Shown piece after piece: positions 1-64,000 of a DNA stretch of 64,000 nucleotides. Below the pieces are notes generated by a model. That model was given only the letters and a program-made list of their open reading frames with translations. It made no database searches and was not told where the DNA came from. Within the stretch, counting starts at the first letter, position 1. The number at the start of each line of letters is the position of its first letter. The stretch is from Candidatus Acididesulfobacter guangdongensis. Its GTDB lineage: Bacteria > SZUA-79 > Acidulodesulfobacterales > Acidulodesulfobacteraceae. Made by a program: the position numbers and the translations under genes. The stretch spans positions 372,001 to 436,000 of the forward strand of contig SGBC01000003.1 in the NCBI GenBank assembly GCA_004195045.1. Reading direction: 5' to 3'.

Positions 1-26
1 TAAATTGATAGATATAATCATAAAAT

Positions 27-2594
27 ATGTTAATAAATAATATTTTAAAAAAACAAAACCAATCTGATTCTTTAAATAATTATATCAATCTATTAAGCAT
101 ATTTAAAGATACTGTTGTAGGCATAGACGGTTCATTGACCGTCGGGTTCGCCGTACAGGGATTTGATTATTTTCTCGCAAACGACGGAATAATTAATGAT
201 ACTGCCTATATTAACGACATTTTATTAAATTTATTAAACGAAGATATCTCTCTTCAATGGATATATAAAATATCAGATTCTGACGAAAATTTTATATCAA
301 ATTATATAAATAATTCACATCCGCCGGAAAAATATTTATTTATAAAAGAAAAAAAGATTAAATCCCTGCATACAGAATTGATTAAAAAAATAGATATATT
401 TCTTTTTTGCACAATATCAGGTTTCAAACCTGGCACTGTTAATAATATAAATTTATTTTCAAGATTAGCTCAATTTGCAGCCAATTTATTGACGATTAAA
501 CCAAAAGATGCGCTTAATAAAAACTCCAGAGCCCAGGCAGAGAAGGAGTTTGAGTATATGTTAAAAAAAATGGAAAATGTTGAAAATAATTTAAGTTTTT
601 TTTCTGCAAGGTTAAATATAAAAATAAAAAGAATGTCTAATCAGGAACTGGTTGATTACTTTTACAGCGAACTTAATCCGCAAAGAGCCAGGCATATTGA
701 CGCTCCGTTTTATAACAATATATTAAACGAAGCCACATTCAGAAGTTCTCTGATATTTTCACCTGCAGAAATAAATAAAGAATATTTTTATGTTGACGGC
801 TTTTACTTTAAGTTTATTAATATGCATAAGCTTCCATCGCAGACGGATTCATTCGGCATAGCAAAAATACTTAATTTAGAATCAAACGATGTAAAAAAAT
901 TTTTTCCGTACGATATTCAGGTCTCTTTTAATATCCCAGAGCAGGAAAAAATAATTAATAAAATTCAGTCTGAAAGAAATATCAAAGCAAGTTTGACGGA
1001 TGCAGTCAACGGCGGCTATGTTGACCATAAAGGAACAAACATAACATCCCAGATGGATGAGTTTTTAGCTGAAATATCAAAACTCCAGAAAAAAGCCGTT
1101 AATATATCTTTATGCGCCAGAATAAAATCCAAAAGTTTACGGGAATTAGACTATATGTCTTTGAAAATCCTGCAATCGTTTAAAGATTTTAATTTTATGG
1201 AAGGAATAATAGACAATATGGAGCATCATAATTTATTTTTATCATTTTTTCCGGGGCAGTCTTTTTTTAACAGAAGATTTAAAACTCTGCTTTCTCCCGC
1301 CGCGGCTTCATTTTTTCCGCTGCATAAAGGATTCGGAGGAACTGAAAATTGCTCCATACCGTTAAAAAATAACAGGTCGGAGCCGATTAAGTTAGATTTG
1401 TATAATAACAAATTGCCGTCAAAACATGGCGTTATCTTTGGAAAAACAAGAAGCGGCAAGGGGTTTATGCTGAATGGATTTTTATCTAACTTTTTTTTAT
1501 CAGGCGATAATTATCATATTATCGGGGTTGATATAGGAGGAACATACAGAAAATTTTGCAGGCTCTTTGACGGAGATTATTTTGAAATTGATATGGACGG
1601 CACATACTCTTTAAACCCTTTTCCTCCAAAAAAGTATGTTATTAAATATATTAACGGGGAAGAAATATTTAACCCGGATATCATGGTTTTTTTAATAGGC
1701 ATAATAGGTATCATGGCAGAACCGGACAGAAGCCTGTCGCCGAATGATAAAACTATTATAGCAAGGGCAATACAGGCATCATACGATTATATTAAAGATG
1801 AAAATGACATGCCGATTATTTCCGATATTAATAATGTTTTATTTAATTACAATGAGGCAAGAGATGCCGAAGACAAAAGAAGGGCTATGGAAATGGGCAA
1901 AAACCTTTTTCAATGGACGGATATAAGTTCTCCGTATAGTATTCTGCTAAACAGAAAAGGCGGTCTAAACATAGATAATAAAATAGTTATTTTTGACCTG
2001 CAAAAATTGAAAGGACATGAAGATTTGCAGAAAATAGTCTTTGCCGTAATCAAAAATTTATCTTTCAAAAAGATGTACGACAAAAAGGCCAGGGTATTTT
2101 TCTTTTATGACGAATGCTGGGAATTTATGAATGACCCTAAAATAGCTGAGTTAATTATGCATTTATATAAAACTTCGGCAAAATGGGGATCATTGGTATG
2201 GAGTATAACTCAGGAACCGTCAGATCTTTTAAAGACCGGAAACGCAGGGAAAAGTATAATTGAAAATTCTACCGTTAAAATCTTCTGTCAGCTTGATGCA
2301 GAAGTTTCCCCTGATGATTTAAGGATTTGCGGATTAAGCAAAAAAGAAATTGAAACAGTAAAAAATTTAAAAGTGATTAAAGGGCATTATGCCGAATATT
2401 TTTTAAAGTTTGGAAAAGATGCGGCGGTTATTATGAATAAGCCTGACCCTTTTGAATACTGGCTATACTGTAAATCATCGGAAGATGAAGAACTGGAAAA
2501 TAAAATAGCCGTCAAATATCCGGACAAAACTTTAAGAGAAAGACTTGAAATTTTAGCATTGGAATATCCTAACGGTCCGTACGGTTTAAAATAA
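27..2594 (+). CDS. VirB4/TraC-like type IV secretion ATPase
   Basis: This is an 855-residue AAA-type ATPase of the VirB4/TraC/TrbE family, the inner-membrane motor that energises pilus assembly and substrate transfer in conjugation systems. A P-loop of the form GKTRSGKG sits near residue 475 and a Walker B with acidic pair (FFFYDECWEFM) near 695. An ITQEP segment follows Walker B, as is usual in the family. The length is typical of full VirB4 proteins, and the large N-terminal half is the divergent VirB4 N-domain. It is the first gene of a plus-strand run with VirB5/6/8/10-like genes 18 to 50 bases apart, so it probably belongs to one operon that may begin upstream of the window. Family assignment is firm. 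Whether the system moves DNA or protein is not shown. Confidence 0.88.
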   Translation: MLINNILKKQNQSDSLNNYINLLSIFKDTVVGIDGSLTVGFAVQGFDYFLANDGIINDTAYINDILLNLLNEDISLQWIYKISDSDENFISNYINNSHPPEKYLFIKEKKIKSLHTELIKKIDIFLFCTISGFKPGTVNNINLFSRLAQFAANLLTIKPKDALNKNSRAQAEKEFEYMLKKMENVENNLSFFSARLNIKIKRMSNQELVDYFYSELNPQRARHIDAPFYNNILNEATFRSSLIFSPAEINKEYFYVDGFYFKFINMHKLPSQTDSFGIAKILNLESNDVKKFFPYDIQVSFNIPEQEKIINKIQSERNIKASLTDAVNGGYVDHKGTNITSQMDEFLAEISKLQKKAVNISLCARIKSKSLRELDYMSLKILQSFKDFNFMEGIIDNMEHHNLFLSFFPGQSFFNRRFKTLLSPAAASFFPLHKGFGGTENCSIPLKNNRSEPIKLDLYNNKLPSKHGVIFGKTRSGKGFMLNGFLSNFFLSGDNYHIIGVDIGGTYRKFCRLFDGDYFEIDMDGTYSLNPFPPKKYVIKYINGEEIFNPDIMVFLIGIIGIMAEPDRSLSPNDKTIIARAIQASYDYIKDENDMPIISDINNVLFNYNEARDAEDKRRAMEMGKNLFQWTDISSPYSILLNRKGGLNIDNKIVIFDLQKLKGHEDLQKIVFAVIKNLSFKKMYDKKARVFFFYDECWEFMNDPKIAELIMHLYKTSAKWGSLVWSITQEPSDLLKTGNAGKSIIENSTVKIFCQLDAEVSPDDLRICGLSKKEIETVKNLKVIKGHYAEYFLKFGKDAAVIMNKPDPFEYWLYCKSSEDEELENKIAVKYPDKTLRERLEILALEYPNGPYGLK

Positions 2595-2612
2595 ATTTGG
2601 AGGTATCAATTT

Positions 2613-3767
2613 ATGTTTACAGAGTTCATAAACCATAAGAAAATTTTCAACGGAAATTTTAAAAATTTTAAATTAAATTCTAAAAAAATTATATTATCAG
2701 CCTCCGCTATTATTCTGTCGGGGTATATCTGTGTTCAGACAGCATATGCATTAGGTTTGCCACTGCCTGATATGAATTTAATCACAAGTCAGATTAATTC
2801 AGTTGCTTCAGCTGCCTCAGGGGTGATGACAACAGTCGGAAACGCCGCGTCTTCCGCGCAATCTGCAGGTATGCCGGTTGCAACTCCAGGAATAGGTATA
2901 GGGCAGGCGCTGCAATCATTTGAATCGCTTACGGCTGCAGAATCTGAAATGCAGGAAGCAGAGCAGAATATCATTATAAATTATGATAAATTAACGCATA
3001 TTACAGACTCCGTTCAAAACACTATTAATAATTTAAATAGCTTAAACAGTCAAATTAAAAGCGCATTTAGCCGGATACCTCAGGGATTAACATCAAATGA
3101 CGTTTCGGTTAATACTGAACCAGCCGCTTCAATAGAAGATAATATCAATTCAGAAAATAGCGCGTTTAATTCATTACAGAACACTTCTTACGGCGGCATA
3201 CAGCAAATAGTTTCTGGAGAATCCCAGAGCAAAGAAGACTTAGCCGGAAAAGCTCAGAGCCTCGCAAATTCATTAATATTAAATTCTAACGGCATAACCG
3301 CTGCAGTACCCGTTAATTCTATAAATTATAATTGTCAGCCGGATTTAACGGATAGCGGAAGCACTTCCGGCAGTTCTAATGACGGCGCAGCTGAGGCTCA
3401 AAATTGTATGGATTATGTAAACGGGTTTGAAAGTAATGTCGCCGCGTCAGATATTTATAATGCCGGTATATCATCCGCAAGAGCGCACAAAGCCGAATTG
3501 GAAGGGAGTGCATTTGAAAACGAAATTGCAGGAGGTGCTCTGGGAAATAGCAGCAATTACTACACTTATCAGAGTTCAGTGCTGACATTAATAGCTGAGG
3601 AAAATGCGGCTGATTTGAAAAATATGGGGTATATTGAAAGTCAGCTTAAGCAGCTTGAATTGTCTAAATCCGCCTCGGAAATAAAAAAAGAGCACATTGG
3701 CGCTTCACTTATGGAACAGAATAGCAATAATCCGAATTTAAATTTTTACGATAACACTACATTATAA
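2613..3767 (+). CDS. Secreted coiled-coil protein in the VirB5/TrbJ position of the T4SS cluster
   Basis: This 384-residue protein has a basic N-terminus and a hydrophobic signal-like segment (about residues 27-46) ending near ALG. Its mature part is rich in Ala, Ser, Asn and Gln, with heptad-like helices. It starts 18 bases after the VirB4 stop behind a good GGAGG ribosome site. In P-type conjugation systems a gene between the VirB4 ATPase and the polytopic VirB6/TrbL protein often encodes VirB5/TrbJ, a periplasmic helical protein at the pilus tip or channel. The fold, secretion signal and position fit that role. I see no decisive motif, so the name rests on context. A C-rich loop (NCQPDL and QNCMDYV) could form a disulfide. 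Confidence 0.55.
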   Translation: MFTEFINHKKIFNGNFKNFKLNSKKIILSASAIILSGYICVQTAYALGLPLPDMNLITSQINSVASAASGVMTTVGNAASSAQSAGMPVATPGIGIGQALQSFESLTAAESEMQEAEQNIIINYDKLTHITDSVQNTINNLNSLNSQIKSAFSRIPQGLTSNDVSVNTEPAASIEDNINSENSAFNSLQNTSYGGIQQIVSGESQSKEDLAGKAQSLANSLILNSNGITAAVPVNSINYNCQPDLTDSGSTSGSSNDGAAEAQNCMDYVNGFESNVAASDIYNAGISSARAHKAELEGSAFENEIAGGALGNSSNYYTYQSSVLTLIAEENAADLKNMGYIESQLKQLELSKSASEIKKEHIGASLMEQNSNNPNLNFYDNTTL

Positions 3768-3821
3768 AACATTAAAACATTAAAACGTTAAAACTCTAAA
3801 CAATAAATATCAAAGAATATT

Positions 3822-4952
3822 ATGATAAAAAAATATATCTTAATTTTCATGCTAACCTCCGTATGTTTTTTAACGGCAGAATTTTTAAATACCGGAAGCG
3901 CAATGGCTTTGACAGCCGGCGGCAGTTCAGGAACAAGCTCTGTTTCTAACTCCGGTTCTAATTTAAATAGCGCTAAATTGAATTCGTCATCGCTGTCCAT
4001 TTCAAAATTAAACAACGGGGAAGATTTGACTATTCTGTCGATAGATTCAATTCCCGATGCATTGAATAAAAACTCTAGCCTGGTGCAGCTGACGACTTAT
4101 CTGTTTTATTTTTTATTTGCTTCCGGTATTGTATTTTCTTTATGGGAATCTTACAAATTGGAATTAACAGGACAATCTGCAAATTATTATGGTCTATTCC
4201 TTAAAACCGTCTTAATAGCAATTGGTTTTTTATCATGGAAATCAGCAGGTTTATCAAATTTTGCCCAGGATATTTTATCGTTAGCCGATAAAATTCAGCT
4301 TTATATCATTAAGCTAAATATATACAGTATAGGTCAGAATGTATCGCAGATAAATTCGTCAATAGTTAAAAGTCTTCATTCGGTATCGCTGCCTACAATA
4401 TCATCAAACGGAACGGCTTCCGTGCAAAAAGGATGGAATCTTAATCCGGTGTCGTGGTTTGCCGGCGCTCTGCATGCACTGACAGGCGCGGTTTTAATGG
4501 GAATATTCTGGTTTATTTTTAATATCTTATACGTGGGAATTCAGCTTTTTATGGCGTTAATACAGCTTGTTATACTAGGATTATTGTTTTCAATATTTCC
4601 GATAATTATAGGATTTGAAACAATCCCTTATACTAAAGGAGTTTTTTCGAAATGGCTGAAACTCTTTGTTGAAATTTCATTCTGGGGTGTGATGACCGGT
4701 CTTGAGCAATTAATTTTTTTTACTATGTTAGGAAAAATAATGTCCGCAAATATGCAATCGACAGGAACAGGATTAGGTCAAATATTAGGGCTATTCACTT
4801 TTGCGGAAGATATTGTTATTTTTGTGGTAATGATATCAATTTCAGTTTCAGTACCATTTTTAATAGGAAAGATTTTTGACGGATTAGGCGACAGATATCA
4901 TTCCAGCATAAAACAAACTATAACAGCGGCAGGTAAAGCAATTGCATCTTGA
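3822..4952 (+). CDS. VirB6/TrbL-like polytopic membrane protein
   Basis: This 376-residue protein has a cleavable-looking N-terminal signal, a Ser/Asn-rich stretch, and then at least five or six strongly hydrophobic segments between residues 90 and 360. It matches the VirB6/TrbL channel component of type IV secretion systems in size, topology and place: after VirB4 and VirB5-like genes and before VirB8. The tandem hydrophobic block at residues 215-265 ends in FPIIIGFETIP, similar to the central conserved region of TrbL/VirB6 proteins. The start is an ATG with a poor ribosome site. Its 3' end overlaps the next gene by 11 bases, indicating translational coupling. Confidence 0.7.
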   Translation: MIKKYILIFMLTSVCFLTAEFLNTGSAMALTAGGSSGTSSVSNSGSNLNSAKLNSSSLSISKLNNGEDLTILSIDSIPDALNKNSSLVQLTTYLFYFLFASGIVFSLWESYKLELTGQSANYYGLFLKTVLIAIGFLSWKSAGLSNFAQDILSLADKIQLYIIKLNIYSIGQNVSQINSSIVKSLHSVSLPTISSNGTASVQKGWNLNPVSWFAGALHALTGAVLMGIFWFIFNILYVGIQLFMALIQLVILGLLFSIFPIIIGFETIPYTKGVFSKWLKLFVEISFWGVMTGLEQLIFFTMLGKIMSANMQSTGTGLGQILGLFTFAEDIVIFVVMISISVSVPFLIGKIFDGLGDRYHSSIKQTITAAGKAIAS

Positions 4953-5589
4953 TAACAAAAAAAATGAAAATAGATTCTTTTATGAAATATGGGGCGACCT
5001 TAATGCCCAGAATAATACTTTAAAAATTGTAATAGTATTGATGACTATCATTACTTCCATTGCTCTTTTTACTGCTTATTTTACTTATAAAATCAACAGA
5101 GTTCCGGTTGTTATAAGGGTTTCTGAAGCAGGCAGCGCAAAGATATTAAGAGATTTGCCTTTTAATAACAGGGTCGGCATGGGCGAAACAGTCTATTTTT
5201 CAAAAACTTTTATAAGGGAATTTACCGGATTTAATTCTATAACTATTAAAACGCAGCTTTCAAGAGCATTAAATAAAATGAGCAAATCTTATGGAGAAAA
5301 TACGCTAAAGATGATTATAAGAGAAAAGTTTATACAAAAAATGGAAAAGGCTAATATTTCTTCCGTGATTAAATATAAGAAAATTAAACTCACAAGACAG
5401 ACGGTGAATCATGATGAATTAAAACTTTACATAATAAGAACGGTAATATCTAATTCAAATTCAAATATTGAAAGCAGCGCCGCTTACGAAGATAAGTTAA
5501 TATTAAAAAGAGTAAAAAGAAGCATTCAATATCCTTTCGGTTTGGAAGTAGTATATTTTAACACGTTAAAATTAGGCGGGGCTGAGTAG
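4942..5589 (+). CDS. VirB8/TraE-like inner-membrane T4SS component
   Basis: This 215-residue bitopic protein has a short cytoplasmic N-terminus, one transmembrane helix at residues 30-50, and a periplasmic domain of about 160 residues. The layout and size match VirB8/TrbF/TraE, the assembly factor that bridges the inner membrane ring and the core complex. The start is a TTG inside the end of the preceding VirB6-like gene (11-base overlap), which suggests coupled synthesis. The VirB10-like gene follows 7 bases later. I assign it by topology and gene order more than by motif. A TraE-type protein of the F system is the nearest alternative. Confidence 0.68.
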   Translation: MHLDNKKNENRFFYEIWGDLNAQNNTLKIVIVLMTIITSIALFTAYFTYKINRVPVVIRVSEAGSAKILRDLPFNNRVGMGETVYFSKTFIREFTGFNSITIKTQLSRALNKMSKSYGENTLKMIIREKFIQKMEKANISSVIKYKKIKLTRQTVNHDELKLYIIRTVISNSNSNIESSAAYEDKLILKRVKRSIQYPFGLEVVYFNTLKLGGAE

Positions 5590-5596
5590 TAATAAA

Positions 5597-7060
5597 ATGG
5601 ATGATGAATTAGATAACCCTCATATTATCTCCGAGGAACAGCTAAATTATGAAGAGCAGCTGAATAGAACAAATAAGGAATGCGGCGATAACTGTAATGA
5701 CAGCTGCAATGATGGCAATTACGGCGACAATTACAATAGTAATTGCGATGAGCATAATTACGACGATAATGATAATAATGATATCAATGCCGCACGCAGC
5801 ATATCCTCAGCCTCAGATCGCGTTTCGGCAGCAGAAGATGAAGATACGGCAGCAGATAATAATAAACATATATCATTAAATGCAGCACAGGAAAGTTCAA
5901 CAGCTGAAGATATGACAGCAGGCAGTAATATATATAATTCTACACCGGATTTAAAAAATAAAAGAGGTAAATTTACATTTTTAAAATCATTTAACGGATT
6001 AATAATTATATCAGGAATAATTATAGCGCTTTTTATTATGTTTAAGTTTTTATATTTTAACGGGTCTGAACAGAAACATAATAATAAAACAGAAAAAGCA
6101 ATCGGATATAAAAATAAAATTATCAATTATAAAAAAAGATTTTCTCCGCGTATTTTTAATTACGGTTCTAGCAATAAAACAGACAAACCGGCTGAACATA
6201 ACGGAAAATTGAGTAAAAAATTTTATAGAGAAATGGAAATGTTAAAAAAATTGAAAAATAATGAACATCGGCGGAATAAAAACAGAACAGTCAAAAAAAA
6301 TTTATTGCCTATAAATAAAAAAATAGTTGTTTTTATTAAACAAAGTTATGAAAAATTAATTTTGAACAGCGAAAGAGGATTAAAAAACAATACACGGTTT
6401 AAAAATAATATAATGACCGGCGGTTTTAACCTTTATCAAAAAAAAGGCGAAAAAGGAATTAATTATAAAAATGTCCTAAATAATTCGATAAAAGCGGCGA
6501 TACCCATAGGAACAGTCGTCAACGCGTATATAAAATATAAGATATTTTCCTATAACACAGAGGTTCCGGTAATAGCAATTTTATCAAACACATATTATTA
6601 CAAAAATAAACAATTTTTAAAAAAAGGCGATAAATTTTTCGGAATGGTCAGCATAAAACATTCTATAAACAGACTCAATATACATTTTAACAGAATAATC
6701 AAAACCGATGGTTCATCTCTGAATATTAACGCTATAGCTATGATGCCTAACGGCTCGGGAGGCGTAAAGGGGAATGTTCATCGTCATTATGCAGCAAATG
6801 CGCTGACATCGTTAGCTCAGGGTGTAGTAGGCGCAGCAGCAATGTTTGCAGGGGGAGGCTCTGCCGTAAATTCTTCTAATCCTTATACTTTTCAAAACCA
6901 GATAAGACAAAATGTTGCGCAGAATGAATTAAATCAGGCTCAAAACGGGTTAGATTCAATGGCGTCATCAGCGCAGCAGACAACGATTACTTTACCTGAA
7001 GGAACACCGATAAAAATTATATTTTTGAGGGCAGTGCATATCAATCAATTAATTAATTAA
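5597..7060 (+). CDS. VirB10/TrbI-like T4SS core protein
   Basis: This 487-residue protein has an acidic, Asn-rich cytoplasmic N-terminus (about residues 1-125), a single transmembrane helix at about 133-153, a basic linker, and a C-terminal beta domain (about 300-487). The C-terminal domain shows the VirB10/TrbI layout: IPIGTVVNAYIKYKIFS, a strand pair, a GDKFFG turn, an Ala/Gly-rich insertion (the antenna helices of VirB10) and a closing LPEGTPIKIIFLRAV. VirB10 spans the envelope and senses ATP use by VirB4/VirD4. The N-terminal 60 residues are almost entirely Asn, Asp, Cys and Tyr, an unusual cysteine-bearing low-complexity leader. Confidence 0.75.
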   Translation: MDDELDNPHIISEEQLNYEEQLNRTNKECGDNCNDSCNDGNYGDNYNSNCDEHNYDDNDNNDINAARSISSASDRVSAAEDEDTAADNNKHISLNAAQESSTAEDMTAGSNIYNSTPDLKNKRGKFTFLKSFNGLIIISGIIIALFIMFKFLYFNGSEQKHNNKTEKAIGYKNKIINYKKRFSPRIFNYGSSNKTDKPAEHNGKLSKKFYREMEMLKKLKNNEHRRNKNRTVKKNLLPINKKIVVFIKQSYEKLILNSERGLKNNTRFKNNIMTGGFNLYQKKGEKGINYKNVLNNSIKAAIPIGTVVNAYIKYKIFSYNTEVPVIAILSNTYYYKNKQFLKKGDKFFGMVSIKHSINRLNIHFNRIIKTDGSSLNINAIAMMPNGSGGVKGNVHRHYAANALTSLAQGVVGAAAMFAGGGSAVNSSNPYTFQNQIRQNVAQNELNQAQNGLDSMASSAQQTTITLPEGTPIKIIFLRAVHINQLIN

Positions 7061-7097
7061 TTAATTATTAATTTATCATTTTTTAAATAAAACTGCT

Positions 7098-8006
7098 ATG
7101 AACGGATTTTTAAATTCAGATATTAACAGTGATATTAGTGATATTAACAGTGCAAGGGAAAGAATAATTTCTATAATAGGAAATCTTGATGCATATTTTT
7201 TTGAACGATATGAACTTATAGAAGCTATTTTAATTTCAATTATCGCCAAACAGCATATGATTCTTATAGGCGAACCCGGGCTTGCTAAGACTGCAATATT
7301 AAAAGGTTTAATAAAACATATAAAAGGAATGAAATTGTTTGATTATCAAATGACCCCGCATACGGAAATAAATGATTTATTGTCTGATAATCCGTTAAAT
7401 AAAGGCAATGGTATAGATAAATGTGAAATTGTGCTTATAGACGAATTTTTCAAGGGCAAAACTTCAACGCTTAATTCGCTATTATCAATAATGAACGAAA
7501 GAATATTATATAACCCGGAACCTGCAAATATACCGCTTATCAGTTTATTTGCAACTTCTAATGAAAAGCCCGACAGGACTGTTTCTTCTAATTTATTGCC
7601 TTTATATGACAGATTTTTATTAAGAAAAGAAGTGCTGCCGATAGCAGGCGAAGATAATTTTAAAAATCTGCTGAAACTCGGCGAAGAATATTCACCTAAT
7701 AATATAAATTTAACATTGGAGGAACTGAAAAAAATAATCATAGCTTCACGGAAAATAAATATAGAGGAACATATTTATAATTTAATTTTCAGCATCAGGG
7801 AAGAATTAAAAAACAGACAGGTAATAGTTTCCGACCGGAGATGGCGCGATACGGTGAAAATTATAAAAGCAAAAGCGCTGCTTGAAGATAGATTGTATGC
7901 TTCTGAAAATGATATAAGAGCCATAGAGTCGTCTATGTGGACATACTATTCGGATATAAGAACGGTTAAAAGCATAATTAATAAGCATCTGTACGCTTTC
8001 GCGTAA
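7098..8006 (+). CDS. MoxR/RavA-type AAA+ ATPase inside the T4SS operon
   Basis: This 302-residue AAA+ protein of the MoxR family, closest in pattern to RavA, has Walker A GEPGLAKT near residue 60 and Walker B IVLIDEFF near 115. It also has sensor 1 (ATSNEKPD), the DRFLLR arginine-finger region, and the VSDRRWRD motif of the C-terminal lid. MoxR proteins act as chaperone-like remodelers, usually with a VWA-domain partner. No VWA gene is adjacent. The gene lies between VirB10- and VirD4-like genes with gaps of 37 and 6 bases, so it is almost certainly co-expressed with the secretion genes. That slot is often occupied by the VirB11 ATPase, which is absent here. Confidence 0.85.
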   Translation: MNGFLNSDINSDISDINSARERIISIIGNLDAYFFERYELIEAILISIIAKQHMILIGEPGLAKTAILKGLIKHIKGMKLFDYQMTPHTEINDLLSDNPLNKGNGIDKCEIVLIDEFFKGKTSTLNSLLSIMNERILYNPEPANIPLISLFATSNEKPDRTVSSNLLPLYDRFLLRKEVLPIAGEDNFKNLLKLGEEYSPNNINLTLEELKKIIIASRKINIEEHIYNLIFSIREELKNRQVIVSDRRWRDTVKIIKAKALLEDRLYASENDIRAIESSMWTYYSDIRTVKSIINKHLYAFA

Positions 8007-8012
8007 AACTAA

Positions 8013-9797
8013 ATGAATAAAAATAAAATTTTGGCATTCAAACTTATTATTTCATTTTTTATATTTGTCATAGAAATTTCTTATTTGTTTGTCTTCTCAG
8101 GTTTTTTTTCTAATAAAAATTTAAATTATTATTTCTATTATTTTAACGACGTAAAATTAGTCTTAATATTTTTGCCTTTGACCATGTGGTTTTTTTCAGC
8201 TTATTCGCTTTCAAGCATAATCTACAACAAATATATTTATTTAAAACCGGCAAAAAAGAAAAAAATAAAAAAAGCTGCGCAGAATAACAATATATATTTA
8301 TGGCCTGTTAAAGAAAATGAATTTAAATTAGTAATCGGCGAGATACATAATAAAGACGGGAGCAGAAAAGAAAAATACGACTGGCTGACGCTAAACGAAG
8401 ACGGGTTATATACAGGACTTATAATAATCGGTTCAACAGGTACCGGCAAAACCAGTTCATGCGCATATCCATTTTTAGACCAGCTGCTGAATTGCAACAA
8501 AAATGAAGAAGATAAAAGGATAGGCGCGTTAATTCTGGATGTTAAAGGCGATTTCTGGAAAACCGCAACAGATATAATAAAAAATTACGGGAGGTCTTCC
8601 GATACAATTATTATAGAACCTGGTTCTGGATATTTCTACAATCCGATACATTATCCAAATTTGGATGTTTCTATAATTGCGGAAAGATTATATTCGGTTT
8701 TAGAAAATTTAAATTCTAACGACGGGAGACAGGATAGTTTCTGGAAAGACAAATCTATTAATTTATTAGCCAGTGCAATAGGGCTTTTAAGAATAACCTT
8801 TAAATATGTGACGCTTGATGCCGTTTATGAAATTATATCCGACGAGGAAAAACTGCTTAATATTATTAATTATTCAAAAAAATTAATTGATTTAAAAAAA
8901 ATAAATGAATCCGACGAAGGCAACCTGCTCATGTATATAGATTATTTTTCAGGCAGCGATTATAAAAATCTTGATGAAAGAACTAAAGGGATAATAAAAA
9001 GCGAATCGTTAAGAGTCTGTTCAGATTTTATAAAACCGTTATATAAGAAAACATTCTGCGCCCCTGAAAAAGATTTGAATTTTCCGGGTTTTCAAGAAGT
9101 AATAAATAAAGGCAAAATAATTATTCTGAGGATGCCGGAATCTCAATACGGATTGACCGGACGCGCTATAGGAATTATGCTCAAGCTTGATTATTTCAGA
9201 ACTGTTCTTAACAGGGTATATAATGCCGTAATAAATAATAAGATTAATACGGCAAGACCGGTGCTTTTTCTCTGCGACGAATATCAGAACTATGTGACAT
9301 CTGGAGACATTGAATCCGACGGCGAATTTTTCGCGAGATGCAGACAATCTAAAGCCATTAATATAATGCTAACGCAAAGTTACAGTTCATTAAAATTAAA
9401 ACTTGGCTCTGAAGAGAAGCTTAATTCGCTTATAGGAAATATCAGGTCTTCCGTTTGGCTTTCTTTGAGCGATGATTATTCAAGAGAAAAAGCTTCAAAA
9501 ATATGCGATAAAGAATTTAAAGCAAAAATTACCGAAAATATAACAGAACAGGACGACAGCGCCAGATTTAACTCTTATATAGGCGGTTTATTGTCCGATG
9601 ATAATACGCTATCGCAGGGTACAAGCAAAACAATGGAAAAAATGCCGGCATTTGATACCGATGACTTTGCAAATCTTAAACTTAATCAGGCAATATACAG
9701 AATTTATTCCGATAAAGGCATTAAAGGACCCGGCGTAGCATATCTTCATCCTTATTATTATTCTAAATACAAAGGGTATTTTGATAAAAATCGCTAA
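8013..9797 (+). CDS. VirD4/TraG/TraD-like type IV coupling protein
   Basis: This 594-residue protein has two N-terminal transmembrane helices (about residues 8-30 and 48-66) followed by a RecA-like ATPase domain. Walker A is GSTGTGKTSS near residue 140 and Walker B is LFLCDEYQNY near 418. The ARCRQSKAINIMLTQS segment after Walker B matches the TraD/VirD4 coupling proteins that deliver relaxosome DNA or effector proteins to the secretion channel. It begins 6 bases after the MoxR-like gene. The presence of a coupling protein favours a real conjugative or effector-exporting system over a pilus-only one. Confidence 0.85.
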   Translation: MNKNKILAFKLIISFFIFVIEISYLFVFSGFFSNKNLNYYFYYFNDVKLVLIFLPLTMWFFSAYSLSSIIYNKYIYLKPAKKKKIKKAAQNNNIYLWPVKENEFKLVIGEIHNKDGSRKEKYDWLTLNEDGLYTGLIIIGSTGTGKTSSCAYPFLDQLLNCNKNEEDKRIGALILDVKGDFWKTATDIIKNYGRSSDTIIIEPGSGYFYNPIHYPNLDVSIIAERLYSVLENLNSNDGRQDSFWKDKSINLLASAIGLLRITFKYVTLDAVYEIISDEEKLLNIINYSKKLIDLKKINESDEGNLLMYIDYFSGSDYKNLDERTKGIIKSESLRVCSDFIKPLYKKTFCAPEKDLNFPGFQEVINKGKIIILRMPESQYGLTGRAIGIMLKLDYFRTVLNRVYNAVINNKINTARPVLFLCDEYQNYVTSGDIESDGEFFARCRQSKAINIMLTQSYSSLKLKLGSEEKLNSLIGNIRSSVWLSLSDDYSREKASKICDKEFKAKITENITEQDDSARFNSYIGGLLSDDNTLSQGTSKTMEKMPAFDTDDFANLKLNQAIYRIYSDKGIKGPGVAYLHPYYYSKYKGYFDKNR

Positions 9798-9829
9798 TAT
9801 TAATGACATAAACATATGAATCGGCTTAT

Positions 9830-9965
9830 TAACCCGACTTCATCATAATTACCGGCAGCATCGGCAGCATATTGATATTATACTATATTTATGGCGGCAA
9901 TAAAAACGTTTATAGAGATTACAAAATAAAAAATAAAATGTAATAATATCAATGAGTTATAATTT
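9830..9965. repeat. Interspersed repeat, copy A (~120 bp)
   Basis: This segment after the coupling-protein gene resembles 50778-50896. Shared blocks occur in the same order: ACTTCA.CATAATTA, GCA.CA, CTATATTTATGG.G, then a GTTTATAGAGATTA / GTCTATGGAGACTA pair, an A-rich run and GTTATAATT. Most substitutions are transitions. Copy A carries a few extra bases in the middle. It lies in the 276-base gap before the duplicated gene start at 10021. I see no gene in it. Confidence 0.6.
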
Positions 9966-10020
9966 TAGAATAATAGAAGCGGTGAAGTTTGACTAATAGT
10001 TAATATATTTATTTAATTTA

Positions 10021-10114
10021 TTTTATATGAATAATTCCAGAAAATATAACAATGAGGATAAGCTTGATTTTATATGAACAATTCCAGAAAATATAATAAT
10101 GATGATGAGCTTGA
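10021..10114 (+). repeat. Tandem duplication (47-bp period) of a gene start
   Basis: Bases 10021-10067 and 10068-10114 are two head-to-tail copies of a 47-base unit, both starting TTTTATATGAA. The second copy carries the ATG of the gene at 10074. The first carries an equivalent ATG at 10027 that opens a 16-codon ORF (MNNSRKYNNEDKLDFI) ending at 10077, with its TGA overlapping the ATG of the real gene. Differences between copies are scattered, so the duplication is not brand new. Confidence 0.85.
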
Positions 10115-10397
10115 CATACTGGAAATTGCTTTTCTTTGTGTTTCAGGTTTATTTGCTTTATTTTATTTTTCAAACGATAAATTTAAATATTATATAAATT
10201 GTTTTTATATATTTGCAAATTACGCGTTTGAACACTTTACAGCCGTATCCGTTCTATATTTAATTAACTTATATTTATTTTTCAGCGGCATTTACGGTTT
10301 ATATGTAATAATTTTTGAAATAAAAGTCACAGGCGCAAAACTTAAAATGCACGATAAATTAGAAAATTTAAAGAACAATAATAAAGAGGATAACTAA
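10074..10397 (+). CDS. Small two-helix membrane protein of the T4SS cluster
   Basis: This 107-residue hypothetical protein has two hydrophobic segments (about residues 17-36 and 50-80) separated by a short polar turn, and a charged C-terminus rich in Lys and Asn. It sits between the coupling protein and the VirB9-like gene, one base before the latter, so it is probably in the same transcript. The size and topology recall small T4SS inner-membrane proteins such as VirB3 or TraL, but I recognise no family motif. The start region is tandemly duplicated upstream, so either 10027 or 10074 may be initiated. Only 10074 gives the long product. Confidence 0.55.
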   Translation: MNNSRKYNNDDELDILEIAFLCVSGLFALFYFSNDKFKYYINCFYIFANYAFEHFTAVSVLYLINLYLFFSGIYGLYVIIFEIKVTGAKLKMHDKLENLKNNNKEDN

Positions 10398-10398
10398 A

Positions 10399-11448
10399 TT
10401 GGAAAATACAAAAATCACAAGAACATCAAGAATTCAAGGAATTGAAAGAATTAAAAATAATCGCGATGCATTTCTGCCGATGCGGCAATTTTTAAATTTT
10501 TATTTTTTCCTATTTATTTTATCGGTTTCATCTGCTTTTTATTTTCATATGCGCTGTGATGCCGCGAATGCTCAGCCTTATTCAAGTTTAGTAAAATACA
10601 GCTTTAAAAATAGATTATATACACATAGGCTTGCCATAAAATCCGATATAATCTATAAGCTGAATACCGCATTAGGCTACGTAAGCATTATAACGCTTCC
10701 ATGTATCCCGCTAAATGTTGCTATTGGCAGCGCATCAGATTTTTCGGAACAGATTGTAGGAAAGCAAATATTTATTAAACCGATGACTTATAATAGTAAA
10801 ATTAATACAAATCTTGAAATATTGACTAAATACGGTCTGATTAATGTTCTTTTAAAAATTACCAAACCAAAGTATGTTACTTACGATTTAAATCTAACGC
10901 AGAGGGTCAATAATGTTTTTGTAACTAATTATATAAAAACTAAAATTAAAAAAGACGAAGATATTATAAAAGAGAAATATTCTAAAAAATTAAATTTGCT
11001 TGATAAAGAACGCTCAGATATAAAAAAACAGAAAAAAGAAATTTTAAATATTGTTTTATCCGTAAATAAAATTAAAATTAATAAAAAAATAAGAAAAAAA
11101 GGGATAGTATTAACAATCAACTCATTAAGCCGCATAGGAAAAATTTATTATCTGCAATATCAGCTGACAAACACGACGGACAGAAAGTTTTTTATCAGAA
11201 ATGTTTATCTGTTTTTAGAAACCGGAGGCAATTTTTTTAGCGGATATAATCCGACAGGCGTAAGGGAAATTATGATAATGAATCAACAGCCGCATAATAA
11301 ACAATATATGCCTTATAAAATTATCAGAAATGTTGCGGTATTTAAAGTAAATAAAAAATATAAACTAAAACTGCTTAGCAGATTAAAATTTTCAGTTCAT
11401 ATTTTACTCAATAAAAAATTGGTTAAGCTCAATATAGGCAGTGTATAA
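10399..11448 (+). CDS. VirB9/TrbG/TraK-like outer-membrane core protein
   Basis: This 349-residue exported protein has an N-terminal hydrophobic signal at about residues 30-52. It then has a domain with the VirB9/TrbG/TraK N-terminal pattern: GYVSIITLPCIPLNVAIGS, SEQIVGKQIFIKPMT, and TNLEILTKYGLINVLLKIT (about residues 95-155). A Lys-rich helical region (180-230) and a beta-rich C-terminal domain (240-330) follow. VirB9 forms the outer-membrane ring with VirB10 and VirB7. The start is a TTG preceded by AAAGAGGA. No VirB7-type lipoprotein is seen next to it. The long basic helix between the domains is unusual for VirB9. Confidence 0.65.
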   Translation: MENTKITRTSRIQGIERIKNNRDAFLPMRQFLNFYFFLFILSVSSAFYFHMRCDAANAQPYSSLVKYSFKNRLYTHRLAIKSDIIYKLNTALGYVSIITLPCIPLNVAIGSASDFSEQIVGKQIFIKPMTYNSKINTNLEILTKYGLINVLLKITKPKYVTYDLNLTQRVNNVFVTNYIKTKIKKDEDIIKEKYSKKLNLLDKERSDIKKQKKEILNIVLSVNKIKINKKIRKKGIVLTINSLSRIGKIYYLQYQLTNTTDRKFFIRNVYLFLETGGNFFSGYNPTGVREIMIMNQQPHNKQYMPYKIIRNVAVFKVNKKYKLKLLSRLKFSVHILLNKKLVKLNIGSV

Positions 11449-11691
11449 TGTATATAATTAAGGCTTTTATATATTTTATTTGCAATTATTTATAAAGAAT
11501 ATATGCTATGCACCTACTGTTGATTTATTATATTGCAGCTCACTAAAATTTTTTATTGATGTTATAATAAAATTATATTATATTAAAATCATATAATGCA
11601 ATTAAGAAATATAATCTTATTTTATATATTTTATAATGTAATATAATTTAAATTTAATAATAAAATTTAAAAAAATAAGCAGGTGTTGATT

Positions 11692-12468
11692 ATGAATAAT
11701 AAATTTTCTGTTTCCGCAATTTCTTTAATTTCAGGTTTGTTTCTTTTTACATTTGTATCAGGTTTCAGTTTATTTTTTACAAAGCCGGCTAATGCTGCCG
11801 ATTATCAAACCGTTAAACAAAAGACAGACGGCAATAAACTACAATACTCAGGCGCTGTTTATGCCTCAGACCCTATTATTTACGCTTTATACGTAAAATA
11901 TTCAAACGAACCTTTGACTAAAAAAATTATTACCGATTATATTAAGATTGTTAATCCTGCAAAATATAAGCATGACCGGTTTAACGCCTTCTTATGGCAA
12001 AAATTATATTATAAAGATAAGGCAAGATTCAAGAAATTATTGAATTATATCTCGCAAGTCGGTTATTTTAAAGAATATATTAAAGCGGGTATAGGCAATT
12101 ATAATTTTAAAAAACACGGTTTTTATTTAAGATATTACGGTTCAAGACGAAAAATCCAAAACGGTATGAAAACAGATAGAAACATAGATTTCATAAGGTC
12201 GATACACGGCAATATTTATTATCTGTTTAAAAATTTAACCGTTGACAATATTAATGCGGGAAAATTTAATTTTATTAAAGTAAGTGAAAACAAAGCCAAA
12301 AAATTTATAGATTCAAGAACCGGAAATTTTGGTCATATCGATAGAAATGTTTTTTTAGAATATTACTATAAACCTGTAAATGCTAAAAATAATGTTTTAA
12401 TGGTTAAAATTATAAAAGTTTTAGTGTATAATAATAAACATAAAAACATGTTAATAGGAAGCTTGTAA
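11692..12468 (+). CDS. Secreted Tyr/Lys-rich protein of unknown function
   Basis: This protein has a signal peptide (hydrophobic residues 5-32, cleavage likely after NAADY). The mature part of about 225 residues is unusually rich in Tyr, Lys, Asn and Phe and has no cysteine. I chose ATG 11692 because AGGTG lies six bases upstream; a GTG at 11683 is possible. I do not recognise a family. It stands alone, 240 bases after the secretion cluster, in the same direction, and could be an accessory envelope protein of that cluster or independent. The last codons and following bases are echoed at 12538-12572. Confidence 0.6.
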   Translation: MNNKFSVSAISLISGLFLFTFVSGFSLFFTKPANAADYQTVKQKTDGNKLQYSGAVYASDPIIYALYVKYSNEPLTKKIITDYIKIVNPAKYKHDRFNAFLWQKLYYKDKARFKKLLNYISQVGYFKEYIKAGIGNYNFKKHGFYLRYYGSRRKIQNGMKTDRNIDFIRSIHGNIYYLFKNLTVDNINAGKFNFIKVSENKAKKFIDSRTGNFGHIDRNVFLEYYYKPVNAKNNVLMVKIIKVLVYNNKHKNMLIGSL

Positions 12469-12572
12469 ATTAAATTATAAAATAGCAATGAAGTTATTAG
12501 TATCATAGCTAAAAGAGAGAGAATATTATTAACTAATGCTGTAAATCAAATTATAAAACAGCAATAAAGTTA
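12461..12572 (+). repeat. Direct repeat echoing a gene 3' end
   Basis: Bases 12461-12496, which include the stop codon of the preceding gene, recur with few changes at 12538-12572 (GTAAAT.AAATTATAAAA.AGCAAT.AAGTTA). The spacing is about 77 bases. It lies between the secreted protein and the rluB-like gene and includes sequence just upstream of the latter's ribosome site. Confidence 0.7.
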
Positions 12573-12586
12573 GAGGAAAACAATAA

Positions 12587-13678
12587 TTGAAAAGTTATAA
12601 TAATGACAACATGAAGCAAGGTGTAAGATTAAATAAATTTATAGCCATGCATACCGGAGTTTCCAGACGCGCAGCCGATGAAATAATAAGAGAAGGCAGA
12701 GCTAACGTAAACGGTAAAAAAATTAGTCAGCTGGCAACAAACGTGTCCGGTGAAGATATCGTGCTGCTTGACGAAAAACGCATAGGAGCGTCCGGTAAAG
12801 ATTTTATTTATCTGATGATTAATAAACCGAAAGCGTTTCTCAGTTCCAGAAAATCAGAAAAAGGTTTTAGAACGGTTATGGATTTAATAGACAAACCTGA
12901 AATAGCCAAGTTTGTTTTTCCTGTCGGCAGATTGGATTTTATGAGCGAAGGTCTGTTGCTTATGACAAATGACGGAGATTTTGCATATAAGGTGACGCAT
13001 CCGAAATTTAATGTTATAAAATCGTACATAGTCGAAGTTAAGGGTGATATTACACCCGAAATATTCAGTAAAATTAAAAAAGGGGTATTTTTAAAAGATG
13101 ACGGTCTGTTAAAGCCCCATAGCGTAAAAGTTGTTAAAAAAAATTTAAATAAATATATTTTATTGATTGATTTAAAAAATGGAAAAAATAGAGAAATAAG
13201 AAAAATTCTTGAATTCCTTAATTTAGAAATTATTTTATTGAGAAGGATTAAAGTAGGCGGTCTTCCAATCGGAGATCTGCGCTCCGGCGAATTTAAAATA
13301 ATAAAGAAAAATGTTGCGGAACTTGTATTTAAAAAAGAAACTGAAACGGTAAATACGGCAGAGCCGAAACAAAGAAAAGCAGCATCCGGTTTAATATCTG
13401 CAAGTTCAACATCTGTAAATGCAAAAAATAAGATTTATTATAAAAATCCTGAAGAGTTTAAAAACGGCAAAAAATTTCAAAATAAATATAAAGACGGGTA
13501 TAAGGAAGGCAATAAAAATAGCAGAAGCAATATCAGCGGGGATAAGGAAAAAAAGCGCGGAGAAATAATACTTAAGAATAATATGCATACGAAACATACA
13601 GACGAAAAAGGCAAAATAACTATCGGCGCTTTTAAAAAATCTGCCTTAAGAACAAATAACGCACGAACAAATAAATAG
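12587..13678 (+). CDS. rluB: 23S rRNA pseudouridine synthase, RluB/RsuA family
   Basis: This 363-residue enzyme isomerises a uridine in large-subunit rRNA. An N-terminal S4 RNA-binding domain (RLNKFIAMHTGVSRRAADE, about residues 10-60) is followed by the catalytic domain with VGRLDFMSEGLLLMTNDG. The Asp of GRLD is the catalytic residue in this family. A C-terminal tail of about 100 residues is basic and low-complexity, as in several RluB proteins. The start is TTG with GAGG eight bases upstream. In many genomes rluB follows scpA and scpB. Here it faces scpA with a HigB-like gene between them, and no scpB is present. Confidence 0.88.
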   Translation: MKSYNNDNMKQGVRLNKFIAMHTGVSRRAADEIIREGRANVNGKKISQLATNVSGEDIVLLDEKRIGASGKDFIYLMINKPKAFLSSRKSEKGFRTVMDLIDKPEIAKFVFPVGRLDFMSEGLLLMTNDGDFAYKVTHPKFNVIKSYIVEVKGDITPEIFSKIKKGVFLKDDGLLKPHSVKVVKKNLNKYILLIDLKNGKNREIRKILEFLNLEIILLRRIKVGGLPIGDLRSGEFKIIKKNVAELVFKKETETVNTAEPKQRKAASGLISASSTSVNAKNKIYYKNPEEFKNGKKFQNKYKDGYKEGNKNSRSNISGDKEKKRGEIILKNNMHTKHTDEKGKITIGAFKKSALRTNNARTNK

Positions 13679-13720
13679 TTATTTTATAATTGCTTATAAA
13701 CATAAGTCGGCCGACGCAAA

Positions 13721-14074
13721 ATGAAAGTAGAAAAAGTGATATATTATTCTCCTGAAAACGGCGTAAGTCCGGTATTGAAATACATTGAATCGCTGGATGA
13801 CAACACAAAAAAGCAGATTTATGATTCTATCGATATGTTCGTTAAAGAATTCCCGGAAGTCAGAACGGTAAAAATAAAACATATGAGGGATAAATTCTGG
13901 AAAATTAAATTAGCCGACAGATTCAAAAGAAATCATAGGATTGTATATGTCGTAATTAATCGTACTATGATAATTCTTCACGCATTTCAAAAACGGAATG
14001 CCAAGCATCCGCCGGTAACTAAAATGGGTGTTCCCGGAAGATTGGACGATATTATCGGCAGGCTGAAATTATAG
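13721..14074 (+). CDS. HigB/RelE-like toxin (phage-derived Gp49-like), no antitoxin seen
   Basis: This 117-residue protein has the HigB/Gp49 pattern of ribosome-dependent mRNA interferases: N-terminal VIYYSPENGVSPVLKYI, central FWKIKLADRFKRNHRIVYVV, then ILHAFQKRNAKHPP with the usual basic C-terminal residues. Members normally pair with a helix-turn-helix HigA downstream. The next 94 bases before the convergent scpA hold no ORF, and nothing upstream is an antitoxin, so it is an orphan here. It could be a solitary remnant, or its partner may be elsewhere. Confidence 0.78.
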   Translation: MKVEKVIYYSPENGVSPVLKYIESLDDNTKKQIYDSIDMFVKEFPEVRTVKIKHMRDKFWKIKLADRFKRNHRIVYVVINRTMIILHAFQKRNAKHPPVTKMGVPGRLDDIIGRLKL

Positions 14075-14094
14075 AAAAAGGAATAACACAATTA

Positions 14095-14128
14095 GAATAA
14101 TAAATATCTGAAAAATATTATTATTTGT
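14095..14128. terminator. Possible bidirectional terminator between convergent genes
   Basis: An imperfect AT-only inverted repeat (AATAATAAATAT and AATATTATTATT) is followed by T-rich sequence, in the 94-base gap between the HigB-like gene and the convergent scpA. The stem contains no G:C pair, so the call is weak. Confidence 0.3.
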
Positions 14129-14168
14129 TTGTTTAGTTTATTTATTTTATATATTGCCGCTTATTTAC

Positions 14169-15290
14169 CTAGCTGATATTTTCAATTTTTAATTTGTAGT
14201 TTAATAATTCATCTTCATCGGATAACGATATATAAATTTCTCCGAAATATTCTTCCTGGTCTATTCTTATTATTGCAAGTCTTGACATTTCTAATATTGA
14301 TAGAAAATATATTATAAACAATTCTTTATTCCTGCCGTAAATGCTGCCGCTGTTAATGCAGCCGTTATTGCCGATGTGTCCGTCATTGCAGCCGATTTCA
14401 GAAATGAGTTTGGATTTCTCTTTTTCGAGGCAGCCGCTATTATCTTTGGGTTCATCATTGCAGCAGACGAATATAAGTTCTGAGAATTTTATTATTTTTA
14501 AATCCTGCAGTATATTTACTATTTCAATTATTTTCTCTTTTATAGAAAATTTCGTTTTTTTTAATTCATAAGAGTCAATTCTTGTTTCTGCTTCTTTAGC
14601 TATACTGTAAAATGCCTTAGAAAGCGCATATACATTGGCTTCAAATAAAAAACTGCCGGATTTGGCGCAGATGCCGCTATTGTTATCATTATCATTATTT
14701 ATATTCACGCTTGCATTATTACTGATATTAATATTAAACACATCTCTGCCTAAGATAGGCTTATTATCAAGATAATAAGCAATTTCTTTAACTTTTTGAT
14801 ATTCAATAAGCATATTTGCAAGTTCATGTCTCGGGTCAGCGTCGTTTATTCCGTTTTCAGAAGATGATTCATCTGATAAAATAATTTTAGGGAGCAGCAT
14901 TAATGATTTTATATATATGAGATGAGCTGCCATTACGATAAAGTCGCCTCCGATATCAATATTAATGCCTGCATAATTAAGCGCTGCTCCGTTATGGCCG
15001 CTATTATCCGATTTAAATCTGCTTTCATCCATTCCTATAGCATTCAGGTAATCTTCAGTTATTTCTTTTATAGGAATGTCGTAAATATTTATTTTTTTCT
15101 TTTTTATTAGAGATAAAAGAAGGTCTAACGGTCCTTCAAAAAATTCCAATTTAACCGTGTTTGGAGTGTATTTTTCTGTTTTACCGCTGTTTACGAGGTT
15201 ATTTCCTTTATCTGCAACGATATAATCATCACCGCCGCTGTTGTTTTCTGCATCTGTAATGCTGCCGGCATTGAACCTTTTATTTTCCAA
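14169..15290 (-). CDS. scpA: Segregation and condensation protein A
   Basis: This is the 373-residue ScpA kleisin subunit of the SMC-ScpAB chromosome condensin. The diagnostic N-terminal motif FFEGPLDLLLSLIKKKKINI and the following IYDIPIKEITEDYLNAI sit at about residues 50-90. The C-terminal winged-helix segment binds SMC. Several Asn/Gly/Asp-rich inserts (about residues 95-110, 190-215, 295-315) make it longer than the usual 240-280 residues. It lies 8 bases downstream of the M50 protease gene, the common order. The usual downstream partner scpB is not there. Confidence 0.88.
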   Translation of the reverse strand: MENKRFNAGSITDAENNSGGDDYIVADKGNNLVNSGKTEKYTPNTVKLEFFEGPLDLLLSLIKKKKINIYDIPIKEITEDYLNAIGMDESRFKSDNSGHNGAALNYAGINIDIGGDFIVMAAHLIYIKSLMLLPKIILSDESSSENGINDADPRHELANMLIEYQKVKEIAYYLDNKPILGRDVFNINISNNASVNINNDNDNNSGICAKSGSFLFEANVYALSKAFYSIAKEAETRIDSYELKKTKFSIKEKIIEIVNILQDLKIIKFSELIFVCCNDEPKDNSGCLEKEKSKLISEIGCNDGHIGNNGCINSGSIYGRNKELFIIYFLSILEMSRLAIIRIDQEEYFGEIYISLSDEDELLNYKLKIENIS

Positions 15291-15298
15291 TTTTAAAT

Positions 15299-16012
15299 TT
15301 AAATATTTCTTAAAATTAGGTTATTCACGATAAAATTAAATCCTGCTATAAAGAAATTATACGGGTCTATTAATAATAAAATCAATATAACAAAAATTCC
15401 AAACGGTTCAATTTTGCTAAGCGAAGAAGAAAGCGGCTCAGGAAGTATACTGACGGCGACTCTGCCTCCGTCTAAAGGAGGAATAGGTATCAAATTAAAA
15501 ATACCTAAAATAACATTGATCATAATACTTATAAAAAGCATGAAGGTGACGGGATAGATAAAGTCTTTAAAAAAAATGCCCGTATTTGAAACATTTTGAA
15601 ATTTAAAGGTATGTAAAAATTCAAACAGATATAAATTCATTACTGGATAATTGAACAGAATTATTTTTAATAATATAAACGAAATAATCGCCAAAAGAAA
15701 ATTTGTTGCAGGGCCCGCCGCCGCTACAAAAGCAGTATCTTTTTTTGGATTTCTTAACGCATTGAAATTCACGGGAACCGGCTTTGCGTAGCCGAATAGA
15801 AAAGGAGAACCTATTATAATTAGGAGAATAGGCAGCAAAATAGTTCCAAAAGGGTCAATATGTTTAATCGGGTTAAGGGTGAGTCTGCCTGCATTTTTTG
15901 CCGTGTCGTCACCGAACAAATGAGCTACATAACCGTGAGAAACTTCGTGAAGTATAATAGCCAGCAGCACTGGAATTGCTGCAACTGCGATAAGCTGAAT
16001 AGTATTGTTCAT
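15299..16012 (-). CDS. Site-2 protease family (M50) membrane metalloprotease
   Basis: This 237-residue polytopic membrane protein has the zinc motif HEVSH in the first hydrophobic segment (about residues 22-26) and the second metal-ligand motif PPLDGGRVAV near 178. The GRLTLNPIKHIDPFGTILLPI stretch is typical of the short Rip/YwhC-like M50 group. Such enzymes cleave transmembrane segments, though substrates of the short group are mostly unknown. It is the first gene of a two-gene minus-strand unit with scpA. The ATG has AAAGG upstream. Confidence 0.85.
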   Translation of the reverse strand: MNNTIQLIAVAAIPVLLAIILHEVSHGYVAHLFGDDTAKNAGRLTLNPIKHIDPFGTILLPILLIIIGSPFLFGYAKPVPVNFNALRNPKKDTAFVAAAGPATNFLLAIISFILLKIILFNYPVMNLYLFEFLHTFKFQNVSNTGIFFKDFIYPVTFMLFISIMINVILGIFNLIPIPPLDGGRVAVSILPEPLSSSLSKIEPFGIFVILILLLIDPYNFFIAGFNFIVNNLILRNI

Positions 16013-16412
16013 ATTTTATGCCGACCTTTTAATTTTGAATGAGTTTAATTATTTTTTTTGTTTACTTTTATTTTGTTTTTACTTTTATTTTTATTTGTTT
16101 GCTTTGAATTATTTTTAGTTTATTGAATTTAATATCAATGTCATTATATTATCTAACGCTTCATTAGCTATTCTATCTATCTAACTAACTATTTATTTAT
16201 CTATCTAACTAACTATTTATTTATCTAACCTAACTAACTATCTAAACTATCCTATTCTAACTATCCTAACTAAATTGCATCTACCTTACATATATTTTCG
16301 TATAAATTACATATAGTTAATCTTTGACAAATTTTTTATATATATTTACACATTTCTTTATTGTATAATATTGAGGTGCAATTAATCAATTAATAAAACA
16401 ATTTTATTTTAT
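16013..16412. repeat. 400-base intergenic region with a 24-bp tandem repeat
   Basis: This is a divergent promoter region between the M50 protease and the radical SAM gene. Two perfect 24-base units made of CTATCTAACTAAC and TATTTATTTAT lie at 16177-16200 and 16201-16224, with degenerate TCTAAC/TAACTA copies to about 16265. A TTGACA (16324) and a TATAAT (16364) are present but 34 bases apart, so they do not form one promoter. No gene or RNA is evident. Confidence 0.65.
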
Positions 16413-19313
16413 ATGAACAAATTTTTCAAGGATACTTACCTGATAAAAAAGACTTTAGAAGAAAAAATTCTGCCTTATGTTCAAAAACCCTCAAGATACA
16501 TAGGAATTGAAAGCAACATCTCAAAAAAAGATTTTAGTCTTGCCGAGCTTAAATATGCTATCGCTTTTCCTGATTTTTACGAATTGGGAATGAGCCATAT
16601 AGGTATGGAGATAATATACGATATATTAAATTCACAGGATAATATCGCATGCGAGCGTGTTTATCTGCCGTACCCGGATATGATTGCCAAGTTGGTTGAG
16701 CATAAACTTCCGCTTTTTTCATTAGAATCAAAAGAACCTATAAAAAATTTTGACATAATAGGGTTTTCTTTACAATATGAATTGTCTTATACAAATATAT
16801 TATATATGCTTGAGCTGTCCGATATTCCGATAATGTCAAATTTGAGAGATATTACCGACCCTTTTGTCGGAGCGGGCGGTCCATGCGCTTTTAACCCGCT
16901 GCCGCTAAATGACTTCATAGATTTTTTTATTATAGGCGACGGAGAAAATGTTGTTAAAGAAATATGCAAAACGGTTATAGATGTCAAAAAACAACATATT
17001 AATATTATTAAGAAAGAAATATGTATTATAAAAAATCAGAAAACTCATAATAGCAACGATAATAATTATCATTCTTATGATAACAGTAATGATGATGATA
17101 ATAATCAGAATAATCAGTATCATCATAATCGTGACAGTAAATATTCAGCTGAATCTAAAAATCTAAGGCAATATACAAAAGAAAAAATTTCTGAAATAAG
17201 CGGCGTTTATGTTCCAGGAATATCAAATAAAATAAAAAAATCGATAATATATGATTTAAATTCTATAAATTACATTAATAATCCGTTAGTTCCGGCAATC
17301 GAAACCGTCCACAACAGGTTTTCGGTTGAAATTGCGAGAGGCTGTTCGTCCGGTTGCAGATTCTGTCAGGCAGGGTATATTTATAGACCTGTGAGAGAAA
17401 GAAAAAAAGAAACTATTGCAGATATTATAAAGAATGGGATAGATAAAACAGGCTTTGAAGAGATTTCGTTGTCGTCGCTTTCGACCGGAGATTATTCCGA
17501 TATTGAATCCTTAATAAATAATTTGTCGGAATATACCAATGAAAAATTAATTTCTTTTTCATTCCCTTCTATGAGAATCGGCAGTTTAAGCGAAAATATA
17601 CTGCAAAAAACTTCAGAGATTAAAAAAACTAATTTTACGCTTGCGCCGGAAGCCGGTACGGAAAGACTGCGCAAAATAATAAATAAAAATATTTCAGAAG
17701 AAGACCTGCTCTTTGAGGTGAAGCATTTAGCTGCAAAAGGTTTTAACAAATTAAAACTTTATTTCATGCTCGGATTACCATATGAAAGACTTTCAGATAT
17801 CGAAGGTATAAAAGATTTAATATTAAAAATTAAGAAAATATCAAAACAGTTGAACGTGACCGTCAACGTAAACAATTTTGTCCCTAAACCTCATACGCCG
17901 TTCCAGTGGCATCCTATGAATACCGAAGAAGAACTTAACTTTAAAATAAATTATCTTAAACATTTATTGAAACCTTTAAATGTTATTTTTAAATATCAGG
18001 ACCCTAAGGTAAGTTTTATTGAAGGACTTATTTCTAGAGGCGATAGATTCACATCAAAGATAATTTATCAGGCATATCTAAACGGCGCAAAATTTGACAG
18101 CGAAAGAAAATATTTTAATTTTAAAGCGTGGACGGATGCCTTAAAATCATTCGGCACAGCAGATAATCTCAGCTATAATGAATTATTGCATAACTATCTC
18201 TATATTCAGAAAGATTTAGGAGAAACCTTGCCTTGGGATTTTATAGACATAATGGTTGAAAAGGAATATTTGAAATCTGAATTTAAAAAATCTTTTGAAT
18301 TAAACAGGATAACGATTTACGGCGAAAGCTGCAATTTTAATAATAATAACAACGACAATAATAACGATAGCAACAATAATAACAACAATAATAATAACAA
18401 CAACAATAACAACGGCTATAACCATAATGAAAATTTAAATAATGGTATCGGCAACTATAGCCGTAACTATGACTATAACTATAACAAAAATTTAAATGCG
18501 AATATAAACATCATAAATGATAAAAAAGATAAAAAAACATACGGTTATATTACAGAAAACTGCAGAAAAGTATGCCATCTCTGCGGCGTATGCGATTTTA
18601 AAATAGTTCAGCCCGTATATTCGACTAAATCAAAAAATAATAAAAACACTGATGAAGATGAATATGTAAATTATAACGACGTTCAAGATATAACAGCCGG
18701 TGAAAAATATAATTTTTCGGATAATAATTCGGATAATAATAAATCTGCTATTACCGGTACAGCAGAGGCTATTTCAGCAAAACGAAACGATTCTAAGATA
18801 CTTATACGCTATTCAAAAAGAAGCGGCATGAAATATTTAGGACATCTGGAAACAATTAAAATATTATTGCGGGCGTTACGTATGTTCAATGTTAAAATTT
18901 CTTATTCAGAATCAAAATTCAGTCCTAAGCCTAAGGTAAGTTTTTCAAATCCGATCCCATTTATGTCTGAAAGCGATTCTATGTATATTTTAGCAACGGT
19001 AAGCAATTGGAATGAAGCCGTAAGTATAATTGACGGTATAAATACAGGTATAACTGCTCATTTTCATAATTGTGATAATAAAGATAAAAATAAAAACATC
19101 TTTGAGGATAAATATAATGATAATGAAAATGATAATGAAAATTACTCAGAAAAAGTTAACGGCAGCAAAAATTATAATCAATTAATAAATTATAACGAAT
19201 TAATTAAAGCCAAACTGAACAGCAGACTGCCGGAAGGATTAAAAATTCTGGAAATAATAAATGTAGAAACTGATTTTAAGATTAAGGATATCAATTTGTC
19301 CGCAGCTAATTAA
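16413..19313 (+). CDS. TIGR03960-type radical SAM protein fused to DUF2344
   Basis: This is a 966-residue radical SAM protein. An N-terminal B12-binding-like region precedes the SAM cluster motif GCSSGCRFCQAGY with Cys311, Cys315 and Cys318. The barrel motifs FTLAPEAGTERLRK and MLGLPYE follow. The C-terminal third (from about residue 790: IRYSKRSGMKYLGHLETIKI) is the DUF2344/TIGR03936 domain often encoded next to or fused with this family. A four-cysteine segment (CRKVCHLCGVCDF, about residue 710-723) may bind a second cluster. Two low-complexity inserts interrupt it: an Asn/Asp/His insert at about 208-245 and a nearly pure Asn run at about 643-670. Its function is not established. Confidence 0.85.
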   Translation: MNKFFKDTYLIKKTLEEKILPYVQKPSRYIGIESNISKKDFSLAELKYAIAFPDFYELGMSHIGMEIIYDILNSQDNIACERVYLPYPDMIAKLVEHKLPLFSLESKEPIKNFDIIGFSLQYELSYTNILYMLELSDIPIMSNLRDITDPFVGAGGPCAFNPLPLNDFIDFFIIGDGENVVKEICKTVIDVKKQHINIIKKEICIIKNQKTHNSNDNNYHSYDNSNDDDNNQNNQYHHNRDSKYSAESKNLRQYTKEKISEISGVYVPGISNKIKKSIIYDLNSINYINNPLVPAIETVHNRFSVEIARGCSSGCRFCQAGYIYRPVRERKKETIADIIKNGIDKTGFEEISLSSLSTGDYSDIESLINNLSEYTNEKLISFSFPSMRIGSLSENILQKTSEIKKTNFTLAPEAGTERLRKIINKNISEEDLLFEVKHLAAKGFNKLKLYFMLGLPYERLSDIEGIKDLILKIKKISKQLNVTVNVNNFVPKPHTPFQWHPMNTEEELNFKINYLKHLLKPLNVIFKYQDPKVSFIEGLISRGDRFTSKIIYQAYLNGAKFDSERKYFNFKAWTDALKSFGTADNLSYNELLHNYLYIQKDLGETLPWDFIDIMVEKEYLKSEFKKSFELNRITIYGESCNFNNNNNDNNNDSNNNNNNNNNNNNNNGYNHNENLNNGIGNYSRNYDYNYNKNLNANINIINDKKDKKTYGYITENCRKVCHLCGVCDFKIVQPVYSTKSKNNKNTDEDEYVNYNDVQDITAGEKYNFSDNNSDNNKSAITGTAEAISAKRNDSKILIRYSKRSGMKYLGHLETIKILLRALRMFNVKISYSESKFSPKPKVSFSNPIPFMSESDSMYILATVSNWNEAVSIIDGINTGITAHFHNCDNKDKNKNIFEDKYNDNENDNENYSEKVNGSKNYNQLINYNELIKAKLNSRLPEGLKILEIINVETDFKIKDINLSAAN

Positions 19314-19535
19314 ATTTTAAGTTAAAAATATTTTTTAAATTTAATAAAATAAATAAATTAATAAATAATAATAAAAATAAAATAAAAATAAATAATAAAA
19401 CCGAATTTTAACTAATATTGCCGAGAATTCACATTCTGCGCGGGCAAGTTAGTTCATTAAAATAATTTTGTCAATAATTAATAATAAAATTAAATAGTTA
19501 TCTTAATATAATTAATTTTGGAGATTAGATTAAAA

Positions 19536-20870
19536 ATGACTAACAATAATAACATCAGGAACAAAAACAGCAATGAAAACGATACCAAAAAAAGCGCTGA
19601 ATTATTAATAAGACAGGCTGCCGAAATAATGCCAGGAGGCGTTAACAGCCCGGTAAGAGCCTTTAAATCGGTTGATATGGAACCTGTAATTATAAAAAGC
19701 GCAAAGGGGAGTAAAATTTATGATTATAATAATACGGAATATATAGATTATGTAATGTCGTACGGTCCTATGCTTTTAGGGCATGCCGACAAAAGGGTAG
19801 TCGATGCTGTAAAAAAAACCTCTGAAAACGGTTTCAGCTTTGGGGCTACCACGGAGAATGAAATTGTGCTGGCTGAATTAATAAATAAACATTTTCCTTC
19901 AATTGAGATGCTAAGGCTTGTTAATTCAGGAACTGAAGCCGTTATGAGCGCCATAAGGCTTGCGCGGGGCTATACCGGAAAAGAAAAAATTACAAAATTT
20001 GAAGGATGCTATCACGGTCATTCAGATTCTATGCTCGTAAAAGCCGGTTCAGGAGCACTAACGACATCTGTTCCATCCAGTGCAGGTATTACCGAGTGCA
20101 CTTCTAAAGACACATTAGTTGCAAGCTATAACGATATAGACTCCGTTAAAAATCTATTTTTAAAAAATAATGGCAAAATTGCAGCGGTAATAATTGAGCC
20201 TGTTGCTGCCAATATGGGAGTGGTGCTGCCTGATGAAGGATTTTTAAAATCCCTGTTCGAACTTACGCGTGAAAATAACGCTTTAATAATATTTGACGAA
20301 GTAATAACCGGCTTCAGGGTTTCTATGGGAGGAGCACAGGAATTATTTGAGTTAAAACCTGACATTACATGCCTCGGAAAAATAATAGGCGGCGGACTTC
20401 CAATCGGCGCATTCGGCGGAAGGAAAGATATTATGGAATATTTATCGCCGATAGGTCCTGTTTATCAGGCTGGAACGCTGTCCGGTAATCCGATATGCGT
20501 TGCGGCGGGCATTGCAACATTGCAGGCGATAGAAAACGATAATGCGGTTTCTAAAGCGAACGAAGCCGCAAGATATTTAGTAAATAATTTAACGATTGAG
20601 CTTAAAAAATTTCAGGACAAGATTACGATAAACAGTATATCATCTCTGTTGACAATATTTTTCAAAAAAGGAAACGTCAATAATTTTCGCGACGTAATGG
20701 AAACAAATACCGGACAGTTTAAGAAATTTTTCGGAATAATGATAAACGAAGGGATCTTTGCCGCCCCATCGCAGTATGAAGCTATGTTTTTAAGTTCTGC
20801 ACATTCAAAAGACGATTTAGACCAAACACTTTCCATTATTAAAAAAGCGATAGAACAAGTTTTTAACTGA
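19536..20870 (+). CDS. hemL: Glutamate-1-semialdehyde 2,1-aminomutase
   Basis: This 444-residue PLP enzyme converts glutamate-1-semialdehyde to 5-aminolevulinate in the C5 route of tetrapyrrole synthesis. MPGGVNSPVRAF is the family signature. The PLP pocket shows GCYHGHSDS and DEVITGFR, and the PLP lysine lies in CLGKIIGGGLPIGAFGG. Length and motif spacing are normal. I took ATG 19536 as the start; an in-frame TTG at 19518 overlaps the GGAG ribosome site and is unlikely. The N-terminal 25 residues are an Asn-rich extension. It stands as a single gene before a convergent tRNA. Confidence 0.93.
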   Translation: MTNNNNIRNKNSNENDTKKSAELLIRQAAEIMPGGVNSPVRAFKSVDMEPVIIKSAKGSKIYDYNNTEYIDYVMSYGPMLLGHADKRVVDAVKKTSENGFSFGATTENEIVLAELINKHFPSIEMLRLVNSGTEAVMSAIRLARGYTGKEKITKFEGCYHGHSDSMLVKAGSGALTTSVPSSAGITECTSKDTLVASYNDIDSVKNLFLKNNGKIAAVIIEPVAANMGVVLPDEGFLKSLFELTRENNALIIFDEVITGFRVSMGGAQELFELKPDITCLGKIIGGGLPIGAFGGRKDIMEYLSPIGPVYQAGTLSGNPICVAAGIATLQAIENDNAVSKANEAARYLVNNLTIELKKFQDKITINSISSLLTIFFKKGNVNNFRDVMETNTGQFKKFFGIMINEGIFAAPSQYEAMFLSSAHSKDDLDQTLSIIKKAIEQVFN

Positions 20871-20908
20871 GCAGAAAAAAATAAAATGCCGTAACCCATT
20901 GTATTTAT

Positions 20909-20984
20909 TGGTGGAGGGTATGGGAATCGAACCCACGACCTGCGCCATGCGAAGACGCCACTCTGCCATCTGAGCTAACCCCCC
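20909..20984 (-). tRNA. tRNA-Ala (anticodon CGC), CCA encoded
   Basis: On the minus strand this folds as a complete cloverleaf. The acceptor is GGGGGGU paired with ACCCUCC, including the G3:U70 wobble that is the identity element of tRNA-Ala. The D arm is GCUC..GAGU. The anticodon stem GCGUC/GGCGC holds loop UUCGCAU with anticodon CGC, and the T arm is GUGGG/CCCAU. Discriminator A73 (at 20912) is followed by a genome-encoded CCA (20911-20909). The CGC anticodon reads GCG only. Confidence 0.95.
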
Positions 20985-21121
20985 GATATAACAGCAACTG
21001 ATTTACTGTGCTGTATCAGCGTATACACATTAAAAAAATGTAAACTCATTAATGTAAGCACATTAATTGAACGCCGCTTTTACAGATTATATTATATTAT
21101 AAATTTTATATCAATACTAAA

Positions 21122-21149
21122 GATTATATGAAAATAATAAAATTTTTAC
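21122..21149. repeat. Left 28-bp direct repeat flanking the TIR element
   Basis: This segment begins GATTATATG, ends TTTTTAC, and is identical to 21295-21322. The two copies abut the ends of the element at 21150-21294. It looks like an unusually long target-site duplication, or like insertion into one unit of a duplicated sequence. Confidence 0.85.
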
Positions 21150-21294
21150 CTTAATCCTGCAATAGAAAATATTTATGCATTTCTTTGCTCTGTTAAGCGA
21201 AATATAAGTAAAAAGTAAAAGGAAGTAAAAGGTGTCTGACACCTTTTCCGCGGACACCTTTTCCGAGTAGATAACTTTCTATTGCAGGATTAAG
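21150..21294. mobile_element. MITE-like element with 19-bp terminal inverted repeats, copy 1
   Basis: This 145-base non-coding element is bounded by perfect inverted repeats: CTTAATCCTGCAATAGAAA at 21150-21168 and its complement at 21276-21294. Inside are a GTAAAAAGTAAAAG run and a near-perfect palindrome AAAAGGTGTC.GACACCTTTT, followed by a second GACACCTTTTCC. A close copy is at 47417-47555 and a rearranged one at 48958-49140. No transposase is encoded, so mobilisation would need an enzyme in trans. GGTGTC/GACACC hairpins of this kind are, as I recall, common around REP-associated Y1 transposase families, but I cannot confirm that link here. Confidence 0.75.
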
Positions 21295-21322
21295 GATTAT
21301 ATGAAAATAATAAAATTTTTAC
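21295..21322. repeat. Right 28-bp direct repeat flanking the TIR element
   Basis: This is the perfect second copy of 21122-21149, directly after the right terminal inverted repeat. The rest of the 20985-21505 gap holds only AT-rich sequence and the ribosome site of the next gene. Confidence 0.85.
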
Positions 21323-21505
21323 CGATTGATTGAAATTTTGCAAAACACGAGTTATAATTTAAATAAGTGTGCACTTTTCTAAATAATAATATAAATAAAG
21401 CTATATTATTGCTGTAATTATTTTAATTTAATGTTTATTTCAATTTACTATAATTAAAAATTAAAATTATGCAAACTTAAAATAAATGGGGGAGGGTACA
21501 TTAAC

Positions 21506-22981
21506 ATGAGACAGCAGACTTTAGCTAAAAACAATCAGTTAAAAAATTATATCATTAAGAAGAGTTTATACCTTGCGAGCAATTATATTGTGCCGCGTCT
21601 GAAAGACGAAACGATAGTAAAACTTTCGGATAAATTCAATAATTTCAATGCACCTGCCGGCAAGATATTTTTTGACCATATTTTTGTCAATTTAAAAAGA
21701 AAACTGCCTTATCTCTCCACAAATGTCAAGAAGAAAATATTGGATAATTTTATATCTAATTTCTTGCTTTTAAGCGGAGAAAGACGAAAGGCATTTATCG
21801 AAAGGAACGGCTATTATCCGCCGCTTTTTTATGTAATAAGCCCAAGTATGCACTGTAATTTAAAATGCTACGGCTGCTATTCAGCCAATTATACAAAAAA
21901 AGATAAATTATCATATGAAAAAATAAATCAGATAATAGACGAAGGTAAGAGCTACGGTATATTTTTTTATACTATATCCGGCGGAGAACCGTTCGTTAGA
22001 AAAGATTTGATTGATATTTTTAAAAGGAACAGCGACTGTTATTTTCAAGTATATACAAATGCTTCTTTAATTGACGGAAAGATGGCAGAAACGCTTTCTG
22101 AACTCGGAAATGTTTTTCCTGCTATAAGTGTAGAAGGTTTTGAAGCTGAAACCGATGAAAGACGCGGAAAAGGTCATTTCAAAAAAATAGTATCCGCCAT
22201 GAATTACCTGAAGGATAACGGTGTGCTCTTTGGTTTTTCCGCCACTGCGACAAGATTTAATAACGAAACTATCGTAAGCGATGAATTTATCGATTTTTAT
22301 ATTAAGCAGGGCTGCTTTTTAGGATGGTATTTTAATTATATACCTATAGGCAGAGAGCCAGACGTTAAACTTATGCCTACGGCAGCACAGAGAGATTTTA
22401 GAAGAAAAAGAGTAGCAGAAATAAGAGAAACTAAACCGATTGTAGTTGCCGATTTCTGGAATGACGGCGTACTTTCTCACGGCTGCCTTTCCGGAGGACG
22501 GGTATATCTGCATATAAATGCCAACGGCGGAGTAGAACCGTGCGTATTTGCGCAATTTGCCGCAGATAACGTATTCGATAAAACTATAGAAGAAGTATTA
22601 AATTCAATGTATTTTAAAGCTATAAGAAGCGAACAGATGGGAATTAAAAACCGCCTGCGTCCATGTATGATAATTGACCATCCTCACATTCTAAGAAAGG
22701 TTGTTGCTAAAGGAAATGCGGCAGCAACGCAGGAGGGCGGCGAGTCTATTATAACAGATTTGAAAGACGATATGGATAAATATTCGTCATCTTATGCGGA
22801 GATAGCAGATAAAGTCTGGTCTGAAGAATTTGGAAACGGGAAATATATCATAGCAAAAGATGGGGAAAAACTTGCGCTCAATGAAGATGAATATTACAGA
22901 AGGCAGCTTTATCCCCTTGAAGGCGGAAAAAATAAAAAAGCAAAAAAACAAGAGGACAAAACTCTTTCTATGTCTAATTAA
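21506..22981 (+). CDS. Radical SAM/SPASM-like protein
   Basis: This is a 491-residue radical SAM enzyme with cluster motif CNLKCYGCY (about residues 116-124) and the SAM-binding GGEP of TISGGEPFVRKDLI. The C-terminal half carries extra conserved cysteines (SHGCLSGGRVYLHINANGG, then VEPCVF and RPCMIIDHPH), as in SPASM or twitch auxiliary-cluster proteins. The first 100 residues are a helical extension. Substrate unknown. It starts at an ATG behind GGGGGAGGG and is followed by a strong hairpin terminator, so it is probably monocistronic. The basic C-terminal tail (KKAKKQEDK) is odd for the family. Confidence 0.82.
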   Translation: MRQQTLAKNNQLKNYIIKKSLYLASNYIVPRLKDETIVKLSDKFNNFNAPAGKIFFDHIFVNLKRKLPYLSTNVKKKILDNFISNFLLLSGERRKAFIERNGYYPPLFYVISPSMHCNLKCYGCYSANYTKKDKLSYEKINQIIDEGKSYGIFFYTISGGEPFVRKDLIDIFKRNSDCYFQVYTNASLIDGKMAETLSELGNVFPAISVEGFEAETDERRGKGHFKKIVSAMNYLKDNGVLFGFSATATRFNNETIVSDEFIDFYIKQGCFLGWYFNYIPIGREPDVKLMPTAAQRDFRRKRVAEIRETKPIVVADFWNDGVLSHGCLSGGRVYLHINANGGVEPCVFAQFAADNVFDKTIEEVLNSMYFKAIRSEQMGIKNRLRPCMIIDHPHILRKVVAKGNAAATQEGGESIITDLKDDMDKYSSSYAEIADKVWSEEFGNGKYIIAKDGEKLALNEDEYYRRQLYPLEGGKNKKAKKQEDKTLSMSN

Positions 22982-23022
22982 GTATTAAATTTAATGTATT
23001 TTAAATCTCTATGTCTAATTAA
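22967..23022 (+). repeat. 15-bp direct repeat echoing the radical SAM gene end
   Basis: TCTATGTCTAATTAA occurs at 22967-22981, covering the last codons and stop of the radical SAM gene, and again at 23008-23022, immediately before the terminator stem. The period is 41 bases. Confidence 0.7.
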
Positions 23023-23080
23023 TTCTACATCTGATTAATATAAGTTAATTAGATGTAGAAATTTTAAAAAATATTTTTTT
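23023..23080 (+). terminator. Intrinsic terminator after the radical SAM gene
   Basis: A perfect 10-bp stem, TTCTACATCT (23023-23032) with AGATGTAGAA (23051-23060), extends further with GATTAA/TTAATT pairing. It is followed by A/T-rich sequence ending in a run of T (to 23080). It lies 40 bases after the stop codon. Confidence 0.72.
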
Positions 23081-23167
23081 GGTTTACAAACGTAATTCAT
23101 AGCCATAATTATAAAAGCTGTAATTTTTTTATTTAATTTTTTGATGCAATAAATTATAATTATGGTT

Positions 23168-25408
23168 ATGAATGAGGTTAAAGTTGAAATAGTTGTGCCG
23201 AAAAGCGGATTGGATTATCCATTAACTTACCTGCTTCCGGAACAGTTTCTTGATTTTTCGCAGGTAGGCGCGCCTGTATTAGTATCTCTTAAAAACAGAA
23301 AAACATACGGATTTATCACTTCATTAAATTCTTCATGCAGTCTTGATATTTCAAACCTAAAAGAAGTATTATCCGTAGCTAAAAATTCATTATTTAATCA
23401 AAATCATTTAAATTTTTATTATTGGCTTGCTTCATATTATCACGAAAGCATTTCGCGCGTATTGGACGCTGCCTTGCCTTCGATAGACGTTAAAAGTTTT
23501 CATCTGCTCGATGTTTATTCCGAAAAAAACAATAAAGATTTGAAAAAATGTGAAAAATCATTCTTTTCTGCATCTTCCGTATCCTGTTTAGACAACTGCG
23601 AGCCGAACACGATATGTAAACCGGACTCGTTTTATATTAATAGCATTAATACCGAACAAAATACGGCTGCGAATAATATAAAATTAACAGAAGACCAGTT
23701 AAAAGCTATAGAGCTTATTAAAAAACCTATTAAAGACAATTTCTATAAAACATTTCTGCTGCACGGCGTAACTGCAAGCGGAAAAACAGAAATATATCTT
23801 AATTTATTAGAATATGCTTTAATTTTAAATAAACAAGTTATTATTATTGTTCCAGAAATATACATTACTAATCAGTTTATAGATGTGATGAGAAAAAGAT
23901 TTTCTAGAATGTTAAATCCTCATGAATTTGCAATATTCCACAGTAAAATTGCTAAAAAAGAAAAATTAATTAACTGGTTTAAGATATTATCCGGAGAAAT
24001 TAAAATAGTTCTGGGAGCAAGGTCTGCTATTTTCGCTCCTTTAGTTAACTACGGACTTATTATAGTAGATGAAGAGCATGACAGTTCGTATAAACAGGAA
24101 TCTGATTTTTTATATAACGCAAGAGACGTAGCGGTTATGCTCGCAAATAAAAATAATTCGGTTGCAGTCTTAGGTTCTGCAACTCCATCGTTGGAATCGT
24201 ACTATAATGCTAAAGAAGCAAAAAAATATGAATACATCAACATAAAGGAAAGGGTTTCAGGAAAATTTCTTCCGAAAATTAAAATTGTAGACCTGAAAAA
24301 TGAATTTAAATCAAACAGCCCAACAAACGGCTCAGGCGTGAGCAAGAATATTAATTTCAGCGATGAAATGCTTTCTGATTTCTCAAAAAAAGAAATTTTA
24401 ACTAACATAGAACAGAAAAGACAGGTATTGTTATTTTTAAATAGACGCGGATTTTCAACTTTTATTATATGTAAAACATGCGGTCATCAATTTATCTGTA
24501 AAAATTGCGCCGTTTCCATGGTATATCATAAAGGAAAAAGTAATGAAAAAAGTTTTTTAAAATGTCATTACTGTAATTATACGGAGGAAGTTCCAAAGCT
24601 TTGCCCTGAATGTTTAAGTGATAATATAGAGCCTTACGGCGCAGGAATACAAAAGTTAGAAGACAAAGTAAATGAGTTATTCGGAAATACGGCTAAAATA
24701 GCAAGAATAGATTCCGACATAGGCAGGAATAAAAAGACAGGTACGGATATATTTAATAAAATGAATGCCGGAGAAATAGACATTTTAATCGGCACGCAGA
24801 TTGTTGCAAAAGGACATGATTTTCCTAATGTTGGTTTAGTTATAGTTATTTCGGCGGACAGCCTTTTAAATATGCCTGATTTCAGAAGCGCCGAAAAAAC
24901 TTTTCAAATGTTGACGCAGGTATCAGGAAGAGCCGGAAGAGGGGATATGCCTGGAAATGTCATTTTTCAAACATTCAACAGCTCAAATTATGTTATTCAA
25001 TATTCATCAAAACATGATATTGAAGGATTTTTTGAAAAAGAACTGAGTTTAAGAAAGGAATATTCCTATCCTCCTTACTCCAAAATTATAGCATTAAGAT
25101 TAATAGATAAAGATTTTGACAAATTGCAGGAAAGGGCTTTTTTTTTAAAAAAAATAATCAGCAAAATCATCGCAATAAATAGTGAATTCAAAAAAATTTC
25201 TATCCTGGGTCCATCACCTTGTCCTATTTCAAAATTAAACAATTATTACAGGTTTCAGATAATTATAAAATCGCCTCTTGTGCCGGGAGAAAAAAATATT
25301 TCATATATGCACAGCCTTATTAATATTATTAAAAATGAACGTGAACTCAATAAATTTTTTGCAGCCAGAAAAATAGTTATAGATGTTGACCCTGATATTC
25401 TTATATGA
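23168..25408 (+). CDS. priA: Primosomal replication restart helicase PriA
   Basis: This 746-residue SF2 helicase reloads the replisome at stalled forks. The N-terminal DNA-binding domain is followed by Walker A HGVTASGKTEIYL (about residue 200), DEEH box VDEEHDSSYKQE, motif III GSATPSLES, the eight-cysteine zinc region (CKTCGHQFICKNCAVS, CHYCNY, CPEC; about 438-480) and motif VI QVSGRAGRG. I prefer ATG 23168 because TATAAT ends at 23160, which would put the transcript start at or just before 23168; ATG 23162 touches that -10 element. HU follows 60 bases later. Confidence 0.92.
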   Translation: MNEVKVEIVVPKSGLDYPLTYLLPEQFLDFSQVGAPVLVSLKNRKTYGFITSLNSSCSLDISNLKEVLSVAKNSLFNQNHLNFYYWLASYYHESISRVLDAALPSIDVKSFHLLDVYSEKNNKDLKKCEKSFFSASSVSCLDNCEPNTICKPDSFYINSINTEQNTAANNIKLTEDQLKAIELIKKPIKDNFYKTFLLHGVTASGKTEIYLNLLEYALILNKQVIIIVPEIYITNQFIDVMRKRFSRMLNPHEFAIFHSKIAKKEKLINWFKILSGEIKIVLGARSAIFAPLVNYGLIIVDEEHDSSYKQESDFLYNARDVAVMLANKNNSVAVLGSATPSLESYYNAKEAKKYEYINIKERVSGKFLPKIKIVDLKNEFKSNSPTNGSGVSKNINFSDEMLSDFSKKEILTNIEQKRQVLLFLNRRGFSTFIICKTCGHQFICKNCAVSMVYHKGKSNEKSFLKCHYCNYTEEVPKLCPECLSDNIEPYGAGIQKLEDKVNELFGNTAKIARIDSDIGRNKKTGTDIFNKMNAGEIDILIGTQIVAKGHDFPNVGLVIVISADSLLNMPDFRSAEKTFQMLTQVSGRAGRGDMPGNVIFQTFNSSNYVIQYSSKHDIEGFFEKELSLRKEYSYPPYSKIIALRLIDKDFDKLQERAFFLKKIISKIIAINSEFKKISILGPSPCPISKLNNYYRFQIIIKSPLVPGEKNISYMHSLINIIKNERELNKFFAARKIVIDVDPDILI

Positions 25409-25468
25409 TAATATATGTAGCTTAGCAAATTACTTGAGCAATATATTGTTTAATATTTAGAGGTGATT

Positions 25469-25753
25469 ATGAATAAAGCGGAATTTATAGAATTATTTGC
25501 GGAGCAGAACAAAATTTCCGTTAAAGTAGCAGAAGCAATCGTAAATTCTATATTAGACACAATGGTCAAAGCTCTTGCCCAACATGTAAGAATAGAAATA
25601 AGAGGATTTGGAAGTTTTAAAATAAAAGAATATAAATCATACGAAGGAAGAAATCCTAAAACAGGAGAAAATATTAAAGTAAAAGAAAAATTGGTTCCTT
25701 TTTTTAAAATGAGTAAAATCTGCAAAAACAACCTCATAAAAGAAAATGTTTAA
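25469..25753 (+). CDS. HU/IHF-family DNA-binding protein
   Basis: This 94-residue nucleoid protein opens NKAEFIELFAEQ and carries the DNA-bending arm signature GFGSFKIKEYKSYEGRNP, then KTGENIKV. These are diagnostic of HU/IHF. The start ATG 25469 has AGAGGTG upstream; an in-frame GTG two codons earlier is part of that ribosome site. It compacts DNA and is a cofactor in recombination, including CRISPR integration in systems that use IHF. Whether this copy is HU or IHF-like cannot be decided here. Confidence 0.92.
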   Translation: MNKAEFIELFAEQNKISVKVAEAIVNSILDTMVKALAQHVRIEIRGFGSFKIKEYKSYEGRNPKTGENIKVKEKLVPFFKMSKICKNNLIKENV

Positions 25754-25935
25754 CATCATTATCCGTCCCGTTTGATTTAAGCGCTCTGTAAGCTCATTTG
25801 CATTTTATGTTTATAATTTCTTTATTTGTTGGTTTATTATCATTTGGTTTATTATCATTATTATTTTATTATTACTTAATTATTTCATAACTTAATTATT
25901 TAATTTTTTAATTCTTTAATTCTTTGAGCAATATT

Positions 25936-27450
25936 ATGAAATTTACCGATGCTGCGGAAGATATTAGTTTTTACATCAAAACTTACGGATGTCAGATGAA
26001 TTTCCATGATTCCGAGCTGCTTGAAGACGGGCTGATTTTTAAAGGATTCAAAAAAGCGGCATCATTAAATGACGCTAATATAATAATTTTAAATACATGC
26101 AGTGTAAGGGATAACGCAGACCACAAAATACTATCCGATATCGGACGTATAACAGATAAAAAGAAAAAAATAATACTTGCGGGATGCTACGCCCAGCAAA
26201 AGATTAAACAAAATACAAATATAAAAAATAAAAGTAGAAATAAAGATAAGACTGGAAGTAATAGTATAATAATTGCAGAAGATTCAGGATATAAAGAGCT
26301 GTCCGTAAATTATTACGTTAGCCCCGAAGATATTTTATCCATTCCCGACATGCTTGAAAAAGAATTTAAATCTTTATTGAAAATTACTCCGGTTGATTCG
26401 AAAATTGAAGAAGATATATTTGCCAAAGATGAAAATTACTACAGAAGATTAGAAAAATCTTTTAATCAAAGGTCTGAAAAAAAAAGCTTATTAAATTACT
26501 CGCAATATTTAAAAATAACGGAGGGGTGCAACAATTTTTGCAGCTATTGCATAGTTCCGTATGTCAGAGGCGCTGAAAAATATATACCTTTAAATATTTT
26601 ATTGAAAACTGTAGAAAAATACGCTCAAAAAAATGTTAAAGAAATTATTTTACTTGGGCAGAATGTGAATTCTTATAAGTCCCCAGAAAACCCAGATTAT
26701 AATTTTGCGTATCTTCTGAAAAAGATTGCAGAAATAAAAAATATAAAAAAAATAAAATTTTTAACATCTCATCCTAAAGATATGAGCGATGAAGTAATCG
26801 AACTTATCGGAAAAGAAAATAAAATATCAAAGAGTCTGCATCTGCCTGTTCAATCAGGTTCAGACAGAATATTAAAATTGATGAACAGGGGTTATGACAG
26901 AGATCGCTATATAAACCTTATAGAAAAGCTGAAATCAAATTGTCCGGGTATATTATTATCAACGGACATAATTGTCGGATTTCCGGGAGAAACAGACGAA
27001 GATTTCGAACAAACGCTATCTTTAATAAAAGAAACAGGATTCGAGTTTATTTACGGCTTTCAATATTCGCCTAGACCTTTTACCGCAGCTTTAAATTATA
27101 AAGACGATGTACCTCTTGAAATAAAGAAAGAAAGGTTAAATAAATTATTTAATCTGCAAAAAAATATTTTTGCTTCGTCTTTAAATAAATTGATAGGAAA
27201 TTATTATGATGTTATAATAGAAAAAATAGCGGAGAACGATGATTATAATTCTGAAATAATCAATAAAGGTATATTCTATAGAGGAATTACCTCTAATGAA
27301 AGGGTTGTATATCTAAAAAATTTTGATATAAAAAAAATGTCCGAATTTTTACTGAATTCAACTTTGGAAAAATCCGAAAGTACTTTAGTTAAAGTTAAAG
27401 TCAAAATAACAGAAGTTGTAAGTAATAAATTATATGGAGAAGTCATTTAA
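25936..27450 (+). CDS. miaB: tRNA-2-methylthio-N6-dimethylallyladenosine synthase
   Basis: This methylthiotransferase modifies A37 of tRNAs reading UNN codons. The N-terminal UPF0004 domain has three cluster cysteines in YGCQMNFHDSE, NTCSVRDNADHK and AGCYAQQ. The radical SAM motif is CNNFCSYCIVPYVRG, and a TRAM domain closes the protein. VRDNADHK marks MiaB over RimO or MtaB. I use ATG 25936; an in-frame TTG at 25924 is possible, and neither has a clear ribosome site. An insert of about 60 residues separates the N-terminal and SAM domains. Confidence 0.92.
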   Translation: MKFTDAAEDISFYIKTYGCQMNFHDSELLEDGLIFKGFKKAASLNDANIIILNTCSVRDNADHKILSDIGRITDKKKKIILAGCYAQQKIKQNTNIKNKSRNKDKTGSNSIIIAEDSGYKELSVNYYVSPEDILSIPDMLEKEFKSLLKITPVDSKIEEDIFAKDENYYRRLEKSFNQRSEKKSLLNYSQYLKITEGCNNFCSYCIVPYVRGAEKYIPLNILLKTVEKYAQKNVKEIILLGQNVNSYKSPENPDYNFAYLLKKIAEIKNIKKIKFLTSHPKDMSDEVIELIGKENKISKSLHLPVQSGSDRILKLMNRGYDRDRYINLIEKLKSNCPGILLSTDIIVGFPGETDEDFEQTLSLIKETGFEFIYGFQYSPRPFTAALNYKDDVPLEIKKERLNKLFNLQKNIFASSLNKLIGNYYDVIIEKIAENDDYNSEIINKGIFYRGITSNERVVYLKNFDIKKMSEFLLNSTLEKSESTLVKVKVKITEVVSNKLYGEVI

Positions 27451-27709
27451 CGAATAATATCTTTGCGATATAGAAAGCGATATTTATTTATTTAATTAAA
27501 TAAATAGGATAGATAGATATTATATATAGTATATATAGATAGATAATTATCTTCATATTTTTTTGCTGTTGAAATTAGCAGTATAGAGCAGTATAGCTAA
27601 AAAATTACATGCTTATACACGTTAATATACTATATTTAATTTAATATATACTATGCTGTACTGAATATATACTACTACTATTACATATATTTAATATACG
27701 GAGAAATTT

Positions 27710-28378
27710 TTGATATCAGATTTTCACACACACACATTATTTTCAGACGGTGAACTGGTGCCTTCCGAATTAATTAGGAGAGCGGTTTATTCCGGTATAG
27801 AAACCCTTGCGATTACCGACCATGCCGATTTTTCAAATATTGAATATATATTATCCGGTATTATTGCAATAAGCAATAAAATTAATGCCGAAAATATTAA
27901 AAACAATAATAAATTCCGAGTGCTGCCGGGTGTAGAAATAACCCACGTGCCACCGTCATTAATAGGTGAAGCGGTAAATTTAGCAAGAATGTCCGGCGCA
28001 AAAATAGTCGTCGTTCACGGAGAAACACTGAGTGAACCGGTTGAAAAAGGAACTAATTTGGCGGCTTTAAATGAGAATATTGATATTCTTGCGCATCCAG
28101 GGCTTTTAACTGAAGAAGAAGCTCTGCTGGCTAAAAATAAAAATATTTATCTTGAATTAACCTACAGAAAAGGACATTGTTTATCAAACGGTATCGTTTT
28201 TCAAATTGCAAAACGCACAGGGGCAAAATTAATAATTTCAAGCGATGCACATTCGCCTGATGATATTTTAACAGAAAATATCTACAACAATATTGCTTTC
28301 GGCGCAGGACTTAATGTTTCTGAATTAAAAGAAATAAAGAAAAATGCCGAGGAGCTGTCGCAAAAATACAAATCTTAA
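27710..28378 (+). CDS. PHP-domain metal-dependent phosphoesterase
   Basis: This 222-residue PHP (polymerase/histidinol phosphatase) protein has metal-binding motifs FHTHTLFSDGE at the N-terminus, ITDHADFSN, LPGVEITH, ILAHPGLL and, near the end, SSDAHSP. This places a trinuclear metal site in a short stand-alone member whose substrate is unknown. The start is TTG with GGAG nine bases upstream. The 259-base gap before it holds only AT microsatellite-like sequence (GATA/TATATA runs). Confidence 0.85.
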   Translation: MISDFHTHTLFSDGELVPSELIRRAVYSGIETLAITDHADFSNIEYILSGIIAISNKINAENIKNNNKFRVLPGVEITHVPPSLIGEAVNLARMSGAKIVVVHGETLSEPVEKGTNLAALNENIDILAHPGLLTEEEALLAKNKNIYLELTYRKGHCLSNGIVFQIAKRTGAKLIISSDAHSPDDILTENIYNNIAFGAGLNVSELKEIKKNAEELSQKYKS

Positions 28379-28556
28379 AACATTATGACGCTCATGTTAA
28401 ATTAAAATTTTTCTTAAACTATCAATTAATGTTGCAAAATATAAATATTTAAAAATTGTGATGCAGTATAAAAAATTTAATTTAATTAATTTAAAAAAAT
28501 AAAATACAAAATAAAATACAAATTAAAATATAAATAAATTAATAAGGACAACAAAC

Positions 28557-29204
28557 ATGGCGATTGACGTAGAAGAATTTTTCAAGAAGAATAAAAAATT
28601 AATTATTTTTTGCTGCATTGGCATTATAATTATAGCAGGCGGTATAATCGGATATAAATATTATAACGGCTATAGGGAAGGCAAGGCATATGCTTTATTA
28701 GGAAAAGGGGTCAGACTATATCTTTCAGTAGGAGATTCAAAAACAGGCAATCTCAAAAATGTCAAAAAATCTATTATTGTGCTGCGCCGGCTAAAAACAA
28801 AATATAGCGGAACTAAAGCAGAAATTATTGCAAATTTTTATTTAGGCTCAGACTATCTTTTATTAAGAAATTATAAAAAAGCAATTACATATTTTAAAAA
28901 ATATACTATACATGAACCTGTTCCGCATAAAAATAATATCAGCTATTTAGCTTACAGTAATATTGTGACTGCTGAATTGAATCAGAAAAATAACTTAAAA
29001 GCCATTAATTATTTAAAGAAAATGGCTAAAATAAACGATGTAAAACTCAAAGAATATGCAATGCTGGAAGAAGCTTCAATTTATACAATGATAGGCAAAC
29101 CGGAACAGGCTGTTGCCGTTTATAAAAAAATGCTTGAAAACGATGCAATGACGAAAAGCCGCGGTCATATTGAAAATCTTATTCAGCTGAATTCTAAACG
29201 ATAA
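28557..29204 (+). CDS. Membrane-anchored TPR protein (YfgM-like)
   Basis: This 215-residue protein has a short cytoplasmic N-terminus, one transmembrane helix (residues 14-34) and a periplasmic helical domain with at least three tetratricopeptide-like pairs (LRNYKKAITYFKKY, KNNLKAINYLKKM, KPEQAVAVYKKML). The architecture is like YfgM, a periplasmic chaperone-network protein. It starts at ATG with AAGGAC upstream and ends 4 bases before the GH57 gene, so the two are probably cotranscribed. Confidence 0.72.
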   Translation: MAIDVEEFFKKNKKLIIFCCIGIIIIAGGIIGYKYYNGYREGKAYALLGKGVRLYLSVGDSKTGNLKNVKKSIIVLRRLKTKYSGTKAEIIANFYLGSDYLLLRNYKKAITYFKKYTIHEPVPHKNNISYLAYSNIVTAELNQKNNLKAINYLKKMAKINDVKLKEYAMLEEASIYTMIGKPEQAVAVYKKMLENDAMTKSRGHIENLIQLNSKR

Positions 29205-29208
29205 TAAA

Positions 29209-31653
29209 ATGGACTATCCTTTAAATGTAGCCTTTATCTGGCATTTTCATCAGCCGTATTATAAAGATAATTATACAAGCGAATATCTTATGCCGTGGAC
29301 GAGATTACACGGCACAAAAGATTATCTTTATATGGCGCAGCTTATTAAGAATTTTCCTGATATTAAATGTACATTTAATTATTCTCCTTCTTTATTGACG
29401 CAGCTTAAAGATTATTCCGATAACTATGAAAATGCTTCATTGGATATATTTTTAAAAATATCAAAAACCAAAATTACGGAATTATCTGCGGAAGATAAAA
29501 TATTTATAATAAATAAATTTTTTTCCGCCTGCAAAAGCAGCGATAACTTTATAAAAAAGAGTAAGCATTTTTATGAGTTGTCATTATTGCTCTTTTCAAA
29601 CCATAATTCAGATTTAGTTCAGAATGCAGACAAAATAAATTTATTCAGCGAACAGGATTATATCGATATTATAGTTTTATTTAACCTTTTATGGATAGAC
29701 CCTCTTTCAATATCAAACGATAAATTTTTAAACGGACTTAAAACAAAAGACTATAATTTTACAGAAGAAGAAAAGGAAAAGTTAATAAATATCAAGATAC
29801 CTGAAATTCTGAAAAAGTTCATTCCTGCTATCCAAGAGTTAATTAACAACCGGCAGATTGAAGTCTCCGGCAGTCCGTTTTATCATCCCATACTTCCGCT
29901 GCTATGCGATACAAATGTCGCAAATTTCAGCAATCCTAAAGTTTCGCTGCCCAAAAACGCTTTCAGGCATCCTGAAGATGCTGAGATTCAAATAAAAAAA
30001 AGCATTGAATATTTTAATAATGAATTGAATTATAGTTTAAAAGGAATGTGGCCTTCCGAAGGCAGCGTGAGCGAAAATGCGGTAAATATTATGATAGACA
30101 ATAAATTAAAATGGATTGCTACCGATGAAGATATTCTTGCAAATTCCATAGGCATTAATTTGAGTAATATTCAAAACAGAAAATTTTTATATAAGCCTTA
30201 TATTATAAAAAGGAACGGGGGATTTTTATATATTTTTTTCAGGGATAGGTCAATTTCCGACCTTATAGGATTTAGGTATGCCAATTATGAACCGAAAAAT
30301 GCGGCTTCAGAATTAATAAATTACATTAAAAATATACATGTAACTATTCAAGATATAAATAAAAAAGGATATGGAATAGTGCCTATAATCTTAGACGGAG
30401 AAAACGCCTGGGAATACTATCCGAATAATGCATTGGATTTTTTTAATTATTTATATGATGGTCTTTCAAAAGAAAAATCTATAAAAACTGTAACTATAAG
30501 CGAATATTTAGAAAGCATTGAAAATAATAATAATTACGGTGCGAAAGATTTAGAAGACATTAAATGGAATAGCGTAAACGATTATGATTTTAACAAATTA
30601 TATAATATTCCGGTAATCTATCCCGGCTCATGGATAAATCATAATTTTAATATATGGATAGGCGATGACGAGGACAATAAATCATGGGATCTGCTTTCCA
30701 AAACCAGAGATTGGCTTGTTAACCTGAAAAATACGGCTATAAAAGAAACTGACTTAAAAAAAGCTTGGGAACAGATATATATTGCTGAAGGAAGCGATTA
30801 TAACTGGTGGTACGGAGACGACAGAACGTCCGGCATTGACGATGAATACGACGCTTTATACAGAACTCATCTGTCTAATATTTACAGGATTTTAGACAAA
30901 CCTATTCCAGATGAATATTTTATACCTATATTTAAAGGGAAACAGGAGGTTAAACCGGGCATAAAAATGGTGTGTTTTATAAATCCTACAATTAACGGCT
31001 ATATAGACAATTATTTTGAATGGCTCGGCAGCGCCGTTTATTTTCCGGCTATTACATCAGGAAAGGCTATGGCGCACTCAAACCGTTATATTAGAAGCAT
31101 AAGATACGGATTTAATAAATCTGATATGTTTTTCAGGATAGATTTTTTTAAGAAGCATATAGAGAATTTAAAAGATAAAGAATTTATAATCAATTTTCTA
31201 AAACCTAATAATTTTAAAATAATAAACGAATTCAAATCGGGCAATAACCATATAGATGTTAACAGCGCCGATTTAAACAACTTAAATAAAAATAATATCA
31301 ACACCGATGACCATGCCTATAATAGCACCGGCAAGAACAATATTATTGGCGGCAGTGCAGATAACGACAACGGCAGCGGTAATGCTAAGAATAGCGTCGT
31401 AATTTCAGTAAATTCATACATGATTGATAATTTTGGAAATAAACATGGTATTCAGGGAAGTTTTGCAGATGTTTTAGAATTATCCGTACCTTTATCGTAT
31501 TTAAATATTAATATAGGTGAAAATATACAGTTTTATGCAAATCTTTCTTTTCAGAATAATTCATTATACGAAATAGAACGCATTCCTGTAGCAGGATATT
31601 TTGATGAATCAATTCCCGATAAAAATTATGAAATAATAAATTGGATTGTATAG
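29209..31653 (+). CDS. Glycoside hydrolase family 57 (alpha-glucan active)
   Basis: This 814-residue GH57 enzyme has the five family motifs in order: HFHQPYY (1), SGSPFYHPILPLL (2), MWPSEGSVSE with the nucleophile Glu (3), ILDGENAWEYY with the acid/base Asp (4) and the DYNWWYGDDRTSG block (5). GH57 members are amylases, amylopullulanases, 4-alpha-glucanotransferases or branching enzymes. No signal peptide is seen, so it acts in the cytoplasm, plausibly on glycogen, as does the GlgA encoded at 56961-58460. An Asn/Gly-rich linker at about residues 685-735 precedes a C-terminal beta domain. Confidence 0.86.
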   Translation: MDYPLNVAFIWHFHQPYYKDNYTSEYLMPWTRLHGTKDYLYMAQLIKNFPDIKCTFNYSPSLLTQLKDYSDNYENASLDIFLKISKTKITELSAEDKIFIINKFFSACKSSDNFIKKSKHFYELSLLLFSNHNSDLVQNADKINLFSEQDYIDIIVLFNLLWIDPLSISNDKFLNGLKTKDYNFTEEEKEKLINIKIPEILKKFIPAIQELINNRQIEVSGSPFYHPILPLLCDTNVANFSNPKVSLPKNAFRHPEDAEIQIKKSIEYFNNELNYSLKGMWPSEGSVSENAVNIMIDNKLKWIATDEDILANSIGINLSNIQNRKFLYKPYIIKRNGGFLYIFFRDRSISDLIGFRYANYEPKNAASELINYIKNIHVTIQDINKKGYGIVPIILDGENAWEYYPNNALDFFNYLYDGLSKEKSIKTVTISEYLESIENNNNYGAKDLEDIKWNSVNDYDFNKLYNIPVIYPGSWINHNFNIWIGDDEDNKSWDLLSKTRDWLVNLKNTAIKETDLKKAWEQIYIAEGSDYNWWYGDDRTSGIDDEYDALYRTHLSNIYRILDKPIPDEYFIPIFKGKQEVKPGIKMVCFINPTINGYIDNYFEWLGSAVYFPAITSGKAMAHSNRYIRSIRYGFNKSDMFFRIDFFKKHIENLKDKEFIINFLKPNNFKIINEFKSGNNHIDVNSADLNNLNKNNINTDDHAYNSTGKNNIIGGSADNDNGSGNAKNSVVISVNSYMIDNFGNKHGIQGSFADVLELSVPLSYLNINIGENIQFYANLSFQNNSLYEIERIPVAGYFDESIPDKNYEIINWIV

Positions 31654-31729
31654 CAATAATATTAATGCAAATAATAAATGATAAATTTAATTTTATCTTT
31701 TATATATGTTTTTATATATTTTATATTCA

Positions 31730-31757
31730 TTGAAAATGTTTTTTATTATCGTATAAT
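31730..31757 (+). promoter_or_regulatory. Sigma70-type promoter for a probably leaderless gene
   Basis: TTGAAA (31730-31735), a 16-base spacer and a perfect TATAAT (31752-31757) lie directly before ATG 31764. The expected transcript start falls on or next to that ATG, so the mRNA would be leaderless. No Shine-Dalgarno is present. Confidence 0.6.
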
Positions 31758-31763
31758 ATAATT

Positions 31764-32135
31764 ATGAAAGAAATATTATATAAAATTAAAAATTTACCTC
31801 CTGAAATCAATAGGACGCATTTTTGGAGTTATGACAAAGAAAAAACGGGATTGCCTGCAGCTATTATAATAGAGCAGGTTCTAAAATACGGCACGCTTGA
31901 AGAAATATTTACACTTTTTAATCTTATAGATGCCGACGAATTTATGAATATTTATCGGAATACGGTAAGACCGGTATTTGAAGGTAAAGGCAGCTACTTA
32001 GTTTATAATTCGCTGTCTAAAGAAGAACAAAAAACATACGAGCAAAAAAATTTAAGCAGAAGCCCCGGTCTTTTAAAACTTTTTGACCTTATTTTACCTA
32101 TTATGTACAAAATCAAGACGCAAAAAATTGATTAA
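31764..32135 (+). CDS. Partner protein of the AbiEii-like cassette (hypothetical)
   Basis: This 123-residue hypothetical protein (KNLPPEINRTHFWSYDKEK near the N-terminus) is helical, with no recognisable catalytic motif. It precedes the AbiEii-like nucleotidyltransferase by 28 bases. Small proteins of this kind often sit directly before AbiEii/AbiGii toxins, and I infer it is the antitoxin or partner. It lacks the winged-helix look of classical AbiEi, so the role is uncertain. Confidence 0.5.
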   Translation: MKEILYKIKNLPPEINRTHFWSYDKEKTGLPAAIIIEQVLKYGTLEEIFTLFNLIDADEFMNIYRNTVRPVFEGKGSYLVYNSLSKEEQKTYEQKNLSRSPGLLKLFDLILPIMYKIKTQKID

Positions 32136-32163
32136 TTTTATAATTCATTAATTATTATGATTA

Positions 32164-32850
32164 ATGAAGTTATGCAAACTTATGTGGTTAGCGGAAACAG
32201 AAAAATTACTTCGAGAACTTTCTGAATATAAAGAGATTGAAAGTTTTATTTTCACCGGAGGCTCTGCATTATCCTACTATTTAAAGCATAGATTTTCTGA
32301 AGATATTGATTTTTTTTACTCTGCATCGTCTAATATTTTAGATAAAAAGAATGTAAGAAAATTAATAGACAAATTGAGTAATAAAAACTATAAAATTATA
32401 AATACTCTAGATGAAGAAGAGCAGTTAGATTTTTATATAGGTAATGTAAAAAATACTTTTTGCGCTTATTCAAAATTTGGACATTTATTGCAAAAAAATA
32501 ATAAAATATTGTTTGGGAATATAAAAATTGCTGACCTCGACGTTTTAACGGCTATGAAAGTTGATGCATTGATAGGTAGAGAAAAAATAAGGGATTACTA
32601 TGATTTATATGCTATATCTAAGAAATGTGGATTTAAAAAAATAATAGATGATTCACTAAAGGTAAATTCTAATTTTAATACTAAATTATTTATAAAAAGA
32701 CTCATAGAGATGGACGACAAATTAACGGACATCTATATTGATGATTATTTAAAACCAAAATATTCCATCGATAGAGTTAGTATAAGAATTTATTTTGAAG
32801 AGCAGATTGATAATTATATCAGCGCTAATTATATTAAATCTATAAAATAA
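32164..32850 (+). CDS. AbiEii/AbiGii-like nucleotidyltransferase
   Basis: This 228-residue protein of the DNA polymerase beta-like superfamily has GGSALSYYLKHRFSEDIDFFYS (about residues 33-54), the GG.AL plus S.D.D signature of AbiEii toxins. ADLDVLTAMKVDALIGREK and RDYYDLYAI follow, equivalent to the later conserved blocks. AbiEii toxins block growth by nucleotidylating tRNA or other targets during phage infection. It directly precedes the CRISPR island, which suits a defence neighbourhood. An ordinary MNT-type nucleotidyltransferase is the alternative. Confidence 0.75.
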   Translation: MKLCKLMWLAETEKLLRELSEYKEIESFIFTGGSALSYYLKHRFSEDIDFFYSASSNILDKKNVRKLIDKLSNKNYKIINTLDEEEQLDFYIGNVKNTFCAYSKFGHLLQKNNKILFGNIKIADLDVLTAMKVDALIGREKIRDYYDLYAISKKCGFKKIIDDSLKVNSNFNTKLFIKRLIEMDDKLTDIYIDDYLKPKYSIDRVSIRIYFEEQIDNYISANYIKSIK

Positions 32851-32978
32851 AATAATAAAAACGAATAGGCTAGTTAGATAATTAATATGTCCCATAATGA
32901 ACATTATGTAAACTAATAAGTAAATTTTGCATTATTTCTCAATTATAACTGTCGTATTAAACAAATTAATTTAAGCGC

Positions 32979-34124
32979 TTAATTTTTTGAAGTTGTACAG
33001 CTAACCCCTATGAGTTGACATCCTTTCATCAAAACACCATCAAGCTCAAATTTATTTTCTGGACCGCCTGAACTCTTATAAAGCTCTTTATTAAATAAGA
33101 TTTCATCGAAATTATCCTTAAAATTAATCTTTTTTATATATTGTTCTAACCAAAAACCGTCTAAAAATTCAATAGCATCATTATATTTTTTGTATTCTAT
33201 TTTAGTATTAAAATTAGGTTTTTCAGAACTATCATAATAATAAATTCTACAATCTTCAGGAAAGGAGTTTATTATCTTCATGAAAGTTTCATTGGGCCGG
33301 TAATTCAATGTCTCTATAATATTTCTAAAAATATCAACCTTTTTTTTAAATTTTGATCTATCGGCGTCAGTTTTTATTTTATTTTCTTCTTCATTCAAAC
33401 AATTATCGGATGCAGCAGCCTTTAATATATTAGAATCTTCGTTTTTTATATTATGAAATATTTTTTCCATTATTTTATGATCGTCGTAAGGTTTAAAAAT
33501 ATCTCTATTGTATCCATCGGAATTGCAATAAAATTTTTCTATTTCATCTGACTCTATTATTTCAATAAATTCAATAGAGCTGCAATAATGTTTTTCGGTA
33601 TTTTTTATTATCTCAAAGCTATGCAGTTCAGTTAAATAATCAAAATTTATTTTTATTTTATCTGCAATACTTTCAGGAATGTTTTTTTCGTTGTCAAATA
33701 TGATTTTCCAATCTCGTGCCGATAAATAAGATGCGTCAAACTTATTCTTAAATTTCTCTTTTAAATAGTAATAAGAATATGCAGACATCGCCTTAGAACC
33801 TCCTGTAAAAAATAAATGCAATTTCCCATTATTAGAATTTTTTGCTATTTTTTCCAGTTGGTTTTCTATAGCTTTTTTGCTGCCAATATTCGTAATATAT
33901 ATTATTTCCTGAAATTCTACTTTTTGAACATCGTTGGCATAATCGGGTGAGAGATTTTCTTTTGAAAAATATTTTTGAAGACTTTCTGCATATTCTTTTG
34001 TACTATCTTGATTTATACCTGAATTTTTTTCTGAACATATCAGCCATATTTTTTTTAGATACTTATTTTGTCCAATAAAATATTGTAAAGCAATATAATT
34101 AGGTAATGGGTTAGTACCAATCAA
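32979..34124 (-). pseudogene. CARF-nuclease (DUF1887-like), eroded at both ends
   Basis: This 381-residue ORF carries a CARF-like N-domain (IGTNPLPNYIALQYFIG; FFTGGSKAMSAYSYYYLKEK) and a C-terminal restriction-like fold start (FLDGFWLEQYI; then FELDGVLMKG and IGVSCTTSKN). The family should open with one more beta strand. The codons for it (DLVLLIGTNP) are in frame upstream of the only start, a TTG, and run into a TGA 10 codons before it with no ATG. At the other end the ORF stops right after SCTT, where members normally continue through further nuclease residues. After the TAA the frame still reads ALKLICLIRQL before another stop. I infer a decayed cyclic-oligoadenylate-sensing nuclease. A functional short variant is possible. 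Confidence 0.6.
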
Positions 34125-34164
34125 TAAAACTAAATCAGTGAAACTGATGTATCATTGGACAATT

Positions 34165-36618
34165 AGTCTCAATCCCTTTTAAATCAGGGAAATATTCAAA
34201 TGATGCGGGAGATGTTTTCGTTTCAAACGCTTTTTCATATACAGGTCTCAATCCCTTTTAAATCAGGGAAAATATTCAAATAAGGGAAAGGATTATTCGT
34301 TGAAGGAGAACTTAACATTGTCTCAATCCCTTTTAAATCAGGGAAATATTCAAATAAAACTTGATAATTCTAAGGCGTCTATATCATTAGGCGCTGTCTC
34401 AATCCCTTTTAAATCAGGGAAATATTCAAATATAAGGAGGCTTTAAAATGAATAAAAATTATTATTTTTGTCTCAATCCCTTTTAAATCAGGGAAATATT
34501 CAAATCCTTCTTTAAGGTAAGAACTACCGTACATGTGTCTATGTACGTCTCAATCCCTTTTAAATCAGGGAAATATTCAAATCCTTCTTTAAGGTAAGAA
34601 CTACCGTACATGTGTCTATGTACGTCTCAATCCCTTTTAAATCAGGGAAATATTCAAATCCGGATACGACTTAGAAAAAAACGATGGCGAAATATTCGGT
34701 CTCAATCCCTTTTAAATCAGGGAAATATTCAAATTCAATTGACAGATGCGCAGGTTAAAACTGCCGAGAGGCGTCTCAATCCCTTTTAAATCAGGGAAAT
34801 ATTCAAATAGTATAAGAAACTCGTCCAACAACAGAGGCAGTTTTTGTCTCAATCCCTTTTAAATCAGGGAAATATTCAAATTCAATTGACAGATGCGCAG
34901 GTTAAAACTGCCGAGAGGCGTCTCAATCCCTTTTAAATCAGGGAAATATTTAAATTTTACAAATTTAAAAGATTTTGAAAGATTGAATAAACTTTGTCTC
35001 AATCCCTTTTAAATCAGGGAAATATTCAAATTTACATGGAAACTAAAGAAATAAGAAGAATTGCAGATGAGTCTCAATCCCTTTTAAATCAGGGAAATAT
35101 TCAAATTCATATTTATTATTTATTTATTATCAGCTTTTATCTATTGTCTCAATCCCTTTTAAATCAGGGAAATATTCAAATTTTATAGTTTTTATATAAA
35201 CTTTTCAAACTAAATTTAGTCTCAATCCCTTTTAAATCAGGGAAATATTCAAATCAAGCCAAATAAACCCGCCACCGCATTAGGAAAATAGGAAAGGTCT
35301 CAATCCCTTTTAAATCAGGGAAATATTCAAATCTGAAATAAGAAGCAATTCTTATTTCAGCAGCACTATAGTCTCAATCCCTTTTAAATCAGGGAAATAT
35401 TCAAATTTAGCTAATAAGGAATTTGAAAACGTTTTGTGTGTGTTTTCAGTCTCAATCCCTTTTAAATCAGGGAAATATTCAAATTCTTATTTCAGTAGAA
35501 GTCTTAAAAAGGATGAGTATAAGTCTCAATCCCTTTTAAATCAGGGAAATATTCAAATATTTGAGGGCATTAAAGTTTTCTTGGGACGGCAAAACAAATG
35601 TCTCAATCCCTTTTAAATCAGGGAAATATTCAAATTAGGAAATATTTTTATTCAGACATAAAAGATTTTGAAAGGTCTCAATCCCTTTTAAATCAGGGAA
35701 ATATTCAAATAAATAAAAAAAAGGAGATTAAAAAATGAAAATGAATGAAATGTCTCAATCCCTTTTAAATCAGGGAAATATTCAAATGGGGAGTTAAAAA
35801 AAGAAAGTGTATTTAATTTTGAAAGTCTCAATCCCTTTTAAATCAGGGAAATATTCAAATTTTTATCGCATATACATTATTTATTCTTTATTATTTTATC
35901 TTGTCTCAATCCCTTTTAAATCAGGGAAATATTCAAATAAAAAATAAAATAAAAAAAAATTTTAAAGCCAGCCGAGTCTCAATCCCTTTTAAATCAGGGA
36001 AATATTCAAATTCGTAGCAAAAAAACAGGGCAATAATATTGCCTTTCACCGTCTCAATCCCTTTTAAATCAGGGAAATATTCAAATAACAATAAAAAAAG
36101 GAGAGTTATTATGTTAGATGAAGTGTCTCAATCCCTTTTAAATCAGGGAAATATTCAAATGAAGGCAGCAATGCCTTCTTTAAGGTAAGAAGCGCCGTAC
36201 GTCTCAATCCCTTTTAAATCAGGGAAATATTCAAATCGGTAAGCTGAATGCTGACGTTATTTTTCAGGGTAGTATTTGTCTCAATCCCTTTTAAATCAGG
36301 GAAATATTCAAATATTTATTCTAATGATGAAAAATCATTAGAATATCAAAAATGTCTCAATCCCTTTTAAATCAGGGAAATATTCAAATTCATAGGGGAT
36401 CAAAGAAGGTTTAATTTTTATTTTTTCCGTCTCAATCCCTTTTAAATCAGGGAAATATTCAAATATAAAATAAAATAAAATAAATATAATTAAAAAAAGG
36501 ATAAGGTCTCAATCCCTTTTAAATCAGGGAAATATTCAAATTTAAGTAAGGAGTTCTTAACTCCCGAAGGGGAGTTAAAGAAGTCTCAATCCCTTTTAAA
36601 TCAGGGAAATATTCAAAT
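34165..36618 (-). CRISPR. CRISPR array, 33 repeats of 36 bp, type III-like
   Basis: Thirty-three copies of a 36-base repeat (on the plus strand starting GTCTCAATCCC, centre TTTTAAATCAGGG, ending ATATTCAAAT) alternate with 32 spacers of 37-44 bases. On the minus strand the repeat ends ATTGAGAC, a variant of the 8-base 5' handle (ATTGAAAC) of Cas6-processed systems, so transcription runs leftward from the cas1 side. Variant repeats lie toward the left: an inserted A at 34245-34281 and a C-to-T at 34920-34955. The first repeat is 34165-34200 and the last 36583-36618. Spacers at 34506-34546 and 34583-34623 are identical, as are 34735-34772 and 34882-34919. The repeat holds a CCCT/AGGG stem. Confidence 0.98.
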
Positions 36619-36921
36619 GCTGCCTTTTGTAACTTATTTAATTTATTAAGTTATATGGCTCGTTTTTCGTAATGTATCGGTTATCCACAACTTATTAACA
36701 AATTTATTGTTGAAAATTTAAATAAATACATAAGCTTAAACCAATATACATAATTACTTCCGTTAAGTCAACATTTTTTTGTAAAATAATAGATAACGGA
36801 AAATAGCATTAATACTGATACTCTTTTGTAACTTATTGATATATTTATTATATAATTAAATTACTTTATTTAATTGAATTATCTTATTCATTTTTATTGT
36901 ATATTTTAAGTTCACTCTAAT
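36619..36921 (-). promoter_or_regulatory. Putative CRISPR leader
   Basis: This 303-base AT-rich region lies between the array and cas1, on the side predicted to be upstream of crRNA transcription. CTTTTGTAACTTATT occurs at 36624-36638 and again at 36823-36837. TTATCCACA, a consensus DnaA-box 9-mer, is at 36681-36689. I can point to no clear promoter, and no ORF is visible. Confidence 0.6.
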
Positions 36922-37908
36922 TTAAGGGTATGGCATAGCAACCTGATTTATTGGTATAAAATCTGTTCTATTTGTTATTGATTTTTTTAGCATATTAATC
37001 CTATCTTTAATATAAAGTCTTTTAGATTTTGGGGTCGATTCAGCCATAAGCTTGTCATAATGATTAAAATATTTTTTCATGGCATGATTTTTTAAAAATA
37101 CCCCGCCTGTTGAAGATACAAAATCATCTTGAGCAATTATTGATTTATTTATAAGTTTCAATGTAAAACCGTCTATTGAGCTTCTAAACTCTTCAACTAA
37201 ATCCAATGCAAGAGATGGACGCCCATAATTTATACCGTGTAAAAAACCGATATATGGGTCAAATCCATTACCGAATAACATATTTAATATTTCATTGGTA
37301 ATCAATGTATATCCGAAACTCAATAAAGAATTTATAGGATCTAATGATGGATTCTTTTCTCTAACTGTAAAAATAAAATTTTCGTTTCTTATCATCATTT
37401 TAAAAGCTTTAAAAAAGTATGCTGCTGCAATGCCTTCAACCCCCATGATAGAATTTATAGTAATTTTATTATCTAATTGCAAAATGCAATTTTTAATTCC
37501 GGTTAATATGTCTTTAAATCTAGATATTCCATAGTTTTTAGAAAAAGAGTAAATAAGGTCAATTTCGTTATTTAATTTAGATTTAACAATCGTTCTGGCT
37601 AATTTTATTTGATATTCTTTATCTAAAAATCTTTCATATTGTATTAATCTTAAAAAAATATTTTTAGATTCCATAGCAGTCAATCTTCCATGACATTTCC
37701 CATTCATCGTAAAAAATGAAACATCTATATTGCTTTCCAATAAAAAATTAATAGCTTGCGTCGTAATTTGAATATTTCCGAATAAAAAAACCTTATCTAT
37801 TTTTATTATAGGTATTTCTAAAATAGTTTTAGAGTTTTTTTGTACAGATAGTCTTCTTGATATTTTTGTTACAACTGCGCCCTGTTCTGAAATATAAAGT
37901 GTCGACAT
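36922..37908 (-). CDS. cas1: CRISPR integrase Cas1
   Basis: This 328-residue Cas1 is the integrase that inserts prespacers at the leader end. The N-terminal beta domain opens TLYISEQGAVVTKI. The helical catalytic domain holds the metal-binding Glu in IMGVEGIAAAYFF (about residue 152), the His in PYIGFLHGINYGRPSLALD (about 219) and the acidic LVEEFR (about 234). It is stand-alone, not fused to the reverse transcriptase as in RT-Cas1 systems. It is the last gene of a minus-strand cas2, RT-PrimPol, cas1 series, next to the leader. Confidence 0.95.
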   Translation of the reverse strand: MSTLYISEQGAVVTKISRRLSVQKNSKTILEIPIIKIDKVFLFGNIQITTQAINFLLESNIDVSFFTMNGKCHGRLTAMESKNIFLRLIQYERFLDKEYQIKLARTIVKSKLNNEIDLIYSFSKNYGISRFKDILTGIKNCILQLDNKITINSIMGVEGIAAAYFFKAFKMMIRNENFIFTVREKNPSLDPINSLLSFGYTLITNEILNMLFGNGFDPYIGFLHGINYGRPSLALDLVEEFRSSIDGFTLKLINKSIIAQDDFVSSTGGVFLKNHAMKKYFNHYDKLMAESTPKSKRLYIKDRINMLKKSITNRTDFIPINQVAMPYP

Positions 37909-38042
37909 ATTGATTGTATAAAAATTACAATAATGTTTTTTTTGAAACTATTCTATTATTTTTCACTTTTTTCACTTTTAAATTTTATATTTTTATAATT
38001 TTTTAACAATATGTAGTTTTATTTTAAAATTTGTATCTATAT

Positions 38043-41000
38043 TTAAATCTCAATAAAATATTTTATAGAGCCATCTGTTTCATTTTTGATATCATTATCA
38101 TTATGTTCAGTATTGTTAATATTTCTTTTATTGTCAACTGATATTCTATATAACTTTCCATATTTTGTATTTAGATAGTTTAATTCTTTATTTTTAAAAA
38201 TTGCATCTATATTCCCTTTTATTTTATTAAAAAATTGCAATTTTTCAGAAAGTTCTTTTTTTGCCGAAATAAATTCTAATATTAGATTATCAATTTCCGT
38301 TTCTGTCTCTAAGTTTATTTCGTTACTTGATGTTTCAGATGAAAAATATGATTTATCTTTTATAATTAATTCTAAATCAGATATTTTTTTCTGTTTATTT
38401 TCTATAGTAACATCAGTATTAGATTTCACATCGGAAGATTTATCGTTAAATTTCAAGATGGTGTCTGCTTTAATTTGGTCTTTTTCCTGATTTTTCGCAT
38501 TTTCCGATTCTTTCAATTTAATTTTTAGCATCAATTCGTCTTCGGCTTTCAAATCAGCTATTTTCTTATTAAAATCTTTTAGATGCATTGTTATATTTGG
38601 ATATTCACCCTTTTCAATTTTAAATTTACAGTTGCATCCAACTTGCGAAGTTATATATGAAAGCCATTCTCTTATTTTATAGCATGATATAGAATATTTA
38701 TCGCCTTTTACTTTATTTATATACTTTTGAGTAATATTTTTATCGTAATTTGCACAATAGCTAATTATATAATGAACTAATTTTTTACCGTTATAAGCAT
38801 ATCCTATTGAATATAATATCGATAATCGTTCAGTGTGAGTTAAATATTTAGTTATTTTAACTTTATCGTATAAATATTTTAAAACATCGCATTTATCAAG
38901 AAGTATCTTAAGCTCTTCGCTTTCTATATCCGATAATGCAATTTCTGTGTCTATTGCCCCTATTGCCCTATAATTTTTTCGGTTTAATATCTCTTTAATA
39001 GATTGTTCAGAAATTCTTTTTATATCATTTATTATAAATTTAAACTGATTTACAATTTTATCGCCTTCGTCATTCACAAAATATGTTTCGGCGCCTGTCA
39101 ATAGATTTATACCAAGCGGCAGTTTTATTAGACTTCCTGCAGCATCTTTATTTATCTTATTTTCTTTTGGAAAAATTTCAATATTTATATGAGGTCTAAA
39201 TTTATGCTTATTAATAAAATAATTTACAAATTCCCTGCCTGTTTTTGCCAAAATAGGTTTTTCAAAAAAGAACCATACATGATAACCTTTATAACCGCTG
39301 AATTCGACGTAGCAATCAGAATCCGTTTCTGCTTTCAAGCTATTTTTAATTAAAATAGAATACATTAGTGCTTCATTAAGATAATCTCTATATTCGTTTG
39401 AATCCAAAGAAATACTTTTTATATGCTCCGAATTAATATCGATATCTATTACAGCATAATTTATGCAGTTATCGTTTCGAATAATATATTCGCCAATAGT
39501 ATTGATGCCGTTTATGTGCTCAAAAATAACATTTTCGTCTAATTGGTTATTTATTTTAGTATAAAATAATTTTTGATTTTTATTGATTAAAGCTTTAGCG
39601 TAATAATTTTCGGCTCCGGTAAAAATGTTCAGATATTTTAAAGCAATATCAACATTATTTATATCTATAATCTTCTTGTTATCTTGGTAAGTAGCACTGC
39701 TATCGTAATAACCTGCGTTAATTATGTTATTTATATTATCTTTATTGTCCTTTTTATCTTTATTTTCAGCAGCCATTTTTTCTGGAGTTAAAATATCTGC
39801 ATCTGGTACACTATCGTATAGAGACTTGCTGTCTGTTTTATTTTCTGTCTCCGAGTCCTTATTTTCCACTTCAGATTTTTTTTCATCTATGTTTTTATTT
39901 ACATTTTGATTAATGTTTATGTCGTTAGTTCCTTCTTTTTTTTCAGTTCCTTTTTTGTAATCCTGCATCTTTTCAGAAAGTCCGGTTAAACCCATTCTTC
40001 TGTATATTTCTGACAATTTTTCGTATCCGTCTGTAAAATTCGGATTATTTTCAATAAATCTGTTTAATAACCTTATGGCCTTTTCATACTCATTTTTTGA
40101 CACAAAATAATCGCTTATATTCAAAATTCTTTCTGTATCTCCGCTTTTTTCAGAAATAAAATCAAAAGAATCTCTTTCTAAATCTAATTCATTGCTTAAA
40201 ATAGCCGCATCTAATTTAATATCTCTCTTACATTTTTTATACTGTTCATTTTCATTTACATTTTCATTTCCTAAATCATCAGACAAGATTTTATCTTTAA
40301 TGGATTTAATAATAAACGATGAAATATCTTTCTGAAAGTTTTTTGCAAATAATGCGCTTTTTAAAATTGATAAACCAACATTTAATTCAGGCTTTTCAGC
40401 TATTAATCGATCTATCAGTTCGACTATCTCCTGATAATTATCCTTATTTGCTATTTTTATGTCAAAATAATTCAGCCAGCCGTCAATTATGTTATCTAAA
40501 TATATATTCTTAATGCCGTTTAAAGTTAGTCCGTTAATTTTTTCTGAAAAATTACACAATGATTTTTCTGATGGGTATTTACCTGAGCTGTTAAAATGAT
40601 ATCCGAGAAAATCAAATCCTTTTCTGTTGTCATCACCGATTTTTATGTTTACTATCGAAGTCTTTTCTTTTGATAATTCCAATATTAAATTTTCTTTAAG
40701 GTATCTTTCAGATATATCTTTAAGTTTATAGATATTTTCTTCCGAATCAGAAAAAATTACAAAATCATCTGCATATCTTAAATATTTTGAATTTGACTCT
40801 TTAAAAATGATTTTATCAAAATCGTTTAAATAAATATTCCCGAAAATTGGAGATGTAGGGGCACCAAGGGTAATTCCAGTGTCCTTGCCTTCAGCCGAAT
40901 TTACAATTATTAATCGCAATAAATTTAAGAAAGGTTTATCCTTTATGCGTGCATTAATCTTTTCATTCAAAATCCCGATATTTATAGAATCAAAAAAGGC

Positions 41001-41375
41001 ATGTATATCTGCACTGCAGACATATGATTTGCGTGGTCTATAACCGTAAGAGCATCTTAAAAATTCTTTCTCAAAAATAGGTTCCAAAACATTTAGCAGT
41101 CCGGTATGAACTACTCTATCGACTACAGAAGGTATGCCTAATACTCTAATTTTTCCGGAATTTGGTGATTTATATTTAAATTTTGCTATGGGCTTGGGTA
41201 TATACGATGAAGTTTTAATTTCATCGATTAATAAATGGAGATTTCTGTCTAATTCAGATGCATATTTTTCAATTGTTATGTGGTCCGTACCTGGACCTCC
41301 GCCGCTTTCAGATACCCTTCTGAAAGCGGCCGCCAGATTTGTGAACTCACAAAAATTTTCAAATAAATCAGACAT
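38043..41375 (-). CDS. Reverse transcriptase-TPR-PrimPol fusion of the CRISPR adaptation module
   Basis: This single polypeptide of 1110 residues has three parts. Residues 1-265 form a group II-intron-like reverse transcriptase: GGPGTDHITIEKY, GKIRVLGIPSVVDRVVH, SADIHAFFDSI with the motif A Asp, GAPTSPIFGNIYLND, catalytic YADDF and FDFLGYHF. Residues about 390-460 contain TPR-like helices (YEKAIRLLNRFIENNPNF). After an acidic Asn/Lys linker, residues about 560-950 form an archaeo-eukaryotic primase: YAVIDIDIN (metal Asp pair), FSGYKGYHVWFFFEKPI (His motif) and GSLIKLPLGINLLTG, then a Cys pair in GCNCKF as in CRISPR-associated primase-polymerases. I chose ATG 41375 because AGGTG lies five bases upstream; a TTG at 41396 is in frame. 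It lies between cas2 and cas1. It could copy captured RNA and fill or prime prespacers. Confidence 0.9.
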   Translation of the reverse strand: MSDLFENFCEFTNLAAAFRRVSESGGGPGTDHITIEKYASELDRNLHLLIDEIKTSSYIPKPIAKFKYKSPNSGKIRVLGIPSVVDRVVHTGLLNVLEPIFEKEFLRCSYGYRPRKSYVCSADIHAFFDSINIGILNEKINARIKDKPFLNLLRLIIVNSAEGKDTGITLGAPTSPIFGNIYLNDFDKIIFKESNSKYLRYADDFVIFSDSEENIYKLKDISERYLKENLILELSKEKTSIVNIKIGDDNRKGFDFLGYHFNSSGKYPSEKSLCNFSEKINGLTLNGIKNIYLDNIIDGWLNYFDIKIANKDNYQEIVELIDRLIAEKPELNVGLSILKSALFAKNFQKDISSFIIKSIKDKILSDDLGNENVNENEQYKKCKRDIKLDAAILSNELDLERDSFDFISEKSGDTERILNISDYFVSKNEYEKAIRLLNRFIENNPNFTDGYEKLSEIYRRMGLTGLSEKMQDYKKGTEKKEGTNDININQNVNKNIDEKKSEVENKDSETENKTDSKSLYDSVPDADILTPEKMAAENKDKKDNKDNINNIINAGYYDSSATYQDNKKIIDINNVDIALKYLNIFTGAENYYAKALINKNQKLFYTKINNQLDENVIFEHINGINTIGEYIIRNDNCINYAVIDIDINSEHIKSISLDSNEYRDYLNEALMYSILIKNSLKAETDSDCYVEFSGYKGYHVWFFFEKPILAKTGREFVNYFINKHKFRPHINIEIFPKENKINKDAAGSLIKLPLGINLLTGAETYFVNDEGDKIVNQFKFIINDIKRISEQSIKEILNRKNYRAIGAIDTEIALSDIESEELKILLDKCDVLKYLYDKVKITKYLTHTERLSILYSIGYAYNGKKLVHYIISYCANYDKNITQKYINKVKGDKYSISCYKIREWLSYITSQVGCNCKFKIEKGEYPNITMHLKDFNKKIADLKAEDELMLKIKLKESENAKNQEKDQIKADTILKFNDKSSDVKSNTDVTIENKQKKISDLELIIKDKSYFSSETSSNEINLETETEIDNLILEFISAKKELSEKLQFFNKIKGNIDAIFKNKELNYLNTKYGKLYRISVDNKRNINNTEHNDNDIKNETDGSIKYFIEI

Positions 41376-41401
41376 TGCCTCACCTGATTTTGCCAAATTT
41401 A

Positions 41402-41680
41402 TTAAATAACATAACAGCTTTTATTTTCGTCTCTGGAAAAACATCCTATAATCAATTTGTTCTTAACAGACAACTTATTCAGAGAATAAATTATTATACT
41501 GTCTTTAGACTTATTTATTTTGATTTGACATATTTCCGACAACATTTTATCATATTGTTTTTTGTTTAACGTTGCTTCAAATACGCTGAATTGAACGTGC
41601 GTCCCGTAATCTTTTAAAATCTTAAATAGTTTCAATCTTATTTTGTTATCGGCTATATCGTAGGAAATAATATAATTCAT
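41402..41680 (-). CDS. cas2: CRISPR adaptation protein Cas2
   Basis: This 92-residue ferredoxin-like Cas2 has first strand MNYIISYDIADNKIRLKLFK with the conserved Asp, then DYGTHVQFSVFEATL and a DSIIIYSL strand. It is the structural centre of the Cas1-Cas2 integrase. It is the first gene of the adaptation series; its stop lies 26 bases before the ATG of the RT-PrimPol gene, or 5 bases before that gene's possible TTG. Confidence 0.93.
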   Translation of the reverse strand: MNYIISYDIADNKIRLKLFKILKDYGTHVQFSVFEATLNKKQYDKMLSEICQIKINKSKDSIIIYSLNKLSVKNKLIIGCFSRDENKSCYVI

Positions 41681-41713
41681 TATTAAGCTATAATTGAGCA
41701 GAATTAATGATAT

Positions 41714-41912
41714 GTGTTTAAGTTAGCTATTAACATTCATTATTATTCATTATTATTCATTAACATTCATTATTATTCATTATTATTCATTATTATTCAT
41801 TATTATTTAATTTAAGTAAGAATCAATCTAATAATTATATCAAAAATAATTATACTAATAGAATTTAAAAATTAATCTAATAATTATACTAAAAATAATT
41901 ATACTAATAGAA
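41714..41912. repeat. ATTCATTATT microsatellite and a tandem AT-rich duplication
   Basis: Bases 41733-41806 are about seven copies of a CATTATTATT / CATTAACATT unit. Bases 41827-41912 hold two copies of a unit of about 50 bases (CTAATAATTATA.CAAAAATAATTATACTAATAGAA). This fills the gap between the CARF nuclease gene and cas2 and leaves little room for an ordinary promoter. Confidence 0.75.
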
Positions 41913-43682
41913 TTATAGATATTTTTTTATTTCATTCTTTAGATTTTTTATACAAACTGGATTAATTACAATTGCATTTAATTCATTAGCTCTTTTTTTA
42001 ACTGCGTCCTTTATAGCAGGAAAATATGGCTGATTTGCATATTCTGAGTTACAGTTTTCCGTCTTTATATTATTTTCTGCTGCGTTGTTTCTATCTGTAA
42101 TCCCGTCATCTTGCTTATCAAGTATATTATCTGCCGCCGTGCTGACTAAAAAACTTTTAGTAGCAAGACGTCCAACTTTATCTTGAATGGAATAAATTTT
42201 ATAGAATATTTCGGAATTAGCGTCATGTTTTTGCTGTAAAGATTTGCATTCAATCATATATATTTTATTCTTTGAAGTGAATATAACATCTATTTCATTA
42301 TCTGTGCCGTTTTTTTTGCTTAAAGAGGCATTTATCGCTGCATCATCTATTATTCCTTCATCCTTCAGGCTATTTATTTCATTGAAACAAAATTCTTCAA
42401 GCCATCCTCCTGTTAAAAAATCGACAGTGTCTTTATTTATTAAGATTGTGCCGACGATTTTTATATTGGAAGTATTTGAAATAGAATCATCAGAAATTAC
42501 TCTTTGGATATCAACTTTGCAAATGTTCATTTTTTCAAAACTGAAGAATTTTTTTAGTAGTTCAATTTTGATTTCAGTATCTTTATTTTCTTCAAAACTT
42601 TCTTCAAAACTTTCTTCAAAACTTTCCTTGTTTTCCATTGATATGCCGGTATTCTTCCCAGATTTTTCCACCTTTTTAGATAACTCTTCTTCTTTTGCTG
42701 CTTTCATCGCAACTTCTTCTATGACTTCTTTTACAGCTTCTTTTTTTAATTTTACAGTTTTTTTATCAGATTTAGCAGATGTCGTCAGCGTAAAATCTAA
42801 ATTCAATGCAAGTTCTTTGTTTTTAGACAATTTCTTTTTGTGTTCTTTTTCATTGCGATATTGTATCAATAATATAAAAAAATTTGATAACAGTTGTTCA
42901 ATTATGCTGTTTGCTGCAAAATTATCGTCAAAATAGTTATTGATAATCCATTTTGCAAAATTTTCGTCTTTTTTTGATCGTATCTTAATACTATCCAAAC
43001 AATCAAAATTTGTTATATCGACATCATATGCTTTACAATATTCAAATAACGACAACCTTCTTTTTATTATTAGTTTTTCTTCATTGCAATCAGAACAGTT
43101 AAATTGCGATATACTGCGGGTTTGGTTTGTTTTGCCAGTATTGTTAATATTATAATTATTATCGTCATAGTTGTTATTATCGCATAACAGCATTTTTTTC
43201 GACAATTCTGACAGATTGGCAGGAATAATTTCGATAATATTTTCGTCTATAGGCATATAAACTATTTTTTTTGTTTTATTGTTTTGCCTCATTGCTTCAA
43301 ATAATGCAATAGACATTATCTTTGTTCCTAAAGTTATATTTATTATAAATTCATCAAACTTAGAACCATTTTCATATATCCAAAAAGATAATTTTTCTAT
43401 AGTGTCTAAAATTGAATCTTCTTTTACGATAATCGTATAATGTTTTATCTCATTTGCTCTATCTGCTCTATCGGATGCTTCGTTGTAGTAATAACTATTA
43501 ATACTTCTGCTATTTTGATTAATTGCTTTTATTGATTCTAATGTTGCATTTACCTTATTTATTTTTTCCATTTTATCGGTTGAAATAAATAAGACGGCAT
43601 CAGGTTTAAAAAAATCCGTACATAAAATATTCGGAATAGTCTGTGCGCTGACTAACGTTATAAGAAGCGAATTATTTGGCAT
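41913..43682 (-). CDS. CARF-PD-(D/E)xK nuclease (Can2/Card1 type)
   Basis: This 589-residue ancillary type III effector has an N-terminal CARF domain (about residues 5-155; LLITLVSAQTIPNIL, and NITLGTKIMSIALFEAM with the GTK ligand loop), expected to bind cyclic tetra-adenylate. A C-terminal nuclease domain (about 420-589) has GGWLEEFCFNEI followed by the catalytic set Glu463/Asp465 (TDNEIDVIF) and Glu478-x-Lys480 (MIECKS), all intact. Known relatives degrade DNA and RNA when activated. The middle (about 280-370) is a Lys/Glu-rich coiled coil with a tandem ESFE repeat at 353-364. The gene starts at ATG 43682. The ring nuclease gene ends 111 bases upstream. Confidence 0.87.
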   Translation of the reverse strand: MPNNSLLITLVSAQTIPNILCTDFFKPDAVLFISTDKMEKINKVNATLESIKAINQNSRSINSYYYNEASDRADRANEIKHYTIIVKEDSILDTIEKLSFWIYENGSKFDEFIINITLGTKIMSIALFEAMRQNNKTKKIVYMPIDENIIEIIPANLSELSKKMLLCDNNNYDDNNYNINNTGKTNQTRSISQFNCSDCNEEKLIIKRRLSLFEYCKAYDVDITNFDCLDSIKIRSKKDENFAKWIINNYFDDNFAANSIIEQLLSNFFILLIQYRNEKEHKKKLSKNKELALNLDFTLTTSAKSDKKTVKLKKEAVKEVIEEVAMKAAKEEELSKKVEKSGKNTGISMENKESFEESFEESFEENKDTEIKIELLKKFFSFEKMNICKVDIQRVISDDSISNTSNIKIVGTILINKDTVDFLTGGWLEEFCFNEINSLKDEGIIDDAAINASLSKKNGTDNEIDVIFTSKNKIYMIECKSLQQKHDANSEIFYKIYSIQDKVGRLATKSFLVSTAADNILDKQDDGITDRNNAAENNIKTENCNSEYANQPYFPAIKDAVKKRANELNAIVINPVCIKNLKNEIKKYL

Positions 43683-43793
43683 AAGCGGGTATTCTCTTAA
43701 TTTTATATATAATAATTTTAATTTAATTCATTTAATTATGAGTCATTTTAATAACTGTCTGACTGTTAATTATCTAACCGTTATTAATTTTAC

Positions 43794-44291
43794 CTACTTC
43801 ACAACAACTAAGAACCACCTTATAGAACTTCCTTCAGGTAATTTTATCACCCCTTCAGGCAGCCTTTCGCCGTAGTATTGGGCAAGCAGCAATTCATCGT
43901 TTTCATTTAACTGTAATGTCGTCCTGTTCACTTTAATAGGAAAACTTAATATATTTGAAAGCAATTCTGCTGTTGAGGCGTGACCTATCGCACTTTTATA
44001 TTTTCCAGATGCAATTAATTTTGAAGCATCGGCAGTGGTTATTTCTTCTATTTTTATTTCTGCCGGGAAAGTTTGAAGCATATTTATAGAAAAAGCATTG
44101 CAGAGATATTTGGAACTAGTTATTTCGATAGATTTAATTGTTTTATCTGACGTTTTATTTGATATTATCGATGACATAACTGAAATATTAATTCTTATTT
44201 TATTTATTTTATTTATTTTGTTTATTTTTTTTATTTTATGTCTATTTAAGCTTATATTTTTACTTTTTGATAGCAAAAAACCCCTAGACAT
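43794..44291 (-). CDS. crn2: DUF1874/AcrIII-1-type ring nuclease (Crn2)
   Basis: Residues 61-165 match the DUF1874 family (viral AcrIII-1, cellular Crn2), which cleaves cyclic tetra-adenylate and so switches off type III CRISPR effectors. NAFSINML (residues 65-72) is identical to the stretch I recall from the archaeal virus SIRV1 protein gp29. SAIGHASTAEL carries the catalytic His (His104, equivalent to His47). VNRTTLQL and ERLPEG carry the Arg/Glu pair (Arg143, Glu146). The first 60 residues, with a KINKINKIN run, are outside the family, so translation may start later, for example at Met39 (44177). It lies just upstream of the CARF nuclease it would restrain. Confidence 0.88.
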   Translation of the reverse strand: MSRGFLLSKSKNISLNRHKIKKINKINKINKIRINISVMSSIISNKTSDKTIKSIEITSSKYLCNAFSINMLQTFPAEIKIEEITTADASKLIASGKYKSAIGHASTAELLSNILSFPIKVNRTTLQLNENDELLLAQYYGERLPEGVIKLPEGSSIRWFLVVVK

Positions 44292-44625
44292 TTTTATTGT
44301 CTCATAAATGTTACAATATTAATGTGCTGCTGATAATTATGAAAGATTCGAGTTGATAAGCTATGTCATATTAACAAAATAAATTAATAAACTATAACGC
44401 TATACTTTAGTATTATACATAAAATATGCTAATAAATATATATTATATACAAAATATACAAATAAATATATAAATATATAAATATTTTGAATGCAAAAAA
44501 AAATAAAAAGTTTTAGCAGGTTACACCATCGTTGTTAATCAATGAATATTATCAATAACTATCATAGCCGACCGCTAAAACTTTCTATTTTTTAATTCAA
44601 TTAAATTCGTACAATTTAATGATAG
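44292..44625. other. Intergenic region with AT microsatellites and an 11-bp inverted repeat
   Basis: This 334-base gap has TAAATATATA runs and, at its right, the stem described in the next entry. It should contain the promoter of the ring nuclease gene (reading left). I see no convincing -35/-10 pair and no ORF. Confidence 0.5.
44507..44590 (-). terminator. Inverted repeat, possible bidirectional terminator or structured RNA
   Basis: Perfect 11-bp arms AAAGTTTTAGC (44507-44517) and GCTAAAACTTT (44574-44584) enclose 56 bases and are flanked by T-runs on both sides (CTATTTTTT rightward, TTTTTATTTTTTTTT leftward). It follows the lipoprotein gene on the minus strand. The large loop is unusual for a terminator. 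Confidence 0.5.
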
Positions 44626-45030
44626 TTACATACCTAAAGAGATACTGTTAGCAGAATTACTGAACGCATAATTTTTTACTATACCTTTTTTATTAAATAG
44701 AATAACAAGAGTTTTTTTATGTCCCTTTACATCTTTTGCAAACCAATTTACTACCGGTATATAAGCTGCAACTGTATCATGGTCATGCTGATATTCGTAT
44801 GTCCACATTAAATCATCTTTGCTATTAAAAGTAGTTTTATCAGGGTCTCCGAACATCTGCCTAATTTGAGATTCGGTAGTTTTGCCTTTTATTATTTTTC
44901 TTGAAAGCGTATTATTGGACTGATTTGCAATCCTGCCGTTTCCAATTCCGTCTGCGCAGCCTGAAAGAGCTACTGCAGACATTACCAATACTAAAGTCAG
45001 CAATAAAAACATTTTTTTTGATTTTTTCAT
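44626..45030 (-). CDS. SmpA/OmlA (BamE-like) lipoprotein
   Basis: This 134-residue lipoprotein has a basic N-terminus, a hydrophobic core and lipobox ALSGC near residue 24. Its SmpA/OmlA domain reads IIKGKTTESQIRQMFGDPDKTT, and a WTYEY strand matches BamE-type proteins. BamE helps the outer-membrane beta-barrel assembly machine; other SmpA proteins are general envelope lipoproteins. I chose ATG 45030 because AGGAGG lies about ten bases upstream. It follows an outer-membrane protein gene, and the pair splits the CRISPR island between crn2 and cas6. Confidence 0.8.
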   Translation of the reverse strand: MKKSKKMFLLLTLVLVMSAVALSGCADGIGNGRIANQSNNTLSRKIIKGKTTESQIRQMFGDPDKTTFNSKDDLMWTYEYQHDHDTVAAYIPVVNWFAKDVKGHKKTLVILFNKKGIVKNYAFSNSANSISLGM

Positions 45031-45050
45031 TTTTTCCACTTTCCTCCTGA

Positions 45051-45148
45051 AAATTATAGTCGGTTCCGTTTGCAAAACTTAAAAAGTTATTATGAATTAT
45101 GCTTATAACTATGCTACTAAAAATTATAGTCGATTCCGATTGTAAAAC
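45051..45148 (-). repeat. Duplicated outer-membrane protein C-terminal codons
   Basis: Bases 45119-45148 (last codons of the beta-barrel gene) recur with four changes at 45051-45080 downstream of its stop. In the reading direction the echo encodes SFANGTDYNF, against SFTIGIDYNF at the true C-terminus. The spacing is 68 bases. Confidence 0.75.
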
Positions 45149-45773
45149 TGTTAACTTTATCACTGTCAGACAATGCTCCGCCGAAATATTGAGCGGTTAA
45201 TCCCCATGCAGGATTAAATAAATATTCTACGCCGGCGCCATACATTAAGCCGCCTTCAGAACTCATACTTGATACATACTGAGCATCATCGCATTCAGTA
45301 TCTCCCTCAATGTCAAAGCATTGCGTACCGGTGCTTGAAGTACCGACAAAAGCGTAATCTATATAGCCCAATTTAACAAAAGGCATAAAATTATGATATG
45401 CATATCCACCTTTTAAAAATATTCCATAATATGCCGAATGAAGACTTGCGTTTCCGTAAGAGTATGAATATGAGCCGTTGTCCGCATAGCCTAATAATAA
45501 ACCTCCGCCTATAACTATCTTATTCATGTTGAAATTTTTGCCTAACGTGATATTGTAAGTCCCTCCAGATTTAGAAGATATTCCGCTTATTGACGTATCT
45601 GCAATTCCACCGTTCAGACTGACATAATATCTATTAAAATAAATATTCGATGCAAACGCAGATTTTGCAGAAAACATAAATAAAGCAAATAGTAGAAGTG
45701 AAATTGAAACTGCATACCGCTTCAATGCCGCCGATTCAATTTTTTTTAAATCTTTTTTCGTTTTTACCAACAT
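45117..45773 (-). CDS. Small outer-membrane beta-barrel protein
   Basis: This 218-residue protein has a signal peptide (hydrophobic residues about 22-40, cleavage after AFA). The mature part has alternating aromatic/glycine strands (YYVSLNGGIAD, IGGGLLLGYADNG, YGIFLKGGYAYH) and a terminal Phe (GIDYNF), the outer-membrane insertion signal. This is an eight-strand OmpA/OmpW-like barrel of unknown specificity. A loop holds a Cys pair (QCFDIEGDTEC). The start has AGGAGG upstream. The region upstream (45793-45975) is a tandem repeat array. Confidence 0.8.
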   Translation of the reverse strand: MLVKTKKDLKKIESAALKRYAVSISLLLFALFMFSAKSAFASNIYFNRYYVSLNGGIADTSISGISSKSGGTYNITLGKNFNMNKIVIGGGLLLGYADNGSYSYSYGNASLHSAYYGIFLKGGYAYHNFMPFVKLGYIDYAFVGTSSTGTQCFDIEGDTECDDAQYVSSMSSEGGLMYGAGVEYLFNPAWGLTAQYFGGALSDSDKVNSFTIGIDYNF

Positions 45774-45792
45774 AGTTTTAGTTCCTCCTAAA

Positions 45793-45975
45793 AAATAATT
45801 GAATTAAAGATTAAATAAATTTAAAAAATTAAGTTAAAATAATTGAATTAAAGATTAAATAAATTTAAAAAATAAATTTAAAAAATTAAGTTAAAATAAT
45901 TGAATTAAAGATTAAATAAATTTAAAAAATTAAGTTAAAATAATTAAGTTAAAAAAATTAAGTTAAAATAATTGA
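45793..45975. repeat. AT-rich tandem repeat array upstream of the barrel gene
   Basis: About three full copies and one partial copy of a 46-56-base unit made of ATAATTGAATTAAAG, ATTAAATAAATTT and AAAAAATTAAGTTAAA. It fills most of the 457-base region between the barrel gene and cas6, where the barrel gene's promoter should lie. The remainder to 46230 is AT-rich with no ORF I can support. Confidence 0.8.
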
Positions 45976-46230
45976 ATATATGTAAAATTAAATATATATA
46001 AATATGTTAGCTGTCAGCTTTCATTAAGACAGTAATCATATTTATTTATATACTAATAAAACTTTTTGCATTTGTAATTAAAAACAACATTGTTTTTTTA
46101 TTATAATTATTTTATAAATTTACAATCTTAGAAATTTACGATACAATTGCTTGTATGCTTTTGTGTATGCAGTATATGCAGTCGCATTAAAATCATAATT
46201 ATAAGTTATAAAATATCAGCGGATTCTCTT

Positions 46231-47394
46231 ATGAATGAAAAAATTTCAGCAATATTAAATGATTTTAAAATAGCAAAACTGAATTTTGAAATAAAAACTG
46301 AAAATGACACCTTGCTTCCTGACTACAAAGGTTCTACTTTTAGAGGCGTTTTCGGACATATTTTTAAGGATGTAATGTGCATTTCTTATGAAAATGAGTG
46401 CGAAACCTGCAATTTTAAGTCTGTATGTATGTTTAAAAAAATTTTCGACTCGCCTCCTCCTTCAAATTCATCAAGATTAAAAAATTATTCGTCCCTTCCT
46501 CATCCTTACATTATAGAGCCTCCTTTAGAAACTAAAAATTTTTATAAGAAAAATGAAATAATAAAATTTTCGTTGATTTTAATAGGACAGGCTATATCTT
46601 TATTTCCTTATTTTGCATATTCTTTCGGTTTAGCAGGCAGACGAGGCATCGGAAAAATGAAGCAGGGCAAATTTTCTCTTTTTAACATAATAAATGATAA
46701 AAATAAAGAAAAGTTATACGATTTTAAAAAAGAAGAACTGCTGCCGCTCAGAAATTACTATACTGTTAAAGATTTTATAGAAAAAACAAAAGACTGCTGC
46801 TGTACAGGAAACAGCGGCATAGCAAAAGACAGCGGCAGCAATGTTTTGAAACAATTTGTGCCGTATGATACAATAGGCTTAAAAACAGATAGAACTGCGA
46901 TATCGGCTGAAAATAATAATAATCAGCTATATAAATGCAGTAATATTTCAAAAAAAGAAATCTTTTCTGTTAATCTTGATTTTATAACGCCTACAAAAAT
47001 AATCTTTAATGAAAAAATAGTTCAAAATTTAGAATTTCATGTATATATCCGAAACTTGCTCAGAAGAATCTCTAATCTTAACTTTTTTCACTGCGTCAAT
47101 AGCGATAACAAAAAAAATGAAATTAATGATAATCCTGATAATAATATAGATTTTAATTATTATATAGAAAAGGCATACGGCGTTAGGGCAAATAATAATC
47201 TAAAATGGAAATCAGTCGACAGATATTCCAATAGACAGAAAAGGCATATGAAGATAAGCGGTTTTACCGGAAAAATTTCATTTGAAAACGTCGGACAAGA
47301 ATTTTTATGGATTATAAGAGTCGGTGAAATAATACATTTAGGAAAAAACACAACCTTCGGTAACGGAAAATATGAAATAGATTCTATTATTTAA
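46231..47394 (+). CDS. cas6: CRISPR RNA-processing endoribonuclease Cas6 (RAMP family)
   Basis: This protein of about 387 residues is of the Cas6 type that carries a cysteine cluster. The N-terminal block GSTFRGVFGHIFKDVMC with C.TC....VC, then IFDSPPP, and the C-terminal block SNRQKRHMKISGFTGKISFE and IIHLGKNTTFGNGKYEI match this family. The closing Gly-rich loop is the RAMP signature. It should cut the precursor crRNA within the repeat, leaving the ATTGAGAC handle. I chose ATG 46231; the frame stays open to a TTG at 46147. Two low-complexity inserts (about residues 185-235, 290-310) lengthen it. It is transcribed opposite to the other cas genes. Confidence 0.85.
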   Translation: MNEKISAILNDFKIAKLNFEIKTENDTLLPDYKGSTFRGVFGHIFKDVMCISYENECETCNFKSVCMFKKIFDSPPPSNSSRLKNYSSLPHPYIIEPPLETKNFYKKNEIIKFSLILIGQAISLFPYFAYSFGLAGRRGIGKMKQGKFSLFNIINDKNKEKLYDFKKEELLPLRNYYTVKDFIEKTKDCCCTGNSGIAKDSGSNVLKQFVPYDTIGLKTDRTAISAENNNNQLYKCSNISKKEIFSVNLDFITPTKIIFNEKIVQNLEFHVYIRNLLRRISNLNFFHCVNSDNKKNEINDNPDNNIDFNYYIEKAYGVRANNNLKWKSVDRYSNRQKRHMKISGFTGKISFENVGQEFLWIIRVGEIIHLGKNTTFGNGKYEIDSII

Positions 47395-47416
47395 CGACGA
47401 ATACTTACTGTTGTTC

Positions 47417-47555
47417 CTTAATCCTGCAATAGAAAATATTTATGCATTTCTTTGCTCGGTTAAGCGAAATATAAGTAAAAAGTAAAAAGTAAAAAGTAAA
47501 GTAAAAGGTGTCAGACACCTTTTCCGAGTAGATAACTTTCTATTGCAGGATTAAG
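47417..47555. mobile_element. MITE-like element with 19-bp terminal inverted repeats, copy 2
   Basis: This 139-base element has the same perfect 19-base terminal inverted repeats as 21150-21294 (47417-47435 and 47537-47555), the same orientation and the same core palindrome AAAAGGTGTC.GACACCTTTT. The GTAAAAA run has a different copy number, and the second GACACC copy is missing. It is flanked by ACTGTTGTTC (47407-47416) and ACTGTTGCTC (47556-47565), a 10-base direct repeat with one mismatch, as expected of a target duplication. Confidence 0.78.
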
Positions 47556-47558
47556 ACT

Positions 47559-47662
47559 GTTGCTCACCATACCATATTCTGTTTAAGAGTGATATAATGA
47601 AAGGATATTTGTATATTCGACAACATTTGTTGCTCACCATACTCTATTCTATCTTAGAGTGA
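47559..47662. repeat. 70-bp-period direct repeat
   Basis: TGTTGCTCACCATAC followed by ..TATTCT and TTAGAGTGA-like sequence occurs at 47559-47592 and again at 47629-47662, with about 5 mismatches over 30 bases. Confidence 0.65.
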
Positions 47663-47725
47663 GAGCTAATTTAAATACGGAAAACTGCAATTTTTATTTT
47701 AAGCGATAGCTGCAATTTTTATTTG

Positions 47726-48634
47726 TTATTTTTTATGATTAAAAAAATTTGATAATAGATTTTTTATACCTTTATTTCTCACCTCTTGTTTTTCATTATT
47801 ATCTTCGTTTTCAGTCAAAAGGCTATCTTTAATATTAGAAACATTATTAATATTGGAAACAGCGGCAGAGCTGACGTTTTTGTCTGCTCTTTTATTATTT
47901 TTTTTGAATTTCTTGCCGTCGTCTTTCATAATATTAATAGATACAATCAAATCCCCTTGCGTACCTCCGAATGCCCCAGCGTCTCCCAAGTTTTCAAATT
48001 TTATCTTATTATCGTTTTTCAAATCAATTATATTAAAATTCAAATTGCTTTCAAACAATTCTCTGATGCGGCTATTTCCTTTACATTTTTTGCACTTGTA
48101 TAAGATTATATCGCCATAACCGTCGCAATTCTGACAAATATCTTTAGCGTTGGTCTGCTTATTTATAACCAGACCTGAACCGCCGCAATTATCACATTGT
48201 ATTATCTTAGTATTCGGCTCTTTTCCTAATCCGCCGCAATTTGAACATTTGATAAATCTTTCATATTCTACTTTTTGGTAAATTGCTTTATTTTCTGAGG
48301 AATCCTGCTCTCCGTCAGACATTATTTCTTCCTGACGCAAGGACAGTTCTAAATTGATATCGCCGCCGTCTCTGACTCTAGATCTGTAGGCAGTAATTTT
48401 TTCTTCACTTATTAATTTTAATTCATGTAATCTTTCATTATACTGTCTTCTTTTATTGCTATCGCTAAGGACTTTATATGCTTCATTAATATCGATAAAT
48501 TTATTAAGACTTATGTTTTCGGAAAAATTATTTTTATCAGGATGATATAACTTAGCCAATTTCCTGAATTGTTGTTTAATGGTCTCATCTTCGGCATCTT
48601 CAGGCAGCTCAAGAATCTCATAATAATCTTTCAT
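47726..48634 (-). CDS. DnaJ-family co-chaperone (type I-like, shortened)
   Basis: This 302-residue protein has an N-terminal J domain (YYEILELPEDAEDE; HPD at YHPDKNN; NEAYKVLSD) and four zinc-finger CxxCxGxG-like repeats (CSNCGGLG, CDNCGGSG, CQNCDGYG, CKKCKGNS). A substrate-binding start follows (IKFENLGDAGAFGGTQGDLIVSI), then a low-complexity tail. The canonical Gly/Phe region and second substrate domain are missing, so it is shorter than DnaJ (about 375 residues). It stimulates a DnaK partner not encoded here and is probably a second, specialised J protein. Confidence 0.82.
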   Translation of the reverse strand: MKDYYEILELPEDAEDETIKQQFRKLAKLYHPDKNNFSENISLNKFIDINEAYKVLSDSNKRRQYNERLHELKLISEEKITAYRSRVRDGGDINLELSLRQEEIMSDGEQDSSENKAIYQKVEYERFIKCSNCGGLGKEPNTKIIQCDNCGGSGLVINKQTNAKDICQNCDGYGDIILYKCKKCKGNSRIRELFESNLNFNIIDLKNDNKIKFENLGDAGAFGGTQGDLIVSINIMKDDGKKFKKNNKRADKNVSSAAVSNINNVSNIKDSLLTENEDNNEKQEVRNKGIKNLLSNFFNHKK

Positions 48635-49379
48635 ATATATGTATGTATATAATTATAAACGGTTACGTGCGCTATAAAAGTATAAAAAAGAATAAACAAA
48701 TACGATATTATACAAAATAAAACAATACACTATAATAAACTATAATAAAGCACACTACAATAAAATGCAGTAGAATAGAACACACTGCAATATGGTACAA
48801 TATCGGATATAATACAATAAAACCGATATTGCGCAAGAGATTAAGTATTATAAAATATTTATAAAAAAGAATTTTTATATAAAATTTAATTTAATATAAT
48901 TACAACAAATTGTCAACTATAATCTATTTTTTTGTAAACTGCAGACTGAAATTATCTTTAATCCTGTAATAAAAAGTTATCTGCTCGGAAAAGGTGTCAG
49001 ATTAATTTTTTTGCAAATATTTTCTTTGTTAATTGAACTACTCCATATGCAAAAAAAATAAAATCTGACACCTTTTCCTTATATATATTTTGCTTAACCT
49101 ATTAAAGAAATGCATAAATATTTTTTATTACAGGATTAAGGATTATTATAAGCCCTTACTTTAAAAAATTATTGTATTTATTATTTGAATAATTTAACAT
49201 AAGATTCATACTTAAAATTAAATCTGAACATCATAATGTTATAAGTATACGGAGACTATTAAATTAAATACTACCCAATTTTTTGTCTAAAAATTTAATT
49301 AATCTCCTTTTTCGAATACACTAAAGATATTAAATGACATATAATGTTTTGTCACTTTCGCATATATAAAGGATATTAA
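48635..49379. other. 745-base intergenic region
   Basis: Divergent region between the dnaJ-like gene and cbiB. Left part: simple CACTACAATAAAA/AATACACTATAATAA low-complexity DNA. Centre: a rearranged TIR element (48958-49140). Right end: duplicated cbiB start (49325-49397). I looked for a cobalamin riboswitch before cbiB and saw none. Confidence 0.6.
48958..49140. mobile_element. MITE-like element, copy 3, inverted and rearranged
   Basis: Perfect 18-base terminal inverted repeats TTAATCCTGTAATAAAAA (48958-48975) and its complement (49122-49139) differ from the other copies at the same two positions on both sides. Internal order is reversed relative to copies 1 and 2 (GTTATCTGCTCGGAAAAGGTGTCAG first). 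The GGTGTC palindrome is opened by about 70 bases of unrelated sequence between AAAAGGTGTCAGATT and its complement. The compensating changes in both ends suggest the ends are kept paired. Confidence 0.7.
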
Positions 49380-49397
49380 ATGACATATAATATTTTG
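49325..49397 (+). repeat. Duplicated start region of cbiB (46-bp period)
   Basis: GATATTAAATGACATATAAT occurs at 49326-49345 and 49372-49391, each followed by .TTTTG. The second carries the cbiB start ATG (49380). The first opens an 11-codon ORF, MTYNVLSLSHI (49334-49369), whose first six codons mirror MTYNIL of cbiB. Confidence 0.8.
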
Positions 49398-50771
49398 CCG
49401 CCGTTTCAGTTCTGCCGAATAATATTGTTTTCTGCTGTAATTCTGTCTTTTTTGTATGAATATTATATTACAGGAAAACTTCGCTATCGTTTCCATATTC
49501 TAAATATTATCGCCTATATCGTAAAATTTTTAGAACGTATTATGTATAATTTTTCCAATAAATATCTTGGTGGTGTATTATTTACAATTTTATCGCTCCT
49601 AATAGCGGCGTTTTTGTCTGTAATTATCGGTTTTATACTGGCTCAAATTTCGATATGGCTGCTGGTCATTTTTTTTATTTTTATATTGTCATCGTTTCTT
49701 TCTTCAGGAGGTTTAAACCATGCAGCTCTTACTGTGTACCACGATTTAAAAAATGACGGCATATCACGCGCAAGAACCAATCTGAAAGCTCTTGCCGGAC
49801 GCGATAGCGAAAATATGAATGAATCTGAAATTTCAAGAGCTGTTGTGGAATCTGTTGCAGAGAATACGGGCGACGGAATTGGTTCTCTCGTATTTTATAC
49901 AGCAGCAGGATTTGCTGTCGGGCGTCTGTCCGTATCTTTCGATTTTTACGATAGATACTGCGCTAAATCTGCCGCTTTCCTATCTTCTTTATTTTATTAT
50001 TTGATGGCTACTTTATACGGCATTGCCGGTGCCGGTTTACCGTCTATTAATATGCATGGTATAAATTTTAACGGTTATAGCGGAAATAACTGCGGCATTA
50101 TTCTTACAAACATGCTGATTTTCGGCATAGCAGGCGCTGTTATATATAAGACTTCAAATCTTATGGACTCATTAGTAGGATATAAAAATAAAAAATATAT
50201 AAAATTTGGAAAATTCTCGGCGAGATTAGATGACGTATTAAATTATGTACCTTTTAGAATAACGGCTGTATTTATGTTATTTTCATTAATAATACTTAAT
50301 TTTTTTTACAAAAATAAAAAATCGTATAACAATAATCAGTATAAAAATTTAACTAATAATAATGCCTGCCGCGTATATGAAAATAATAAACCCGACAAAG
50401 ATGATAAGAGCAAAGATGATAAGCATGAAAATAATCATTTAAAAAACAAAAGAGGTTCATATTATAACAAATTATATAATTATAATAATAATTACGATTT
50501 TAACAATGCCGTAAAATCATGGCGGAAATTCAGAAAAATGCATCCAAGTCCTAATGCCGGACAGTTGGAAGCGATAATGGCAGGCGCATTAAAAGTACGA
50601 CTCGGAGGTACTAATTATTACGGCGGAATTGAGAGCAATAGACCTGTCATCGGTTTTGAAAATTACGATTACGCAAATACCGAAGATATCATGAAATCGT
50701 TGAACATTATGCGTATAACATCGATAATATTGATCATATCGCTGTGTTTTGTTGGATTAATACTATTTTAA
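49380..50771 (+). CDS. cbiB: Adenosylcobinamide-phosphate synthase CbiB/CobD
   Basis: This 463-residue membrane enzyme attaches the aminopropanol arm in cobalamin synthesis. Family blocks are in order: LKALAGRDSENM, RAVVESVAENTGDGI, DSLVGYKNKKY with FSARLDDVLNYVPFRI, and HPSPNAGQLEAIMAGALKVRLGG with NYYGG. The N-terminus carries several transmembrane helices. A Lys/Asn/Asp-rich insert of about 70 residues (about 305-375) separates the last two conserved blocks and makes it longer than the usual 310-330 residues. No other cobalamin gene is in the window. Confidence 0.88.
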   Translation: MTYNILPPFQFCRIILFSAVILSFLYEYYITGKLRYRFHILNIIAYIVKFLERIMYNFSNKYLGGVLFTILSLLIAAFLSVIIGFILAQISIWLLVIFFIFILSSFLSSGGLNHAALTVYHDLKNDGISRARTNLKALAGRDSENMNESEISRAVVESVAENTGDGIGSLVFYTAAGFAVGRLSVSFDFYDRYCAKSAAFLSSLFYYLMATLYGIAGAGLPSINMHGINFNGYSGNNCGIILTNMLIFGIAGAVIYKTSNLMDSLVGYKNKKYIKFGKFSARLDDVLNYVPFRITAVFMLFSLIILNFFYKNKKSYNNNQYKNLTNNNACRVYENNKPDKDDKSKDDKHENNHLKNKRGSYYNKLYNYNNNYDFNNAVKSWRKFRKMHPSPNAGQLEAIMAGALKVRLGGTNYYGGIESNRPVIGFENYDYANTEDIMKSLNIMRITSIILIISLCFVGLILF

Positions 50772-50777
50772 TTATAT

Positions 50778-50896
50778 TAACTCAACTTCACCATAATTAT
50801 CAGCAACACATCAACATTGCTATATTTATGGGGCAACAAAATGTCTATGGAGACTATAAAATAAAAAAAATAATAACATTAATGTGTTATAATTAA
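50778..50896. repeat. Interspersed repeat, copy B (~120 bp)
   Basis: This is the second copy of the repeat at 9830-9965, in the same orientation, directly after the cbiB stop. In both places it follows a plus-strand gene, so it may be a transcribed 3' element. The segment lies in the 170-base gap before the convergent thioesterase gene. Confidence 0.6.
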
Positions 50897-50941
50897 TCCA
50901 TTTTTAGTCTATTCAATTAATTAATTAATTAATTGAAATAA

Positions 50942-51397
50942 TTAATTAACCGAAAATTTCTCAAAATCATTAATGGCGTTTCTGAGATATGAAGGTATTC
51001 TTTCAGGTTTAAAGGTGTTTTTATCAACACAAACCAGAACAGTGAATCCGCGGACTATTTTACTTTCAGAGTTATCATCGTTAATTTTTGTAATAAGATA
51101 TATAAAATTAAAACTTGAATTTTTCATGTACTCTACTTTTGTATATATTCTTATAGTATCGTCAAATCTTGCTGGAGCGATATAGGTACAATTTGATTCA
51201 GCAACTACAAAATATAGCCCGTTTTTTTCAACATTTATATAATTAAAACCCAATTTTTTAATATATTCCGTTCTGGCAACTTCAAAAAAAACAAAATATT
51301 TTCCGTAATAAACAACAGACATAGAATCTGTTTCTTCATATCTTACCTGTAATTCTGTGAAAAATTTAAAATCATTAATCTCAGGAATTAAACCCAT
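50942..51397 (-). CDS. Acyl-CoA thioesterase, YbgC/4HBT family
   Basis: This 151-residue hotdog-fold thioesterase has the N-terminal motif QVRYEETDSMSVVYYGKYFVFFE, the YbgC/FadM signature with the catalytic Asp of the ETD segment (DxxGxVxxxxYxxxFE pattern with Ser for Gly). It hydrolyses acyl-CoA; YbgC proteins are usually linked to tol-pal genes, which are not here. Length is normal. It sits upstream of nothing obvious on its strand. Confidence 0.82.
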   Translation of the reverse strand: MGLIPEINDFKFFTELQVRYEETDSMSVVYYGKYFVFFEVARTEYIKKLGFNYINVEKNGLYFVVAESNCTYIAPARFDDTIRIYTKVEYMKNSSFNFIYLITKINDDNSESKIVRGFTVLVCVDKNTFKPERIPSYLRNAINDFEKFSVN

Positions 51398-51537
51398 TAA
51401 TATATTTCCCCATTTTTTAATTAATTTATCTTATTTAATTATTTAATTATGCTAATTTTATTTAATTTAATCAATAAAATAAACAAAATTGACTGCGCAT
51501 TGAACAATATCGATGCCGTATATAAAACTTTTAAATT

Positions 51538-51924
51538 TTACAGATGTAAAAAATTTTCAATTTTTTCAAATAATATCTTTCTATCGACAGGCTTTTCTAT
51601 AAAATCGTTAAAACCGAGGGACAGCAGATGTTCTTTATTTCCTTTCATAGCATGAGCCGTAACGGCAATAACCGGAATTTTTGCAGTTTTTTCCGATTGC
51701 TTTAATCTTTTAAATACCTCCATGCCGTCTATTCCAGGAAGACCAATGTCTAAAAGTATCAGAAAGGCATCGCTGTTGCTATTGATTTTTTCAACAGCTT
51801 CGAATCCGTCATAAGCTTCGATGATATTAAAATTAAAAGGTTCAAGCATTGCCTGAATCAAATCCATATTTATTTCATTATCTTCTACTATAATTATTTT
51901 TTTATTATCGGATGATAGGTTCAT
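51538..51924 (-). CDS. Single-domain response regulator
   Basis: This 128-residue CheY-like receiver has the acidic pair in IIIVEDNEINMD, phosphoacceptor Asp in ILLDIGLPGIDGMEVF, conserved Thr in IPVIAVTAH and Lys in FIEKPVD. No output domain. It lies 179 bases downstream of the hybrid kinase on the same strand, so it is a likely phosphorelay partner. Confidence 0.9.
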   Translation of the reverse strand: MNLSSDNKKIIIVEDNEINMDLIQAMLEPFNFNIIEAYDGFEAVEKINSNSDAFLILLDIGLPGIDGMEVFKRLKQSEKTAKIPVIAVTAHAMKGNKEHLLSLGFNDFIEKPVDRKILFEKIENFLHL

Positions 51925-52103
51925 GATAAACCTTATTATATTTTATTATTATTTTTTTATTAATTATTAGCTGTCACGTTAGCTATCAACTATTAAATTG
52001 CTATCAAAATATTGATTGACTGCAATGAACTGATAAATATTTACGCTATTATAACTTTTTGCTATTTATCATCGTGAATATTTTTAAATATTCTTATTAT
52101 TTT

Positions 52104-55100
52104 TTAAACCTCTTTAACAATATTCCCGCCTGCGCTTTTAAGCTCGCACAATTTATTGAATATTTTGGATATAATTTCTTCAGGGGTTTCTCCGTCTTCG
52201 GGATAAGACGCCACGACAAAAGTCGCCGTCAGCAATTTAGAAGGCAGTTCTTCTTCTTTATAAAACGGATATTCTTTTATTGAAGACAAAAATCTATTAG
52301 CAACGTATAAAGCCGGTTCTTTTAAAGTATTATTAAGTATAATAGCGAATTCATCATAGCCGAATCTCACAACAACGTCTGAACCTCTTAAAGATTTTTT
52401 AAAAATATCGGCAATTTTTTTAAGCGCAATATCTGAATGAAAACTGCCGACTGTATCATTATAGTTTTTGAAATTATCTACATCTATAAGTATAACGCTG
52501 AAAGCTATCTGGTATCGTTTAGCCCTGTTAATTTCCTGAGCAAGTCTTATATTGAAATAGTTATGGTCTAATAAACCGGTTACATCGTCAAATAAGCCGG
52601 CTTTATGGGGATAGATAAGTTCCAATTCCCTGATAGACCTTGTAAGTTCCTCGGAAGAGAATATTCTTTTTCCTATTACTCTGTCGATATTATTTGAAAG
52701 CCGCATACGTTCTTCAACGGTTAAATCTTTAGATGTTATTATAAAAATCGGTATCTGCGATGAAACCGGATGTTTTTTAATGTTTTCCGCCACTTCAAAG
52801 CCGTTGACGTCTGGCATTATAAGGTCAAGCAGTATTAAATCAGGTTTATATTCTATTGCTAATTTTAATCCTTCGTCTCCTGTATAGGCATGCAGAAGAT
52901 TAAATCCTGCCGGCTCGAGAATTTTTGCAATCATTTCATGCGTTATTTCTTCATCGTCTATCAATAAGATATTTACCTGTCTTTTTTTTCTTTTCGTGGT
53001 AAGCGTAAACTCCGATAATGTTTTTATGAGGGTTTCCCTGTCAATCGGTTTGACAAGATAATCGGTAGCTCCGAGAGCGTATCCTAAATCTTTATTATCA
53101 ATCATGCTGGTAATTACGACCGGGATGCTTTTTGTTATGTCGTCAGATTTTAAATCGCTTAAAACTTCCCATCCGTCTTTTTTCGGTATCATCACATCTA
53201 AAAGAATTGCAAATGGTTTATATTCTCTTGCTTTTTCAACCGCTTCAATTCCGTCATAGGCATGAATTACAGAATATCCTGATTTTATAAGATTTACCGT
53301 AAACAGCTCAGAAGTCGGCAAATCGTCTTCTACGACTAAAACGACAGGTTTTCTCTTTTTGCCGAAATCGTCTCTGAAAGTATAATTTATGTTTGCGCGC
53401 TTATTTAAAACAGAACCGCCGCCGGCAGTATAAGCGGTATTATACTCTATTTCATCAGAATTATCTGAACTTTTATTTCTTTTGTTGTCCGAGCTATTAT
53501 CGTAGCAGTTTTCAATCTTACTTCCGTCTTCCGATGTCATTCCAATGTTTTTGGATATTTCCGACGTATTCAGAAGACTTTCGGTATCAATTGCGTTTGG
53601 TATGATAACAGTAAAAATTGTTTCCTCATTCTCGACAGACTGAACGTTAATATATCCGCCGTGAAGTTCAACTATTTTTTTTGACAGAGCCAGACCAAGA
53701 CCGGTTCCTTCAAATTTTCTTGAATAGCTGTTGTCTATCTGCACAAATTCGTCAAAAATAGTTTTCAGCTTATTTTCCGGAACACCTATTCCTTTATTTA
53801 TAATATCTAACTGCAGATATTCCAGAGAACTTTTTTTAGCTCCGCGTTCAGAGTATTTCTGTTCTGCGTATTTCTCTTCCTGCGCTATACCCTGTTTAAT
53901 TTCAGGAATATTTTTATTGCAGACAATTTTAATAGCCGAATTTTCAAACGAAAACTTTATAGCATTGCTGAGCAGATTATAAATGACCTGCTTAAATTTT
54001 ATTCTGTCGCCGTAAAGCCTGTAATTTTCATTTCCGTTATATATAATGCTTAAGGAAAGCATTTTCTGGTCGAATAGCGATTTCAAAACGGTATTTACCT
54101 CGTCAAAAACCTCTTTCACCGAAAAAATTGAATAGTCCAAATTAAATTTTCCGGCTTCAATCTTTGCTATATCTAATATATTATTTATCAATTGAAGAAG
54201 ATGCTTGCCTGAAACCAATATATTATTAATATATTTTTTATGCTTATCCGTTACATCGGAAGAATCAAGCATGAGGTCGGAATATCCTATGATAGCGTTT
54301 AGAGGGGTTCTTAATTCGTGAGACATATTTGCTATAAACTTTGATTTTAATTCATTTGCTTTTAACAATTCTTTATTAGTCAATTCTAACTGTTTAGTGC
54401 GCTCTATAATTTTCTGTTCAAGATTTTCGTTCAGATTCATCAGTTCTTTTTCATATTTCTTTTTTTCCGTTATATCTTTAGAAATTCCTATTGTTCCTGT
54501 TATTTCTCCTTTATTATTATTTGAAATTGAAGAGATTGTAAGAGAAATATTTACAAGAGTGCCGTCTTTCCTCTTCAGGACGGTTTCATAATTTTGCACA
54601 AAATGTTCGCTGCGCAGCCTGTTTAAAATTTCATCGCGTTCTATTTTATTAGAATACAGGTCAGATGCCTGCGTACCGATAATATCTTTTTTTGAATATC
54701 CTAATATCGTCTCTCCGCCTTTATTAAACTCTGTTATTTTGCCGTTTTTATCCGTAACCATTATCATATCAAATGAATCGTCAAGAATATTTTTAAAATA
54801 GTCTTTCTGATTCCTGAGCTGATTTATTATAGATTCTTTATCCATATGCGCTTTATGTCTGTCGTAAAGCAGATCCCATATTAATTTAGCGCTCGTGGAG
54901 TCTATTATTTCGACGTTAAATTTTTTGCCGTTATTATTATAATCCTGATTATAGGCGGTGTTCAGAGTAAAATTAATATCGTATATATCTTTAAGCTCCG
55001 GTATTCTATAAAAAGGCTCACCGGTAAGATTAAAGATAATATTAAAATCCAGATTGTTATCTAAGGCTTCTTTTATTGAATTTAAGCATTTAATATTCAG

Positions 55101-55271
55101 TCCATTCGCATATTGAACGCCCTCTTTCAGCATATTCCTTGAAACTAATGCGGCAATTTCAATATTTTTATCGTTATGGAGCAGCTCGATAACAGATTTT
55201 GCGGCTTTACCGCCGCCGTAAATTAAAATTTTAGCCATAAATTCTTTCATAAAGTTTGCTTTTTTAATCAT
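52104..55271 (-). CDS. Hybrid sensor kinase: Rossmann-PAS-HisKA-HATPase-REC-REC-GGDEF(degenerate)
   Basis: This is a 1055-residue multidomain signalling protein. Residues about 13-125 look like a nucleotide-binding Rossmann domain (ILIYGGGKAAKSVIELL). A PAS domain (160-270) and coiled coil follow, then HisKA with MSHELRTPLNAIIGYSD (His318) and the HATPase domain (NKGIGVPENKL, EGTGLGLALSKKIVELHGG). Two receiver domains follow (LLDVMIPKKDGWEV; LLDLIMPDVNGFEV). The C-terminal GGDEF domain has GYDEF in place of GGDEF, so cyclase activity is doubtful and it may be a sensor or inactive domain. The start could be 55271, or an internal ATG closer to MAKIL. Confidence 0.88.
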   Translation of the reverse strand: MIKKANFMKEFMAKILIYGGGKAAKSVIELLHNDKNIEIAALVSRNMLKEGVQYANGLNIKCLNSIKEALDNNLDFNIIFNLTGEPFYRIPELKDIYDINFTLNTAYNQDYNNNGKKFNVEIIDSTSAKLIWDLLYDRHKAHMDKESIINQLRNQKDYFKNILDDSFDMIMVTDKNGKITEFNKGGETILGYSKKDIIGTQASDLYSNKIERDEILNRLRSEHFVQNYETVLKRKDGTLVNISLTISSISNNNKGEITGTIGISKDITEKKKYEKELMNLNENLEQKIIERTKQLELTNKELLKANELKSKFIANMSHELRTPLNAIIGYSDLMLDSSDVTDKHKKYINNILVSGKHLLQLINNILDIAKIEAGKFNLDYSIFSVKEVFDEVNTVLKSLFDQKMLSLSIIYNGNENYRLYGDRIKFKQVIYNLLSNAIKFSFENSAIKIVCNKNIPEIKQGIAQEEKYAEQKYSERGAKKSSLEYLQLDIINKGIGVPENKLKTIFDEFVQIDNSYSRKFEGTGLGLALSKKIVELHGGYINVQSVENEETIFTVIIPNAIDTESLLNTSEISKNIGMTSEDGSKIENCYDNSSDNKRNKSSDNSDEIEYNTAYTAGGGSVLNKRANINYTFRDDFGKKRKPVVLVVEDDLPTSELFTVNLIKSGYSVIHAYDGIEAVEKAREYKPFAILLDVMIPKKDGWEVLSDLKSDDITKSIPVVITSMIDNKDLGYALGATDYLVKPIDRETLIKTLSEFTLTTKRKKRQVNILLIDDEEITHEMIAKILEPAGFNLLHAYTGDEGLKLAIEYKPDLILLDLIMPDVNGFEVAENIKKHPVSSQIPIFIITSKDLTVEERMRLSNNIDRVIGKRIFSSEELTRSIRELELIYPHKAGLFDDVTGLLDHNYFNIRLAQEINRAKRYQIAFSVILIDVDNFKNYNDTVGSFHSDIALKKIADIFKKSLRGSDVVVRFGYDEFAIILNNTLKEPALYVANRFLSSIKEYPFYKEEELPSKLLTATFVVASYPEDGETPEEIISKIFNKLCELKSAGGNIVKEV

Positions 55272-55465
55272 ATTTTAAATTATTGTCTGGATGGCGACTT
55301 TATTTCTCCTTTAGAAAATTTTTTAATTATCGGAACTTTTTAACTTAATTAAAATTAAAACTTATCTATAATTTTTATATTTTTATATCTTTCTAATTTT
55401 TATATATTGATTAAAACTTGCCAACAAAAAAGCGTTAATAAGCGTAACTATTAATTAATATTAGT

Positions 55466-56803
55466 TTAGTTATATTTAAAATCACTAATATTTATAAATT
55501 TAATCAATTCGTTAACTATATCGCTATCCCACTGTCCTGACTCTTTTTCAGCTTCAAATATCGAGAGCGCTTTTTCTTTGCTCAGCGCTTTTCTGTACGG
55601 TCTATCGCTTGTCATTGCGTCATAAGAATCGACAACGGATAATATTCTGGATAAAAACGGAATATTTTTGCTGCTCAATTCGCCCGGATAGCCGTTTCCG
55701 TCAAATCTCTCGTGATGATATCTTGCAATATACGATTCTTTCTTGAGTGAAATCAGGGGCTTGCAGATATCGCTGCTCATTACGGAATGATTCCTTATTA
55801 ATTTAAATTCTTCATCGGACAATTTTCCGGTTTTATTTAGTACATCGTTTGGGATTCCGATCTTGCCAATGTCATGTATGCATCCGGCTCTTTTAAGCAG
55901 AAGACAATCTTCTTCGCCCAATCCTAAGTATTTTCCAAAATTATAGGCAAGCATGCTTACCCGTTTAGAATGTCCGCTTGTATATTTATCTTTTGCTTCT
56001 ACGGCTAAAGCCAAAGACATTATTATATGTTCAGAACTTTCTAACGTGTCGTATAATTTTTTTAAATTTATTAATGAATTTACTTTTGCTTTAAAAATAT
56101 TTTTTACGATAGGCTTTGTAATATAGTCGTTCGCACCAAGTTCAATACCTTTAGAAATAGTTGAAGACTCGCTTAAAGCGCTTACTATTAATACTGGAAT
56201 ATTAGCTAACCGACTGTTACAACCGCTTGATTTTATCTGTTGCAGCACATCAAAACCGTTAATTATCGGCATCATCAAATCTAAAATGATTAAGTCGATA
56301 TTTGCATCCGAAAATATAATATCTAATGCTTTTTTTCCGTTTTCTGCAATAACCGTATTAATTTTATACGGCAAAGACGATGCAGACGGCAATGAATTGG
56401 AACGTCTTTTTGTATTATAATTATTATAATCAGAAACAGAGTCTGTCGAATTTTCAGCTTCTATTATTGTCTTCATGAGCTCTGCATTTATTTCATTGTC
56501 TTCAGCAATAAGAATGTTAAACTTGGTTTTAATTACATTGTCTTCGCCTGTTTTATCATCATTATACAGCCGATTAAGCGGCTGTGAAACATTTCTGCTT
56601 AAGCTGTCCGCAGAACTTGCCGAATTATCAGTCAGTGCGCCGCCGTTAAGATTGGCATAATTTGACGATTGTCTGCCGCCGTAAATATTCACAGGCGCGC
56701 ATATATCGTCTCCGCAATCATTTTTAGATTTGCAGCCGCTGCGGCGAAAATTGTAATTTGACAAAAAAACATCGGTATCGGCATCTTTCTTCAATATTCG
56801 CAT
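55466..56803 (-). CDS. REC-HD-GYP response regulator (c-di-GMP phosphodiesterase)
   Basis: This 445-residue protein has a receiver domain (about residues 95-250; IAEDNEINAELM, phosphoacceptor in LIILDLMMPIINGFDV, lysine in ITKPIV) fused to an HD-GYP domain (about 255-440). The latter has HSKRVSML, HDIGKIGIP, RNHSVMS and HHERFDGNGYPG. All metal and GYP residues are present, so c-di-GMP hydrolysis is expected. The receiver carries a Ser/Asn insert of about 30 residues after its first helix. The first 90 residues are low-complexity. With the kinase and single REC it forms a likely signalling unit. Confidence 0.9.
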   Translation of the reverse strand: MRILKKDADTDVFLSNYNFRRSGCKSKNDCGDDICAPVNIYGGRQSSNYANLNGGALTDNSASSADSLSRNVSQPLNRLYNDDKTGEDNVIKTKFNILIAEDNEINAELMKTIIEAENSTDSVSDYNNYNTKRRSNSLPSASSLPYKINTVIAENGKKALDIIFSDANIDLIILDLMMPIINGFDVLQQIKSSGCNSRLANIPVLIVSALSESSTISKGIELGANDYITKPIVKNIFKAKVNSLINLKKLYDTLESSEHIIMSLALAVEAKDKYTSGHSKRVSMLAYNFGKYLGLGEEDCLLLKRAGCIHDIGKIGIPNDVLNKTGKLSDEEFKLIRNHSVMSSDICKPLISLKKESYIARYHHERFDGNGYPGELSSKNIPFLSRILSVVDSYDAMTSDRPYRKALSKEKALSIFEAEKESGQWDSDIVNELIKFINISDFKYN

Positions 56804-56960
56804 TTTAATTAATCCGTATTAATAATAAATAAAATAAATTAATTTTGTATTTCACATATATTTACATTAAACTCATATTAAATTTATACTTATATTTATA
56901 TTAAGTTTATAATATATTTATATTTTTTATTAATCTTTTTAAAGCAAATCTTTTTTTACT

Positions 56961-58460
56961 TTATTTATTGTATAACTCAATATATTCATTTATGCTTCTT
57001 TCCCATGAGAAATTACTTTGCATTCCGTTCAGAATAAGCTTTGCCATGGCATTTTTATCGCTATAATATAATGAAATTGCATAATTAACAGTTTTACTTA
57101 AATCTTCGCCGCTAAAATTATAAAATTTGAAACCGTTTGATTCTTCTATATTGTCAGTCTCAGCGTTATAATTGATTATAGTATCGTCTAATCCGCCTGT
57201 TCCTCTAACTATCGGAACAGTGCCGTATGCCATGCTATACATCTGGTTAAGCCCGCATGGTTCATATTTGGAAGGCATTATGTAAAAATCGCTTCCGGCT
57301 TCAATTTTATGCGCTAATTGATTATTGTATTCTATTTTTAAGCCTATATTTTGCGGATATTTATCCGCTATTTTCTTAAGTTCTTTTTCTATCTCGGGAC
57401 TGCCTGTTCCAAGGATTATAAACAGTGTATTATTTTTTATTATTTCAGGCATGGCTTCTATTAATATATCGAAACCTTTTTGTTCGTCAAGTCTTGCGAC
57501 AATGCTTATCACTGGTTTATCCATCAAACCTGCTGCAGAATCTTTTCCAAAAAAATTGTTTAATAAATCTTTTTTGCAGGATTTTTTCCCCGTTTTGTAA
57601 TTTTTGGATGTAAAATTTTTAGCTATATATTTATCGGTTTCAGGATTCCATTCGTCATAATCGACACCGTTCAATATGCCGTATAGTTTTTGGCTGCCTA
57701 CGTGAAGCACGCCTTCTAATCCGAAACCGTATTCGCTTGTTTGAATTTCAAGAGCATATTTTTTACTGACGGTAGTTATAATATCGGCAAATTCGATACC
57801 GCCTTTGAGAAGATTTATTTTGCCGAAATATTCAAATCCCTCAATATTTAGTAAGTATTTGCTTAAGAAAGTGCATTGAAACTGTTCTGATGGAAACAGA
57901 CCCTGATATCCTAAGTTGTGAATAGTCAATAAAATCTTTGAAGCCAATTTAAATTTAAACTTAGCGAGAGCCGGAACAAGTGATGTCTGCCAGTCATTGC
58001 AATGGATAACGTCAAATTTTAGCATATTATCCGAAACATAGACGAGAGACGCATAATTAAATAAAGCAAATCTTAATAAATTATCTTCATAATCAATATT
58101 TCCGTCGGAATATAAAAAATCACGATTAAATAAATAATCGTTTTTTATAAATAAAATATTTACGCCTTTATATTTATATGGTAAAATATCGAAAAATCGC
58201 AATTCGTTGATAACTTTTTTTCTGGAAGAACCTTCAATATTTAAAAATTTTAAACAATCCTCCGGCGGATCGATTTCTATTCTGGAAATTTTTCCGGATA
58301 TTCTGAATTTTTGCTGGCTTACCTGTTTATAATATGGCACGCAGACAGTGACATTTAAACCTTTTCGGACAAGATTGACGGTTATAGCTTCGGCAACTTC
58401 TGCAAGTCCGCCGCTTTTGGCAAACGGATAATATTCCGCAGTCATAAAAAGAACATTCAT
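56961..58460 (-). CDS. glgA: Glycogen synthase (ADP-glucose type)
   Basis: This 499-residue GT5 glycosyltransferase elongates alpha-1,4-glucan from ADP-glucose. The N-terminal substrate loop is AEYYPFAKSGGLAEVAEAI (KxGGL, with Ser for Thr). HCNDWQTSLVPA, HNLGYQGLFP, the GVDYDEWNP acceptor region and the C-terminal SKYEPCGLNQMYSMAYGTVPIVRGTGGL motif are all present. Length is normal. It probably acts with the GH57 enzyme encoded at 29209-31653. It is transcribed alone on the minus strand. Confidence 0.92.
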   Translation of the reverse strand: MNVLFMTAEYYPFAKSGGLAEVAEAITVNLVRKGLNVTVCVPYYKQVSQQKFRISGKISRIEIDPPEDCLKFLNIEGSSRKKVINELRFFDILPYKYKGVNILFIKNDYLFNRDFLYSDGNIDYEDNLLRFALFNYASLVYVSDNMLKFDVIHCNDWQTSLVPALAKFKFKLASKILLTIHNLGYQGLFPSEQFQCTFLSKYLLNIEGFEYFGKINLLKGGIEFADIITTVSKKYALEIQTSEYGFGLEGVLHVGSQKLYGILNGVDYDEWNPETDKYIAKNFTSKNYKTGKKSCKKDLLNNFFGKDSAAGLMDKPVISIVARLDEQKGFDILIEAMPEIIKNNTLFIILGTGSPEIEKELKKIADKYPQNIGLKIEYNNQLAHKIEAGSDFYIMPSKYEPCGLNQMYSMAYGTVPIVRGTGGLDDTIINYNAETDNIEESNGFKFYNFSGEDLSKTVNYAISLYYSDKNAMAKLILNGMQSNFSWERSINEYIELYNK

Positions 58461-58515
58461 AGTGTGTTATAACCCTTTTTTAAGTAAAATTAAGTTTTAA
58501 TGAGTTTAAATGCCT

Positions 58516-58632
58516 ATAGTGAACTACCTCGCCCTCACGGACGAGGCTTCTTGGTTCTTCATCGGCGGCAACCCGTCAACTCCCCAGGCGTTTATTCCGG
58601 CAGTTCCTGCCGTATTTAGTATATTTATACGA
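58516..58632 (-). pseudogene. TnpB C-terminal fragment and IS200/IS605-type right end (omega-RNA-like)
   Basis: Read on the minus strand, 58632 to 58524 encodes LNTAGTAGINAWGVDG and LPPMKNQEASSVRAR, then a stop. This is the characteristic tail of TnpB, the RNA-guided nuclease of IS200/IS605 elements. The DNA overlapping the last codons and stop forms the hairpin GCCTCGTCC..GGGCGAGGT and ends TAGTTCAC, the usual right-end structure that also forms the 3' scaffold of the guide RNA. No upstream part of tnpB and no tnpA remain. The flanking bases after TTCAC (TATAGGCATTTAAACTC) would be the guide segment if the RNA were made. G/C content here is clearly higher than the surroundings. Confidence 0.8.
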
Positions 58633-58639
58633 AAAACGA

Positions 58640-58675
58640 AAAAGGTGTCACGAAAAAGGTGCCAGACACCTTTTC
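58640..58675. repeat. GGTGTC/GACACC palindrome next to the TnpB remnant
   Basis: AAAAAGGTGTCACG is followed by AAAAAGGTGCCAGACACCTTTTCC, the same core palindrome as in the TIR elements at 21150 and 47417 but without their terminal repeats. It could form a hairpin RNA or be a fragment of the same family. Confidence 0.7.
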
Positions 58676-58791
58676 CTCTTTTAGCAGCCGATGTTTATCG
58701 GCTAATAACTAATAGTCGTGCATTATAGCTATACTTAATAACTATTAATTAATATAGCTATTTAATTCAGATTTATATATTATATTCAGAT

Positions 58792-59157
58792 TTATATATT
58801 ATATTTTTTTTCAAATTCTTCTTCTTTTGTTTTACACTGGATACACATTGCCGTTTCAGGACGAGATTCTAATCTTTTAACGGATATTTCCTGTCCGCAT
58901 TCTATGCATATTCCATATGTTCCATCGTTAATTCTTTCAATAGCCTGCTGTATTTTAGGAATAAGCTTCCTTTCTCTGTCTCTTATTCTGAGCTCAAAAT
59001 TCCTGTCCGATTCCATAGTCGCCCTGTCGGTAGGATCTGGAAAATTTTCTTCTTCGGTATTAGACATGATATCTACCGTCTTTACTGCTTCGCCTATGAG
59101 ATAATTAAGTTTATTACTCAGTATTCCTCTAAAGTGCTCTAATTGTTCCTGATTCAT
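58792..59157 (-). CDS. dksA: DksA/TraR-family zinc-finger transcription factor
   Basis: This 121-residue protein has a long N-terminal coiled coil (LEHFRGILSNKLNYLIGEA; DPTDRATMESD, where Asp residues at the tip act on RNA polymerase) and a C-terminal zinc finger CIECGQEISVKRLESRPETA..CIQC. DksA binds the polymerase secondary channel and works with ppGpp. The size suits a short DksA/DksA-like protein. Start ATG 59157. Confidence 0.9.
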   Translation of the reverse strand: MNQEQLEHFRGILSNKLNYLIGEAVKTVDIMSNTEEENFPDPTDRATMESDRNFELRIRDRERKLIPKIQQAIERINDGTYGICIECGQEISVKRLESRPETAMCIQCKTKEEEFEKKYNI

Positions 59158-59399
59158 AAATTTTTTAATTATTTTTTAAGTTTTTATTTTATAAATTTGA
59201 ATAATAATTATAATTTATAAGATTATAACATAATTTATAAATTTTAAGTAAAAATAATCTTCATTAATTTTTATAACACAAAAATTGGCAAAACAGCATA
59301 TATCAACAACAGTAAAAATAAATAATAAGAAATAATAAAAAATAATAAGAATATCTGCCAATAGCAATACTACTTATTATAGTTATTATAGCGATAACG

Positions 59400-60464
59400 C
59401 TATCGGTAATATTTTATTATTGTATAGTCATTCAATCTCTGAGCCGGCGTAAAACCGGCATCTTTTATCATATTCACCATTTCATTTTCTTCTACCATAG
59501 GGTTGCATGTGCCCGCAGCCTTGACGACATTTTCTTCAATCATGGTTGAACCTAAGTCGTTTGCACCGAAACTCAATGCCGCCTGAGCCATTTTTGCTCC
59601 CTGAGTCACCCATGACGCCTGTATGTTGTCAAAATTATCCAAAACTATTCTCGAAATAGACAGAACCTTGAGATAATAATAACCATAAGTGTTTCTTGGA
59701 TTTAACTTTGTATTTCTGCTCTGAAAACTCCATGGAATGAACGCTCTAAATCCGCCGGTTCTATCCTGCAGTTCGCGCAGTTTAAAAAGATGCTCTATTA
59801 TTTCTTCGTCGGTTTCTACCGTTCCAAACATCATGGTAGCGGAAGAATTTAATCCCTCATTGTGCGCAGTCTCCATTACTTCAAGCCATTTATCCCTGCC
59901 GATTTTATTAGGGCTGATTTTAGTTCTGACCCTGTCAACAAGAATTTCTGCTCCGCCGCCCGGTATAGATTCTAAACCGACTTCTTTTAAAAGGGCAACA
60001 GTTTCTTTAATGGTTAAATTGTTATTTTCCGCCATAAAATATATTTCAGGAGGAGAAAATCCATGAATATGAATATCGAAATTTTGTTTAATAGAAGATA
60101 ATAAATCTATATAATAATCAAATGCTATATCTTTATTTAACCCGCCCTGTATTAATATTTGCGTACCGCCAAGTTCTATGGTCTCTTCAATTTTTTTAAA
60201 TATTTCATGTTTATTTAATATATACGCGCCGTCATCATTTTCATTTTTATAAAAAGCGCAGAAATTACATCGGGAAGAACATATATTTGTATAATTGATA
60301 TTTCTGTCTATTATAAAAGTGACGATGCCGTCAGAATGCTTTTCTTTTCTCAATGCATCGGCCATCTTGCCTATCTTAAGCAAATCATTGCCTTTAAACA
60401 AATTCAGCGCTTCGTCCCTGTCTATTCTTTTTTTATGAATCTTATGTAAATTTAACGGAGTCAT
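59400..60464 (-). CDS. mqnC: Cyclic dehypoxanthinyl futalosine synthase
   Basis: This 354-residue radical SAM enzyme cyclises dehypoxanthine futalosine in the futalosine pathway to menaquinone. The cluster motif is NICSSRCNFCAFY. ILIQGGLNKDIAFDYYIDL, IHGFSPPEIYFMAE, GLESIPGGGAEILVDRVR and MMFGTVETDEE are the MqnC blocks that separate it from MqnE and CofH. Presence implies menaquinone-based anaerobic or microaerobic respiration. Other mqn genes are not in the window. The start is ATG 60464. Confidence 0.92.
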   Translation of the reverse strand: MTPLNLHKIHKKRIDRDEALNLFKGNDLLKIGKMADALRKEKHSDGIVTFIIDRNINYTNICSSRCNFCAFYKNENDDGAYILNKHEIFKKIEETIELGGTQILIQGGLNKDIAFDYYIDLLSSIKQNFDIHIHGFSPPEIYFMAENNNLTIKETVALLKEVGLESIPGGGAEILVDRVRTKISPNKIGRDKWLEVMETAHNEGLNSSATMMFGTVETDEEIIEHLFKLRELQDRTGGFRAFIPWSFQSRNTKLNPRNTYGYYYLKVLSISRIVLDNFDNIQASWVTQGAKMAQAALSFGANDLGSTMIEENVVKAAGTCNPMVEENEMVNMIKDAGFTPAQRLNDYTIIKYYR

Positions 60465-60524
60465 AATGCTATTTTCCTATGTTTTAATATATGCTACATG
60501 TTGTAGTTGTATGTTCTATGTTAG

Positions 60525-61868
60525 TTAAATAAGTTTCTGCAATTGAATTACGCTTTCATCATAAGAACATTCTTCGTCAAAATTTTGTCTTATAAAATTT
60601 TTTATTTTGTCTATGCTGTCAATTGCGAAATCAATACTTTTGCTAGAGCCTTTTGAATATGCTCCGATATTTATAAGGTCTTCATTAGTTCTGTAATCCG
60701 AAATAGTTTTTAAAACCTCTCTCGCCTTGGCAAGATGCTCTTTGGAGACTATATCCGGCATAACCCTTGAAATGCTTGACAAAGGATCGATAGCTGGAAA
60801 AGTTCCCTCCTCGGCTATTTTTCTCGACAATACGATATGTCCGTCCAATATAGACCTTGCGGTATCGGATATGGGCTCGTTTAAATCATCTCCTTCCACT
60901 AAAACGGTATAAATGCCGGTAATGCTTCCCTTATCAGATATTGCCGCCCTCTCTAAAAGTTTTGGTAAAACGGAAAAAACGGAAGGCGTATACCCTCGCA
61001 TCGTAGGAGGCTCTCCCGCCGCCAATCCTATTTCTCTGACAGCCATAGCAAATCTTGTCAGAGAATCCATCATTAATAAAACATTTTCGCCCCTGTCTCT
61101 AAAATATTCCGCTACCGAGGTTGCTGCAAACGCCGCTCTCATCCTTACAAGCGGAGATTTATCGGAGGTTGCGACAATAATAATAGATTTTTTCAGTCCT
61201 TCTTCCCCGAGACTTTTTTCTATAAATTCTCTAACTTCTCTTCCTCTTTCACCTATTAAAGCTATAACATTCACGCTTGCAGAGGTATATTTTGCAGTCA
61301 TACCCATAAGGGTACTTTTCCCTACGCCTGAACCGGCAAAAATACCTATTCTCTGACCTTTTCCTACAGTAAAGAGCGCATTAATCGCCCTGACCCCCAC
61401 ATCCATAACTTCTTTTATTCTGCTTCGCGATAATGGCGAAGGAGGCTCATTAATAATCCTTGCATAATCCGAACATATCACTTTGCCTTTATCATCCATG
61501 GGATTCCCAAAGGCATCAACCACTCTGCCCTTTAGATTGTCTCCTACGGGAAATTTCTCTTCTTCGTCCAATAGTATTATTTTGCTATTTTGATTTATTC
61601 CTGAAATATCGCCGTAAGGCATTAGAATAGCCTTACCGTCTTTAAAGCCTATAACTTCTGCGGTAATAAACTCTTCGTTGCCGTCAGCGGTTTTACTATT
61701 ATTGCCGTTATTATTGTTAATGATTTTACATATTTTGCCGACCGATAAGTAAGGATGCGTTGTTTCGATAGCAAGACCGACGGCTTTTGTGATATTGCCG
61801 TTTATAATGTAAGTTTCGGTATTATTCAGCGCATCAAAATATTCTTTTAAATTTATAATTTTACCCAT
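60525..61868 (-). CDS. fliI: Flagellar export ATPase FliI
   Basis: This 447-residue F1-beta-like ATPase powers flagellar type III export. Walker A is GIFAGSGVGKSTLMGM, Walker B is NVLLMMDSLTRFAMAVREIGLA, with the EPPTMRGYTPSVFSVLPKLLERA segment specific to FliI/SctN. The N-terminal beta-barrel is normal apart from an Asn/Gly insert (about residues 52-60). ATG 61868 is preferred over a GTG at 61874. sppA and flgJ-like genes lie upstream on the same strand. FliI, not an injectisome ATPase, is favoured by the flagellar neighbour. Confidence 0.9.
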   Translation of the reverse strand: MGKIINLKEYFDALNNTETYIINGNITKAVGLAIETTHPYLSVGKICKIINNNNGNNSKTADGNEEFITAEVIGFKDGKAILMPYGDISGINQNSKIILLDEEEKFPVGDNLKGRVVDAFGNPMDDKGKVICSDYARIINEPPSPLSRSRIKEVMDVGVRAINALFTVGKGQRIGIFAGSGVGKSTLMGMTAKYTSASVNVIALIGERGREVREFIEKSLGEEGLKKSIIIVATSDKSPLVRMRAAFAATSVAEYFRDRGENVLLMMDSLTRFAMAVREIGLAAGEPPTMRGYTPSVFSVLPKLLERAAISDKGSITGIYTVLVEGDDLNEPISDTARSILDGHIVLSRKIAEEGTFPAIDPLSSISRVMPDIVSKEHLAKAREVLKTISDYRTNEDLINIGAYSKGSSKSIDFAIDSIDKIKNFIRQNFDEECSYDESVIQLQKLI

Positions 61869-61964
61869 AACCACAACTATATAATATAAAAATGAAAATA
61901 ATAATAAACAAATATAAAAATATTTAAATTAATTTACTATGACTGAGCATAATGCTAAATTGGG

Positions 61965-62723
61965 CTAGAACATTAAATTGTAATATATATCTTCGATTAT
62001 TCCGACCATTGACCTGTTAATTATCTTTTGAAAAAAAGGTTTTTTGATCTGCATATAGATAACCTTTTCAGGATTTACGTTTATTTCTTTGCATAAATCT
62101 TCTATTGCTTTATCTAAATCAGAAATCTCGTCGATAAGTTTATTAGATAATGATTTTTTAGAAGAAAATAATTCTCCGGTAGCAAGTTTTAAAACATCGT
62201 CTTTAGGAATTTTTCTTCCTTCCGAAACTATTTCTATAAATCTTAGATAAATATCTTCCTGAAGTTCGTCTATGCTCGCTCTTTCTTCGTCTGTATAATG
62301 TCTGGTAAAGGACCACATATCTTTATATTTGCCTTTTTTTAAAATCTCGTAGTCAACGCCGATTTTGCCTAATATTTCCTTCAATACCGGCTTCATGCTT
62401 ATTACTCCTATCGAACCTATTATGCCGGACGGCGGAGCATAAAGCTTTTCTAATGATGAAGCGACTAAGTATCCGCCGGATGCTGCAAGTTCAAGATACC
62501 CGTACACTCTTTTGCCCTTTTTCTTTAATCTTTCTATTGCAAAGTATAAAAGTTCAGAATGTATAGCGCTGCCGCCTGGGCTGTCAATAGTAAAAAGAAC
62601 GCCTTTTATCGAATCGGTCTTCTCAATTTTTTTTATTAAAGAAACATAAGGGGCTATACTTTGCGATGTTATGGCGCCTGAAAAATTAATCACTGCCGCT
62701 TTATTTCTTCTAAAAATAGACAT
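61965..62723 (-). CDS. sppA: SppA-like S49 signal peptide peptidase
   Basis: This 252-residue S49 protease has FTIDSPGGSAIHSELLYFAI (oxyanion region), AASGGYLVASSLEKLYAP with the nucleophile Ser of ASGGY, and the general-base Lys region around IGSIGVISMKPVL. It is a short form with one S49 domain and no N-terminal transmembrane helix, like the cytoplasmic or peripherally bound SohB/SppA-short proteins. It digests cleaved signal peptides. It lies between fliI and the flgJ-like gene. Confidence 0.87.
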   Translation of the reverse strand: MSIFRRNKAAVINFSGAITSQSIAPYVSLIKKIEKTDSIKGVLFTIDSPGGSAIHSELLYFAIERLKKKGKRVYGYLELAASGGYLVASSLEKLYAPPSGIIGSIGVISMKPVLKEILGKIGVDYEILKKGKYKDMWSFTRHYTDEERASIDELQEDIYLRFIEIVSEGRKIPKDDVLKLATGELFSSKKSLSNKLIDEISDLDKAIEDLCKEINVNPEKVIYMQIKKPFFQKIINRSMVGIIEDIYYNLMF

Positions 62724-62796
62724 TATTAAATTTCCTTTTAAAATTATTTTGCTATATTGCTACATTGCTATATTTTTGTTATCTATTGCCGGCATC

Positions 62797-63816
62797 TCAT
62801 CCGCCGGCGCCTTCATTATATTCATTGTAATAATTTAAAACTTTTTTTACATAATTCTGCGTTTCTGTAAACGGCGGTATCCCGCCGTACTTATCCACAT
62901 TACCCTGCCCTGAGTTGTAGGCGGCAAGAGCCAGTTCTATATTTCCGTTATTGCGCTCTATCATTTTTTTTAAGTAAAGGCTTCCGCAAAACACGTTAGC
63001 CGCAGGATTTGATACGTCAGCCACGCCCATTTCTTCGGCGGTTTGAGGCATTACCTGCATTAATCCGACGGCTCCTTTAGGCGAGACCGCGTAAGGATTG
63101 AAACCGGATTCAGTTTTTATAACCGCCTTAATTAAATTATAAGGCAGGTCGTACGTTTTAGAAGCTGCCCTCGCTAAACTGTCTATTGATGTGTATACGC
63201 CGGAAGTATAATCTGAAGCTGTATTGTCGGAAATATTGCCGTTATAGCCGCCGCCGTCTGCCTGATTATTTAAAGCGCTTAACTTTTTATAATTATTTAA
63301 AATATTTGCATTACCCAGATATTTCTCTGAAGCGTTTACGGCTTCCATAAAATCGTTGGAGCCGGACAGTTCAGATGTTTCTGATTTTAGTTTTGAAATA
63401 TTTAAACTGTTTTTTATTAATGAAGGATTTTCTTTAAAATAATTAACTATCATTCTTGCAATTCCTATGCCTCTGCCGTAAGATTCATCATTTGCAATCG
63501 ACTGGTACATCATGGAATTAAAAATCTTATAAGCGCTGCCGTGATTTACAAATGTGCCGCCGCTATTTTCTTTAGACATAGAATCAAACAGTATATTTAA
63601 AAAAATCGATTCAAATTTTGACGCAACAAGCTTTATCTCGCTCATCTCGGCAGACGTTATATCGTTATTGTCTTTTGTATTTATATTGCCAGAGCTATCC
63701 GCCGTTTTAGCGGCGGCGATATTTTTAACACGACCGGCACTTACGCCGCCGTTGTCGGCATTACTTGTTTTGTCTATTTTATCTTTATCTGTTAAGTTAT
63801 TTATTATTTCCGTCAT
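62797..63816 (-). CDS. FlgJ-like rod-binding domain fused to lytic transglycosylase
   Basis: This 339-residue protein has an N-terminal rod-binding domain (about residues 58-130; ASKFESIFLNILFDSMSKENSGG, DESYGRGIGIARMIVNYF) and a C-terminal SLT family 1 transglycosylase (about 215-335). The latter has AVIKTESGFNPYAVSPKGAVGLMQVMPQTA with the catalytic Glu of KTESGF, then LALAAYNSGQGNVDKYGGIPPFTETQNYV. It should cap the flagellar rod and open peptidoglycan for it. Enterobacterial FlgJ instead carries a glucosaminidase domain. No signal peptide, as expected for export through the flagellar apparatus. Its start region is duplicated upstream (63881-63914). Confidence 0.87.
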   Translation of the reverse strand: MTEIINNLTDKDKIDKTSNADNGGVSAGRVKNIAAAKTADSSGNINTKDNNDITSAEMSEIKLVASKFESIFLNILFDSMSKENSGGTFVNHGSAYKIFNSMMYQSIANDESYGRGIGIARMIVNYFKENPSLIKNSLNISKLKSETSELSGSNDFMEAVNASEKYLGNANILNNYKKLSALNNQADGGGYNGNISDNTASDYTSGVYTSIDSLARAASKTYDLPYNLIKAVIKTESGFNPYAVSPKGAVGLMQVMPQTAEEMGVADVSNPAANVFCGSLYLKKMIERNNGNIELALAAYNSGQGNVDKYGGIPPFTETQNYVKKVLNYYNEYNEGAGG

Positions 63817-63914
63817 AATATTTATATAGTATTAAAAAAAATAGACATTTAATAAGTATTTATTAGAATAATTTCTTAGATTATTTATTATTTCCGTCAT
63901 AATATCTATAGTAT
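63797..63914 (-). repeat. Duplicated start region of the flgJ-like gene
   Basis: TTATTTATTATTTCCGTCAT and the following AATAT.TATA..GTAT occur at 63797-63832 and again at 63881-63914, differing by one substitution and a two-base gap. The inner copy contains the true start (63816). The outer copy opens a 22-codon ORF (63832-63900, minus strand) beginning MTEIINNL, the first eight codons of the flgJ-like protein. The remaining bases to 64000 are AT-rich, with a GC-richer final 30 bases that probably begin another gene. Confidence 0.8.
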
Positions 63915-64000
63915 ACTAAATATATTATAAAAATTACAGAATATTTTTATAATAACACTGCAAATATAAGCCGGCGTCCTGAGGCGGTTATTGACGACAA

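Follow-up and report, generated by a model that had tools for sequence, protein, structure and literature searches.

Which form of an invader's genetic material does a CRISPR array store when a reverse transcriptase (RT) stands among its adaptation genes? For natural CRISPR arrays with an RT, the origin of the spacers has been described as enigmatic (PMC5513706). The question is raised by a locus of Candidatus Acididesulfobacter guangdongensis in the window analysed here (the whole 64,000-nt stretch of contig SGBC01000003.1, assembly GCA_004195045.1, positions 372,001 to 436,000), where an earlier note had read the spacers as transcript ends captured as RNA through the adjacent RT.

An array beside an RT-PrimPol adaptation module

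The array, its adaptation module and the neighbouring genes are as follows (window positions).

32979-34124, minus strand: second ancillary nuclease with CARF and PDDEXK domains (Csx1/Card1-type), flanking the array at its trailer end (PADLOC PDLC01885, E 6e-66)
34166-36618, minus strand: CRISPR array, 33 repeats of 36 nt and 32 spacers of 37-43 nt, 30 of them unique
36619-36921, minus strand: putative AT-rich leader between array and cas1, from position and composition
36922-37908, minus strand: Cas1, 328 aa, a separate ORF with no fused RT (PF01867, E 1e-85; TIGR00287)
38043-41396, minus strand: RT-PrimPol fusion (CART-CAPP), 1117 aa (PF00078, PF22548, NF040561 and motifs)
41402-41680, minus strand: Cas2, 92 aa (PADLOC Cas2 models, E 1e-23)
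41913-43682, minus strand: Card1-like CARF-PDDEXK nuclease, 589 aa (PF09002, PF23400)
43794-44291, minus strand: Csx16/STIV B116-like accessory protein (PF08960; PDLC01147)
46147-47394, plus strand: Cas6, crRNA processing (PADLOC Cas6, E 6e-82; PF10040)

The crRNA-strand repeat of the array is ATTTGAATATTTCCCTGATTTAAAAGGGATTGAGAC. Two repeats are variants, and no further copy of the repeat was found in the genome (2,217,123 bases, 5 contigs). Two spacers are duplicated internally, one as an adjacent pair (34506-34623) and the other with one spacer between its copies (34735-34919). The minus strand was taken as the crRNA strand because the repeat read from it ends in ATTGAGAC, an 8-nt tag characteristic of crRNAs in type III systems, and because the leader and cas1 lie on the high-coordinate side of the array. 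With mRNA-sense spacers on the plus strand, the crRNAs are antisense to mRNA, as the earlier note had stated; by sequence and orientation, an ATTGARAC-like 8-nt tag at the crRNA 5' end together with transcript-antisense crRNAs places the array in type III. Also beside the array, an AbiEii-type nucleotidyltransferase gene (32164-32850) and a small ORF upstream of it (31764-32135) form a possible toxin-antitoxin pair.

The RT-PrimPol fusion comprises an RT domain with YADD (residue 208), a TPR-like linker and an AEP primase-polymerase domain with DIDIN at 651 and GYHVW at 704; judged by sequence, the catalytic motifs of both RT and PrimPol are intact. The protein matches NF040561 (CRISPR-associated primase-polymerase type A1, E 2e-83) and the group II intron RT model TIGR04416, and its PDB relatives are group II RTs, the Cas6-RT-Cas1 entry 7kft and the TPR/PrimPol entries 7nqd/7nqf. 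With its predicted group II/CRISPR-associated RT, fused AEP CAPP domain and linkage to cas1 and cas2, the window operon is another member of the known CART-CAPP kind. As in the CART-CAPPs of Caloramator australicus and Geobacillus lituanicus (PMC10415136), an N-terminal group-II-like RT is followed by the AEP PrimPol and a C-terminal region, cas1 and cas2 adjoin, and the system is type III. It falls outside the RT-Cas1 fusion family, its Cas1 having an ORF of its own. The linkage to cas1 and cas2 is kept in relatives. In some of them the RT and PrimPol parts are separated or interrupted by a stop codon (L068:1600-3100, L070:380-1910) and may there be separate proteins.

Effector genes were not found within the window. 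Cas10 and Csm2-5 are encoded on another contig (G000:C1:590-598 kb), and this type III locus, with Cas10 and RAMP proteins, holds the only RAMP-family matches genome-wide. It carries its own array, Cas1, Cas2 and Cas6 and no RT, and its repeat and that of the window both give the crRNA tag ATTGAGAC. With only one RAMP effector locus in the genome, the two arrays presumably supply crRNAs to one complex, and the shared tag suggests that window-array crRNAs would be used by the Csm complex in trans. The Cas1 gene of this RT-less type III-A locus (L035:6543-7336, G000:C1 about 606.5-607.3 kb) is split over two frames; it is intact in genomes G002 and G003.

Initiation regions and stem-loops are enriched among the spacers

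Spacers of the window array with a Shine-Dalgarno sequence followed by ATG (SD-ATG) or with a hairpin are listed here.

34432-34469, plus strand: SD-ATG spacer, AAGGAGG-N8-ATG, mRNA sense, with the motif AAGGAGGCTTTAAAATG
35711-35751, plus strand: SD-ATG spacer, AAGGAG-N8-ATG
36087-36124, plus strand: SD-ATG spacer, AAAGGAG-N8-ATG, reading MLDEV...
35333-35370, plus strand: hairpin spacer, 12-bp stem, GCAA loop, no U-run
36012-36050, plus strand: hairpin spacer, 6-bp stem
36161-36200, plus strand: hairpin spacer, 7-bp stem, GCAA loop
36314-36353, plus strand: hairpin spacer, 12-bp stem
36542-36582, plus strand: hairpin spacer, 9-bp stem

The three SD-ATG spacers are as the earlier note had described them, and so are the purine tracts without ATG that it had marked at 34282-34319 and 36465-36505. 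Its stem lengths were right for 35333-35370, 36161-36200 (with the GCAA loop) and 36012-36050, and one base pair short for 36314-36353 (12 bp, given as 11) and 36542-36582 (9 bp, given as 8). Spacer 36161-36200 has 18 nt in common with the duplicated spacers 34506-34546/34583-34623, in identical orientation. SD-ATG occurs in 3/30 unique spacers, always on the plus strand and never on the minus strand (p = 0.007 vs host DNA; p = 0.06-0.09 vs the most generous nulls, namely MGE or AT-rich viral DNA with both strands counted). Stems of at least 6 bp occur in 10/30 (p = 1e-4) and those of at least 7 bp in 4/30 (p = 0.01). Taken alone, the 30 spacers of this array show a suggestive excess of SD-ATG and a clear excess of stems.

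Arrays of this repeat family in the window genome and nine relatives together gave a pool of 478 unique spacers. Most relatives with this repeat family also carry the same RT-CAPP operon; it was not found for G005, G006 and G016, whose assemblies are possibly broken. In the pool, 38 spacers had SD-ATG in the sense orientation and 0 in the antisense orientation, and 57 (11.9%) had stems of at least 7 bp. A first set of 300 unique spacers from eight genomes accounted for 25 sense and 0 antisense SD-ATG cases and 35 such stems. The held-out set of 178 spacers, collected once the test was fixed, gave 13 sense, 0 antisense and 22 stems (Fisher, 1e-4 for SD and 7e-7 for stems). Nulls were dinucleotide-shuffled spacers and random 40-mers of host DNA, viral contigs and protospacer-bearing contigs, and they yielded about 1-3.6% SD-ATG, even counting both strands, and about 2-3% stems. 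The pooled rates were higher than those of matched-MGE random DNA read on both strands (2.9% SD, p = 9e-8; 2.9% stems, p = 3e-18) and also above those of AT-rich viral contigs. A slightly larger set (493, including 15 G018 duplicates with different borders) was used for the matched-MGE null, U-run counts, ATG positions, 290:85 skew, structure z and SD-core p. The enrichment of SD-ATG starts and hairpins that the earlier note had proposed is therefore far beyond chance across the repeat family. Same-repeat-family arrays of G018 (L068, L250) and G006 (L246) held no SD-ATG or stem of at least 7 bp in about 41 spacers; RT loss as an explanation for G018 was rejected, the RT being present in that genome.

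The form of these features was also considered. ATG positions in SD-ATG spacers are spread (mean 23, sd 7), and a ribosome footprint was rejected, as no sharp footprint appears; exact 5' ends are likewise not indicated. As a class, the hairpins are not the terminators for which the earlier note had taken them: a U-run follows the stem in 2/37 assessable hairpins and an A-run precedes it in 15/37, as base composition predicts. One native terminator is visible as an exception, in two overlapping G004 spacers that hold both hairpin arms and then TATTTTT. An RT snap-back artefact is not favoured as the origin of the hairpins, since the two arms of a single native hairpin appear in these overlapping spacers independently; the native stems in matched targets argue further against it. 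Hairpin edges fall at spacer borders in 8 starts and 5 ends of 35, which can be truncation. Outside SD motifs, pooled spacer pairs overlapping by at least 15 nt share their orientation in 31 cases and oppose it in 1, and the purine skew persists in spacers without SD-ATG or stem (290 to 85).

Two minor observations concern the sequences themselves. Read in target sense, pooled spacers show a mild preference at their ends, with C as the first base in 22% (14% in bulk) and G as the last base in 27% (20% in bulk). The AAGGAGGCTTTAAAATG motif, or its core GGAGGCTTTAAAATG, precedes different genes in spacers of four arrays (34432-34469 of the window, G004, G011 and G000:C1), a pattern that a stereotyped initiation site within one phage group could produce.

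Phage and plasmid targets

Protospacers were searched for with whole sister arrays as queries against the relatives' genomes, and orientation was read from ORFs. Phage- or plasmid-like contigs contained 22 sense and 2 antisense protospacers and 4 that were not orientable, matches that are not fully independent in that several share one gene. The earlier note had named equal strand use, or matches on both strands with a PAM, as counting against its reading; a check on these mapped protospacers of the relatives left the reading unrefuted. Sense protospacers lay inside ORFs (16), at a gene start or 5' leader (4) and at or just past a stop (2). The strict notion of transcript ends is not supported: 16/24 oriented protospacers are wholly gene-internal, others being at starts, in 5' leaders or at or after stops. 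Target genes include two single-strand binding proteins (ssb), an Erf-like protein, a RecE-like exonuclease and a replisome organiser. At one hotspot (L350:749-1204), five spacers from three genomes match a 111-aa ORF of a phage family and its immediately preceding leader, and one of them has a leader hairpin. Protospacers of the type I control array lie nearly all within ORFs.

One spacer of the G011 array (L252:9402-9439) is identical to the organism's own 16S rRNA over 38/38 positions (L348:3252-3289). Its crRNA would have rRNA sense and therefore cannot target rRNA. Ribosomal RNA makes up a tiny share of DNA and the bulk of RNA. The self spacer is compatible with RNA capture but no proof of it, since a preference for rRNA genes has also been reported for RT-free type III systems (PMC9048733). 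Its orientation is as expected if the opposite one is lethal, comparable to RT-Cas1 systems, in which antisense host-derived spacers are selected against (PMC5576922).

For the spacers of the window array itself, no credible target emerged: all hits in the own genome, annotated phages, plasmids and relatives' genomes were to low-complexity or repeat sequence. In IMG/VR, neither three DNA patterns nor a degenerate translated motif led to a target, and a scan with the shared SD motif, which hit 58 scattered contigs, served solely as a null. Three overlapping G002 spacers were tiled into a 29-aa peptide, which matched only same-array spacers and, by chance, phages. The unmatched IMG/VR scans would suit an unusual class of targets, very gene-dense or highly structured (RNA phages, for example), from which random sampling could leave the signature, and finding matches for RT-associated spacers is known to be difficult (PMC5513706). 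However, the protospacers found lie in DNA contigs of related MAGs with phage- or plasmid-like replication and recombination genes, random sampling of those contigs gives 2.9% per feature with both strands counted, and the same SD motif stands before different genes in four arrays, as in DNA phages. We disfavour such a target class and consider it very improbable.

RNA or DNA as the source

Controls without an RT were taken from the same organisms and comprised 351 spacers, 274 of type I (five arrays beside Cas3/Cas7 genes) and 77 type III-A-like (three arrays); every spacer was trimmed to 35 nt as a length control. The controls showed SD-ATG in 3 sense and 4 other cases and stems of at least 7 bp in 6/351 (1.7%), and RT arrays differed from them strongly (Fisher, 8e-7 for SD and 6e-9 for stems). 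Type I controls had SD-ATG in 2 spacers in one orientation and 4 in the other, 4 stems, a purine fraction of 0.512 and a structure z of -0.11. Within G002, stems occurred in 13/89 spacers of the RT-CAPP array vs 0/73 of the type I array. The RT-less type III-A-like controls were intermediate in structure (z -0.41, compared with -0.73 against dinucleotide shuffles in RT arrays) and had nearly the purine fraction of RT arrays (0.563 vs 0.571). They held 1/77 SD-ATG and 2/77 stems, compared with 38/478 and 57/478 (p = 0.03 and 0.009); softer measures gave p = 0.07 for structure z and p = 0.07 for the SD core, and the contrast is modest. This control has only 77 spacers. Strand and purine skew thus go with type III generally, while SD-ATG and perfect stems go with RT-CAPP arrays. 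Strand bias alone does not speak for RNA capture: the same skew appears in RT-less type III-A arrays and is selected by type III interference.

The best reading of these observations, which cover the domain content of the module, the orientation of the spacers, the enrichment of initiation regions and stem-loops and the nature of the targets, is that RT-CAPP captures viral mRNA and favours initiation regions and structured RNA. We put its probability at roughly 0.6. The RT and primase domains, given their content and the published biochemistry of homologues, would copy fragments of invader mRNA to cDNA, and Cas1-Cas2 would integrate the 37-43 bp product beside the leader. Cas6 would then process the minus-strand transcript, and the Csm complex encoded elsewhere would take up crRNAs sharing the ATTGAGAC tag. 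The mRNA-antisense crRNAs would persist since only they protect, which would account for the strand bias. Structured or ribosome-associated RNA fragments may be preferred or longer-lived substrates for copying, perhaps by surviving RNases; RNase III products have been proposed as RT-Cas1 substrates (PMC11014452). Of the earlier note's proposal of RNA capture through the adjacent RT, the enrichment holds up, being strong in arrays with the RT module and weak or absent in RT-less ones. Sense bias, SD-ATG and hairpin excess and the 16S spacer all fit an RNA source, which is unproven because none of the sequences here crosses an RNA-only junction such as a splice.

Selection could produce a similar picture from unbiased DNA uptake if only cells whose crRNAs recognise transcripts, ideally in accessible initiation regions, were protected. 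Strand bias arising purely by selection has been documented in an RT-free Thermus type III system (PMC7515739), and the equal purine skew of RT-less type III-A arrays agrees with it. Those arrays, however, have the same tag and like interference and lack the SD-ATG and hairpin excess, both kinds of array presumably work with the one complex, and stable hairpins are expected to make poor crRNA targets. We judge this explanation improbable.

Capture of mRNA has its main rival in single-stranded coding-strand DNA, exposed when transcription displaces the non-template strand at gene starts, or folded as hairpins, and either copied by PrimPol/CAPP or captured by Cas1-Cas2 itself, so that the RT would be unneeded. 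CAPPs are DNA-dependent primases/polymerases (PMC8211822). The RT-free type III-A system of Streptococcus thermophilus is reported to prefer hairpins, rRNA genes, 5' leaders and the coding strand at positions 10-50 bp after start codons, with ssDNA secondary structure as the explanation (review PMC9048733), and the intermediate structure of the RT-less type III-A arrays here points the same way. Yet these arrays, from the same genus, show a weaker signature than the RT arrays, and in published CART-CAPP fusions the PrimPol was inactive and the RT did the synthesis (PMC10415136). A DNA source of this kind is a serious candidate that we nonetheless regard as unlikely.

We compared the locus with known systems. 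RT-Cas1 systems (Marinomonas mediterranea MMB-1, Vibrio vulnificus and Fusicatenibacter saccharivorans/Record-seq) likewise have an RT in the adaptation module and are type III, and RNA acquisition by them was demonstrated experimentally; there the RT is fused to Cas1, here to PrimPol. Openly readable accounts of RT-Cas1 put the emphasis on transcript abundance and not on SD-ATG or hairpins, and they describe no strong mechanism of orientation. We tentatively suggest that CART-CAPP modules choose prespacers by RNA features, with initiation regions and stem-loops of invader mRNAs preferred, a choice undescribed for RT-Cas1; this is possible, though we would not call it probable. If it is true, a CART-CAPP array amounts to a biased sampling of regulatory sites in RNA.

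The published CART-CAPP work (PMC10415136) is biochemical and, in its accessible part, does not analyse natural spacers; the spacer repertoire of such modules is described here, as far as we could find, for the first time. The findings link an architecture known in vitro to its stored natural content and suggest a preference for ribosome-binding regions and hairpins. The RT-associated spacers of Arthrospira, also natural, linked to type III and mostly unmatched, were left with their source unknown (PMC5513706), while protospacers and signature here point to phage or plasmid mRNA. As far as the openly readable literature shows, the SD-ATG and hairpin signature is new for natural CART-CAPP spacers; parts of it may have been reported in other systems. 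The bacterial order supplies arrays with a readable mRNA signature, RT-less controls from the same genomes and identified phage and plasmid targets. Metatranscriptomes already exist for the artificial acid mine drainage system from which the MAGs were recovered (PMC6776010), and a sister locus is present in Ca. Acididesulfobacter diazotrophicus AP1.

Follow-up and report, generated by a model that had tools for sequence, protein, structure and literature searches.

A CRISPR-associated reverse transcriptase fused to a TPR-containing primase-polymerase, with conserved catalytic residues in both domains

Why should a single gene of a CRISPR adaptation operon encode two polymerase domains, a reverse transcriptase (RT) and a primase-polymerase (PrimPol)? 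The question is raised by a 64,000-nucleotide stretch of Candidatus Acididesulfobacter guangdongensis DNA (hereafter the window), in which such a gene lies between cas2 (41680-41402) and cas1 (37908-36922). The preliminary description of this DNA located the gene correctly but left its strand unstated; cas2, the fusion gene, cas1 and the CRISPR array all lie on the minus strand. That description also claimed a single RT-TPR-PrimPol polypeptide, and this stands. The reading frame is uninterrupted from 41375 to 38043 and encodes 1110 residues from an ATG. Neither a frameshift nor a stop separates the domains, and related genomes also carry the fused orthologue intact. The ATG at 41375 is probably best taken as the start, since it aligns with the starts of the orthologues; an in-frame TTG upstream at 41396 offers an alternative of 1117 residues. 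The locus is arranged as follows.

46147 to 47394, plus strand: cas6, start uncertain
43794 to 44291, minus strand: Csx16 / STIV-B116-like protein
41913 to 43682, minus strand: Card1-like CARF and PD-(D/E)xK nuclease, accessory protein of type III systems
41402 to 41680, minus strand: cas2, upstream of the RT-CAPP gene
38043 to 41375, minus strand: RT-TPR-PrimPol (CART-CAPP) gene, 1110 residues, ATG at 41375
36922 to 37908, minus strand: stand-alone cas1, downstream of the RT-CAPP gene
36619 to 36921, minus strand: AT-rich putative leader, judged by its position between cas1 and the array
34166 to 36618, minus strand: CRISPR array of 33 repeats (crRNA-sense ATTTGAATATTTCCCTGATTTAAAAGGGATTGAGAC), spacers mostly 37-42 nt
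32979 to 34124, minus strand: second CARF-PD-(D/E)xK protein, past the array

The crRNA-sense repeat ends in GGGATTGAGAC, and this end suggests that the array is transcribed on the minus strand. At 31764-32850, next to the CRISPR locus, a small protein with weak DUF6922/DUF3784 similarity precedes an AbiEii-like nucleotidyltransferase, an arrangement reminiscent of a toxin-antitoxin pair.

Profile and structure comparisons uphold all three domain assignments (RT, TPR and AEP). Pfam, with residues counted from the TTG at 41396, matched RVT_1 at 78-268 (E=9e-23), AEP-TOTE at 611-802 (E=8.5e-31) and TPR_11 at 431-469 (E=0.036, not significant alone). The NCBIfam model PrimPol_Msp (CAPP type A1, NF040561) scored 280.8 bits over residues 417-967 against a cut-off of 200. 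This model includes the TPR, so the TPR part belongs to a known CAPP and is no separate insertion. A profile built from 14 fused homologues matched solved TPR proteins (best E 1.6e-57), the GsI-IIC RT (E 4.6e-89) and the MpCAPP PrimPol (E 4e-54). The C-terminal part is thus placed in the AEP superfamily by the AEP-TOTE, PrimPol_Msp and MpCAPP matches alike. Foldseek aligned the modelled PrimPol domain to MpCAPP (7p9j) with a TM of 0.91 on the target, and matched the modelled RT to group II RTs; the pTM of the structure models was low (0.37 and 0.40), so they say nothing firm on domain arrangement. The best PADLOC matches were adaptation PrimPol (203 bits) and CRISPR RT (203 bits), and the adaptation role proposed earlier is supported along with the domain reading. 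Numbered from the ATG, the protein divides as follows.

40611 to 41375, minus strand: RT fingers and palm, residues 1-255, kin to group II intron RTs
41013 to 41024, minus strand: YVCS replacing 22 orthologue residues, net 54 bp fewer, in frame
41009-41007, minus strand: codon of RT catalytic D123, motif A
40775-40761, minus strand: RT catalytic motif YADDF, residues 201-205
40416 to 40610, minus strand: RT thumb, residues 256-320 (...GWLNYFDI...)
39951 to 40415, minus strand: helical region with TPR units, residues 321-475, TPR within the known CAPP family model
39651 to 39950, minus strand: linker, residues 476-575, predicted disordered, weakly constrained (dN/dS ~0.43)
38991 to 39650, minus strand: archaeo-eukaryotic PrimPol domain, residues 576-795
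39446-39438, minus strand: PrimPol acidic pair D644 and D646
39299-39279, minus strand: PrimPol His motif SGYKGYH, residues 693-699
39125-39123, minus strand: PrimPol motif III lysine K751
38571 to 38918, minus strand: C-terminal helical domain, residues 820-935, with C829, C898, C914 and C916
38046 to 38570, minus strand: tail, residues 936-1110, poorly conserved (dN/dS ~0.45)

The gene belongs to the CART-CAPPs, described in publications of 2021 and 2023, and is no new kind. The earlier suggestion that such a chain is at least rare does not survive, because RT-CAPP fusions are a published and assayed class (PMC8211822, PMC10415136) and we found fused genes next to cas1 in some dozen further lineages. 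The 2023 report, in which CART-CAPP fusions were assayed (PMC10415136), describes proteins (CaCART-CAPP CCJ33120 and GlCART-CAPP) that likewise join an N-terminal group-II-like RT, a Prim-Pol and a C-terminal domain in one chain, with Cas1 and Cas2 separate and nearby. CaCART-CAPP is given there as 713 residues with ~120 between RT (1-204) and PrimPol (322-521), whereas the window protein has ~255 between the RT thumb and PrimPol, TPR units included, and its RT lacks one helix. The second relative is the CAPP_A TPR type, represented by Marinitoga MpCAPP (PMC8211822; PDB 7p9j, 7nqd), which shares the TPR, the AEP and a Cys-containing C-terminal domain but, unlike the window protein, has no RT. 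The window chain combines these two published types; in those portions of the CART-CAPP and CAPP literature available to us, we found no description of RT, TPR and PrimPol in one chain. RT-Cas1 and Cas6-RT-Cas1 fusions (PDB 7kft) also carry adaptation RTs related to group II introns, but there the RT is fused to Cas1, while here it is fused to PrimPol and Cas1 and Cas6 are separate genes. What is new is the conservation of both active sites, the single widespread lineage and a pattern in the spacers.

Fused genes are widely distributed. Orthologues in the same genus and family share 57-71% identity, the closest named relative with the fusion being Ca. Acididesulfobacter diazotrophicus (L056). 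A scan of a collection holding one genome per species (84,980 species), in which loci were chosen via peptides from two PrimPol motifs, returned 80 loci. Single ORFs with RT and PrimPol beside cas1 occur among them in bacterial MAGs labelled as Nitrospinae, Poribacteria, Proteobacteria, CSSED10-310, Acidobacteria, Caldithrix and Brocadiia, as well as in archaeal Methanosarcinales and ANME-2, so that fusions beside cas1 recur across bacterial and archaeal phyla. In these relatives cas1, cas2 or both adjoin the fused gene. RTs fused to an AEP domain were reportedly also noted by Toro and colleagues (2019).

The RT-fused PrimPols placed in a tree form a single clade. In a maximum-likelihood tree of 83 PrimPol domains, all 18 of 18 RT-fused rows fell in one clade (support 95/94), and the fusion state changed once against a shuffled mean of 16.5. 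The RT-less rows next to this clade are mostly Latescibacterota. This tree has long branches and an unsettled bootstrap, and it leaves out two very divergent RT-linked PrimPol-like domains (L108 and L126). Since all the RT-fused PrimPols it includes share one clade, the tree favours a single origin of the fusion followed by spread through transfer.

Both active sites are conserved throughout the aligned fusions. RT residues D123, D203 and D204 are invariant in all 14, as are D644, D646, H699 and K751 of PrimPol, which represent the AEP acidic pair, the SxKGxH motif (SGYKGYH in the window protein) and the motif III lysine. Four cysteines of the C-terminal domain (C829, C898, C914 and C916) are equally invariant and could form a metal site. 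Comparison of the window gene with its orthologue L007 gave dN/dS values of ~0.05 for the RT, ~0.12 for the TPR, ~0.09 for PrimPol and ~0.07 for the C-terminal domain, and of about 0.4 for both linker and tail, all of them rough because dS is near saturation.

These residues bear on whether PrimPol is a working enzyme. According to the 2023 study (PMC10415136), the RT domain of two CART-CAPPs primed and extended on both RNA and DNA, the CaCART-CAPP PrimPol domain had neither polymerase nor primase activity, and GlCART-CAPP showed no activity once its RT was mutated; an inactive PrimPol was put forward there as a common CART-CAPP feature. The division of labour put forward in the preliminary description, with the RT copying RNA and PrimPol supplying primers, differs from what those assays showed. 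Its further idea, that RNA could become a double-stranded prespacer with no help from other host enzymes, would in this copy depend on an RT that carries a deletion. A PrimPol kept purely as a scaffold, with all synthesis carried out by the RT, has been proposed for the published CART-CAPPs, and we give it somewhat less than an even chance here. Three of our loci (L113, L108 and L126) also speak for it, each encoding an RT-fused PrimPol whose catalytic residues are altered, not far from another, intact CAPP that has no RT. Two of these pairs lie as follows.

L113, 2-2107 and 4600-7362: RT-fused altered PrimPol and intact CAPP
L108, 2616-5327 and 5407-7860: RT-fused altered PrimPol and intact CAPP

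Against a scaffold role stand the low PrimPol dN/dS and the catalytic residues invariant in 14 fusions, although loci collected by two PrimPol motif peptides favour intact domains and decayed ones could be missed. The invariant residues fit awkwardly with the published view that such fusions generally carry a dead PrimPol. They leave a second active polymerase in this lineage possible, while residues alone are no proof of one. In L113, L108 and L126, labour may be split between the paralogues.

The RT of the window copy is shortened, a feature that the preliminary description missed and that is new here. YRPRKS and motif A (ADIHAFFDSI) are separated in the alignment by YVCS, which replaces the 22 residues ALQAVIKTEKYCKDNFVNFAFN of the orthologues, so that the segment is 18 residues (54 bp) shorter with the frame kept. 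The earlier reading of YADDF and all upstream RT blocks therefore holds for the catalytic residues, every one of which remains, but not for this segment. In the model of an orthologue (L009) the segment forms helix 118-130 ahead of the motif A strand. The window model keeps that strand but lacks this palm-side helix, and its confidence falls around the gap. Foldseek fitted the window RT to group II RT structures less well than the orthologue RT: on 5irg_A the TM was 0.74 at 7.0 A for the former (0.73-0.74 across 5irg chains) and 0.84 at 3.6 A for the latter.

The shortened RT may therefore be weakened in this host, in whose genome we found no other RT. A stronger version of this idea holds that the RT is defective and that the module runs on PrimPol alone, taking DNA spacers, or is decaying. 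We lean against this reading while regarding it as plausible. It draws on the 4 residues that stand for 22 just ahead of motif A, on the poorer structural fit, on a 64-kb window in which neither Cas10 nor another effector was found, and on a frameshift at an A6 run in the genome's other cas1. Yet the catalytic residues are all present, dN/dS shows the flanks of the gap to be constrained as strongly as the rest, and the missing stretch might reflect a recent or a tolerated loss, or a fault in the assembly.

Two further alternatives fare badly. A group II intron maturase or retroelement ORF caught by chance inside a CRISPR locus is highly improbable: the closest solved RTs are indeed group II RTs and TIGR04416 matched at 215 bits, but that score is below the cut-off of 300, Pfam shows no maturase-specific or endonuclease domain, and the CAPP fusion beside cas1/cas2 is kept across phyla. 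A defence RT of the UG10/DRT10 type, fused to a primase, can hardly be the answer either, for although UG10 systems combine an RT with an AEP domain and PADLOC RT_UG10_large matched the PrimPol and C-terminal part (residues 584-923), it did so at 94 bits against 203 each for adaptation PrimPol and RT, the presence of cas1, cas2 and an array in the operon agrees with adaptation, and UG10 RTs are set apart by their published description as another RT class with no tie to a cas1-cas2 operon (PMC8934634).

The effector that this module might serve is encoded elsewhere in the genome. A complete type III-A locus on contig C1 contains the sole confident Cas10 (94.7 bits); contig C4 has two matches, both far weaker and below the cut-off. 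The C1 locus encodes Csm1-5, its own Cas6 and the frameshifted cas1, and has an array of ~50 repeats whose sequence differs from that of the window repeats but shares their GGGATTGAGAC end. This genomic Cas10, together with the CARF nucleases adjoining the adaptation module, associates the latter with type III systems. In two relatives (G011 and G002) Cas10 and RT-CAPP share one contig. The shared repeat ends suggest that the RT-CAPP module may use the C1 effector in trans. The surrounding region (G000:C1 584001-620000; L141, L142) also contains two cas2-like genes, and the frameshift in its cas1 may be a sequencing fault. Beside the type III-A genes, a 1146-residue protein (L141 1986-5426) matched nothing in Pfam or PADLOC at our thresholds.

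We propose that the CART-CAPP acts with Cas2 and Cas1 as a type III adaptation module, with the C1 effector in trans and the RT maybe weakened, and we hold this as probable. The domain identities, the operon, the conservation, the single clade and the conserved residues form its basis. RT priming and extension, and binding of CAPPs to Cas1 in a complex with Cas1-Cas2 (the latter in PMC8211822), were demonstrated by others on relatives and would apply here by analogy. The RT would start and extend DNA with captured RNA or single-stranded DNA as its template; PrimPol might help to make the prespacer double-stranded or fill in once integration is complete; the complex would be kept together by the TPR and C-terminal domains; and Cas1-Cas2 would insert the product beside the leader. 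Here the module would supply the type III-A effector encoded on contig C1. We infer the order of these steps and the role of PrimPol.

Spacers in arrays of this family carry a strand-pure start-site signal. Among 395 unique spacers from family arrays that share the window repeat (window 34166-36618; L163-L172 and L180-L187), 51 contain a ribosome-binding site and ATG when read antisense to the crRNA, and 0 contain them on the other strand. The share expected in the window is about 2-2.5%. For some of these arrays, on contigs or genomes without an RT-CAPP seen (e.g. G005 and G006), the link is the repeat. Two arrays with another repeat in the same genomes gave 1 of 71 (Fisher p=0.002, a guide only, as spacers of one array are not independent events); counts were compared directly because the control locus is mostly array, which makes its per-strand expectation (7.3) unreliable.

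The start-site spacers are suggestive of capture from transcript starts, but we rejected their enrichment as proof of RNA capture. RT-less CAPP arrays from other phyla show a weaker form of it (28 sense and 9 antisense start sites of 401), a review describes start-codon and hairpin preferences in type III adaptation generally, also without an RT (PMC9048733), and strand bias can arise by selection for crRNAs that bind transcripts (PMC7515739). Hairpin enrichment was likewise discarded as a mark of the RT, being about threefold in RT-CAPP, same-genome control and RT-less CAPP arrays alike. In one array (L165), spacers 4, 43 and 44 overlap or are related and have a common hairpin before the ribosome-binding site; its two sequence versions both pair, so the hairpin was present in the source.

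A more specific reading, which we consider unlikely at present, is that two working polymerases turn the structured 5' leader RNA of invaders, with ribosome-binding site and start codon, into double-stranded prespacers. If true, it would account for arrays with strand-pure, start-site-rich spacers. Because both polymerase sites are apparently under selection in a deeply conserved lineage, why CART-CAPPs keep their Prim-Pol becomes directly testable, and the spacer signature offers a genomic readout beside biochemistry, with a same-genome control array.

Searches for the sources of the spacers gave little. The window array matched none of 50,697 phage records, and against its own genome and relatives it found only related-repeat arrays and weak AT-rich matches. 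When viral contigs were scanned for exact matches to four shared spacer cores, just two chance-like 18-nt hits came up, and their flanks did not agree. No RT-CAPP homologue was confirmed in viral contigs, and for plasmids the matches listed were all RTs, with no record covering 80% of the query. A leader-proximal spacer of the C1 array (L173) perfectly matches 37 nt of the genome's own DNA (G000:C1:525663-525699). Its crRNA has the sense orientation of the matched gene and so would not pair with that mRNA; the gene, judged by eye, is an oxoacid oxidoreductase-like ORF.
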